Assembly: GCA_012800855.1 (NCBI GenBank)
Contig: JAAZIN010000108.1
Location: 1-39,651 of the forward strand
Source of the DNA: Bacillota bacterium
Lineage (GTDB): Bacteria > Bacillota > Dethiobacteria > DTU022
DNA: 39,651 nt
Direction: 5' to 3'
A model generated the notes under the pieces. That model had not been told where the DNA came from. It ran no database searches and was given only the letters and a program-made list of their open reading frames with translations. Positions 1 through 39,651 of this stretch are shown here, one piece after another (the stretch's first letter is position 1; the number at the start of each line of letters is the position of its first letter). The position numbers were made by a program, and so were the translations under genes.

Positions 1-125
1 GAAACAGATTTGTATGTCAAAGAACGATATCTCCGAAGATACGCTTCAAAACATAACTAAAGGGGTGACATTTTCTCAGTCCATTTCAAGCATTTTTAGG
101 GTGACATTTTCACTGGCCGTTGACA
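1..125. mobile_element. Terminal end of an IS21-family-like insertion sequence; transposase genes lie outside the window
   Basis: Direct repeat GGGTGACATTTTC at 63-75 and 99-111 (36 bp apart), followed by CACTGGCCGTTGACA ending at 125. The reverse complement reads TGTCAACGGCCAGTGAAAATGTCACCC, which resembles the multiple terminal repeats of IS21-type elements. Orientation cannot be determined from this edge. Confidence 0.6.
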
Positions 126-216
126 CCCGTTGATAATGAACTTTTGAGGGCAACTATCCTCCGCGCCCGCCCTCCGGATCAATGCCTTGGTAAAAGAAGC
201 AAACAGGGGGTCGGAT

Positions 217-1200
217 ATGTTCGCCACGTTTACTGCCATTTTCGAAGCCCTGGACGCCATTGAAAAGGAGCTGGGCGAATCGAACAACCCGAAGCAGCGT
301 GAAAAATTAATTGAGACGCTTCTTTCACTGCGCAAAACCATGGACAAGTGCGTGCAGTACTGGCTAAAATTTGAGGAGCGCGTCACCGAAATCCAGGAGC
401 GCTTTGGGCTGACCCTGCCGGATACGCTGCCCCCGGGTTTCCTTGAAGATCTTGAGGACGACGGCATCGAAGGCGAGGCTGGAGCTGCCGCCCCGGCATC
501 CCCGGCCGCCGAGGAAAAGTTTGCCGCTCCGCCGGCGGGAGAAGAGGCGCAGGAACCGGCAATGAGCGAAATTGCGGCCAATGCTTTCCGGCGCGGCCTG
601 GGCTTCTGGGAGCTGGCCATGCTCAAAGAAGCGGTGGAGGAATTTAAAAAGGTGGTGGAGGACGAACCCGACCTGCTGGTGGGGCATATCTGCCTCGGCC
701 TCTCCAGCGCCCAGCTGGGCAAGGTGGAGGAAGCCTTCCGGGAGCTGAAGCTGGTCCTGGCGCTGGATCAGAACAGGTTCATCCGTGCCCTGGCCCTGAA
801 CACGCTGGGCATCATCCTGGCGCAGAAAGAAGATTACCTACAGGCGGAGCATTACTTCAAGCGGGCCGTGGCCGAGGATCCCGAGTTGAAAGAGGCCTGG
901 TTCAACCTGGCGGCAACATACTACAACCTGCGCCGCCACAAGGAGGCGGCGGAGGCCTTTGAGAAGGCCTCTGAGCTGACCGGTGATGACTGGGAAATAG
1001 AGCTCTACCTGGGGCGTTCGTACAGCTACCTGGGGCGGCACAGGGATGCCATCAGGGCGCTGCAAAAAGCCTTCCGCAACAACCCCAATGAGCCGCTCAT
1101 AGCCTTTGAGCTGGGTGTAGTTTACCGGCTGCTTGGAGAAGATGGCCGCGCCCAGTGCTACTTCCATACCACGCGCAAGCTCATGGAGCAGAAAAAATAG
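217..1200 (+). CDS. Tetratricopeptide repeat (TPR) protein
   Basis: ORF with several TPR-like helical repeats (e.g. ALNTLGIILAQKEDYLQAEHYFKRAVAEDPELKEAWFNLAATYYNLRRHKEAAEAFEKA). Start placed at ATG 217 (MFATFTAIFEALDAI); the ORF track extends to 187. Confidence 0.85.
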   Translation: MFATFTAIFEALDAIEKELGESNNPKQREKLIETLLSLRKTMDKCVQYWLKFEERVTEIQERFGLTLPDTLPPGFLEDLEDDGIEGEAGAAAPASPAAEEKFAAPPAGEEAQEPAMSEIAANAFRRGLGFWELAMLKEAVEEFKKVVEDEPDLLVGHICLGLSSAQLGKVEEAFRELKLVLALDQNRFIRALALNTLGIILAQKEDYLQAEHYFKRAVAEDPELKEAWFNLAATYYNLRRHKEAAEAFEKASELTGDDWEIELYLGRSYSYLGRHRDAIRALQKAFRNNPNEPLIAFELGVVYRLLGEDGRAQCYFHTTRKLMEQKK

Positions 1201-1308
1201 GCCCTCTCATCACCCGCCTGAACGGCAGGATTTAAGCTTCCTGTTCACGAAGTCATAAAACTAAACCATGAAAAACCTGGCGCTAGTCCCAGCGAGGAGG
1301 CAGCTGTA

Positions 1309-2130
1309 TTGGACAAGGGATTGAAGATTGCCATTATCGGGGGGTCGGGGGTTTACGGAAACCCCTACCTGGAAGACCCCCGCGAGCTGGTCGTGGAAAC
1401 AGGTTACGGAAGGGCGCTCCTCAGCCACGGCTACTACAAAACCAGGGAGATCTATTTCCTGGCGCGCCACGGCACTGGCCACGCCATCCCGCCGCACAGG
1501 GTGAATTACCGGGCCAACATTGCCGCCTTGAAGAAGCTGCAGGTGGACGCGGTTATCTCCACCGCGGCGACGGGTTCCATGCGGCGGGAAATGGCGCCTG
1601 GCAGCAAGGTGGTCATCGACCAGTTTATCGACTTCACCAAGAACCGCCTGCAGACCTTTTACGAAGGGGGCAGGGAGGGCGTGGTCCACGTGGACATGAC
1701 CGAGCCCTACTGCCCGGAGATCCGCCGCGCCATCCTGCAGGCCGGAAAGGAGCTGGGGGTGCCGCTTTTCGACGGCGGCTGCTATGTCTGCACCGAGGGG
1801 CCCCGCTTCGAAACGCCCGCAGAGATCAGGATTTTTGCCCAGTGGGGCGCCGATCTCGTGGGGATGACCAACGTGCCCGAGGTGATCCTGGCGCGGGAGG
1901 CGGGTCTCTGCTATGCCACCATTGCGCTGGTGTCCAATTATGCCGCCGGCATCGCCGCCGCTCCGTTGAACCAGGACGAGGTTATTGAAGCGGTGGAGCG
2001 GGGCAAGGAGGCGCTGGATCGGCTCCTTTTGGAAGCCGCCGTCGCCGTTAAAGCGGAAAGAGACTGCCACTGCTCCCAAAGCGGCGGGCCCTGGCCGCCT
2101 GAAGGGGAGGTTGGCGGCCGTGGCTCCTGA
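1309..2130 (+). CDS. mtnP: 5'-methylthioadenosine/5'-methylthioinosine phosphorylase family protein (PNP/MTAP family 2)
   Basis: IIGGSGVYG, ARHGTGHAIPPHRVNYRAN, TEGPRFETPAEI and VGMTNVPE motifs. TTG start preceded by GAGGAGG. The purine-pocket motif SNYAAG suggests 6-oxopurine specificity. Confidence 0.9.
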   Translation: MDKGLKIAIIGGSGVYGNPYLEDPRELVVETGYGRALLSHGYYKTREIYFLARHGTGHAIPPHRVNYRANIAALKKLQVDAVISTAATGSMRREMAPGSKVVIDQFIDFTKNRLQTFYEGGREGVVHVDMTEPYCPEIRRAILQAGKELGVPLFDGGCYVCTEGPRFETPAEIRIFAQWGADLVGMTNVPEVILAREAGLCYATIALVSNYAAGIAAAPLNQDEVIEAVERGKEALDRLLLEAAVAVKAERDCHCSQSGGPWPPEGEVGGRGS

Positions 2131-3178
2131 ACCGCTGCGCACCCTATACTGGGACAATGGTTCCCTCTTCTTACTGGATCAGCGCCTTCTGCCGGGGCAG
2201 ATCTCGTACCTGGAGTGCCGCAGCGCTGCGGAGGTATTTGCTGCCATCCGGGCAATGGTGGTGCGCGGGGCGCCGGCCATCGGCCTCAGCGCCGCCTTCG
2301 GCATGGTCCTGGGGGCGCGGCATCTGGCCGCGGAAGGGTTGTCGGGGCCGGCCTTGCGGCAGCAGCTGGCGGAGATAGCCGCCCGCTTGCGCAGCGCCCG
2401 CCCCACGGCGGTGAATCTCTCCTGGGCCCTCGAAAGAATGGAGCGAAAGCTGGAGGGGGCCGCTGGCCTATCCGGCGCTGAAATCGCCGCCATGCTGGAA
2501 GAAGAGGCCCGGCTGATGCTCCATGAGGACATCTCCATAAATCGCCGCATCGGGGAACACGGTGAGCCGCTTATTCCCGACGGGGCTTCCATCCTCACCC
2601 ACTGCAATGCCGGCGCCCTGGCCACGGCCGGCTATGGGACCGCCCTGGGCGTCATTCGCGCCGCTGTAGCCGCGGGGAAGAGGGTGCATGTCTTTGCCGG
2701 TGAAACCAGGCCCCTGTTGCAGGGGGCCCGCCTTACTGCCCTGGAGCTGCGGCGGGAAAAGATCCCCGTGACGCTGGTTACCGACAGCTGCGCCGGCTAC
2801 CTCATGGCTTCCGGCAAGGTGGACCTGGTCATCACCGGGGCCGACCGCATTGCCGCCAACGGGGATGCGGCGAACAAGATTGGCACCTATACCCTGGCCG
2901 TGCTGGCGCGGCAGCATGGCATACCTTTTTATATTGCCGCACCCTGCTCGACGATTGACCTCTCCCTGGAAGACGGGCAAGGCATGGTCATCGAAGAGCG
3001 CGATCCTTCCGAGGTGACCACGCTGATGGGGCAGCCGATTGCCCCGGCCGGGGTCGGCGCCCTGAACCCGGCTTTCGATGTCACCCCGGCGGAGTTCATC
3101 ACCGCGCTCATTACCGAGCGCGGCGTGCTCTATCGGCCCGGACGGGCCGGGCTGGCGGAGTTAATGGGAAAGGAGTAG
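2120..3178 (+). CDS. mtnA: S-methyl-5-thioribose-1-phosphate isomerase
   Basis: VVRGAPAIGLSAAFG, THCNAGALATAGYGTALGV and TGADRIAANGDAANKIGTY motifs. GTG 2120 has GGGGAGG upstream; overlaps the mtnP 3' end by 11 bp. Confidence 0.93.
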   Translation: MAPEPLRTLYWDNGSLFLLDQRLLPGQISYLECRSAAEVFAAIRAMVVRGAPAIGLSAAFGMVLGARHLAAEGLSGPALRQQLAEIAARLRSARPTAVNLSWALERMERKLEGAAGLSGAEIAAMLEEEARLMLHEDISINRRIGEHGEPLIPDGASILTHCNAGALATAGYGTALGVIRAAVAAGKRVHVFAGETRPLLQGARLTALELRREKIPVTLVTDSCAGYLMASGKVDLVITGADRIAANGDAANKIGTYTLAVLARQHGIPFYIAAPCSTIDLSLEDGQGMVIEERDPSEVTTLMGQPIAPAGVGALNPAFDVTPAEFITALITERGVLYRPGRAGLAELMGKE

Positions 3179-3184
3179 AAGGCT

Positions 3185-4498
3185 ATGGGGAAGATTCTCT
3201 TTACCGGGGCCTGCATCATGGCCATGGACGAAGATAGGCCGGATTACTTTACTGGCGACCTGCTGATAGAAGGCGGCCGCATCGCCGCCGTCAGCGAGGA
3301 AGTGGGGGCCATCGAGAGGTCGCGGGCCGAGCGAGTCATCGAGGGGCGTGGGCTGCTGCTCATGCCCGGCCTGGTCAATACCCACGGCCACGCCGCCATG
3401 ACCCTGTTGCGGGGCTACGCCGACGACCTTCCCCTGCAGGAGTGGCTTGAAGATAAGATCTGGCTGGTGGAAGAAAATCTCACCGGCGATGATGTCTACT
3501 GGGGCACGCTGCTGGCCATCGCCGAAATGCTCAGGGGGGGCACGACCACCTTTACGGACATGTATTTTTTCATGGAGCGGGCCGCCGAGGCCGCCGCGGA
3601 AAGCAAGGTGCGCGCCGTCCTCTCGCGCGGCCTCATCGGCCTCGGCGATGGAGCCGGCAAGGCGCTGCGCGAGGCGGCCGATTTTCATCGCCAGTGGCAC
3701 GGGGCCGCTGGGGGGCGCATCACCGTCACCTACGCGCCGCACGCTCCCTACACCTGCCCTCCCGATTTCCTGCGCCGTGTCATGGAGGAGGCGGACAAGA
3801 GGGGGTGCGCGCTGCAGATCCACGTGGCCGAGACGGCGAGCGAGGTGGAGGACTGCAAGCGCCAATACGGACACACCCCGGTGGGGCACCTGCACCGGCT
3901 GGGCCTCTTCGAACGGCGCGTCATCGCCGCCCACTGCGTCCATCTGGATGAAGAAGACATTGCCATCCTGGCGGAGAAGAAGGTGGGCGTGGCTCATAAT
4001 CCCGGCAGCAACCTGAAGCTGGGCAGCGGCATCGCTCCCGTGGCGCGGCTGCTGGAGGCCGGGGTGACGGTGGGACTGGGCACCGACGGCGCGGCCAGCA
4101 ACAACAATCTCGATCTCCTCGAGGAGATGCGCCTGGCGGCGCTCCTGGCCAAGGGAGAAGCCATGGAGCCCACCTTGATCCCGGCAAAGCAGGCGCTGCA
4201 GATGGCCACCGCCAACGGCGCCACCCTGCTGGGCTTGGAGGGCGTGGGGAGGTTGAAGGAGGGCTATAAAGCGGATCTCATTGCTCTCGATCTAAAGGCA
4301 CCGCATGCGGCGCCCCTTTTCGACCCCCTGGCGCACGTGGTCTATGCGGCGTCGGCGGCGGATGTCCGCTACGTGCTTGTGGAAGGGGACATCCTCGTTG
4401 ACGGGGGCGCCCTGACCAAGCTGGACCTGGAAAGAATAATATATGAATGCAGTCGCCGGGCGGAGCGGCTTACCGGAAGGAGCGCGGAGAGGGCGTAG
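3185..4498 (+). CDS. mtaD: 5-methylthioadenosine/S-adenosylhomocysteine deaminase (amidohydrolase)
   Basis: Amidohydrolase motifs: PGLVNTHGHAAMTLLRGYADDLPLQEWL, HVAET, AHCVHLDEEDI, GTDGAASNNNLDLLEEMR. Confidence 0.92.
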   Translation: MGKILFTGACIMAMDEDRPDYFTGDLLIEGGRIAAVSEEVGAIERSRAERVIEGRGLLLMPGLVNTHGHAAMTLLRGYADDLPLQEWLEDKIWLVEENLTGDDVYWGTLLAIAEMLRGGTTTFTDMYFFMERAAEAAAESKVRAVLSRGLIGLGDGAGKALREAADFHRQWHGAAGGRITVTYAPHAPYTCPPDFLRRVMEEADKRGCALQIHVAETASEVEDCKRQYGHTPVGHLHRLGLFERRVIAAHCVHLDEEDIAILAEKKVGVAHNPGSNLKLGSGIAPVARLLEAGVTVGLGTDGAASNNNLDLLEEMRLAALLAKGEAMEPTLIPAKQALQMATANGATLLGLEGVGRLKEGYKADLIALDLKAPHAAPLFDPLAHVVYAASAADVRYVLVEGDILVDGGALTKLDLERIIYECSRRAERLTGRSAERA

Positions 4499-4501
4499 AA
4501 G

Positions 4502-5299
4502 ATGGCCGAGAACCTGTTGATCACCAATGACGATGGCATCTATGCCGAGGGGATTCAGCTCCTCAGCCAGGTCCTCTTTGACAGCGGCCGCTACAAGCTG
4601 GCCGTTGTCGCTCCCGACCACGAGCGCAGCGCCGTCGGCCATGCCATTACCATGCACCGGCCGCTGCGGGTGGAGCAGGTTTCCTTTCTGCACAACCCCG
4701 CCCTGAGCGGCTGGGCAGTGAACGGAACCCCTTCCGACTGCGTCAAGCTGGCCGTGGAGGCCCTTTTGGAGGAGAGGCCCAGCTTGATCATTTCGGGGAT
4801 TAACCGCGGCAGCAACTTGGGTACCGACGTTCTCTATTCGGGCACCGTTTCCGCCGCCGTGGAAGGGATCATTCTCGGCATCCCCTCGGTGGCGGTCTCC
4901 CTCACGGAGAGGGGCCGTCACGAGGATTACATCTTTGCCGCCGAATTTGTGCGCGATCTCATTCCCCACCTCCTGGAGGAAAAGCTCCCGGCGGGGACGC
5001 TGCTCAACATCAATGTCCCCGCGGACAGGAACGCCGTCAAAGGGGTCAGGGTGACCCGCCTGGGCACGCGGCGCTACCGCAACTGCTTTGACCGGCGCAC
5101 CGACCCGCGCGGCATGATTTACTACTGGCTGGCCGGCGAACTCGTTGAAGGAGAAGAGGAGGAGGACAGCGACGTGTGGGCGGTTCGGGAGGGCTACATC
5201 TCCATGACGCCGGTGCAGTTTAACCTGACCAACGAGGCCATCATTCCCCATCTTGAAAAGATGGTCGCCCGCATGGGCATGAGCGGGCGGCAAAAATAA
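4502..5299 (+). CDS. surE: 5'-nucleotidase SurE
   Basis: N-terminal LLITNDDGIYAEGI, APDHERSAVGHAIT, VNGTPSDCVKLA, SGINRGSNLGTDVLYSGTVSAAVEG. Confidence 0.95.
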   Translation: MAENLLITNDDGIYAEGIQLLSQVLFDSGRYKLAVVAPDHERSAVGHAITMHRPLRVEQVSFLHNPALSGWAVNGTPSDCVKLAVEALLEERPSLIISGINRGSNLGTDVLYSGTVSAAVEGIILGIPSVAVSLTERGRHEDYIFAAEFVRDLIPHLLEEKLPAGTLLNINVPADRNAVKGVRVTRLGTRRYRNCFDRRTDPRGMIYYWLAGELVEGEEEEDSDVWAVREGYISMTPVQFNLTNEAIIPHLEKMVARMGMSGRQK

Positions 5300-5363
5300 C
5301 ACTATGACATGGTTCTAAATGATCTCCCGCAGCCATAGGGAATAAGCAGCAAGGGGTGGTACG

Positions 5364-6797
5364 ATGTCGTTGCTGGAGCGGGAAAGCGCCAACTGCTACC
5401 GCATCCGGCGCCGCGGCAAAATGCGCGTGGATGCGGTGGTTTACCTGAACAGGGAACTGAAGCGCTCCTTTACCGAAGACGAGGCCCTGCAGCAGTTGAT
5501 GGACGCCGCCTCGCTGCCGGGCGTGGTGGAGCCGGTGGTGGGGATGCCCGACATCCATACCGGCTTCGGCCTGCCCATCGGCGGGGTCATGGCCGTTGAC
5601 GCCTCCGGGGGTGTCGTTTCCGCCGGGGCGGTGGGGATGGATATCAACTGCGGCGTGAGGCTTTTGCGCACCAACCTGGAAGCAAAGTTGCTGGATAAGC
5701 CCCTGCTGCGCCAACTGCTCCAGGCCATCGTGGAGCGCGTTCCCACGGGGGTGGGGAAAAGGAGCCGCCAGGCCCCCCTGGTGCGGAAAAACCTGCACCG
5801 CTACCTTGTGAAAGGAGTCCCCTTCCTCATCGAGCAAGGCTTTGGCCGGCCGGAGGACCTGGAATGCATTGAAGAAGGGGGCGCCATGGCGGGAGCCGAT
5901 CCGGCGGCGGTAAGCGACAAGGCCATAGAGCGCGGGGATCAGCTGTCCACCATCGGCGGAGGCAACCACTTCATCGAGCTGGGCGTGGTGGACAGGGTCT
6001 TTGATGGTCATGCCGCCTCCAGGCTGGGCCTGGCCGAGGGTCAGCTCACGGTGCTGATCCATACCGGCAGCCGTGGCTTTGGGCATCAGATCTGCACCGA
6101 TTTTTCCGCGCTGATGTGGAAGACTGCCGCCGAGATGAAGCTGGAGATTCCCACGAAAGGGCTGGCCGCCGTTCCCATCGACTCAGCGGTGGGTAAGCGC
6201 TACCTTGCGGCGATGGCCTGCGCGGTCAATTTTGCCTTCTGCAACCGCCAGTGGATTACCCACGATGTGCGCCAGGCTTTCAGCGCCGTGCTGGGCGGGT
6301 CCGATCGCGATTACGACCTGGGCCTGGTTTACGACGTGGCCCACAACATCGCCAAGTTCGAAGAGGTGAAGGGCAGAAGGCTGCTCATTCACCGCAAGGG
6401 AGCAACGCGGGCCCTGCCGCCCGGCCATCCCAACAACCCACCCCGCTACAGGGAACTGGGCCACCCGGCCCTGATCCCGGGCAGCATGGGCACAGCCTCC
6501 TATGTCATCGTTGCCGGGCCCAAGGTGGAGCGCACCTTCTACTCGGTAAACCACGGCGCCGGGCGCGTGCTCTCGCGAGGGGCGGCAAAGCGGGAGATTG
6601 AAGTGGAAGAGCTGAAGCAGTCCCTGGGCGAGATCATGGTCCTCGGCCGCAACTACCGCGAATACCTGGACGAGGCGCCGCAGGCGTACAAGGATATCGA
6701 GGCGGTCATCGACACCTTTACGGAAATAGACTTTACCCGCCGGGTGGCCCGGCTGCGCCCCCTGGCGGTGATCAAGGGGCAGGGCAAGGAAAGCTGA
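5364..6797 (+). CDS. rtcB: RtcB family RNA-splicing ligase
   Basis: GMPDIHTGFGLPIGGVMA, GMDINCGVRL, GGGNHFIELG, HTGSRGFGHQ and VNHGAGRVLSR motifs. Confidence 0.95.
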   Translation: MSLLERESANCYRIRRRGKMRVDAVVYLNRELKRSFTEDEALQQLMDAASLPGVVEPVVGMPDIHTGFGLPIGGVMAVDASGGVVSAGAVGMDINCGVRLLRTNLEAKLLDKPLLRQLLQAIVERVPTGVGKRSRQAPLVRKNLHRYLVKGVPFLIEQGFGRPEDLECIEEGGAMAGADPAAVSDKAIERGDQLSTIGGGNHFIELGVVDRVFDGHAASRLGLAEGQLTVLIHTGSRGFGHQICTDFSALMWKTAAEMKLEIPTKGLAAVPIDSAVGKRYLAAMACAVNFAFCNRQWITHDVRQAFSAVLGGSDRDYDLGLVYDVAHNIAKFEEVKGRRLLIHRKGATRALPPGHPNNPPRYRELGHPALIPGSMGTASYVIVAGPKVERTFYSVNHGAGRVLSRGAAKREIEVEELKQSLGEIMVLGRNYREYLDEAPQAYKDIEAVIDTFTEIDFTRRVARLRPLAVIKGQGKES

Positions 6798-6871
6798 AAG
6801 GCCCGCTCATACAACCCTTCCTTCAGGCATATACATAGGTGGGAATTTATGGAGAAGGGGAGGGTCTGTTC

Positions 6872-7534
6872 ATGAGGAGGACAGCCCTGCAGCGAAGAAA
6901 GGCCGGCCTTTTCGCCTCGGGCCTGGCCCTGGCCGCGCTCTTTTTCTGCGCCACCATGCTCATCCCGCCGGCAACATCCTCCCGCGGGCCTAAACTCATG
7001 CAAAAAGCGCTGCGCCAGATGGAGCAGCTTGAGAACTACGACCTCACCATTATTGAGAAGACCCCCAAGGACGAGCTTTTATTCAAGGGCCGGGTGGAGA
7101 AGGGCGGCGAGCTCAGCGGCAGCCTGCCCGCCTTCAAGCTTGAAGTCATCTGCAAGGAGAAGCGGCTGCAGGTGAAGTATGAGGGAGATGCGGAATGGAC
7201 CGAGGCGGAAGACCTTGACCTGCAGGGGCTGGCCGGCTTCCTCATCACCCCCTTGGAGCTGCTGCAAGGGCAGGCCTCTTCCTTTCGCCGCGCCGTCCAG
7301 GGCGAGGAGATCCTCCTTGGCGAAACGCCCTGCCAAACGGTATACCTTATTATTCCCCAGCCGGAGCATCTTGTCCAGCAGCTTTTCCCCAGGGTAGACT
7401 CCTCCGGCATCAAGGAAGTGGCCATCGGCGCCGCCCTGGCCGAACCCGACTTAATGCTGAAGCAGCTGCGCATCCTGGTGGAGTTCTCTGGCAGCGGCAG
7501 CATCGAGCGGTGCTACTACATCGACCCGCATTAA
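6872..7534 (+). CDS. Hypothetical exported/membrane-anchored protein
   Basis: ATG 6872 with upstream GGAGAAGGGGAGG. Basic N-terminus plus a hydrophobic segment (GLFASGLALAALFFCATMLI); loosely LolA-like outer region. Confidence 0.75.
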   Translation: MRRTALQRRKAGLFASGLALAALFFCATMLIPPATSSRGPKLMQKALRQMEQLENYDLTIIEKTPKDELLFKGRVEKGGELSGSLPAFKLEVICKEKRLQVKYEGDAEWTEAEDLDLQGLAGFLITPLELLQGQASSFRRAVQGEEILLGETPCQTVYLIIPQPEHLVQQLFPRVDSSGIKEVAIGAALAEPDLMLKQLRILVEFSGSGSIERCYYIDPH

Positions 7535-7618
7535 GGCCTGGCGGTGGCCTGAAAACTCCCACCGATCTCCCCACGTGATTCCCATCTTGAACCCCGTATG
7601 CCGCCAGGGAAATCATTA

Positions 7619-7647
7619 TTGCATCTTTGTGTGATGATGGATAGAAT
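7619..7647 (+). promoter_or_regulatory. Sigma-A-like promoter for the zinc metallopeptidase gene
   Basis: TTGCAT - 17 bp - TAGAAT, about 35 bp upstream of the ATG at 7683. Confidence 0.55.
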
Positions 7648-7682
7648 TTTCTTAACCGGTTAGAATTGCGAGGTGGAGAAAA

Positions 7683-8519
7683 ATGAAGTGGCAGGGCAGA
7701 AGGGCTAGCAGCAATGTAGAAGATCGCCGGGGGAGATCTGCACGAGGGCTGCTGGGGGGCGGCATCGGGACGATTATCTTGCTCGTTGTCGTTACCCTGC
7801 TGGGGGGCGATCCCCTGGATTTGCTGGGCTCCGAGCTGGTGCAGATTGTAACCCCCTACGAGGAGACCGCCGAAGAGAGAGAGCTGAAAGAATTCTCCTC
7901 CGTGGTTTTGGCTGAAACCGAGGATGTGTGGGCGGAGCTGTTTAGCGAGGAACTGGGAATGGAGTACCAATGTCCCAAAATGGTCTTGTATACGGGATTT
8001 GTGGAATCGGCCTGCGGGGCGGCGGATTCTTCGGTGGGGCCCTTCTACTGCTCCGCCGACCAGAAGATCTACCTCGACCTGAGCTTCTATACCGAGCTCA
8101 AGGAGCGCTTTAAAGCGCCGGGCGATTTTGCCATGGCCTACGTCATCGCCCATGAAGTGGGGCATCATGTGCAGTACCTGCTGGGGATCCTGGACGAGGT
8201 CATGGCCCAGCGCAATCGCTTAAGCGAGAAGGAGTACAACAAGCTGCAAGTAAGGCTGGAGCTGCAGGCAGACTATTTTGCCGGCGTCTGGGCCCATTAT
8301 GCCGAACGAGCCAACTTGCTGGAAGAAGGAGATATCGAGGAAGCCCTCAACGCCGCCAGCGCCGTTGGCGACGACCGGATTCAAAAGGAGGCCCTGGGCT
8401 ACGTGGTTCCCGACAGCTTCACCCACGGTACCTCCGAGCAACGAGCGCGCTGGTTTTACAAGGGATTCCAGCTGGGCACCATCAGCGGCGGCGACACCTT
8501 TAACGCCCCGAATTTGTAG
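7683..8519 (+). CDS. YpfJ-type neutral zinc metallopeptidase
   Basis: N-terminal TM segment; VIAHEVGHHVQ zinc site; LELQADYFAGVWAHYA; DSFTHGTSEQRARWFYKGF C-terminus typical of the family. Confidence 0.93.
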   Translation: MKWQGRRASSNVEDRRGRSARGLLGGGIGTIILLVVVTLLGGDPLDLLGSELVQIVTPYEETAEERELKEFSSVVLAETEDVWAELFSEELGMEYQCPKMVLYTGFVESACGAADSSVGPFYCSADQKIYLDLSFYTELKERFKAPGDFAMAYVIAHEVGHHVQYLLGILDEVMAQRNRLSEKEYNKLQVRLELQADYFAGVWAHYAERANLLEEGDIEEALNAASAVGDDRIQKEALGYVVPDSFTHGTSEQRARWFYKGFQLGTISGGDTFNAPNL

Positions 8520-8532
8520 AATCGGGTTATGG

Positions 8533-8556
8533 AAAAGGGCCGGGGGCCCTTTTTTT
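8533..8556 (+). terminator. Rho-independent terminator
   Basis: AAAAGGGCC-GGG-GGCCCTTTT followed by a T run, just after the metallopeptidase stop. Confidence 0.85.
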
Positions 8557-8643
8557 ATGGCTGCCGAACTCGGCAGCTTTCACCTCGGCGCATGCCGCAG
8601 CGCCCCCCGTGACGCCCTTGCTAGGCCAACGTAAGCCCTTCTT

Positions 8644-8672
8644 TCAGAATGCACTAAATAATGCTATAATGC
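8644..8672 (+). promoter_or_regulatory. Candidate promoter for the SCP2-like operon
   Basis: Perfect TATAAT at 8667-8672 with a weak -35 (TTTCAG) 17 bp upstream. Confidence 0.45.
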
Positions 8673-8719
8673 TGATAAAGACGATTATTATGATCAAAAT
8701 GTTGCGAGGGGTGAAGGCA

Positions 8720-9142
8720 ATGGAGGAAATGATCACTTTTGCCGAGGGGGCAGAAGAGGCGGCCCTGGCAACGATGCTGGCGGAAATAATCGAGAGCAAC
8801 CTGGAAAGCGGTGGGCCTAGAACCAGGGCATTCCAAAATTTAAAATCCGCCGTTTATATCAACGCTGCAGATGCCGGCGTGGAAATTACCCTGTTGTTCA
8901 AGAGAGGCCACCTGGAGATTCATGCCGGGAAACCGGTGCGCCCGGACATTTCCATCGAGGCCGATTCGGCCAACCTGCTGGATCTAACCAATTTGAAGAT
9001 CAGGGGAGGGCTGCCCTTCTTTTTCGACGAGACGGGCCGCGGCGTGGTGAAAAAGCTGCTGCGCGGCGAGTTGAAAATAAAGGGGCTCCTGCGGCACCCC
9101 CTGGAACTGGTGCGGCTGACAAAGGTCCTTTCGGTTGCCTGA
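8720..9142 (+). CDS. SCP2 sterol-transfer-like domain protein (small)
   Basis: SCP2-like pattern: VEITLLFKRGHLEIHAG...PDISIEADSANLLDL...LLRGELKIKGLLRHP. ATG 8720 follows GAGGGGTG. Confidence 0.65.
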   Translation: MEEMITFAEGAEEAALATMLAEIIESNLESGGPRTRAFQNLKSAVYINAADAGVEITLLFKRGHLEIHAGKPVRPDISIEADSANLLDLTNLKIRGGLPFFFDETGRGVVKKLLRGELKIKGLLRHPLELVRLTKVLSVA

Positions 9143-9214
9143 TGGGGAACAGAGAGGAAGCGGAAATAAAGCCTCATGGCGCTTATTAATCATGATTCAA
9201 GGAGGTATGGAAGG

Positions 9215-9778
9215 ATGGCGTATACTTACGGCACTGTCGAGTGGGAGCAGGGTTATCGTGATCTGGTGGAGCGGCGCCTGGCGGAAGCGGAAAAGCCCTT
9301 TATCCTGGGCACACCCGAATGGGTGGCTAGCTACGAGAAGCTGGTCCAGGAGGATGCCCGCTACAAGGAAGCGGCCAAAAACTGGGAAGGATCGGTGGTG
9401 ATCCACATCCTCGCCAAGCCGGAGAAGGGGCTGGATCGGGATATTTACCTGTTCATGGATCTCTGGCACGGTGACTGCCGCTTTATCCGCCTGGTGCCCC
9501 GGGAAGCGGGAGAAAAGGGCGATTTTATCCTCACCGGGGAGCTGGAGCGCTGGGAGGCGGTCATGTCCGGTGAACTTGATGTGATTAAGGCCATGATCCA
9601 GGGCAAGATCAAGCTGAAGGGACACCTGCCGACTATCGTCAAGGCGGTAAAGGCGGCGACACGGCTGGTGGAGCTTGCCGGCGAGATTGAGACGAAGTAT
9701 GTTTCCCAATTAAATGAAGCGGAAGTCGAGTCCCTGAGAAATCTCCTGGCCACGACGGGGGCGGAGTTCGGCATCTAG
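9215..9778 (+). CDS. SCP2 sterol-transfer-like domain protein
   Basis: VVIHILAKPEKGLDRDIYLFMDLWHGDCRF...FILTGELERWEAVMSGELDVIKAMIQGKIKLKGHLPTIVKAVKAATRL. AGGAGG lies upstream of ATG 9215. Confidence 0.75.
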   Translation: MAYTYGTVEWEQGYRDLVERRLAEAEKPFILGTPEWVASYEKLVQEDARYKEAAKNWEGSVVIHILAKPEKGLDRDIYLFMDLWHGDCRFIRLVPREAGEKGDFILTGELERWEAVMSGELDVIKAMIQGKIKLKGHLPTIVKAVKAATRLVELAGEIETKYVSQLNEAEVESLRNLLATTGAEFGI

Positions 9779-9820
9779 AACCGCCGCCCTGGCCGGGGCG
9801 GGCAAAGGAGGTTGAATAGG

Positions 9821-10984
9821 TTGGCTTACGATCGCGATCTCTCCTTTATCTACTACAATCCCACGAAGGTAATTTTCGGCGAAAACAGCGTTAAAGAGGT
9901 AGCCCTTGAGGTGGAGGCGCTTGGCGGAACGCGGGCGGTGGTGGTCACCGATCGCGGCGTGGTGGAAGCGGGGCTTGCCGCCAGGGTGGAGGAGGCCCTG
10001 GGGCGGAAGCACGCGGCCACCTTTGACCGCGTCATCCAGGATTCGGGCTTCCATATCGTCAATGAAGGAGCTGAGCTGGCCCGCGAAGCCGGCGCCGATA
10101 TCATTGTCAGCGTTGGAGGGGGCAGCGTTATTGATACGGGCAAGGGGATGAGCATTTTGCTGAAGGAAGGCGGCCGGCTGGAGGATTACAGCGGCTTTCA
10201 AATGCTCACGCGCCCGCAGACGCCGCACATCGCCATTCCCACCACCGCGGGGACGGGCAGCGAGGTCACCTATGCCGCGGTGATTAAGAACTGGGACACC
10301 AACGAGAAGATGCTCTTCTGCGACTATCATATTATCCCCAGCGTGGCCATTCTTGATCCCACGATGACGGCGGGGCTGCCGCCGGCGCTTACCGCTTCCA
10401 CGGGGATGGACGCGCTGACGCACGCCATTGAAGCGCTGCATGCCCTGCAGCGCGAACCCATCGCCGACGCCATGGCCCTGCATGCCATCCGCCTCATCTG
10501 GGAGTACCTGCCGCGCTGCGTGGAGCAGGGCGACGACCTCGTCGCCCGGGGCCAGCAGCAGATTGCCGCCTTGATGGCCGGCGTGGCCTTCAGCAACGCC
10601 CAGATCGGCCTGGTCCATGCCATGGCCCATTCCGTGGGCGCCCTCTTTAAAGTGCCGCACGGCCTGGCCAACAGCATCCTGCTGCCCCATGTTATGCTCT
10701 TCAACCTGGAATGCTGCGCCGATCGCTATGCCCTGGTGGCGCAGGCCATGGGCTTAAATACGTGCGATGTGAGCGATGAGGCGGCCGGCCGGGCGGCGGC
10801 CGAGGCCATCTGGGAGCTCACCCGCCGCATGGGCCTGCCACAGCGGCTTCGCGAAGCCGGCGTTCCCGAGGAGGGCCTGGCGGCGGCGGCCGAGCTTTCT
10901 CTTTCGGACGGCTCCATCGTCTACAATCCCCGGCTCGTCTTCGAGGCGGAGGAGGTGCTGGCTATCTTCCGCGAAGCCTGGTAA
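9821..10984 (+). CDS. Iron-containing alcohol dehydrogenase
   Basis: YYNPTKVIFGENS, VSVGGGSVIDTGKG, PTTAGTGSEVT, GMDALTHAIEA, LVHAMAHSVGALFKVPHGLANSILLPHVM. TTG start 9821 with AAAGGAGG upstream. Confidence 0.93.
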   Translation: MAYDRDLSFIYYNPTKVIFGENSVKEVALEVEALGGTRAVVVTDRGVVEAGLAARVEEALGRKHAATFDRVIQDSGFHIVNEGAELAREAGADIIVSVGGGSVIDTGKGMSILLKEGGRLEDYSGFQMLTRPQTPHIAIPTTAGTGSEVTYAAVIKNWDTNEKMLFCDYHIIPSVAILDPTMTAGLPPALTASTGMDALTHAIEALHALQREPIADAMALHAIRLIWEYLPRCVEQGDDLVARGQQQIAALMAGVAFSNAQIGLVHAMAHSVGALFKVPHGLANSILLPHVMLFNLECCADRYALVAQAMGLNTCDVSDEAAGRAAAEAIWELTRRMGLPQRLREAGVPEEGLAAAAELSLSDGSIVYNPRLVFEAEEVLAIFREAW

Positions 10985-11025
10985 AGATAAGACCGTAAAT
11001 CAGCCCAAGGAAAGAGGCGATGGGA

Positions 11026-11220
11026 ATGCCCACCATCTTCTTTTACGGGCCCAGGCTGGAGAAAGAGAAAAAGAAGGAGCTCATCCGCGCTTTTACCAGT
11101 GCGGCCAGCGCGGCCACCGGGATCCGGGAGGAGGCCTTCGTGGTTTACCTCATGGAGACCGCTCCGGAGCAGGTGGGCGTGGGCGGCGAACTGCTGGAGG
11201 AGAAGCTCAAAGAGAGCTAG
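11026..11220 (+). CDS. 4-oxalocrotonate tautomerase family protein
   Basis: MPTIFFYGPRLEKEKKKELIRAFTSAASAATGI...VVYLMETAPEQVGVGGELL. The Pro directly after the Met at 11026 matches the catalytic Pro1. Confidence 0.85.
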   Translation: MPTIFFYGPRLEKEKKKELIRAFTSAASAATGIREEAFVVYLMETAPEQVGVGGELLEEKLKES

Positions 11221-12083
11221 CCGGCATTTCCGCCATGCCGCCAGGGGCAATGCTGCGCCAGGCTGCGGTTGAGGCTGCCCGAAGCGTATCCCTCCAGGTC
11301 AAGGGAGACATGGAGGAAGCCGATCTGTTTGAAGTAGGAGCTGACGGCAGCTCTTTTTTTTAGCACGCGGGCGAAATCGGCGGGGCGTACTTCAATGCGG
11401 GCGCTGCGGCCATGGCAGCGCACGCGCAGCTCGCGGCGCAGGCCCAGAGAGCGCAGGAAGCTTTCGGCATCTTCAATGCGCTTCAGCTTTTCCAGGCTGA
11501 TCTGCTCCCCGTAGGGGATGCGCGTGGCCAGGCAGGATTGGGACGGGAGGTTCCATGTAGGCAGGCGGTGGCGGCGGGAGAGCAGGCGGATCTCCTCCTT
11601 GGCCAGGCCGGCCTCCTGGAGGGGGCTGCGGAGGCCGAATTCGCGCGCCGCCGCTGCTCCCGGGCGGTAGTCAGAGAGGTCGTCATGGTTGGAGCCGTCC
11701 AGGAGGCAGCTCCGCGATTCCACGGCGGCAATGGCCGCCAGGGCGTCAAGGAGCACTTTTTTGCAGTGGTAGCAGCGATCGGGCCCGTTTTCCAGGAAGA
11801 GGGGGCTGGAAAGCTCAGCCGTGTGGATCAGGCGATGGGGGACGCCAAGCCAGGCGGCGAGCTTGCTGGCGGCCTCGGTTTCGGCGGCGGGGCGAATGGG
11901 AGAGGCGGCGGTGACGGCGAGGATGTTTTTCCGGCCCAGCACGGAGGCGGCCTTGTAAAGAAGAAAGGTGCTGTCCACGCCGCCGGAGAAGGCCACGATT
12001 GCCCCTCGGCAGCCGCGAAGCAGCTCTTCAAGGCGCCTCTCTTTTTTCCTCAGCGCCGCGCCGATGAAGAGATGGCGTAACAA
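11217..12083 (-). CDS. larE: ATP-dependent sacrificial sulfur transferase LarE
   Basis: PP-loop VAFSGGVDSTFL, LLDGSNHDDLSDYRPG, SPLQEAGLAKEEIR, SQSCLATRIPYGEQI. Confidence 0.92.
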   Translation of the reverse strand: MLRHLFIGAALRKKERRLEELLRGCRGAIVAFSGGVDSTFLLYKAASVLGRKNILAVTAASPIRPAAETEAASKLAAWLGVPHRLIHTAELSSPLFLENGPDRCYHCKKVLLDALAAIAAVESRSCLLDGSNHDDLSDYRPGAAAAREFGLRSPLQEAGLAKEEIRLLSRRHRLPTWNLPSQSCLATRIPYGEQISLEKLKRIEDAESFLRSLGLRRELRVRCHGRSARIEVRPADFARVLKKRAAVSSYFKQIGFLHVSLDLEGYASGSLNRSLAQHCPWRHGGNAG

Positions 12084-12161
12084 GAATCGTCGCTCCCTTC
12101 TCCTGACCTACGCCTCTACTGTAAAGCAAGAACAGCCTTTCGACAAGGGGAGGAGGTGGAT

Positions 12162-13307
12162 TCATCTTCGCTGGGGCAAATAGAGGCCTTCGCTTAGCAG
12201 CAGCTTCAGGCAGCGGCGCAAAAATTGGGGGTAGCCGCATTCCCCGGACAGCAGCTCCAGGAAGCCGGCGGCAAACTGGGGATGCCGCTGCAGCAGTTGG
12301 TGGTAGAGGGAAGCTCTCCCCGAGAGGAGGCGCACCAGGCGCCATGCTGCCGCCAGCTCGGGACCCATCTCTTTTCTAACCAGATCGCTGTAGCGGCGCA
12401 GGTTGGGAGAAGGCCGCCTGATTTCCTCTACGATAACCTTTTCGGCGAGGCGGGCGCTCCGCAAGGCATTATAGATACCTTCTCCCGTGAAGGGGTCCAC
12501 CAGGCCGGCGGCGTCGCCCAGGAGCAGCACGGCGCCGTCGTGGAGCCGCCGCAGCGCGGGCTGGAAGGGCAGGAGCCAGCCGCGCGCGGGAAGAAGCAGC
12601 TCTGCCCTCTCCAGCTCAAGCGCTTCCTGCAGCTTTTTTAGGGCGCTGCGGATCTCCCCCGGCGAACCCGGCAAGGCGCCCGCTCCCAGCGACAGAGAGC
12701 TGCCTTTGGGGAAAAGCCAGGCGTAGCCCTGCCGGAGAAGCCCGTAATCCACGTGGATGGTGCCCCGAAAACGCCCTTCCTTCCCCGGGGGCGGGGCGAG
12801 GTGGCATTCCAGGGTGGTGCCGTGGATTCTTGCTCCCTCCAGGCCGAAGCTGCGCGCCACCATGCTGCGCGCGCCGTCGGCTCCGGCAATGATCTTGCCG
12901 CGGTAGCGGCCAGAGTCCGCTCTTACGAGAAAGGCCCTGCCCTGGCGTTCAATCTTGCGCACCGCCGCCCCGGTTATGACCTCCGCCCCGGCGGAGGCCG
13001 CTTTCATTAAGAGGAAGGCGTCGAATTTTTCCCTGCTCACGGTATAGACGGCCGCTTCACGCGTGGCCGCTTCCACGGGGTGCTCCAGGTTGGCCGTAAA
13101 GATAAACCTGGAGATCTCCTCTTCAATGAGCGGCGAGAGGTCGAAATTGAGTTCTCGCACCGCCTTGCGCGTGATCCCGCCGGCACAGGACTTGAAGCGG
13201 GGCACGCTGCTTTTTTCCAGGAGCAGGACGCTCAGGCCCCTGGCGGCCAGCCGGTAGGCAAGGGCTGCGCCCGCCGGCCCACCGCCGACAACGATGACAT
13301 CCTTCAA
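12162..13307 (-). CDS. Geranylgeranyl reductase family FAD-dependent oxidoreductase
   Basis: VGGGPAGAALAYRLAARGLSVLLLEK, KSCAGGIT, GADGARSMVARSFGL, LLGDAAGLVDPFTGEGIYNALRSA. TTG start with GGGAGG upstream. Confidence 0.9.
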   Translation of the reverse strand: MKDVIVVGGGPAGAALAYRLAARGLSVLLLEKSSVPRFKSCAGGITRKAVRELNFDLSPLIEEEISRFIFTANLEHPVEAATREAAVYTVSREKFDAFLLMKAASAGAEVITGAAVRKIERQGRAFLVRADSGRYRGKIIAGADGARSMVARSFGLEGARIHGTTLECHLAPPPGKEGRFRGTIHVDYGLLRQGYAWLFPKGSSLSLGAGALPGSPGEIRSALKKLQEALELERAELLLPARGWLLPFQPALRRLHDGAVLLLGDAAGLVDPFTGEGIYNALRSARLAEKVIVEEIRRPSPNLRRYSDLVRKEMGPELAAAWRLVRLLSGRASLYHQLLQRHPQFAAGFLELLSGECGYPQFLRRCLKLLLSEGLYLPQRR

Positions 13308-13342
13308 TTCGCCAGCCTCCCGGAATGAAAATTTTGCCGGAG

Positions 13343-14182
13343 CTACTCCCTCGGCCTGCGCCCGCTTTCATCGCCCCCCGCGGGGAGAGGGACAAACTGC
13401 ACCGAGGGGCGGCGCTGCGCCGGCTGGGGATAGAGATTCATGAGGCTGTAAATTTCCATGGGCATCTCCGTGGTTATGGGCAGGCCCAGCTCGCGCAGGC
13501 CCTCCGCCGTGAGGGGGTAGTCGTGCGTCCAGTGGCCACCGCTTAACAGGCCGGCAGTCCTGCGGGCGTCTTCCTCCGGCAGGTGCTTGCGCAGCAGCCG
13601 GTAGACGGTCTCTTCAATTTGCCGCTGCGCCTTGGCGGCAATGTCGGCCAGGATGAGGGTGTGATCGTCAATGCGGTTGACTTTCTTTTCCGCAACCACC
13701 TTGAGGATGGAGGCGGCGGGATAGCTGCCCACCTGGGGGTCCACCGGCCCGAGAACGGCATTTTCGTCCATGACAATCTCGTCGGCGGCCAGGGCGATCA
13801 TAGTTCCCCCGGACATGGCATAGTGGGGTATGAACACGGTCACCTTGGCGCGATGCTTCTGCAGCGCCGCGGCTATCTGTTCCGTGGCCAGGACCAGGCC
13901 GCCCGGCGTATGCAGGATCAGGTCGATGGGCACATCCTCCGGAGTCAGGCGGATGGCCCGTAGGATGAGCTCGGCATCTTCGATGTTGATGAAGCGGGTC
14001 AGGGGTATGCCCAGGAAGCTGAGGAATTCATGGCGGTGGATGAGGGTGATGATGCGGCTGCCCCTCTCTTTTTGAAGGCGCCGCAGTATTTTCAGCCGGG
14101 CCAGGTGGATCTGCTGCTGCCTTGCCACGGGGGCGAGCAGGGAAATTATAACCAGGATCCAGAACAGCCAGAGATGGTCCAT
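13343..14182 (-). CDS. SDH-type (ClpP-class) membrane-anchored serine protease
   Basis: N-terminal TM segment; LILHTPGGLVLATEQIAAAL; HYAMSGGTMIALAADEIVMDENAVLGPVDPQVG. Confidence 0.88.
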   Translation of the reverse strand: MDHLWLFWILVIISLLAPVARQQQIHLARLKILRRLQKERGSRIITLIHRHEFLSFLGIPLTRFINIEDAELILRAIRLTPEDVPIDLILHTPGGLVLATEQIAAALQKHRAKVTVFIPHYAMSGGTMIALAADEIVMDENAVLGPVDPQVGSYPAASILKVVAEKKVNRIDDHTLILADIAAKAQRQIEETVYRLLRKHLPEEDARRTAGLLSGGHWTHDYPLTAEGLRELGLPITTEMPMEIYSLMNLYPQPAQRRPSVQFVPLPAGGDESGRRPRE

Positions 14183-14345
14183 CTGCCGCCCTACCCCTAT
14201 CCATCGATGCTGGTTATATTATCTCACCGTGCCGCCGATATATTTAACCGCCTCCTGCGGGCGCTTTAGGGAAGAAGGAATTGGCCGGATAGGGCGAGAA
14301 ATTTTACCGAGCTGCCAAAAGTTCCCGGAACGGGGAGAGAAGGAC

Positions 14346-15542
14346 GTGACACCGCCGGAGAGCCTTTTGCTGGAGGGCTTGCGGGTTGTCGACCTGACCA
14401 GGCTGCTGCCGGGCCCGCTTTGCACCATGCTCCTGGGCGATTACGGCGCCGAGGTGGTCAAGGTTGAGGACACCGTCGCCGGGGATCCCACCTGCGCAGT
14501 GGGCCGGGAGATTGACGGGACGGGAAGCTTTTTCTGGCTTCTCAACCGCAACAAGAAAAGCCTGGCCGTAAACTTGAAAACGAGCCAGGGGCGGGAAATT
14601 TTGCGCCGGCTGGCGCTGCGCAGCGACGTGCTGGTGGAAGGCTTCCGGCCCGGGGTCATGGAGAGGCTGGGTCTAGACTACGGCACGCTGAAATCCCTCC
14701 ATCCCGGCCTTATCTACGTTTCCATCACCGGCTACGGGCAGAAGGGCCCTTACCGTGAGCGGGCCGGCCACGACCTTAACTACACCGCCCTGGCCGGCCT
14801 CCTGGATTTGAGCGCCGCGCCGGGCGAGGGCCCGGTGATGCCGGCGGTGCAGATCGCCGATATTGCCGCGGGAACGCTCATGGCCCTGGCAAGCATCTTC
14901 ATGGCTCTTTACGCGCGCCGCAGGAGCGGGGAGGGCTGCCACGTTGACATCTCCATGACCCGCGGGCTGCTGCCCTGGCTGGTCTACGCCGCGGCGACTC
15001 CTGAGGGCGGCGAAGAGTTGCCGCGCCGCGGCTGCGGGCACCTTACCGGGGCCTACGGCTGCTACAACATCTACGAGACCGCCGACAACAAGTACATGAC
15101 CCTGGGCGCGCTGGAACCCCATTTCTGGCAGAACTTCTGCCACGCCGTGGGACGGCCTCACTGGGTGGAGCGGCAGTTTGATCCCGCTTTCCAGGAACAG
15201 CTCACCGAGGAGCTGCGGGCGCTGTTCAAGGAGAAGACGCAGGAGGAGTGGGTGGAATTCTTTGCCCGCCACGACGCCTGCTGCGAGCCCGTTCTCGACC
15301 TTCATGCCGCTGCCGCGCACCCGCTGGCCCGGGAAGAGGGCTTCTGGATTGAGGTCTCCCGTCCCGGCGGCGCCTCCCAGAGGCAGCCCGGCTTTCCCCT
15401 GCTTTTTTCCGGCCGAGGCGGAGAGCTGCGCCTTCCCCCGCCGCGCCTGGGGGAGCATACCGAGGAGATCCTGGCATGGCTGGACTATTCCAGGGCCGAA
15501 ATAGCGGCTCTCCTGGCCGAAGGGGTGGCCAGGGCCGGCTAG
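14346..15542 (+). CDS. CaiB/BaiF family III CoA-transferase, alpha-methylacyl-CoA racemase-like
   Basis: LEGLRVVDLTRLLPGPLCTMLLGDYGAEVVKVED, YVSITGYGQKGPYRERAGHDLNYTALAGLL, GCHVDISM, YETADNKYMTLGALEPHFWQNFC. Confidence 0.9.
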   Translation: MTPPESLLLEGLRVVDLTRLLPGPLCTMLLGDYGAEVVKVEDTVAGDPTCAVGREIDGTGSFFWLLNRNKKSLAVNLKTSQGREILRRLALRSDVLVEGFRPGVMERLGLDYGTLKSLHPGLIYVSITGYGQKGPYRERAGHDLNYTALAGLLDLSAAPGEGPVMPAVQIADIAAGTLMALASIFMALYARRRSGEGCHVDISMTRGLLPWLVYAAATPEGGEELPRRGCGHLTGAYGCYNIYETADNKYMTLGALEPHFWQNFCHAVGRPHWVERQFDPAFQEQLTEELRALFKEKTQEEWVEFFARHDACCEPVLDLHAAAAHPLAREEGFWIEVSRPGGASQRQPGFPLLFSGRGGELRLPPPRLGEHTEEILAWLDYSRAEIAALLAEGVARAG

Positions 15543-15586
15543 ACGGGCAGCTTTACCAATATTTTTTCGCAGTTTATAATAAAGCT

Positions 15587-16288
15587 ATGCTTAAGCAGTC
15601 GGAATTGGAGTGGGGGCCGGCGCAAGCCCGCAGGATTATTTCGCTCCTGGAGCGGCAATATCCCCATGCCCGCACCAGGCTTGTGTACAGTGATCCCTTC
15701 CAGCTGCTGGTGGCCGTGCTTCTCTCGGCACAAACCACCGACGAACAGGTCAACCGGATCACGGAGAAGCTTTTTGCCGTGGCTCCCACGCCACAGCATA
15801 TGGCCCGCTTCCAGCCCGAAGAGCTGGAACCCTACCTGAGGGGATGCGGCCTCTACCGCAATAAAAGCCGCTACCTCGTTGAGGCAAGCCGGAAAATCGT
15901 GCAAGATTTTGGGGGCCGGGTGCCCGACAATTTCGCCGACCTTCTATCACTGCCGGGGATAGGGCGCAAGAGCGCCAACGTTATCTTAAGCGTCGCCTTC
16001 GGCAAGCCGGCCCTGGCCGTGGATACCCATGTTTTCAGGGTGGCGCGCCGGCTGGGGCTGGCCTCGGGTAAGAGCCCGGAGGAAGTGGAAGCAGAGCTCA
16101 AGGCGATCCTGCCCCCCGAAAAGTGGGGGCAGGCGCACCACTGGCTCATTGCCCATGGGCGGGCCGTCTGCAAGGCCCGCAACCCCCGCTGCGGCCAATG
16201 CATTCTGCGAGGCTGCTGCCGGTGGTTCCACACGGGCCGGGATAAGAAAAAGGAGAAACAGGGCATACGCCGCTCCGCTCGGGATTAG
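15587..16288 (+). CDS. nth: Endonuclease III
   Basis: LLSAQTTDEQVN, LPGIGRKSANVILS, VDTHVFRVARRLGL, C-x6-C-x2-C-x5-C iron-sulfur motif (CKARNPRCGQCILRGCC). Confidence 0.95.
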   Translation: MLKQSELEWGPAQARRIISLLERQYPHARTRLVYSDPFQLLVAVLLSAQTTDEQVNRITEKLFAVAPTPQHMARFQPEELEPYLRGCGLYRNKSRYLVEASRKIVQDFGGRVPDNFADLLSLPGIGRKSANVILSVAFGKPALAVDTHVFRVARRLGLASGKSPEEVEAELKAILPPEKWGQAHHWLIAHGRAVCKARNPRCGQCILRGCCRWFHTGRDKKKEKQGIRRSARD

Positions 16289-16318
16289 AAAAAAACAAAG
16301 ACAGTTGATGTGTGAGGA

Positions 16319-18748
16319 GTGATGAGGATGGCCATACATAAATTAAGCACCGCGGAATTGACCTATCGTTGCGACCCCCGGAAGCTTCCTTTTCAAACTA
16401 CGGCCGAGGTTCCGCCGCTGGAGGGGATGATCGGGCAGGAGCGCGCGATCAAGGCCATGGAATTTGGCCTGCGTATCAAGCGCACCGGCTACAATATTTT
16501 TATCACCGGCTACACGGGGACCGGCAGGTCAAGCTATGCCCTGACGGCGGTGCAGCAAATTGCCGCCCAGGAGCCCCGGCCGGACGATTGGATTTACGTT
16601 TATAATTTCAACAACCCCAGCGAGCCGCTGGCCCTGAACCTGCCGGCAGGGGAGGGGGCCATCTTTTGCCGCCGCGTGGAGGAACTTCTTGACGACCTCA
16701 AGCAGGCCATCCCCAAGGCCTTTGATACAGAAGACTACGAGCGCCAGAAGGCGGCCCTGGTGAAGGAATTCCAGCAGCTGCGCGGCGAACGGCTGGAAGA
16801 GCTTAACCAGGCGGCCATGGAGCAGGGCTTTGCCCTGAAAAGAACCAGCGCCGGCTTCGTGACCGTGCCTCTCCTCAACGGCGAGCAGCTCAGCGAGGAG
16901 GAATACGCCAAGCTGGAGCAGCCGGTGAAGGAGGAGCTGGAGAAGAGGTCCACCGCCGTGCAGCTAAAGGCCATGGAGATCATGCGCCGCATCCAGTCCG
17001 CCGAGCGGGAGCTTAAAGAGAAGCTAAAGGAGCTCGACCAGAGGATTGCCATCGCCGCCACGGGGCATCTTTTTAACGAAATCCTGGAGAAATACAGCGC
17101 TTTTCCCAAGGTCCAGCGCTACCTGAAGGCCCTCCAGGAGGATGTCCTCTCCAACCTTAGCGAATTTCGCACAGATGAGGAGGAGCAGCCTTTCCCCCTG
17201 GCCTGGCTGCAACGCCAGGGGAGGGAGCAGGCGGAGCTGCGCTACAAGGTTAATCTCTTTGTTGATCACCGGGAGACAAAGGGGGCCCCGGTGGTTTACG
17301 AGACCAACCCTTCGTACTACAACCTGATGGGAAGGATGGAGTATGAGAACCGCCTGGGGGCGGTGGTGACCGATTTTACCATGATCAAGGCCGGCGCCTT
17401 ACACCGCGCCAACGGCGGCTACCTCATCCTGCAGGCCAATGACGTCCTCTCCGGCCTGCAGTCGTGGGAAGCGCTGAAGCGGACCCTGAAAACAAAGGAG
17501 ATCCGCATTGAAAACCTGGGAGAGCAGTTTGCCATGGTTACCGTTTCCACTTTGCGCCCGCAGCCCATACCGCTGCAGCTGAAAGTGATCATGATTGGGA
17601 GCCCCCTGCTGTACCAGCTGCTCTATTCCTACGACGAGGACTTCCGCAAGCTCTTCAAGGTCAAGGTGGATTTTGACGTGGAGATGGACTTGAATGACGA
17701 CAACCTCTCCAAGATGGCCGGCTTTATCGCCTACCACTGCAAGCGGGATCGGCTGCGCCACTTTGACCGCGAAGCCGTGGCGAAAACCATCGAATACAGC
17801 GCCCGCCTGGCGGAGAACCAGGATAAGCTGAGCACCCGCTTCAACGAAATCGTGGAGCTTCTTTACGAGGCCGACGCCTGGGCCGGCATAGAAGAAGAGG
17901 AGGTTGTCAGGGGGGACCATGTCAAGAAGGCGCTGGCCGAGAAGATGGAGCGTTCCAACCGCTACGAGCAAAAAATACTGGAAGCCATCGAGAAGGGGCA
18001 GCTTCTGCTCGATTTCGAGGGGGCCAAGGTGGGCCAGGTGAACGCTCTCTCCGTGATCGACCTGGGAAACTACCAATTCGGCCGCCCCTCGCGGGTGACC
18101 TGCACGGTAAGCCCCGGCCGGCGCGGCATCATCAACATTGAGCGCGAGAGCAAGCTCAGCGGCAAGATTCACGACAAGGGCGTCCTCATTCTCGGCGGCT
18201 ACCTGACGCGGCGCTACGGCAGCAAGGTCCCCCTGAACCTTTCGGCCAGTTTGTGCTTCGAGCAGTCTTACAGCAGCGTGGAGGGGGACAGCGCCTCCGC
18301 GGCCGAGCTTTTCGCCCTTCTCTCGAGCATCTCCGGCATTCCCCTGAAGCAGAACTTTGCCGTGACCGGCTCCATTAACCAGAACGGCGAAATCCAGCCC
18401 GTGGGGGGGATTAACAGCAAGATCGAAGGCTTCTACGCCGCCTGCAAGATCAAGGGCCTTACCGGCGACCAGGGCGTGATCATTCCCCGGGCCAACATGA
18501 AAAACCTGGTGCTCAACGAAGAAGTGCTGGAGGCCGTAGCTAACGGCAGGTTCCACATCTATGCCATCTCTTCCGTTGACGAGGGCATGGAGCTCCTCAC
18601 GGGCATGAAGGCGGGGAGCGAACAGGAAGACGGCAGCTTCCCCCCCGGCACGATCAACGAGGCCATCATCAGCCGGCTGCGGGGATTTGGCAAGCTGCTG
18701 CGCGAGCAGAAAGATCAGGAGGAAGCCCCTGAACGGGACGGGGAGTGA
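16319..18748 (+). CDS. Lon-like ATP-dependent protease (AAA_32/LonB-like)
   Basis: Walker A-like ITGYTGTGRSS; Lon protease domain with EGDSASAAELFALLSSISGIPLKQ (Ser) and GGINSKIEGFY (Lys). Confidence 0.92.
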   Translation: MMRMAIHKLSTAELTYRCDPRKLPFQTTAEVPPLEGMIGQERAIKAMEFGLRIKRTGYNIFITGYTGTGRSSYALTAVQQIAAQEPRPDDWIYVYNFNNPSEPLALNLPAGEGAIFCRRVEELLDDLKQAIPKAFDTEDYERQKAALVKEFQQLRGERLEELNQAAMEQGFALKRTSAGFVTVPLLNGEQLSEEEYAKLEQPVKEELEKRSTAVQLKAMEIMRRIQSAERELKEKLKELDQRIAIAATGHLFNEILEKYSAFPKVQRYLKALQEDVLSNLSEFRTDEEEQPFPLAWLQRQGREQAELRYKVNLFVDHRETKGAPVVYETNPSYYNLMGRMEYENRLGAVVTDFTMIKAGALHRANGGYLILQANDVLSGLQSWEALKRTLKTKEIRIENLGEQFAMVTVSTLRPQPIPLQLKVIMIGSPLLYQLLYSYDEDFRKLFKVKVDFDVEMDLNDDNLSKMAGFIAYHCKRDRLRHFDREAVAKTIEYSARLAENQDKLSTRFNEIVELLYEADAWAGIEEEEVVRGDHVKKALAEKMERSNRYEQKILEAIEKGQLLLDFEGAKVGQVNALSVIDLGNYQFGRPSRVTCTVSPGRRGIINIERESKLSGKIHDKGVLILGGYLTRRYGSKVPLNLSASLCFEQSYSSVEGDSASAAELFALLSSISGIPLKQNFAVTGSINQNGEIQPVGGINSKIEGFYAACKIKGLTGDQGVIIPRANMKNLVLNEEVLEAVANGRFHIYAISSVDEGMELLTGMKAGSEQEDGSFPPGTINEAIISRLRGFGKLLREQKDQEEAPERDGE

Positions 18749-18750
18749 GC

Positions 18751-19521
18751 ATGGAGCGGGACGGGGCCCGCGAGAGGCAGCCTTACGAGGGCTTCGCCGC
18801 CATTTACGATCGCCTCATGGAGGGCGTGGATTATGAAGGCTGGGCCGATTACGTGGAGTCGCTGCTGCAGCGCTTCAAGCGGCGACCCCGCTCCTTGCTG
18901 GATCTCGCCTGCGGCACCGGCAGCTCTACGATACCCTTTGCCGCTCGCGGCTACCGGGTGGCGGGGGTAGACCTTTCCGAGGCCATGCTCCGGATAGCCC
19001 GGGCCAAGGCTGCCGCCGCGGGGCTGCAGGTTGACTTCTACCGCATGGATCTCCGTGAACTGCGCCTGCCGGGGCCCTTCGACCTGGTGCTCCTCTTCCA
19101 GGACGGGCTCAACTATCTTCTTGAAGAGCGGGAGCTCCGGCAGGCTTTCTCCGGCGTGCGGCAGCTGCTGCAGCCGGGCGGCCTCTTTATCTTCGACCTG
19201 ACCCGCCCCTCGCTGCGCCCGCATGAGGGTGGGCAATCCGTCTACTGGGCCGATGGGGGGGATTTCACCATGATCTGGGAAAGCCGCTACGACAGGGCTA
19301 GTGAAACCTGGGAGATACTGCTAACCGTTTTTCAGCTTGAAAATGGCGGCCTCTACCGCAAATTCCAGGAGCGCCACCGGGAAAAGGATTACCCGCCGGA
19401 GCTGGTGAGCCGCCTTCTTAAGGAGGAAGGATTCAAGCTCCTGGAGATCTATCCCACCTTCCGTCACACCCCCGCCACCGGTACCGAACCCAAGCTTACC
19501 TTCGTCGCCGAACCCAAATGA
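18751..19521 (+). CDS. Class I SAM-dependent methyltransferase
   Basis: FAAIYDRLMEGVDYEGW, LLDLACGTGSSTIPFAARGYRVAGVDLSEAMLRIAR. Confidence 0.9.
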   Translation: MERDGARERQPYEGFAAIYDRLMEGVDYEGWADYVESLLQRFKRRPRSLLDLACGTGSSTIPFAARGYRVAGVDLSEAMLRIARAKAAAAGLQVDFYRMDLRELRLPGPFDLVLLFQDGLNYLLEERELRQAFSGVRQLLQPGGLFIFDLTRPSLRPHEGGQSVYWADGGDFTMIWESRYDRASETWEILLTVFQLENGGLYRKFQERHREKDYPPELVSRLLKEEGFKLLEIYPTFRHTPATGTEPKLTFVAEPK

Positions 19522-19800
19522 AATCCCGTTTCATTTGCATTCCGATGGTGATTTATTCTTCAATCAAGCAACTTGGAAATAGCAAGAAAAGCCTGCCGAT
19601 GCTGCTGGAAATCATGCTTTGCTTGTCCGTGAAGGCGTACCGTGCAAGCCCACCTACGCTGGACCGGGAGTGCCCCCCTCCACAGAGGGCGGCCGGGGCA
19701 GTGCCCCGCCCATGCAAGTTTTACGATAACTATTGGATAACGTTAATGGTAAGGCATGAGCAAGGGCGGCAAGGATTATATATTAGAAGGCAGGAGGGGA
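19515..19800. other. Structured intergenic region; candidate non-coding RNA or degenerate element
   Basis: CAAATGAAA-tcccg-TTTCATTTG (19515-19537), CAAGCAA/TTGCTTG (19566-19572/19619-19625), CCCTC-caca-GAGGG and GGGGCA-g-TGCCCC hairpins. The overlapping ORF 19518-19808 does not resemble a protein. Confidence 0.25.
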
Positions 19801-19804
19801 TGAG

Positions 19805-20089
19805 ATGAAAGCTCTTTTCGGGATGATGGCGGCGCTGGCCCTTCTGGCGGTGGGACTTTATTTCCTGCCGCCCCCGGCGAGCGGATCGACCGGCACCTTC
19901 TTTGCCGCCCTCTGGCTGCTGGCGGCAGCCATTTCCGCCATAGCTTTCGGCAGGGAGCTGTTGCTGCTGCGGCAGCTTAATGCCATCCGCCGCCGCTGGC
20001 GCCTGGCCGCCCGGAAGCGGAGGTACCGCCCGGCGAGGGCTTTTACCCGCCTGGCACCTCTTCGGGAGCGGGAGAGACATCTAGATTGA
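19805..20089 (+). CDS. Small hypothetical membrane protein
   Basis: GGAGGGG upstream of ATG; two hydrophobic segments. Overlaps the 3' end of the convergent ytrI-like gene. Confidence 0.55.
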   Translation: MKALFGMMAALALLAVGLYFLPPPASGSTGTFFAALWLLAAAISAIAFGRELLLLRQLNAIRRRWRLAARKRRYRPARAFTRLAPLRERERHLD

Positions 20090-20498
20090 AGGTGGTCTCG
20101 GGGGCGATGACCACCCAGTTGACGTCGACGAGATAGTCTCTTTTCTCCACGGTGAGCTTGCGCCGCTGCAGCAGGGCAACGACCAGCTCCGGCTGCAGTT
20201 CATTAATCGCCGCCCCCATCAGCCCCGAGGTGATTTCGCCGGCCAGGCGCTGCAGCTCCAGCCTGGCAAAGGATTCAATCTCCCCCTGGATGATGAACTT
20301 TACGGAGCTGACGGTTTCTTTCCGCTCCTCTTCCCACATGGCTTCCATCCGGGAGAGCCTCTCTGTGGTTTCAAAAAGCTGCACCTTAAGCTTCTCCTTC
20401 TCCCAGTGCAGCTGCTCCAGGCTGCGGCTATGGCTGAGATGGACGAGTAGCCCGCCGGCCAGCGCCCCCAGGAGAAGCGCTCCCAAGATGCGGCGCAT
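20043..20498 (-). CDS. YtrI-like sporulation membrane protein
   Basis: N-terminal TM segment plus coiled-coil; sits immediately downstream of a ytrH homologue, as in Bacillus. Confidence 0.6.
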   Translation of the reverse strand: MRRILGALLLGALAGGLLVHLSHSRSLEQLHWEKEKLKVQLFETTERLSRMEAMWEEERKETVSSVKFIIQGEIESFARLELQRLAGEITSGLMGAAINELQPELVVALLQRRKLTVEKRDYLVDVNWVVIAPETTFNLDVSPAPEEVPGG

Positions 20499-20500
20499 GT

Positions 20501-20830
20501 CTATTCATATCCTTCCAGGGACTTTATGAGCACGTGGCCGAGATGAGCGCCGCAGAAAGCGCTGCCGATGATGAGGAGCTGCCTGGCCAGGCCCATGAAC
20601 TGCCTGCCGAGAACGCCGGCCTCGAAGCTCCTGATGATGCCGAAGGTTCCTCCCACGGCGGCAATGAGGGCCCATACTTTCAGTTCGCCGGAAAGCTCGA
20701 CCATGGTTTTAAGGGGGGGGCGGTGCAGCAGCGCTGCGCCCAGCGAGCCCAGCAGGCTGCCGCCCAGGTTGACCCCCAGGGCCACGCAGAAGGTCAATAA
20801 CAGGCTGTCGATAAGGCGATCGGAGTTCAC
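20501..20830 (-). CDS. ytrH: Sporulation protein YtrH
   Basis: ALGVNLGGSLLGSLGAAL...LKVWALIAAVGGTFGIIRSFEAGVLGRQF...RQLLIIGSAFCGAHLG matches the remembered YtrH pattern (LKIWALVAAIGGTF...SFERGIL). Located beside dnaE. Confidence 0.87.
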   Translation of the reverse strand: MNSDRLIDSLLLTFCVALGVNLGGSLLGSLGAALLHRPPLKTMVELSGELKVWALIAAVGGTFGIIRSFEAGVLGRQFMGLARQLLIIGSAFCGAHLGHVLIKSLEGYE

Positions 20831-20930
20831 TACGGTTCATCCCTTCAGCAAATAACTATGCCGCGGAAAGGAGATACTTGCCGGGAAGTAGAAATAAAAT
20901 AGCAAATTGGCTGCTGCTGGAGTGTTAAAA

Positions 20931-23900
20931 TTGTCGAATCAACAGTTTGTCCACCTGCATTGCCACACCGAGTACAGTCTCCTGGACGGGGCAGCCCGCA
21001 TCAAGGAGCTGGTCCGGCGGGCCGCGGAGCTGAACATGCCCGCCGTGGCCATCACCGACCACGGGGCCATGTTTGGCGTAATCGATTTTTACCGCGAGGC
21101 GCTGAAGGCCGGGGTTAAGCCCGTCATCGGCTGCGAGGTTTACGTGGCCCCGCGCTCCCGCTACCAGAAGGAGCCTAAGCTCGACGACTACCAATATCAC
21201 CTTGTACTCCTGGCCGAAAACGAGGCCGGGTACCGCAACCTCATGCGCATTGTCTCAGACGGCTACCTGGAAGGCTTCTACTACAAGCCGCGTGTGGATC
21301 ACGAACTCCTGGCGGAGCACGCCTCCGGGCTCATCGCCCTCAGCGGATGCCTCGGCGGCGAAATTCCCACCCTGCTGAAGCGGGGGGAGGAGGAAGCGGC
21401 CCGCAGCCTGGCCCTCCGCTACCGGGAAATTTTTGGACCAGACAATTTTTACCTGGAGCTGCAGGACCACCACCTGCCGGAGCAGGCGGAGGTAAACAAG
21501 GGCCTCTATCGCATCGCCCGCGATACCGGCATCGGGCTGGTGGCCACAAACGACGTGCACTACCTCTCGCGCGAGGATGCCGCGCTTCACGATGTTCTTC
21601 TCTGCATCCAAACGGGGAAGACGATTCACGACAGCGATCGCATGAGATTTGAAACAGAGGAGTTTTACTTCAAGAGCGCCGCGGAGATGGCCCAGCTCTT
21701 CAAGGACCATCCGGAGGCGCTGCAGAATACGCTGCGCATTGCCGAACGCTGCCAGGTTGAATTCCAGTTCAACCAGCTCAAACTGCCCGTCTACGATGTG
21801 CCGGAGGGAAAGGATGCCGCCGGCTACCTGGAAGAGCTCTGCCGCGAGGGGCTGAAGCGGCGCTACCCGGAGGTAACGGAGCAGCTGGAGCAGCGGCTCG
21901 CCTACGAGTTGAAGATCATCAACCAGATGGGCTACGCCAACTACTTTCTCATCGTCTGGGACCTGATCAAGTACGCCCGCAGCGCCGGCGTGATGGTGGG
22001 GCCGGGACGCGGCTCCGCCGCGGGCAGCCTCGTCGCCTACTGCCTGGGGATTACGAACATCGATCCCATCAGCAACGCCCTCCTCTTCGAGCGCTTTCTC
22101 AACCCCGATCGCGTCTCCATGCCCGATATTGACATTGATTTCTGCGACGACAAGCGCGAACTGGTCTTAAATTACGTGGCCCAGAAGTACGGCGCCGACA
22201 GGGTGGCGCAGATCATCACTTTTGGCACCATGGCTGCCCGGGGCGCGGTGCGCGACGTGGGCCGGGCGCTGGCCTTCCCCTACGGCGAAGTGGACCGGGT
22301 GGCCAAGATGATCCCCAACGAAATCGGCATGACCATCAGCCGGGCCCTGGAGCAGAGCAGGGAGCTGCAGGCCCTTTACCATGGCGATGAGCGCTACCGG
22401 CAGCTTCTCGACACCTCCATGGCGGTGGAGGGAATGCCTCGGCACGCCTCCATCCATGCCGCCGGGGTAGTCATCTCCCGCGACTCCCTGGTGAACCATG
22501 TCCCCCTGCTGAAAACAAATGACCAGACCGTGGTGACCCAGTTCCCCATGGGGACGCTGGAGCTGCTCGGCCTGCTGAAGATGGACTTCCTGGGCTTGAA
22601 GACGCTAAGCATCATTGAAGAGACGCTGGCCCAGATCCGCCGCCGGCACGGGCGCGAGATAAAACTGGAGGAGATTCCCCTGGACGACGAGGCCACCTAC
22701 CGCCTGCTTTCGCAGGGGGAAAGCACAGGGGTGTTCCAGCTGGAAAGCTCCGGGATGCGCAATGTCCTGCGGGAACTGATGCCCAACAAGTTTGCTGACA
22801 TCGTCGCCGTGGTCGCCCTCTACCGCCCCGGCCCGATGGAACAGATCCCCACCTTTATTGACAGCAAGCACGGGCGGAAGCCCATACAGTACCCCCACCC
22901 GGACCTGGAGCCCATCTTGAAGGAAACCTACGGGGTCATCGTCTACCAGGAGCAGATCATGGAGATTGCCGCCACCATGGCCGGCTTCACCCTGGCCCAG
23001 GCCGACCTGCTGCGCCGGGCCATCGGGAAGAAAAAGAAGGAGATTCTCGACCAGCAGCGGGATCTCTTCATCCAGGGCTGCATGAAGAAGGGCTATTCCC
23101 GCGAGCTGGCCGTAGAGGTCTACGACCTCATCCTGAAATTTGCCTCTTACGGCTTCAACAAGTCCCATGCCGCCGCCTACGCGCTCATCGCCTACCAGAC
23201 GGCGTACCTGAAGGCCAACTATCCCGTTGAATTCATGGCCTCGCTGATGACCGGCTACTGTAGCAACAGCGACAAGGTGGCCCTCTATATTGACGACTGC
23301 CGACGCCAGGGCATCGAGGTCCTGCCGCCGGATATCAATGAGAGCGAGATTAATTTCACGGTCATCGATGACCATCATATCCGCTTCGGCCTAGCGGCGG
23401 TAAAGAACGTGGGCATTGGGGCTATCGAGTCCATCCTCGAGGCAAGGCGCACCAAGCCCTTCGTCTCCCTGAAAGACTTTGCCTCGCGCGTTGACGGGCG
23501 CTACTGCAACCGCAAGGTGGTGGAAAGCCTGATCAAGTGCGGCGCCTTCGACAGCCTGGGCGGGCACCGGGCCCAGTACCTGGCCTGCCTCGAGGAGAGC
23601 ATTGCTGGGGGGCAGGTGGCGCAGCGGGAGCGGCAGAACGGGCAGATGAGCATGTTTGCGCTTCTGGACGGGGAGAGCAAAGAAGAGCTGCTGCGCGACC
23701 GGCTGCCAGATATCGAGGAGTTCTCGGAGAAGGAGAAGCTGGCCATGGAGAAGGAGATGCTCGGCTTCTACATCTCCGGGCACCCCCTGGAGCAGTACCG
23801 CCCCCTCCTGGAGCGGATGACCCATCTCACCCCCTGCGCCGAGCTGCAAGAGGTGGAAGACAGGAGCACGGTAAGCGTGGGGGGGATCGTTACCTCCGTC

Positions 23901-24380
23901 CGGACCATCTACACGAAGAAGGGCAAGCCCATGGCCTTTGTCAGGCTGGAAGACCTCAGCGGCAGCGTGGAGATCATCGTGTTCAGCGATCTCTATGAAC
24001 GGCGCGGGGATATCTTTCGCGAAGACAATCCCGTCCTGGTGAAGGGGAAGGTGGATATAAAAGAGGAGGAGGAGCCGAAGATTATCGCCGAATCGGCGGT
24101 GATGCTGCCGCGCGCCGGCAGGCAGCTATTCCTCAAGATTTCGCCGGGCACGCATCGCCAGACCCTGGCCAAGCTGCGGCAGTTGCTGCAAGGGGCAAAG
24201 GGCGACATGCCAGTGTTTATCTACTTTGAACGGGAGAAGAAAATGATCCTGCTTGACGAAAGCTGCCAGGCCACGGAGGATACCGCTTTCCTGGAGCAGC
24301 TGGAGCAGTTGCTGGGCCCCGGCTGCGTAAAGGTGGAGGAGTTGAAACCGGAACTCTGGAACACCCTAACTCAGAGGTGA
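20931..24380 (+). CDS. dnaE: DNA polymerase III subunit alpha (DnaE type)
   Basis: PHP HLHCHTEYSLLDGA, GPGRGSAAGSLVAYCLGIT, PDIDIDFCDDKR, YGFNKSHAAAYALIAYQTAYLK, clamp-binding-like QMSMF, OB-fold region. TTG 20931 is the likely start; the track extends to 20907. Confidence 0.96.
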   Translation: MSNQQFVHLHCHTEYSLLDGAARIKELVRRAAELNMPAVAITDHGAMFGVIDFYREALKAGVKPVIGCEVYVAPRSRYQKEPKLDDYQYHLVLLAENEAGYRNLMRIVSDGYLEGFYYKPRVDHELLAEHASGLIALSGCLGGEIPTLLKRGEEEAARSLALRYREIFGPDNFYLELQDHHLPEQAEVNKGLYRIARDTGIGLVATNDVHYLSREDAALHDVLLCIQTGKTIHDSDRMRFETEEFYFKSAAEMAQLFKDHPEALQNTLRIAERCQVEFQFNQLKLPVYDVPEGKDAAGYLEELCREGLKRRYPEVTEQLEQRLAYELKIINQMGYANYFLIVWDLIKYARSAGVMVGPGRGSAAGSLVAYCLGITNIDPISNALLFERFLNPDRVSMPDIDIDFCDDKRELVLNYVAQKYGADRVAQIITFGTMAARGAVRDVGRALAFPYGEVDRVAKMIPNEIGMTISRALEQSRELQALYHGDERYRQLLDTSMAVEGMPRHASIHAAGVVISRDSLVNHVPLLKTNDQTVVTQFPMGTLELLGLLKMDFLGLKTLSIIEETLAQIRRRHGREIKLEEIPLDDEATYRLLSQGESTGVFQLESSGMRNVLRELMPNKFADIVAVVALYRPGPMEQIPTFIDSKHGRKPIQYPHPDLEPILKETYGVIVYQEQIMEIAATMAGFTLAQADLLRRAIGKKKKEILDQQRDLFIQGCMKKGYSRELAVEVYDLILKFASYGFNKSHAAAYALIAYQTAYLKANYPVEFMASLMTGYCSNSDKVALYIDDCRRQGIEVLPPDINESEINFTVIDDHHIRFGLAAVKNVGIGAIESILEARRTKPFVSLKDFASRVDGRYCNRKVVESLIKCGAFDSLGGHRAQYLACLEESIAGGQVAQRERQNGQMSMFALLDGESKEELLRDRLPDIEEFSEKEKLAMEKEMLGFYISGHPLEQYRPLLERMTHLTPCAELQEVEDRSTVSVGGIVTSVRTIYTKKGKPMAFVRLEDLSGSVEIIVFSDLYERRGDIFREDNPVLVKGKVDIKEEEEPKIIAESAVMLPRAGRQLFLKISPGTHRQTLAKLRQLLQGAKGDMPVFIYFEREKKMILLDESCQATEDTAFLEQLEQLLGPGCVKVEELKPELWNTLTQR

Positions 24381-24386
24381 TCATGC

Positions 24387-25349
24387 TTGCAGAAAATTGT
24401 TGTTCTCACCAGCGGCGGGGATGCACCGGGAATGAACGCTGCCATCAGGGCGGTGGTGCGCACCGGGATCTATTACCAGATGGAGGTTTACGGCATCGAG
24501 GGAGGCTTTAGCGGCCTCTGCAGCGGCAGCGAGATGAAGAAATTCTCCCTCGGCTCGGTGGCCGGGATCATTCATCGCGGGGGGACAATCCTGCATACTG
24601 CCCGCGCTCCCGAATTCAAGGAGAAGGCCATGCAGGATCAGACGGCGCGCCGGCTGAAGGAAGCGAGCATCGAGGGCCTGGTGGTCATCGGCGGGGGAGG
24701 CTCATTCTGCGGCGCCCTGGCCCTCCATGAGCTGGGAGTGAAGACGGTGGGTATACCCGCCACCATTGACAATGACATCCCCGGCACTAGCAGCACCATC
24801 GGCTTTGACACGGCCGTCAACACCATACTCGACGCCATGAACCGGCTCCGCGACACCGCCACCTCGCACCAGCGCATATTCATCGTGGAAGTCATGGGCC
24901 GAGAGAGCGGCTTCATCGCCCTGGCGGCGGGCATTGCCGGCGGCGCCGAGGCCATCATTGTGCCTGAAATCAAGCCCGACCTGGAGGAAATCTGCCGCCG
25001 CCTGCTCAAGGGCATTGCCCGCAAAAAGACACACAGCCTGGTGATTGTCGCCGAAGGAGCAGCCAGCGCCTACGACATCGGCAAAGTGGTTCAGGAGAAG
25101 ACGAAGCTGGAGACGCGCGTAACGGTGCTGGGACACATCCAGCGCGGCGGCAGCCCCTCGGCGGTGGATCGGCTCCTGGGAAGCCGCATGGGCGCCGCGG
25201 CGGTGGAGCTGCTGCGGCAGGGACAGAGCGGGGTGATGACCGCCCTTCAGGGCGATGCCATTGTTCCCGTGCCCCTGTCCGTTGCCACCAGCGGAAGGCG
25301 CGAGCTTTCGCGGGACCTCTACGAAATGTCCGGGATCCTTGCCATGTAG
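24387..25349 (+). CDS. pfkA: 6-phosphofructokinase (ATP-PFK family) with altered GGDGS motif
   Basis: LTSGGDAPGMNAAIR, IHRGGTILHTAR, TIDNDIPGT, VEVMGRESGF, GHIQRGGSPSAVDR. The usual GGDGS reads GGGGS. Confidence 0.93.
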   Translation: MQKIVVLTSGGDAPGMNAAIRAVVRTGIYYQMEVYGIEGGFSGLCSGSEMKKFSLGSVAGIIHRGGTILHTARAPEFKEKAMQDQTARRLKEASIEGLVVIGGGGSFCGALALHELGVKTVGIPATIDNDIPGTSSTIGFDTAVNTILDAMNRLRDTATSHQRIFIVEVMGRESGFIALAAGIAGGAEAIIVPEIKPDLEEICRRLLKGIARKKTHSLVIVAEGAASAYDIGKVVQEKTKLETRVTVLGHIQRGGSPSAVDRLLGSRMGAAAVELLRQGQSGVMTALQGDAIVPVPLSVATSGRRELSRDLYEMSGILAM

Positions 25350-25404
25350 CCCTGCCGCGGCGGCGGAGCGGCACGCACCCATTAGAAGCAGGAGGCGGGT
25401 TTTC

Positions 25405-27156
25405 ATGCGGCGCACTAAAATCGTCTGCACTATTGGCCCCGCTTCGGAGAACCCGGAGGCGGTAGCCGCGCTCATTGAAGCGGGCATGGATGTGGCGCGG
25501 CTGAACTTTTCGCATGGTAAAAGCGAGGAGCACTGGCACCGGCTGCGCACCGTCCGCGAGGCCAGCCGGAAGCTGGGGAAGATTGTAGCCATCCTCGTGG
25601 ATACGCGCGGCCCGGAGGTGCGGACAGGCTTCCTGGAAAACGGCGAGTTCTTCCTGGAAGAGGGGACCGTCTTTACCCTCACCACCGCCCCCGGCTTTGG
25701 CAACCGCGAAAAGGTCTCCGTCAGCTACCCGGGCCTGGCGGAAGAAGTTAAACCTGGTCAGATCATCCTCGTCGATGACGGGCTTATTTCGCTGAGGGTG
25801 GAAAAAGTATGCGGCGAGGAGATTCGCTGCCGGGTGCTGCACGGCGGCATCCTGCGGAGCAACCGCGGCCTCAACCTGCCCGGGGCGGAGCTAAAGCTGC
25901 CGGCACTGAGCGAAGCGGACCGCGCCGATCTAAAAAAGGCGCTGGAGATGGGGGTGCACTTTGTCGCCGCCTCATTTTCGCGCAGACGCGATGATATCCT
26001 GGAGGTGCGCCGCTTTCTGGAAAGCGAGCACAGCGAAGCGAAGGTCATTGCCAAGATTGAAAACAGCAGCGGTCTGGATAATTTTGAGCAGATTCTTGAG
26101 GCCGCCGACGGGGTCATGATAGCGCGGGGCGACCTGGGGGTGGAGATCCCCGCCGAAGAGGTGCCCCTCATTCAAAAGAAGATCATCCGCCTGTGCAACC
26201 GCGCCGGCAAGCCGGTGATTACCGCCACCCAGATGCTCGACAGCATGATCCGCCATCCCCGGCCCACGCGGGCCGAGGCCAGCGACGTGGCCAATGCCAT
26301 CTTTGACGGTACCGACGCCGTCATGCTGTCCGGGGAAACCGCCATAGGGCGCTATCCCGTGGAGTCGGTGAAGACCATGGCCCGCATCAGCCGGCGGGCG
26401 GAAGAAGCCCTTGACTTTAGGCGAATCCTCGCTGAGGGCCGGTCCGCGGTGAAGAAAAATGTCACCGACGCCATCAGCTTCTCCACCTGCGAGGTAGCGG
26501 AGGAGCTGGAGGCGGCGGCGATCATCACCTCCACGGAATCGGGCCATACGGCGAGAATGGTTTCCAAGTATAAGCCGCGGGCGCCCATCATTGCCGTAAC
26601 CCCGCGGGAGCGGGTGGCGGCGCAGCTGCAGCTCACCTGGGGGGTGACCCCCGTGCTCTGTCCCCCGGCAGAGACAACGGACGAGATGTTCCACACCGCC
26701 ATCAGGGTCTCCAAGGAAGCAGGGCTGATCAAGGACGGCGATCTTGTCGTCATCACCGCCGGGGTGCCGGTGGGCGTTTCCGGGACGACAAACCTGCTGC
26801 GCGTGGAAAATGTTGGCGAAATCGTGGTCAAGGGAACGGGGATCGGCAAGAAGGCGGTTTTCGGGAAAGCGGTGGTCGTAAAAGACGAGCCCGACCTGGC
26901 CGGGGTGGAGGAGGGGGCCATTCTCGTCACCGGGGCCGCAGACGGCTCCTTTCTGCCGGCCCTGGAGAAGGCGGCGGCGCTGGTCACCGAGGAGGGCGGG
27001 CTTAGCTCCTGCGGCGCCATCATGGCCCTGCACTTGGGGAAGCCGGCCATCGTGGGGGCGGAGAAGGCCACCCAACTCATCCGTTCCGGCGATCCCATCA
27101 CCGTGGACAGCGCCAGGGGCCTGGTGTACCGCGGCAAGGCCGCCGTGGCCAGGTAG
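25405..27156 (+). CDS. pyk: Pyruvate kinase with C-terminal PEP-utilizer-type domain
   Basis: MRRTKIVCTIGPAS, LNFSHG, DTRGPEVRTG, MIARGDLGVEIP, TATQMLDSMI, SGETAIGRYPVE. C-terminal GAILVTGAADGSFLPALEKAAALVTEEGGLSSCGAIMALHLGKPAIVGAEKAT. Confidence 0.96.
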   Translation: MRRTKIVCTIGPASENPEAVAALIEAGMDVARLNFSHGKSEEHWHRLRTVREASRKLGKIVAILVDTRGPEVRTGFLENGEFFLEEGTVFTLTTAPGFGNREKVSVSYPGLAEEVKPGQIILVDDGLISLRVEKVCGEEIRCRVLHGGILRSNRGLNLPGAELKLPALSEADRADLKKALEMGVHFVAASFSRRRDDILEVRRFLESEHSEAKVIAKIENSSGLDNFEQILEAADGVMIARGDLGVEIPAEEVPLIQKKIIRLCNRAGKPVITATQMLDSMIRHPRPTRAEASDVANAIFDGTDAVMLSGETAIGRYPVESVKTMARISRRAEEALDFRRILAEGRSAVKKNVTDAISFSTCEVAEELEAAAIITSTESGHTARMVSKYKPRAPIIAVTPRERVAAQLQLTWGVTPVLCPPAETTDEMFHTAIRVSKEAGLIKDGDLVVITAGVPVGVSGTTNLLRVENVGEIVVKGTGIGKKAVFGKAVVVKDEPDLAGVEEGAILVTGAADGSFLPALEKAAALVTEEGGLSSCGAIMALHLGKPAIVGAEKATQLIRSGDPITVDSARGLVYRGKAAVAR

Positions 27157-27171
27157 TGCCTTAAGCTTTAA

Positions 27172-27198
27172 TGCAGGCCGGGCCTTTGCCCGACTGCA
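27172..27198. other. Intergenic hairpin
   Basis: TGCAG-G-CCGGGC ctt GCCCG-A-CTGCA stem-loop between pyk and the thioesterase gene; no T run. Confidence 0.4.
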
Positions 27199-27216
27199 CA
27201 AGCGAGGAATGGGGCT

Positions 27217-27642
27217 ATGTACAGAAATGAAACCAGGATTAGAGTACGCTACAAAGAGACCGACGCCATGGGGATAGCCTACCATGCCAACTACTTTGTC
27301 TGGTTTGAAATCGGCCGGACGGAGTGGATGCGCGCCCTGGGGCTGCCCTACCGCGACTTGGAAAAAAGCGGCATCTACCTGCCGGTGATCAAGGCCAGCT
27401 GCGAGTACCGCTCCGCCGCCCGCTACGACGACGAGCTCACCATTATCACCCTCCTGGAAAGCCTGCGCGCCGTCAGGATCTCTTTCCTTTACGAGATCCG
27501 CTGCGGGGAGCGGCTCCTGGCGCGCGGCAGCACCGAGCACGCCTTCGTTGACGAGAGGGGGCGCCCGGTAGCCCTGCGCAAAAAGAATCCCTTTCTATGG
27601 CGAAAGCTCTGCCAGGTGCTGGAGGGGCGCCACGGCAGTTAA
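27217..27642 (+). CDS. Acyl-CoA thioesterase (YbgC/4HBT hotdog family)
   Basis: RVRYKETDAMGIAYHANYFVWFEIGRTEWMRALG catalytic pattern. Confidence 0.92.
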   Translation: MYRNETRIRVRYKETDAMGIAYHANYFVWFEIGRTEWMRALGLPYRDLEKSGIYLPVIKASCEYRSAARYDDELTIITLLESLRAVRISFLYEIRCGERLLARGSTEHAFVDERGRPVALRKKNPFLWRKLCQVLEGRHGS

Positions 27643-27659
27643 GCTCCCGGGCCCCAGGG

Positions 27660-28934
27660 TCAATCCTCCCGGTGGCTCAGCTCCAGGTGGTGGATGACCA
27701 GGCCGCTGGGCAGCTTGGGGTAGAAGCAGGTCGATTTCTGGGGCATATTTTCACCACGCAAGGCCCGCGCAGCCACTGCTTCGATGGGGGTGGGGTTGAG
27801 CAGGAAAGCCGCCTGGGCCCGGCCCTCCAGGACCGCCTGCCGCGCTTCTTCTTCACTGTTCGTAAAATCAAGATGCTTCTCCGGATCTCCCGAACCTTCC
27901 AGAAGGGGGTCCAGGAAAAGGCGCTTCAGGATGGAGACGTCGAGTTCGCCGGCGTTTCTTTTTTCTTTAAACCACAGCAGCATGGATCCTTCGGGGAGAA
28001 GGAGTCCCATGGCCGGCTGCTGCCGTCCCCGAGCGGCCATCTCGCCGACAAAGGCGGCCAGGTTGAGCTCCTCCAGGGGGCCGCACCGGGAAAAGTGAAA
28101 ATGCTTGTCGATAATTTCAAACAGCAGCTCCCGCTGCGCTGCGCCCAGCCCGCTGAGGAGGCGGTGGAAGGGGAGGATGACCAGGCCGGGATCTTCCAGG
28201 GGCACGAGGACGGCAAGGACGTAGCCGCTGCCCCGCCCACCCCGGGGGCCGCTTTCCTGCGAAAACTGCAGTGCGGTTTCGTAGCGATGGTGGCCGTCGG
28301 CAATGAAGATCTGCTTCGGCGCAATGAGCTCGGCCAGCTCCGCCTGTTCCTGCGCCCCGGCTACTTTCCAGAGGGCATGTCTTTGGCCCTCCCGGTCGGC
28401 AAATTCAAAAAGAGGACTGCCCTGCTGCGCGCGGGAGCATATTTCGGCGAAGCGGCGCTCCGGGTCGGCGAAGAGGCCGAAGATGGGGCTGAAGTTGGCC
28501 CGGCAGCGGCGCAGCAGCTCCAGGCGGTCCTTTTTCGGCGAGGCCAGGGTGTCCTCGTGGGGCAGGATCGTCTTGCCCGAGTAGGGCTCCAGCTTCAGGG
28601 CGGCAACAAGCCCGTTCCGGTGAAAGAGCTGCTCCCGCAAGGCAAAGCTCTGGCGGTAAAGGTAAAAGGAGGGCTCATCTTCCGCGATGAGGGCTTCCTC
28701 TTGCAGCCAGCGATTGAAAGAGGCGGCGGCACGGGTGTAGCGATTGTTCGCTGCGTCATCCCCGGGTAGACTTTTGCCGTACTCCAGGCGGATCATGTTG
28801 TAGGGGCTGCGCCGGTACAGCCGCTCCTGCTCTGTGGCCGTGATCATGTCGTAAGGGGGGGTGATCACGTCGGCAAGTTCCGTCACTAGGCCCGGGTTGT
28901 AGCGCAGTCCCCTGAAGGGAACGATAACGGCCAT
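27660..28934 (-). CDS. DUF1015 family protein
   Basis: MAVIVPFRGLRYNP...LADVITPPYDMI, NMIRLEYGKSLPGDD, FIADGHHRYETAL, typical of DUF1015. Start 28934; the track extends to 29147. Confidence 0.9.
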   Translation of the reverse strand: MAVIVPFRGLRYNPGLVTELADVITPPYDMITATEQERLYRRSPYNMIRLEYGKSLPGDDAANNRYTRAAASFNRWLQEEALIAEDEPSFYLYRQSFALREQLFHRNGLVAALKLEPYSGKTILPHEDTLASPKKDRLELLRRCRANFSPIFGLFADPERRFAEICSRAQQGSPLFEFADREGQRHALWKVAGAQEQAELAELIAPKQIFIADGHHRYETALQFSQESGPRGGRGSGYVLAVLVPLEDPGLVILPFHRLLSGLGAAQRELLFEIIDKHFHFSRCGPLEELNLAAFVGEMAARGRQQPAMGLLLPEGSMLLWFKEKRNAGELDVSILKRLFLDPLLEGSGDPEKHLDFTNSEEEARQAVLEGRAQAAFLLNPTPIEAVAARALRGENMPQKSTCFYPKLPSGLVIHHLELSHRED

Positions 28935-29072
28935 ATTTCTTTCCTCGCTTTCCAGTTCCCGCGGATAAACCCATATTAATATATTCCCGCCCCTCCTGCA
29001 ACAGAAGAGAATAGTATGCCCTCCCCCGGGCAAGAATAGGCTATGATTTTTCCTTCTACGGTGGGAGATGGA

Positions 29073-31283
29073 ATGCTGCAGGTGGGAATACCGCGGGTGC
29101 TCTCCTATTACTACTACTATCCCTTTTACAAGGCTTTCCTGGAGCACCTGGGCTGCCGGGTGGTCCTATCCGCGCCCACCAGCGCCAGGACCTTGGAGCG
29201 GCTCTCCGTCTGCCCCACCGACGAGCCCTGTGTATCGGTTAAACTGGCCTTTCCCCATACCCTGGAGCTCATCGAAAGGGGGGTGGATTTTCTCTTTATA
29301 CCCACCCTGGTAAGCAAGGACAGCCACAGCTACTACTGCCCCAAGCATATCGGGCTGCCGGCCATGCTGCGCAGCGGGCTGGATCTGCCGCCCGGCAAGA
29401 TAATCTCGCCGAGCATCAACTGGCGCGAGGCGGCCCGGTCCACGCTGCACTCCTTCCTGGAAGCGGGACGAAGGCTTGGGCGGAGCGCCAGCGAGGCGCG
29501 GCGGGCATTTGCCGCGGCGCTCCGCTTCCAGAAGGGCTGCTTCCGCCTTGCCGTGGAGCGGCAGCTCACCGTGCTCGAACTTTACGAGCAGGCCGCAGGC
29601 GTGAAGCGCTGCGGGAGAAGAGAACTCCGCCGGGAGGCGAGGCATTCCGAGAGCGGCCTGCGCATCGGCGTGGTGGGGCACGGCTACATCCTTTATGACT
29701 ACATGGCCCACCATGTCGTGGAGCGGCTGCGGGAGCATGCCACGGTCCTCGTTCCCGAGATGGTCCCGCCCGAGGCGATCCGGGAGAGCCTGCACCGTAC
29801 CGCTTACGGGAAGGCGCTGTGGAGCTTCGAGCAGGCCATAGTGGGAAGCGCGCTCTACTGGCTGGAGCACCGCCTGGTGGACAGCCTTATCCTGGTGGCC
29901 CCCTTTGAATGCGGCCCCGAGGCGGTGATCGAGGTCTACCTGGAGGAGGCGGCGGAGAGCTGCGGCATCCCCTTCCTGGTCCTGACGGTGGACGAGCAGA
30001 CGGGTGAAGCGGGCCTGGTGACCCGGCTGGAAGCTTTCCTGGACACGCTCCGCGATAGCCAGCGCCTGCAGGGGGCGCTGCAGCCGCGCCTGCTGCCGGA
30101 GAAGGGGGAGCGGCGGGGGGCTCTTGTCGCGCCGCTGCCGGAAAAAAGGGTTCTCGGCTTTCCCAACATGGGCAATCTCGGCGCGGTCCTGGCCACCGTA
30201 TTTAACGGCGAGCTGGTGAACGCCGTGGCGCCCCTGCCGGTAACGCGGCGGACGGCCGAGCTGGGGGAGGAGTTGGCCCCCGAGTTTATCTGCTATCCCT
30301 TCGCCGTAACCCTGGGGCAGATGCGCCAGTGCCTGGAAGCCGGCGCCAACACTCTCATCATGGTGGGGGGGAAGGGACGCTGCCGTCTGGGATGGTATGC
30401 CGAGCTGCAGGAGATCCTGCTTAAAAGGGCCGGCTACAGCTTTGAAATGGTGGTCATCGATTCCCCCTTCCCGCTGCGGGAAAACTACAATCGCTTTCTG
30501 CAGGCGTTGCAACGCTTCTACGAACCGCGGCAGGGCCGCAAAGTAATCGCCGCTGCCCTGCTGGCCTTTTACAAGGCCCTCCTCACCGAGCGGGCCGAGA
30601 CCCTCTTCTACCGGCTGCAGGCCTGGGAAAGCCGGCGAGGTTCTGCCTATGCTCTTTTTTCTCTCTTCCTGCAGCGCCTGCGGGAGGCGGCCACTTTCGG
30701 TTCCGCACGAAGCGCCTTCCGTGAATACCTGCGCAGCTGCGCCGGGCTGAGCCTGGAGAAGGAGGCGCGGCCGCTAAAAGTGCGGCTCATTGGGGAGATC
30801 TACGCCGTTTTCGAGGAATACGTGAACCGGGAGCTTGCGCGCACGCTCGGGTCGCTGCCTGACATCCGCATTGAGGTGCAGCGCGAAGTTACGGTGATGA
30901 ACTGGCTGCGCTACAACATCATTAAGAGCCCGGCGCAGCTCCTGCGCCACCGCCAAATTAGCGCCGCCGCGCAGCCTTACCTGGAAGAGGCAGTGGGCGG
31001 GCACGGGCAGGAAAGCGTGGGGCTGGCGGTGCTGGCGCCGCGCGAGGGGATGGATGGCGTTATTCACCTCTGGCCCTTTACCTGCATGCCCGAAATTGTG
31101 GCCCAGAGCATCCTCACCCGGGTGACGCGGGATCTAAGCCTTCCCCTGCTGACGCTCATCGTCAACGAGCAGACCGGCCACGCGGGCATGATGACGCGCA
31201 TTGAATCATTCGCCCATATTCTCCTGGAGAGAAGGGCGTCGAAGGGGGAGAGGAAAAAATCTACTTCCTGGGTGTCGACGTAG
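29073..31283 (+). CDS. 2-hydroxyacyl-CoA dehydratase-like (DUF2229/COG3580-COG3581-type) protein with two fused related domains
   Basis: GIPRVLSYYYYYPFYKAFLEHLGCRVVLS, CPTDEPC, LVAPFECGPEAVIE...LTVDEQTGEAGLVTRLEAF (copy 1) and HLWPFTCMPEIVAQ...LIVNEQTGHAGMMTRIESF (copy 2); CYPF...GQMRQC...GGKGRCRLGWY. Confidence 0.85.
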   Translation: MLQVGIPRVLSYYYYYPFYKAFLEHLGCRVVLSAPTSARTLERLSVCPTDEPCVSVKLAFPHTLELIERGVDFLFIPTLVSKDSHSYYCPKHIGLPAMLRSGLDLPPGKIISPSINWREAARSTLHSFLEAGRRLGRSASEARRAFAAALRFQKGCFRLAVERQLTVLELYEQAAGVKRCGRRELRREARHSESGLRIGVVGHGYILYDYMAHHVVERLREHATVLVPEMVPPEAIRESLHRTAYGKALWSFEQAIVGSALYWLEHRLVDSLILVAPFECGPEAVIEVYLEEAAESCGIPFLVLTVDEQTGEAGLVTRLEAFLDTLRDSQRLQGALQPRLLPEKGERRGALVAPLPEKRVLGFPNMGNLGAVLATVFNGELVNAVAPLPVTRRTAELGEELAPEFICYPFAVTLGQMRQCLEAGANTLIMVGGKGRCRLGWYAELQEILLKRAGYSFEMVVIDSPFPLRENYNRFLQALQRFYEPRQGRKVIAAALLAFYKALLTERAETLFYRLQAWESRRGSAYALFSLFLQRLREAATFGSARSAFREYLRSCAGLSLEKEARPLKVRLIGEIYAVFEEYVNRELARTLGSLPDIRIEVQREVTVMNWLRYNIIKSPAQLLRHRQISAAAQPYLEEAVGGHGQESVGLAVLAPREGMDGVIHLWPFTCMPEIVAQSILTRVTRDLSLPLLTLIVNEQTGHAGMMTRIESFAHILLERRASKGERKKSTSWVST

Positions 31284-32227
31284 GCAGCCTTACCACCAAG
31301 ATCGTGCTTATCGACCGCGAGGGCACACCGGTATACACGTCGTACCGCCGCAACGAGGCGGGGCCCATCGAGGCGATCCGGCAGGCCTTTGCCGAAATGA
31401 AGAGCCTGCCGGTAAATCCTGTGGCCGCCGGAACTACCGGCTCGGGGCGCCACTTGGCGGCGGTGATGATGGAGGCGGACACGGTGGTGAACGAGATCAC
31501 CGCTCATGCCCTGGCCGCCCGCACCGTGGAGCCGAAGGTGCGCACGGTCATCGATATCGGCGGCCAGGATTCCAAGATCATCTACCTGAAAGACGGGGTC
31601 TCCGTGGGCTTTAACATGAACACCGTCTGCGCCGCCGGCACGGGATCCTTCCTCGACCACCAGGCCGCACGCCTGAACATCCCCATCGAGGAATTCGGCG
31701 ATTACGCCCTGCGTTCCACCAACCCGGTGGCCATTGCCGGACGCTGCGGCGTATTTGCCGAATCCGACCTTATTCACAAGCAGCAGCTGGGCTACCGCCG
31801 CGAAGACTTAATTGCCGGGCTCTGCCTGGCCCTGGCCAAAAATTACCTCACCAACGTGGCCCGCAACCGCAAGATTGAACCGGTAGTCCTTTTCCAGGGC
31901 GGGGTGGCCGCCAACAGGGGGATCCGCTGGGCCCTGGAGAAGCTGCTGCAGGTGGAGCTGGTTGTCCCCGAGTACTTCAAGGTCATGGGCGCTTACGGCG
32001 CCGCCCTGCTGGCGCGGCAGCGCTTCATGGAAGGTACGGTGAAGCACAGCGGCTTCCGCGGCATTGGCGCCGTGGCGGAGAGCGAATACCGCCCGCAGGG
32101 CTTTATCTGCGGCGACTGCGGCAACAGCTGCGAGATAAGCGAACTTTTCATTGGCGGCAGGCTGGCCGGGCGCTGGGGCAGCCGCTGCGGCAAGTGGGAG
32201 GCGAGGGCGCCGCAGACGACGGCCTAG
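31259..32227 (+). CDS. BadF/BadG/BcrA/BcrD-type ATPase (2-hydroxyacyl-CoA dehydratase activase), apparent AUC start or frameshift product
   Basis: IYFLGVDVGSLTTKIVLID nucleotide-binding motif lies upstream of the GTG at 31304 used in the ORF track. Fe-S cysteines in NTVCAAGTGSF and GRCGVFAESD; FQGGVAANRG; C-terminal CGDCGNSC. Confidence 0.85.
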   Translation: MYFLGVDVGSLTTKIVLIDREGTPVYTSYRRNEAGPIEAIRQAFAEMKSLPVNPVAAGTTGSGRHLAAVMMEADTVVNEITAHALAARTVEPKVRTVIDIGGQDSKIIYLKDGVSVGFNMNTVCAAGTGSFLDHQAARLNIPIEEFGDYALRSTNPVAIAGRCGVFAESDLIHKQQLGYRREDLIAGLCLALAKNYLTNVARNRKIEPVVLFQGGVAANRGIRWALEKLLQVELVVPEYFKVMGAYGAALLARQRFMEGTVKHSGFRGIGAVAESEYRPQGFICGDCGNSCEISELFIGGRLAGRWGSRCGKWEARAPQTTA

Positions 32228-32235
32228 CTGCCGGG

Positions 32236-32276
32236 AAAAAGAAAAAACCCTCCTTTGAGCCGCGGCCCAAAGAGGG
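32236..32276 (-). terminator. Rho-independent terminator of the liv operon
   Basis: Stem CCCTcCTTTG / CAAAGAGGG with A6 and A5 tracts (T runs on the minus strand) directly 3' of livF. Confidence 0.75.
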
Positions 32277-32299
32277 AGTGTTCATGGTCACATCTTCTG

Positions 32300-33004
32300 C
32301 TACAGCCCCAGGTAGGCTTTGCGGACATGGTCGCTGTGCAGCAACTCTTCGCAGGAGCCGCCAGAAACGATCCTGCCGTTTTCCAGCACATAGGCGCGGT
32401 CGGCGATCTCCAGGCTCTGCTTGACGTTCTGCTCGTTGAGCAGGATGGTCAGCCCGTTGTCGCGCAGCTTTTGCAGCATCTTAAAGGATTCCTTAACCAG
32501 CTTGGGGGCCATGCCGTAGGAGAGTTCGTCAAAGAGGCCCAGCTTGGGATCGGACATGAGCACACGCCCCATGGCCAGCATCTGGCGCTCGCCGCCGCTG
32601 AGGGTCTTGGCCATTTGCTTGCGCCGCTCTTTCAAGAGAGGGAAGATCTGGTATACCTTTTCCAGTCTCTCTTTTCTCTTTTTCCAGGAACTCTTGATAA
32701 ATGCGCCCATCTCCAAGTTTTCCAGGATGGACATGTCGGGGAAAAGCCGCCCCCCCTCGGGGAAGTAGGAGATGCCCAGCTCCACCACGGCATTGGGAGG
32801 AAGGCCGGTAATGTCCTGTCCCATGAAGGTAACGCTTCCTGAGGCCGGCTTCACCAGGCCAGTTATGGCATTGAGAAGCGTCGTCTTGCCCGCGCCGTTG
32901 GCTCCTACAAGGGCGACAATTTCTCCTTCTTCCACCCTCAGGCAGACGTCCCACAAAACCTGGACATTGCCGTAGAAAACATTCAAATTTTTAACTTCCA
33001 GCAT
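32300..33004 (-). CDS. livF: Branched-chain amino acid-type ABC transporter ATP-binding protein LivF
   Basis: MLEVKNLNVFYGNVQVLWDV, GANGAGKTTLLNAI, LSGGERQMLAMGRVLM; LivF-type C-terminus. Confidence 0.93.
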   Translation of the reverse strand: MLEVKNLNVFYGNVQVLWDVCLRVEEGEIVALVGANGAGKTTLLNAITGLVKPASGSVTFMGQDITGLPPNAVVELGISYFPEGGRLFPDMSILENLEMGAFIKSSWKKRKERLEKVYQIFPLLKERRKQMAKTLSGGERQMLAMGRVLMSDPKLGLFDELSYGMAPKLVKESFKMLQKLRDNGLTILLNEQNVKQSLEIADRAYVLENGRIVSGGSCEELLHSDHVRKAYLGL

Positions 33005-33731
33005 GAGCTTGCTCTTCCTCTCCCAGGTAGATTTCAATCACGGTCTTGTTGGTGGAGATCTCTTCCGGGGTCCCCTCGATAATCTTTTTCCCGTGATGCA
33101 AGACGATGATGCGCTTGCAGATATTCATGATCGCCTTCATTACGTGCTCAATCATGATGATGGTAATCCCCCGTTCGCGGATCCGGGTGACCAGCTCCAT
33201 GGCCTCAGCCACTTCGGCCGGGTTCAAGCCGGCCATAAGCTCGTCGAGGAGAAGCATTTGGGGTCTGGTGGCCAGGGCTCGGGCCACTTCAACGCGCTTC
33301 TGGTTGACCAGGGTCAGGCTTCCCGCCGGGACATCGCTCAGGTGGGACAGGCCGGTGAAATCAAGGATCTCCCTGGCCTGCCCTGTCGCTTCGGGCCATG
33401 ATTTTCCTTCGGAACCGAAGAGGGATCCCATGAGCACATTTTGAAAAACGGTCATTTCGGGGAAAATTTTCACCGTCTGGAAGGTGCGTACCAACCCTTT
33501 CCTGCAGATGTAATTGGGCTTTAGGCCGCCTATGCTTTCGCCGTTAAAAATGATTTTCCCCGCATTGGGCGCGAAAGTCCCTGAAATAAGGTTGAAGAGC
33601 GTAGTTTTGCCGGCGCCGTTGGGGCCGATTAAGCCCAGGATCTCACCGCGTTCCACCTCTAAGTCTACGCCGGATACTGCAGTGAGCCCGCCAAAGTGTT
33701 TAGTTAACTTTTCGACTTGAAGCAGTTGCAT
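32991..33731 (-). CDS. livG: Branched-chain amino acid-type ABC transporter ATP-binding protein LivG
   Basis: LTKHFGGLTAVSGVDLEVERGEILGLIGPNGAGKTTLFNLISG, GLVRTFQ, LLLDELMAGLNPAE, IIMIEHVMKAIM. Confidence 0.93.
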   Translation of the reverse strand: MQLLQVEKLTKHFGGLTAVSGVDLEVERGEILGLIGPNGAGKTTLFNLISGTFAPNAGKIIFNGESIGGLKPNYICRKGLVRTFQTVKIFPEMTVFQNVLMGSLFGSEGKSWPEATGQAREILDFTGLSHLSDVPAGSLTLVNQKRVEVARALATRPQMLLLDELMAGLNPAEVAEAMELVTRIRERGITIIMIEHVMKAIMNICKRIIVLHHGKKIIEGTPEEISTNKTVIEIYLGEEEQAHAGS

Positions 33732-34671
33732 CTTTACCTCCCAAAACCTTATCCTTTATTGTTTGAACCAGGCCGATGATGCCGTTGGGCAGGTAGAGAA
33801 TGGTGAGAATCATCACGGCACCGAAGATAATCATGTAGGCATAGGGGAACCTGGTAATGAGAATTTCCCGCAAGTATGAAAACACTGCCGCTCCTATCAC
33901 CGGGCCGAAAACATTGCCTATACCGCCAAAGATGGCCATTAACGTGGGGAAAAAGGAATAATTCAAATCAAAAGCGATATGGGAATCAATGTAAATCAAG
34001 CCTGTAGCCGTGGTTGCTCCTGTAAGCCCAATGAAAAAGGAACTCAGGGCAAAGGTGAGCACCTTAACCCAGGTCACATTTATACCGATATGGGCCGCCG
34101 CATCTTCGCAGCTGCCAATAGAGGACATGGCCAGGCCGTACCGGGAGCGCTTCAAAAAGTAGGTGGTGACCATCAGGAGGACCACAATGAGCAAAACCAC
34201 GTAATATACCGTGGTATTGCTGATTTTGACCACGGGCCGGCCTCGCGTTCCCAGGACGGTAATTTCAAACCAGTGCAGCACCTGCTTGATCAGCTCAACG
34301 GAGCTCAAGGTAAATATGGCAAAATAAATGCCCCGCAGCCGCAAAGTGATGGCGCCGATAATTAACGCCAGCAGAAAGCTGGCCAAGCCGCCGCAGAGGA
34401 CCATCACCGGCAGGGGCAGCACCTTGCCCAGGTAGGCTGCGGTATAAATCCCCACGCCGTAAAAAGCAGCTGTGGCCAGGGAGATGTAGCCGGTAGGGCC
34501 GGAAAAAAGCGCCCAGCTCAAGGTCAGTGCGGCGAACATGAGGATGTTCTTTAAAAGCACAACCGTGTAAGGCTTGCTGAAAAAGGGCACCGCAGCCAGC
34601 AATGCCAGAATTAGAACACTAATTGCAATGTAGGGGATGTTTTTTTTCACAGTCATACTCAAGTTCGTCAT
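33700..34671 (-). CDS. livM: Branched-chain amino acid-type ABC transporter permease LivM
   Basis: Multi-TM; GPTGYISLATAAFYGVGIYTAAYL, FPTLMAIFGGIGNVFGPVIGA. GGGAGG upstream of ATG 34671. Confidence 0.92.
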   Translation of the reverse strand: MTNLSMTVKKNIPYIAISVLILALLAAVPFFSKPYTVVLLKNILMFAALTLSWALFSGPTGYISLATAAFYGVGIYTAAYLGKVLPLPVMVLCGGLASFLLALIIGAITLRLRGIYFAIFTLSSVELIKQVLHWFEITVLGTRGRPVVKISNTTVYYVVLLIVVLLMVTTYFLKRSRYGLAMSSIGSCEDAAAHIGINVTWVKVLTFALSSFFIGLTGATTATGLIYIDSHIAFDLNYSFFPTLMAIFGGIGNVFGPVIGAAVFSYLREILITRFPYAYMIIFGAVMILTILYLPNGIIGLVQTIKDKVLGGKDATASSRKVN

Positions 34672-34675
34672 AGCG

Positions 34676-35542
34676 CTACCTCCCAAATAAGCCCGACGGC
34701 TTAAACAGCAGCAGCAGCATAAACAGCAGGTAATAAGCCGCCTCGGTTAATCCCGGTTCGATGCCGCTGACGATGCCGTAGAATATGCCCAGGATAAAGC
34801 CGCCAACCAGGCTGCCGGGGATGCTGCCCAGGCCGCCGAGGACCATTACGATGATGGCGATAATGGTATGCCCCATGCCCATGAAGGTATCCAATTTATA
34901 TTCCATGCTCAGCAAAACGCCTGCAAAGCCAGCCATCAAGGCACCAAGGGCGAAGCAGAGGGTCAACATCCGGTTGATGTCAACTCCCATAAGAGCGGCC
35001 GCATCAGGATCCTGAGAGGAGGCTCGGATGGCTTTGCCCGTTCGCGTCTTGGTGAGAAAGAGGTAAAATAAGAAGCAGATGATCACGGCCGTGATCATGA
35101 TCACCAGCCTGTTGGCCGCGAAGCGGATCTCACCCAGGTAAACCGAGTATCTCATAAAGTCGTAGCCGACAATGTTTTTGCCCCAGATATAGGTGGCAAG
35201 GCTCTGGATCACAAACAAAAGTCCAAAAGCCATCAGCATGGAGTTGCCTTCAAATGCCGCCGGAGAAGGAGTTTTCTCTTTAAGGGTTTTGAAGAGATAA
35301 TGCCGGACCAGGTAGCCCAGCACAAACAATATCGGTCCCACGATGGCAAGGCATAAAATGGGATTTATGCCCAGGGTGGTATGGAGCATCCAGGTGAGAA
35401 AGGCGGCGACCATGATAAACTCCCCGTGGGCGATGTTTAAAATGCGCGCCACCCCGTATTGCATGCTCAGCCCCACGGCCGTAATTGCGTATATGCCTCC
35501 CATGAGCAAACCGTTGACGAGTATATTAATGAAAGAGATCAT
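34676..35542 (-). CDS. livH: Branched-chain amino acid-type ABC transporter permease LivH
   Basis: LVNGLLMGGIYAITAVGLSMQYGVARILNIAHGEFIMVAAFLTW, VLGGLGSIPGSLVGGFILG. Confidence 0.93.
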   Translation of the reverse strand: MISFINILVNGLLMGGIYAITAVGLSMQYGVARILNIAHGEFIMVAAFLTWMLHTTLGINPILCLAIVGPILFVLGYLVRHYLFKTLKEKTPSPAAFEGNSMLMAFGLLFVIQSLATYIWGKNIVGYDFMRYSVYLGEIRFAANRLVIMITAVIICFLFYLFLTKTRTGKAIRASSQDPDAAALMGVDINRMLTLCFALGALMAGFAGVLLSMEYKLDTFMGMGHTIIAIIVMVLGGLGSIPGSLVGGFILGIFYGIVSGIEPGLTEAAYYLLFMLLLLFKPSGLFGR

Positions 35543-35569
35543 CTGGTCACTCCCGTCCCCTTCTTTAAC

Positions 35570-35648
35570 GATGCAGGCTACCTGCAGGGTGCTTCGCCGG
35601 CTCTGCGAAGTAGCCGGGCTTCTTGCAACACTTCAGGTAGCCTGCATC
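35570..35648. repeat. Long intergenic inverted repeat with nested alternative hairpins
   Basis: GATGCAGGCTACCTG (35570-35584) and its exact reverse complement CAGGTAGCCTGCATC (35634-35648). Inner CTTCGC/GCGAAG and CCGGCT/AGCCGG pairs. Confidence 0.9.
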
Positions 35649-35675
35649 TCACTAGACACCTTGAGCTAAGCTAAA

Positions 35676-36923
35676 TTATTCTTCTTGAGTTACAGGTTTC
35701 CACTTCGGCTTGGGAATGATGGGCTTGTTGGTCTGCTTATCCTTGGGCGCCACTACTTCAAAGATGCCATTCTGCCACTGGCCGACATGTCCGGGATAGC
35801 ACTCGGCCGGGACACCGCCATTTTCGAACCAGAGTTCGCCGATGACGGTATCGAATTTTTCAGTGGCCAGGATGTCCCTGATCTGTTCGTGATCCAGCGT
35901 GCCAGCCCTTTCAATGGCCTGCTGGAGCGCCTCTAGCCCGGCATAGTAGATGGCCATGCCCCACCAGTCCATATTTCTCTCGCCCTGGTGTGCAATCAAC
36001 CGCTCCGCCAGATCCTTCATTTTATCCGAGCTCTTTTCGTTCCAGGCTCCCCAGCCCATGACACCCTCGCTGTTCTCGCCGTAAATCTGGTAGAAAACCT
36101 CGAAGCAGGCACCAGGGCCGAAGAGGAGAACGTCGGGATTGTAGTCAGAAGCAATGCACTGGTTCATGACAGCGAAGTTTTCGTCGGGATAAGCGCAGCA
36201 GAGCAGAGCCTGGACATTCTTGGACTTGGCCTCTTCAATGATGGAGGAGACGTCCTTAACGCCCATGGGAATGGCCTTGTCAAAAACTACCTCGATACCG
36301 GCATCCTCCAGCGCGGGCACCAGGTCATTCTTGTATTCAAGGCCGTGCTGGTCTTCGATGTAGATGATGGCCGCCGTTTTGATGTTGTGCTCTGCAAGCA
36401 TCTCCGCGAGGGGCGGTACTTGGTGCGTGGCGTAGTTAAGTAGCGAGAAGAAGTAGGGCAGCTCTTTCATCAGCGGCTCCAGCTCTTTCGCCCCACCCTC
36501 GGCACCGATAAGGAGGAAGTTATGCTCGTTGCAGATCTGGGCCGCCGCTTTGAGGAAGGCGGTGCTGATGGGCGCCAGGATGAAGTCTACCTGGTCTTCG
36601 ACGATCAGCTTTGTCAGCAAGTTGGTCATCGTGTTCATGTCAGAGGTGTCGTCGTACTTCAACAGCCGGATGGGCAGCTTTTTCCCGTATTCTTCCACGT
36701 AGATGCCGCCCGCCGCGTTCACTTCATCAATCCACAAGCGGTAAACAGGCCCGAAGCAGCTCTGATCCTGGATAGCTAGAGGGCCGGTATAGGACCTGGC
36801 CGCGCCGAAGACAATCTCGGTCTTTTCTTCCGCTGTTTTCTCTTTCTCTGCGCAGCCGGCCACGATTAGCGCTGCGGCGAGCAAAGCAGCCAGCACCAAA
36901 AACAGTACGGACCTCTTGGTCAT
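35676..36923 (-). CDS. Branched-chain amino acid-type ABC transporter substrate-binding lipoprotein
   Basis: Lipobox-like LIVAGC; periplasmic-binding type I pattern GAARSYTGPLA...WIDEVNAAGGIYVEEYGKKLPIRLLKYDDTSD. Confidence 0.9.
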   Translation of the reverse strand: MTKRSVLFLVLAALLAAALIVAGCAEKEKTAEEKTEIVFGAARSYTGPLAIQDQSCFGPVYRLWIDEVNAAGGIYVEEYGKKLPIRLLKYDDTSDMNTMTNLLTKLIVEDQVDFILAPISTAFLKAAAQICNEHNFLLIGAEGGAKELEPLMKELPYFFSLLNYATHQVPPLAEMLAEHNIKTAAIIYIEDQHGLEYKNDLVPALEDAGIEVVFDKAIPMGVKDVSSIIEEAKSKNVQALLCCAYPDENFAVMNQCIASDYNPDVLLFGPGACFEVFYQIYGENSEGVMGWGAWNEKSSDKMKDLAERLIAHQGERNMDWWGMAIYYAGLEALQQAIERAGTLDHEQIRDILATEKFDTVIGELWFENGGVPAECYPGHVGQWQNGIFEVVAPKDKQTNKPIIPKPKWKPVTQEE

Positions 36924-37251
36924 GCAATAAACCCCCTTAAATTTTCATTTTTTTCACAGGGTTGTCCACGACTACCTCCTCTAGACCCTACTCCTTGCTG
37001 CTGCAGTTAGCACCCCCTTGCCCAATATTCTTTTAATTGAGGAGTTCCTGCAAAATGCAAAGGTTATAATATATATTTGTATATATAACATTTTAAGCGT
37101 TTTGAGCGTTTTGTCAAAGTTAAATCCTGGAAGATTGCTTCCTATTCTAAGAAATTTCTTTATTTATAAAGGTAAATTATCTGCGGCGAAGAAGCTAGAG
37201 GCGGGGGAAAAATTATTCCAGGCGACCAGGACAGAAAAGCAGCCGCGGGAA

Positions 37252-37280
37252 TTGCCTTCCGGCGGCAACTGTGCTATACT
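37252..37280 (+). promoter_or_regulatory. Candidate promoter for rpsB-tsf
   Basis: TTGCCT - 17 bp - TATACT upstream of the rpsB leader. Confidence 0.55.
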
Positions 37281-37397
37281 ACCGGCGGAAAAAATAAATA
37301 CACACGCCTTCGAAGTTCCTGCCCGGGGTCGGCCCAACTTGGGGCTGCGGGGGGAGCGGTGAGGGAGGCGGTGGACAAACCGAAGGAGGCATTCACT

Positions 37398-38261
37398 TTG
37401 GCTGTTGTAACCATGAAGCAGCTGCTCGAAGCGGGGGTTCACTTCGGGCACCAGACTCGCCGCTGGAACCCCAAGATGAAAGATTACATCTTTACCGAGC
37501 GAAACGGCATCTACATCATCGACCTGCAGAAAACAGTGAAGCTCATGGAGGTGGCGTACAACTTCGTGCGCGACCTCGCCGCTCAGGGGGGCCAGATTGT
37601 TTTCGTGGGCACCAAGAAGCAGGCCCAGGAATCGATCAAGGTTGAGGCTGAGAGATGCGGCATGCACTACGTCAATCAGCGCTGGCTCGGCGGCATGCTG
37701 ACCAACTACCAGACCATCAGCAGGCGCATCGAGCGGCTGCATGAGCTGGAGCGGATGGAAGAGGACGGCACATTCGATCTGCTGCCCAAAAAAGAGGTCC
37801 TTCTGCTGAAGCATGAACATGCCAAGCTGCTCAAGTTCCTGGGGGGGATCAGGAACTTGAATGCCCTGCCTGACGCCATCTACGTAGTGGATCCGCGCAA
37901 GGAGAAGATTGCCGTGGCCGAGGCGCGCAAGCTGGGCATCCCCATCGTGGCCATCGTGGATACGAACTGCGATCCCGATGAGATCGATTATATTATCCCG
38001 GGGAACGACGATGCCATCAGGGCGATCAAGCTCATCACCTCCATCCTGGCCGATGCGGTAATCGAGGGGCGCCATCTCCTTGAAGAAGAGCAGGCCGGGG
38101 ACGAGGGTGAGGCCGGCGGGGAAGTGCCACCCGCTGACACGGCCGTCCATGCCGCGGCAGAAAGCCCGGCGGAAAAGGCTCTAGAGGCCGGGGAAGGGGA
38201 CGCCGCTAAAGCGGTGGCGGAAGAGGAAGCGGAAGAAGAGGATTTCGCCGAGGAGGCCTAG
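37398..38261 (+). CDS. rpsB: 30S ribosomal protein S2
   Basis: [44 protein letters not shown] 37398 with AAGGAGG upstream; Ala/Glu-rich C-terminal tail. Confidence 0.97.
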
Positions 38262-38299
38262 CTGCCGCCTCCCGGGCCAAGCAATAGGAGGAGATGGGA

Positions 38300-38935
38300 A
38301 TGCAGATTGACGCAAAAGCAGTGAAGGCGTTGCGTGAAAAAACGGGCGCCGGGATGATGGATTGCAAGAAGGCGCTCCTGGAAGCCGGTGGCGACGAAGA
38401 AAAGGCGATTATTATTTTAAGAGAAAAGGGGCTGGCCGCGGCAGCCCGCCGGGCCGGCCGCGTTGCGGCGGAAGGGATCGTGGAATCCTACATCCACCTC
38501 GGAGGCAAGGTAGGCGTGCTGGTGGAGGTAAATTGCGAAACCGATTTTGTTGCCCGCAACGAGCAGTTCCGGGAATTTGCCCGCAACATCTGCCTGCAGG
38601 TAGCCGCCACAAACCCCCGCTATCTTGACAAGGACGATGTCCCCGAAGCGGTTCTGGAGCAGGAGCGCACCATATTGCGCAACCAGGCAATCCGCGAGGG
38701 AAAGCCGGAGAAAGTAATCGATCGCATCGTCGAGGGGCGCCTGGGCAAGTTCTACCAGGAAAACTGCCTCCTGGAACAGCCCTACATCAAGGATCCCGAT
38801 CGTACCATCCGCGATCTGCTTAATGAACTGATGGCCAAGATTGGAGAAAACATCGTCATACGGCGCTTCTGCCGCTTTGCCGTGGGCGAAGAGGTGGAGA
38901 AGCCATCCTCCTGCTGCAGCAGTGAGAAGAATTAA
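38300..38935 (+). CDS. tsf: Elongation factor Ts
   Basis: [47 protein letters not shown] 38300 has AGGAGG at good spacing. Confidence 0.96.
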
Positions 38936-38963
38936 AAAGAACACCGCGCGTGTTCTTTTTTTT
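38936..38963 (+). terminator. Rho-independent terminator between tsf and pyrH
   Basis: AAAGAACAC-CGCGC-GTGTTCTTT followed by a T run. Confidence 0.9.
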
Positions 38964-38987
38964 CGCTGAAAAAGGAATGCCTGCTAA

Positions 38988-39651
<664 letters not shown>

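Follow-up and report, generated by a model that had tools for sequence, protein, structure and literature searches.

A probable AUC start codon on an acyl-CoA dehydratase activase gene, and candidate isoleucine-codon starts on other genes of its bacterial family

Introduction

Bacterial translation starts at AUU, AUC or AUA (together, AUH) are usually described as rarities, known from infC and a few other genes. Near-cognate starts are repressed by the initiation factor IF3; infC opens with ATT in E. coli and with ATC in Streptomyces, and a GTC start is described for sigR (PMC5472188). In S. aureus, infC, ccpN and citZ start with AUA and cvfC1 with AUU, and in poor medium reporters for ccpN, citZ and cvfC1 reached about 10% of the output from AUG (PMC13009471). 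Biochemical work indicates that AUU is a weak start when read by the CAU anticodon and that IF3 disfavours it (PMC10158994). An A-rich tract in phase, together with an upstream purine-rich element, is a trait of another known system, the −1 frameshifting of dnaX and of insertion elements.

Here we describe a locus in a 39,651-nt stretch of DNA (the window; contig JAAZIN010000108.1 of assembly GCA_012800855.1, genome G000) from a Bacillota bacterium of the class Dethiobacteria, in which an acyl-CoA dehydratase activase gene overlaps the end of an upstream gene, ORF1. For the missing start codon of the activase, the initial annotation had offered three explanations, namely AUC initiation, a programmed −1 frameshift and a homopolymer sequencing error. 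The first is well supported, by canonical starts at the aligned codon of orthologues, by ATT in a sister species, by dN/dS and by isoleucine starts on nusA, obg, infC and speE, while the other two fared poorly. The activase is thus very probably translated from AUC at 31259–31261, as part of a wider habit of AUH starts in the family.

Like infC genes that begin with AUU, AUC or AUA, the activase would have an isoleucine start codon after a Shine-Dalgarno (SD) sequence, and its N-terminus is without a canonical start. Unlike infC, which autoregulates through IF3, it is a metabolic enzyme activator without a known link of that kind, and its start is ATG, GTG or TTG in other genera. It shares with ccpN, citZ and cvfC1 of S. 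aureus a near-cognate AUH codon and an SD sequence on a gene other than infC; the S. aureus work covers four sites with ribosome data, whereas the set suggested here, which includes obg and nusA, is larger and comes from sequence alone (PMC13009471).

Results

The activase frame has no canonical start before an internal GTG

The activase frame is open from 31205 to 32227, following a TGA at 31202–31204 (coordinates read back from the window), and when read from that TGA it contains no ATG, GTG or TTG upstream of GTG 31304. Each coordinate given for this frame in the initial annotation was re-read and is correct, as is its reading of ORF1 through to the TAG at 31281. The GTG falls within the nucleotide-binding domain, and a protein truncated at this codon would lose the motif GVDVGSLTTK, which agrees with the earlier description of an internal codon beyond the essential motif. 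The SD-like tract reported before the ATC is likewise present, directly upstream of AAAAA-ATC. Relative to ORF1, the activase is read in the −1 frame, and the two genes share 25 nt. The longest version of ORF1 begins at ATG 29043 (746 aa), although the positions at which homologue alignments begin make ATG 29073 the more likely start (Table 1).

Table 1 Features of the ORF1–activase locus in window coordinates
Feature	Coordinates	Strand	Remarks
ORF1, DUF2229 + COG3581/HGD-D-like	29073..31283	+	~736 aa from ATG 29073
Purine-rich Shine-Dalgarno region GGGGGAGAGG	31244..31253	+	AAGGAGG in sister species L043
A6 tract, proposed slip site	31254..31259	+	AAA AAA in ORF1 frame
ATC, proposed start codon	31259..31261	+	ATT in L043; ATG/GTG/TTG in other genera
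Acyl-CoA dehydratase activase, HgdC-like	31259..32227	+	322 codons counted from ATC
ORF1 stop TAG, within activase gene	31281..31283	+	25-nt overlap
GTG, first canonical start-type codon of activase frame	31304..31306	+	Internal Val of KIVLI

Profile searches with Pfam and NCBIfam models place the activase in the BcrAD_BadFG / TIGR00241 family, with scores above the curated cut-offs (PF01869, 171 bits against 31.5; TIGR00241, 188 bits against 125.4). By sequence it belongs to the same family as the HgdC-type activators of structures 1hux and 4eht (2.3e-41 and 8.2e-38), from which it differs in a longer C-terminus with additional Cys residues and in its partner, an unusual fusion protein of DUF2229/COG3581-like type. 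Aligned to HgdC (1hux), the activase matches from the ATC codon onward, with a query that also began at ATC, and in the full open frame the Pfam domain match starts at residue 22, three residues past the ATC. These two results therefore put the activase N-terminus at or near 31259. Because the HgdC residue opposite this codon in 1hux is itself an Ile, an isoleucine read there during elongation would also be tolerable.

ORF1 matches DUF2229 (9e-43), and its match to HGD-D in the profile search is weak. Its distribution is narrow, with 13 of the 98 class genomes giving a match at E <= 1e-110. In other members of the family, the two halves of ORF1 are matched at ~33–38% identity by a DUF2229 gene and a separate COG3581-like gene (G016:C172:2442-5553 and similar loci), which suggests that two adjacent genes fused to give ORF1.

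Orthologues carry a canonical start at the aligned codon

The ORF1–activase junction was read in named contigs from GTDB, which for the most part belong to the 13 ORF1-bearing genomes of the class, and in every junction read the activase overlaps the end of ORF1 in the −1 frame. All ten orthologues outside the genus have a canonical start at exactly the aligned codon: ATG in eight (L032, L034, L035, L036, L039, L040, L041 and L042), GTG in L033 and TTG in L037. These starts are mostly preceded by purine-rich SD-like sequences, and the A6 slip site is absent from the junction in all ten. The genus itself is represented by two species, that of the window (G000) and L043 (= G017), one other genome of the genus. 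The latter has ATT at the aligned codon with AAGGAGGAAAAGAAAAA before it, retains the A6 tract, and has an in-frame stop 11 codons upstream of the ATT with no canonical start. A comparison of the junction in relatives, proposed with the initial annotation as a check, thus gave ATT with A6 in the sister species and canonical starts without A6 in the other genera. CTG 31268, considered as an alternative start, is CTT in L043 and hence not conserved.

Together these comparisons indicate that the absent start codon is neither chance nor a one-off error, the latter because L043 also lacks a canonical start. The window does come from a fragmented draft genome of 170 contigs, in which a wrong base or homopolymer call could hide a true A7 (and with it a fused ORF) or a true ATG. 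Against this, an independent assembly of a diverged species (dS ~0.64) has the identical A6 and again a non-ATG codon, the differences between the two species follow third codon positions, and the phenomenon recurs on other genes. The homopolymer error put forward earlier, or any comparable assembly error, is on this evidence very unlikely.

The region upstream of the internal GTG is under selection in the activase frame

Between G000 and L043, dN/dS over the 322 aligned activase codons is 0.076/0.64 (~0.12), and over codons 1–15, from the ATC to the internal GTG, it is 0.061/1.42 (~0.04), with seven of the nine differences in those 15 codons at activase third positions. The low dN/dS and the third-position differences therefore argue that the region before GTG 31304 is translated in the activase frame, from or just before the ATC/ATT. 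We take this pattern to mean that the activase is a living gene whose reading begins at about the ATC. The start codon has been lost relative to other genera, as it would be if the gene were decaying or if only a short, N-truncated form were made from GTG 31304. Such decay or truncation is highly improbable given selection over the whole gene that is stronger still upstream of the GTG, the retention of GVDVGSLTTK, which a GTG start would delete, and the GTG itself, which encodes an ordinary Val within the conserved KIVLI and has no SD sequence.

The A6 tract is a poor candidate for programmed frameshifting

The selection pattern is compatible with either initiation or frameshifting, and isoleucine starts were therefore looked for elsewhere in the genome. 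Programmed −1 frameshifting on the A6 tract (G AAA AAA T) would fuse ORF1 and the activase into one protein, the three-domain product envisaged in the initial annotation. The tract is in the correct phase, follows a purine-rich tract and is retained in the sister species, and neither species of the genus has a canonical activase start. Unlike in dnaX and insertion elements, however, the junction has neither a downstream structure nor a conserved slip site, and the activase of relatives has its own start. The heptamer at the junction is G AAA AAA rather than the usual A AAA AAG, and although it is in phase, P-site re-pairing would be imperfect compared with an X XXY YYZ heptamer. The RNA downstream of A6, folded as a further check that the initial annotation had proposed, is no more stable than shuffled sequences (z +0.54 in the window and +0.48 in L043). 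No fused single-ORF homologue was seen among the 98 class genomes, where the open frames of ORF1 matches span 332–798 aa, and in-frame AAA AAA is common (80 of the 150,502 codon pairs in long ORFs). Furthermore, canonical starts are also missing from nusA, obg and speE, which have no comparable overlap, and frameshifting is not needed to account for them. The frameshifted fusion is accordingly improbable; the little probability that we leave it is owed mainly to the A6 beside the activase start, a somewhat uncommon setting for a start codon (AAAAA directly precedes the start in 11 of 1214 SD-plus-start ORFs).

Initiation at the AUC probably uses the ordinary machinery

As a near-cognate AUH start, the activase codon has no canonical start upstream, an SD-like element before it and canonical starts at the aligned codon of its orthologues. 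In the mechanism that we propose, the ancestral ATG, GTG or TTG start would have turned into ATC or ATT in this genus, the upstream purine-rich SD sequence would direct initiation at the AUC, and ordinary fMet-tRNA with its CAU anticodon would read the codon with a third-position mismatch. Ribosomes terminating on ORF1 would probably assist by translational coupling through the 25-nt overlap. We infer that initiation occurs at the AUC itself with this coupling, that its yield is reduced and that it responds to IF3. Such a start would fit the family-wide use of AUU, AUC and AUA on a set of conserved genes. The SD match is weaker in G000 than in L043 (GGGGG against GGAGG).

A pattern search for initiator tRNA returned only the normal CAU initiator and no variant with an isoleucine anticodon. 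Aberrant IF3 was also considered and rejected: the sequence is ordinary and can be aligned with solved IF3s over its full length. In the window, the SD region is predicted to pair partly with the first activase codons (31225–31300; z −1.64 in G000), and such pairing may favour coupling to ORF1 translation.

Candidate isoleucine-codon starts on other conserved genes of the family

A coding-signal scan for an isoleucine codon with an SD sequence upstream of any canonical start, covering 647 kb (about a third of G000), returned 11 candidates among 531 genes, of which some six or seven, infC included, look real by homology. The same scan of 200 kb of E. coli K-12 returned one candidate, infC at its annotated ATT. 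It did not pick up pcnB, which is also annotated with an ATT start in those 200 kb; its sensitivity is thus incomplete.

Across the family, infC has GGAGGTGAAAAAG-ATT or a similar arrangement (ATT in G000); in G025 and G026 the frame upstream of it holds no canonical start. nusA (L084:5263, G000:C23; L185) has no canonical N-terminal start, and AAAGGAGG is followed by ATT-TCG-GTT. This gene opens with ATT in G000, G016, G017 and G026, with ATC in G025 and with ATG in G013 and G018; the ATC of G025 and ATT of G026 repeat the ATC/ATT alternation seen on the activase.

For obg (L057:16139-16141, G000:C2; L198–L206), the genus has ATC as the start, and a second genus of the family has ATT or ATA. 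Its starts are ATC in G000 and G017, ATT in G020 and G021, ATA in G022, GTG in G016, TTG in G026, and ATG in G013 and G018, whereas 30 other Bacillota have ATG (25), GTG (3) or TTG (2). An isoleucine start is therefore present on obg in five of nine family members and in none of the 30 others (Fisher p = 0.0002, relatedness ignored).

The spermidine synthase gene speE (L115, minus strand, offset 2570; G000:C154) starts with ATC, where relatives have TTG at approximately the aligned codon; in G017 it has ATC at the aligned codon and also an SD-less ATG 14 codons upstream. In G017, hypA (L158:1700-1760; G017:C286) opens at ATA, with position 1 of the HypA model on that codon, and in G026, pyrF (L178, minus strand, offset 1501; G026:C48) opens at ATT, with a stretch of 12 codons free of canonical starts.

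It is possible, at somewhat less than an even chance, that AUU, AUC and AUA serve regularly in this lineage as start codons of a lower tier, used by ~1% of genes, including nusA, obg, infC, speE, hypA, pyrF and the activase, with drift between AUH and NUG starts among sister species. This lineage-wide pattern, drawn from about a third of one genome and from targeted genes in relatives, appears to be the interesting part of the result and depends on comparing sequences. A limited literature search found no description of obg or nusA repeatedly starting with AUH codons in this lineage. If true, such a tier would point either to relaxed third-position checking at initiation or to a shared set of IF3-controlled genes, although the sequences of IF3 and of the initiator tRNA look ordinary, and sister species that exchange ATT, ATC, ATA, ATG, GTG and TTG at one position would allow comparative tests of how start-codon stringency evolves. 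Here, gene callers limited to ATG, GTG and TTG remove functional N-terminal sequence, for example the activase's nucleotide-binding motif; automatic annotation would truncate these genes because their starts appear to be isoleucine codons.

Two further genes of G000 are weaker cases: a pycB-like gene (pyruvate carboxylase subunit B; L097, minus strand, offset 13977; G000:C36), which seems to start with ATA or ATT, and an ABC ATPase gene with a candidate ATT start.
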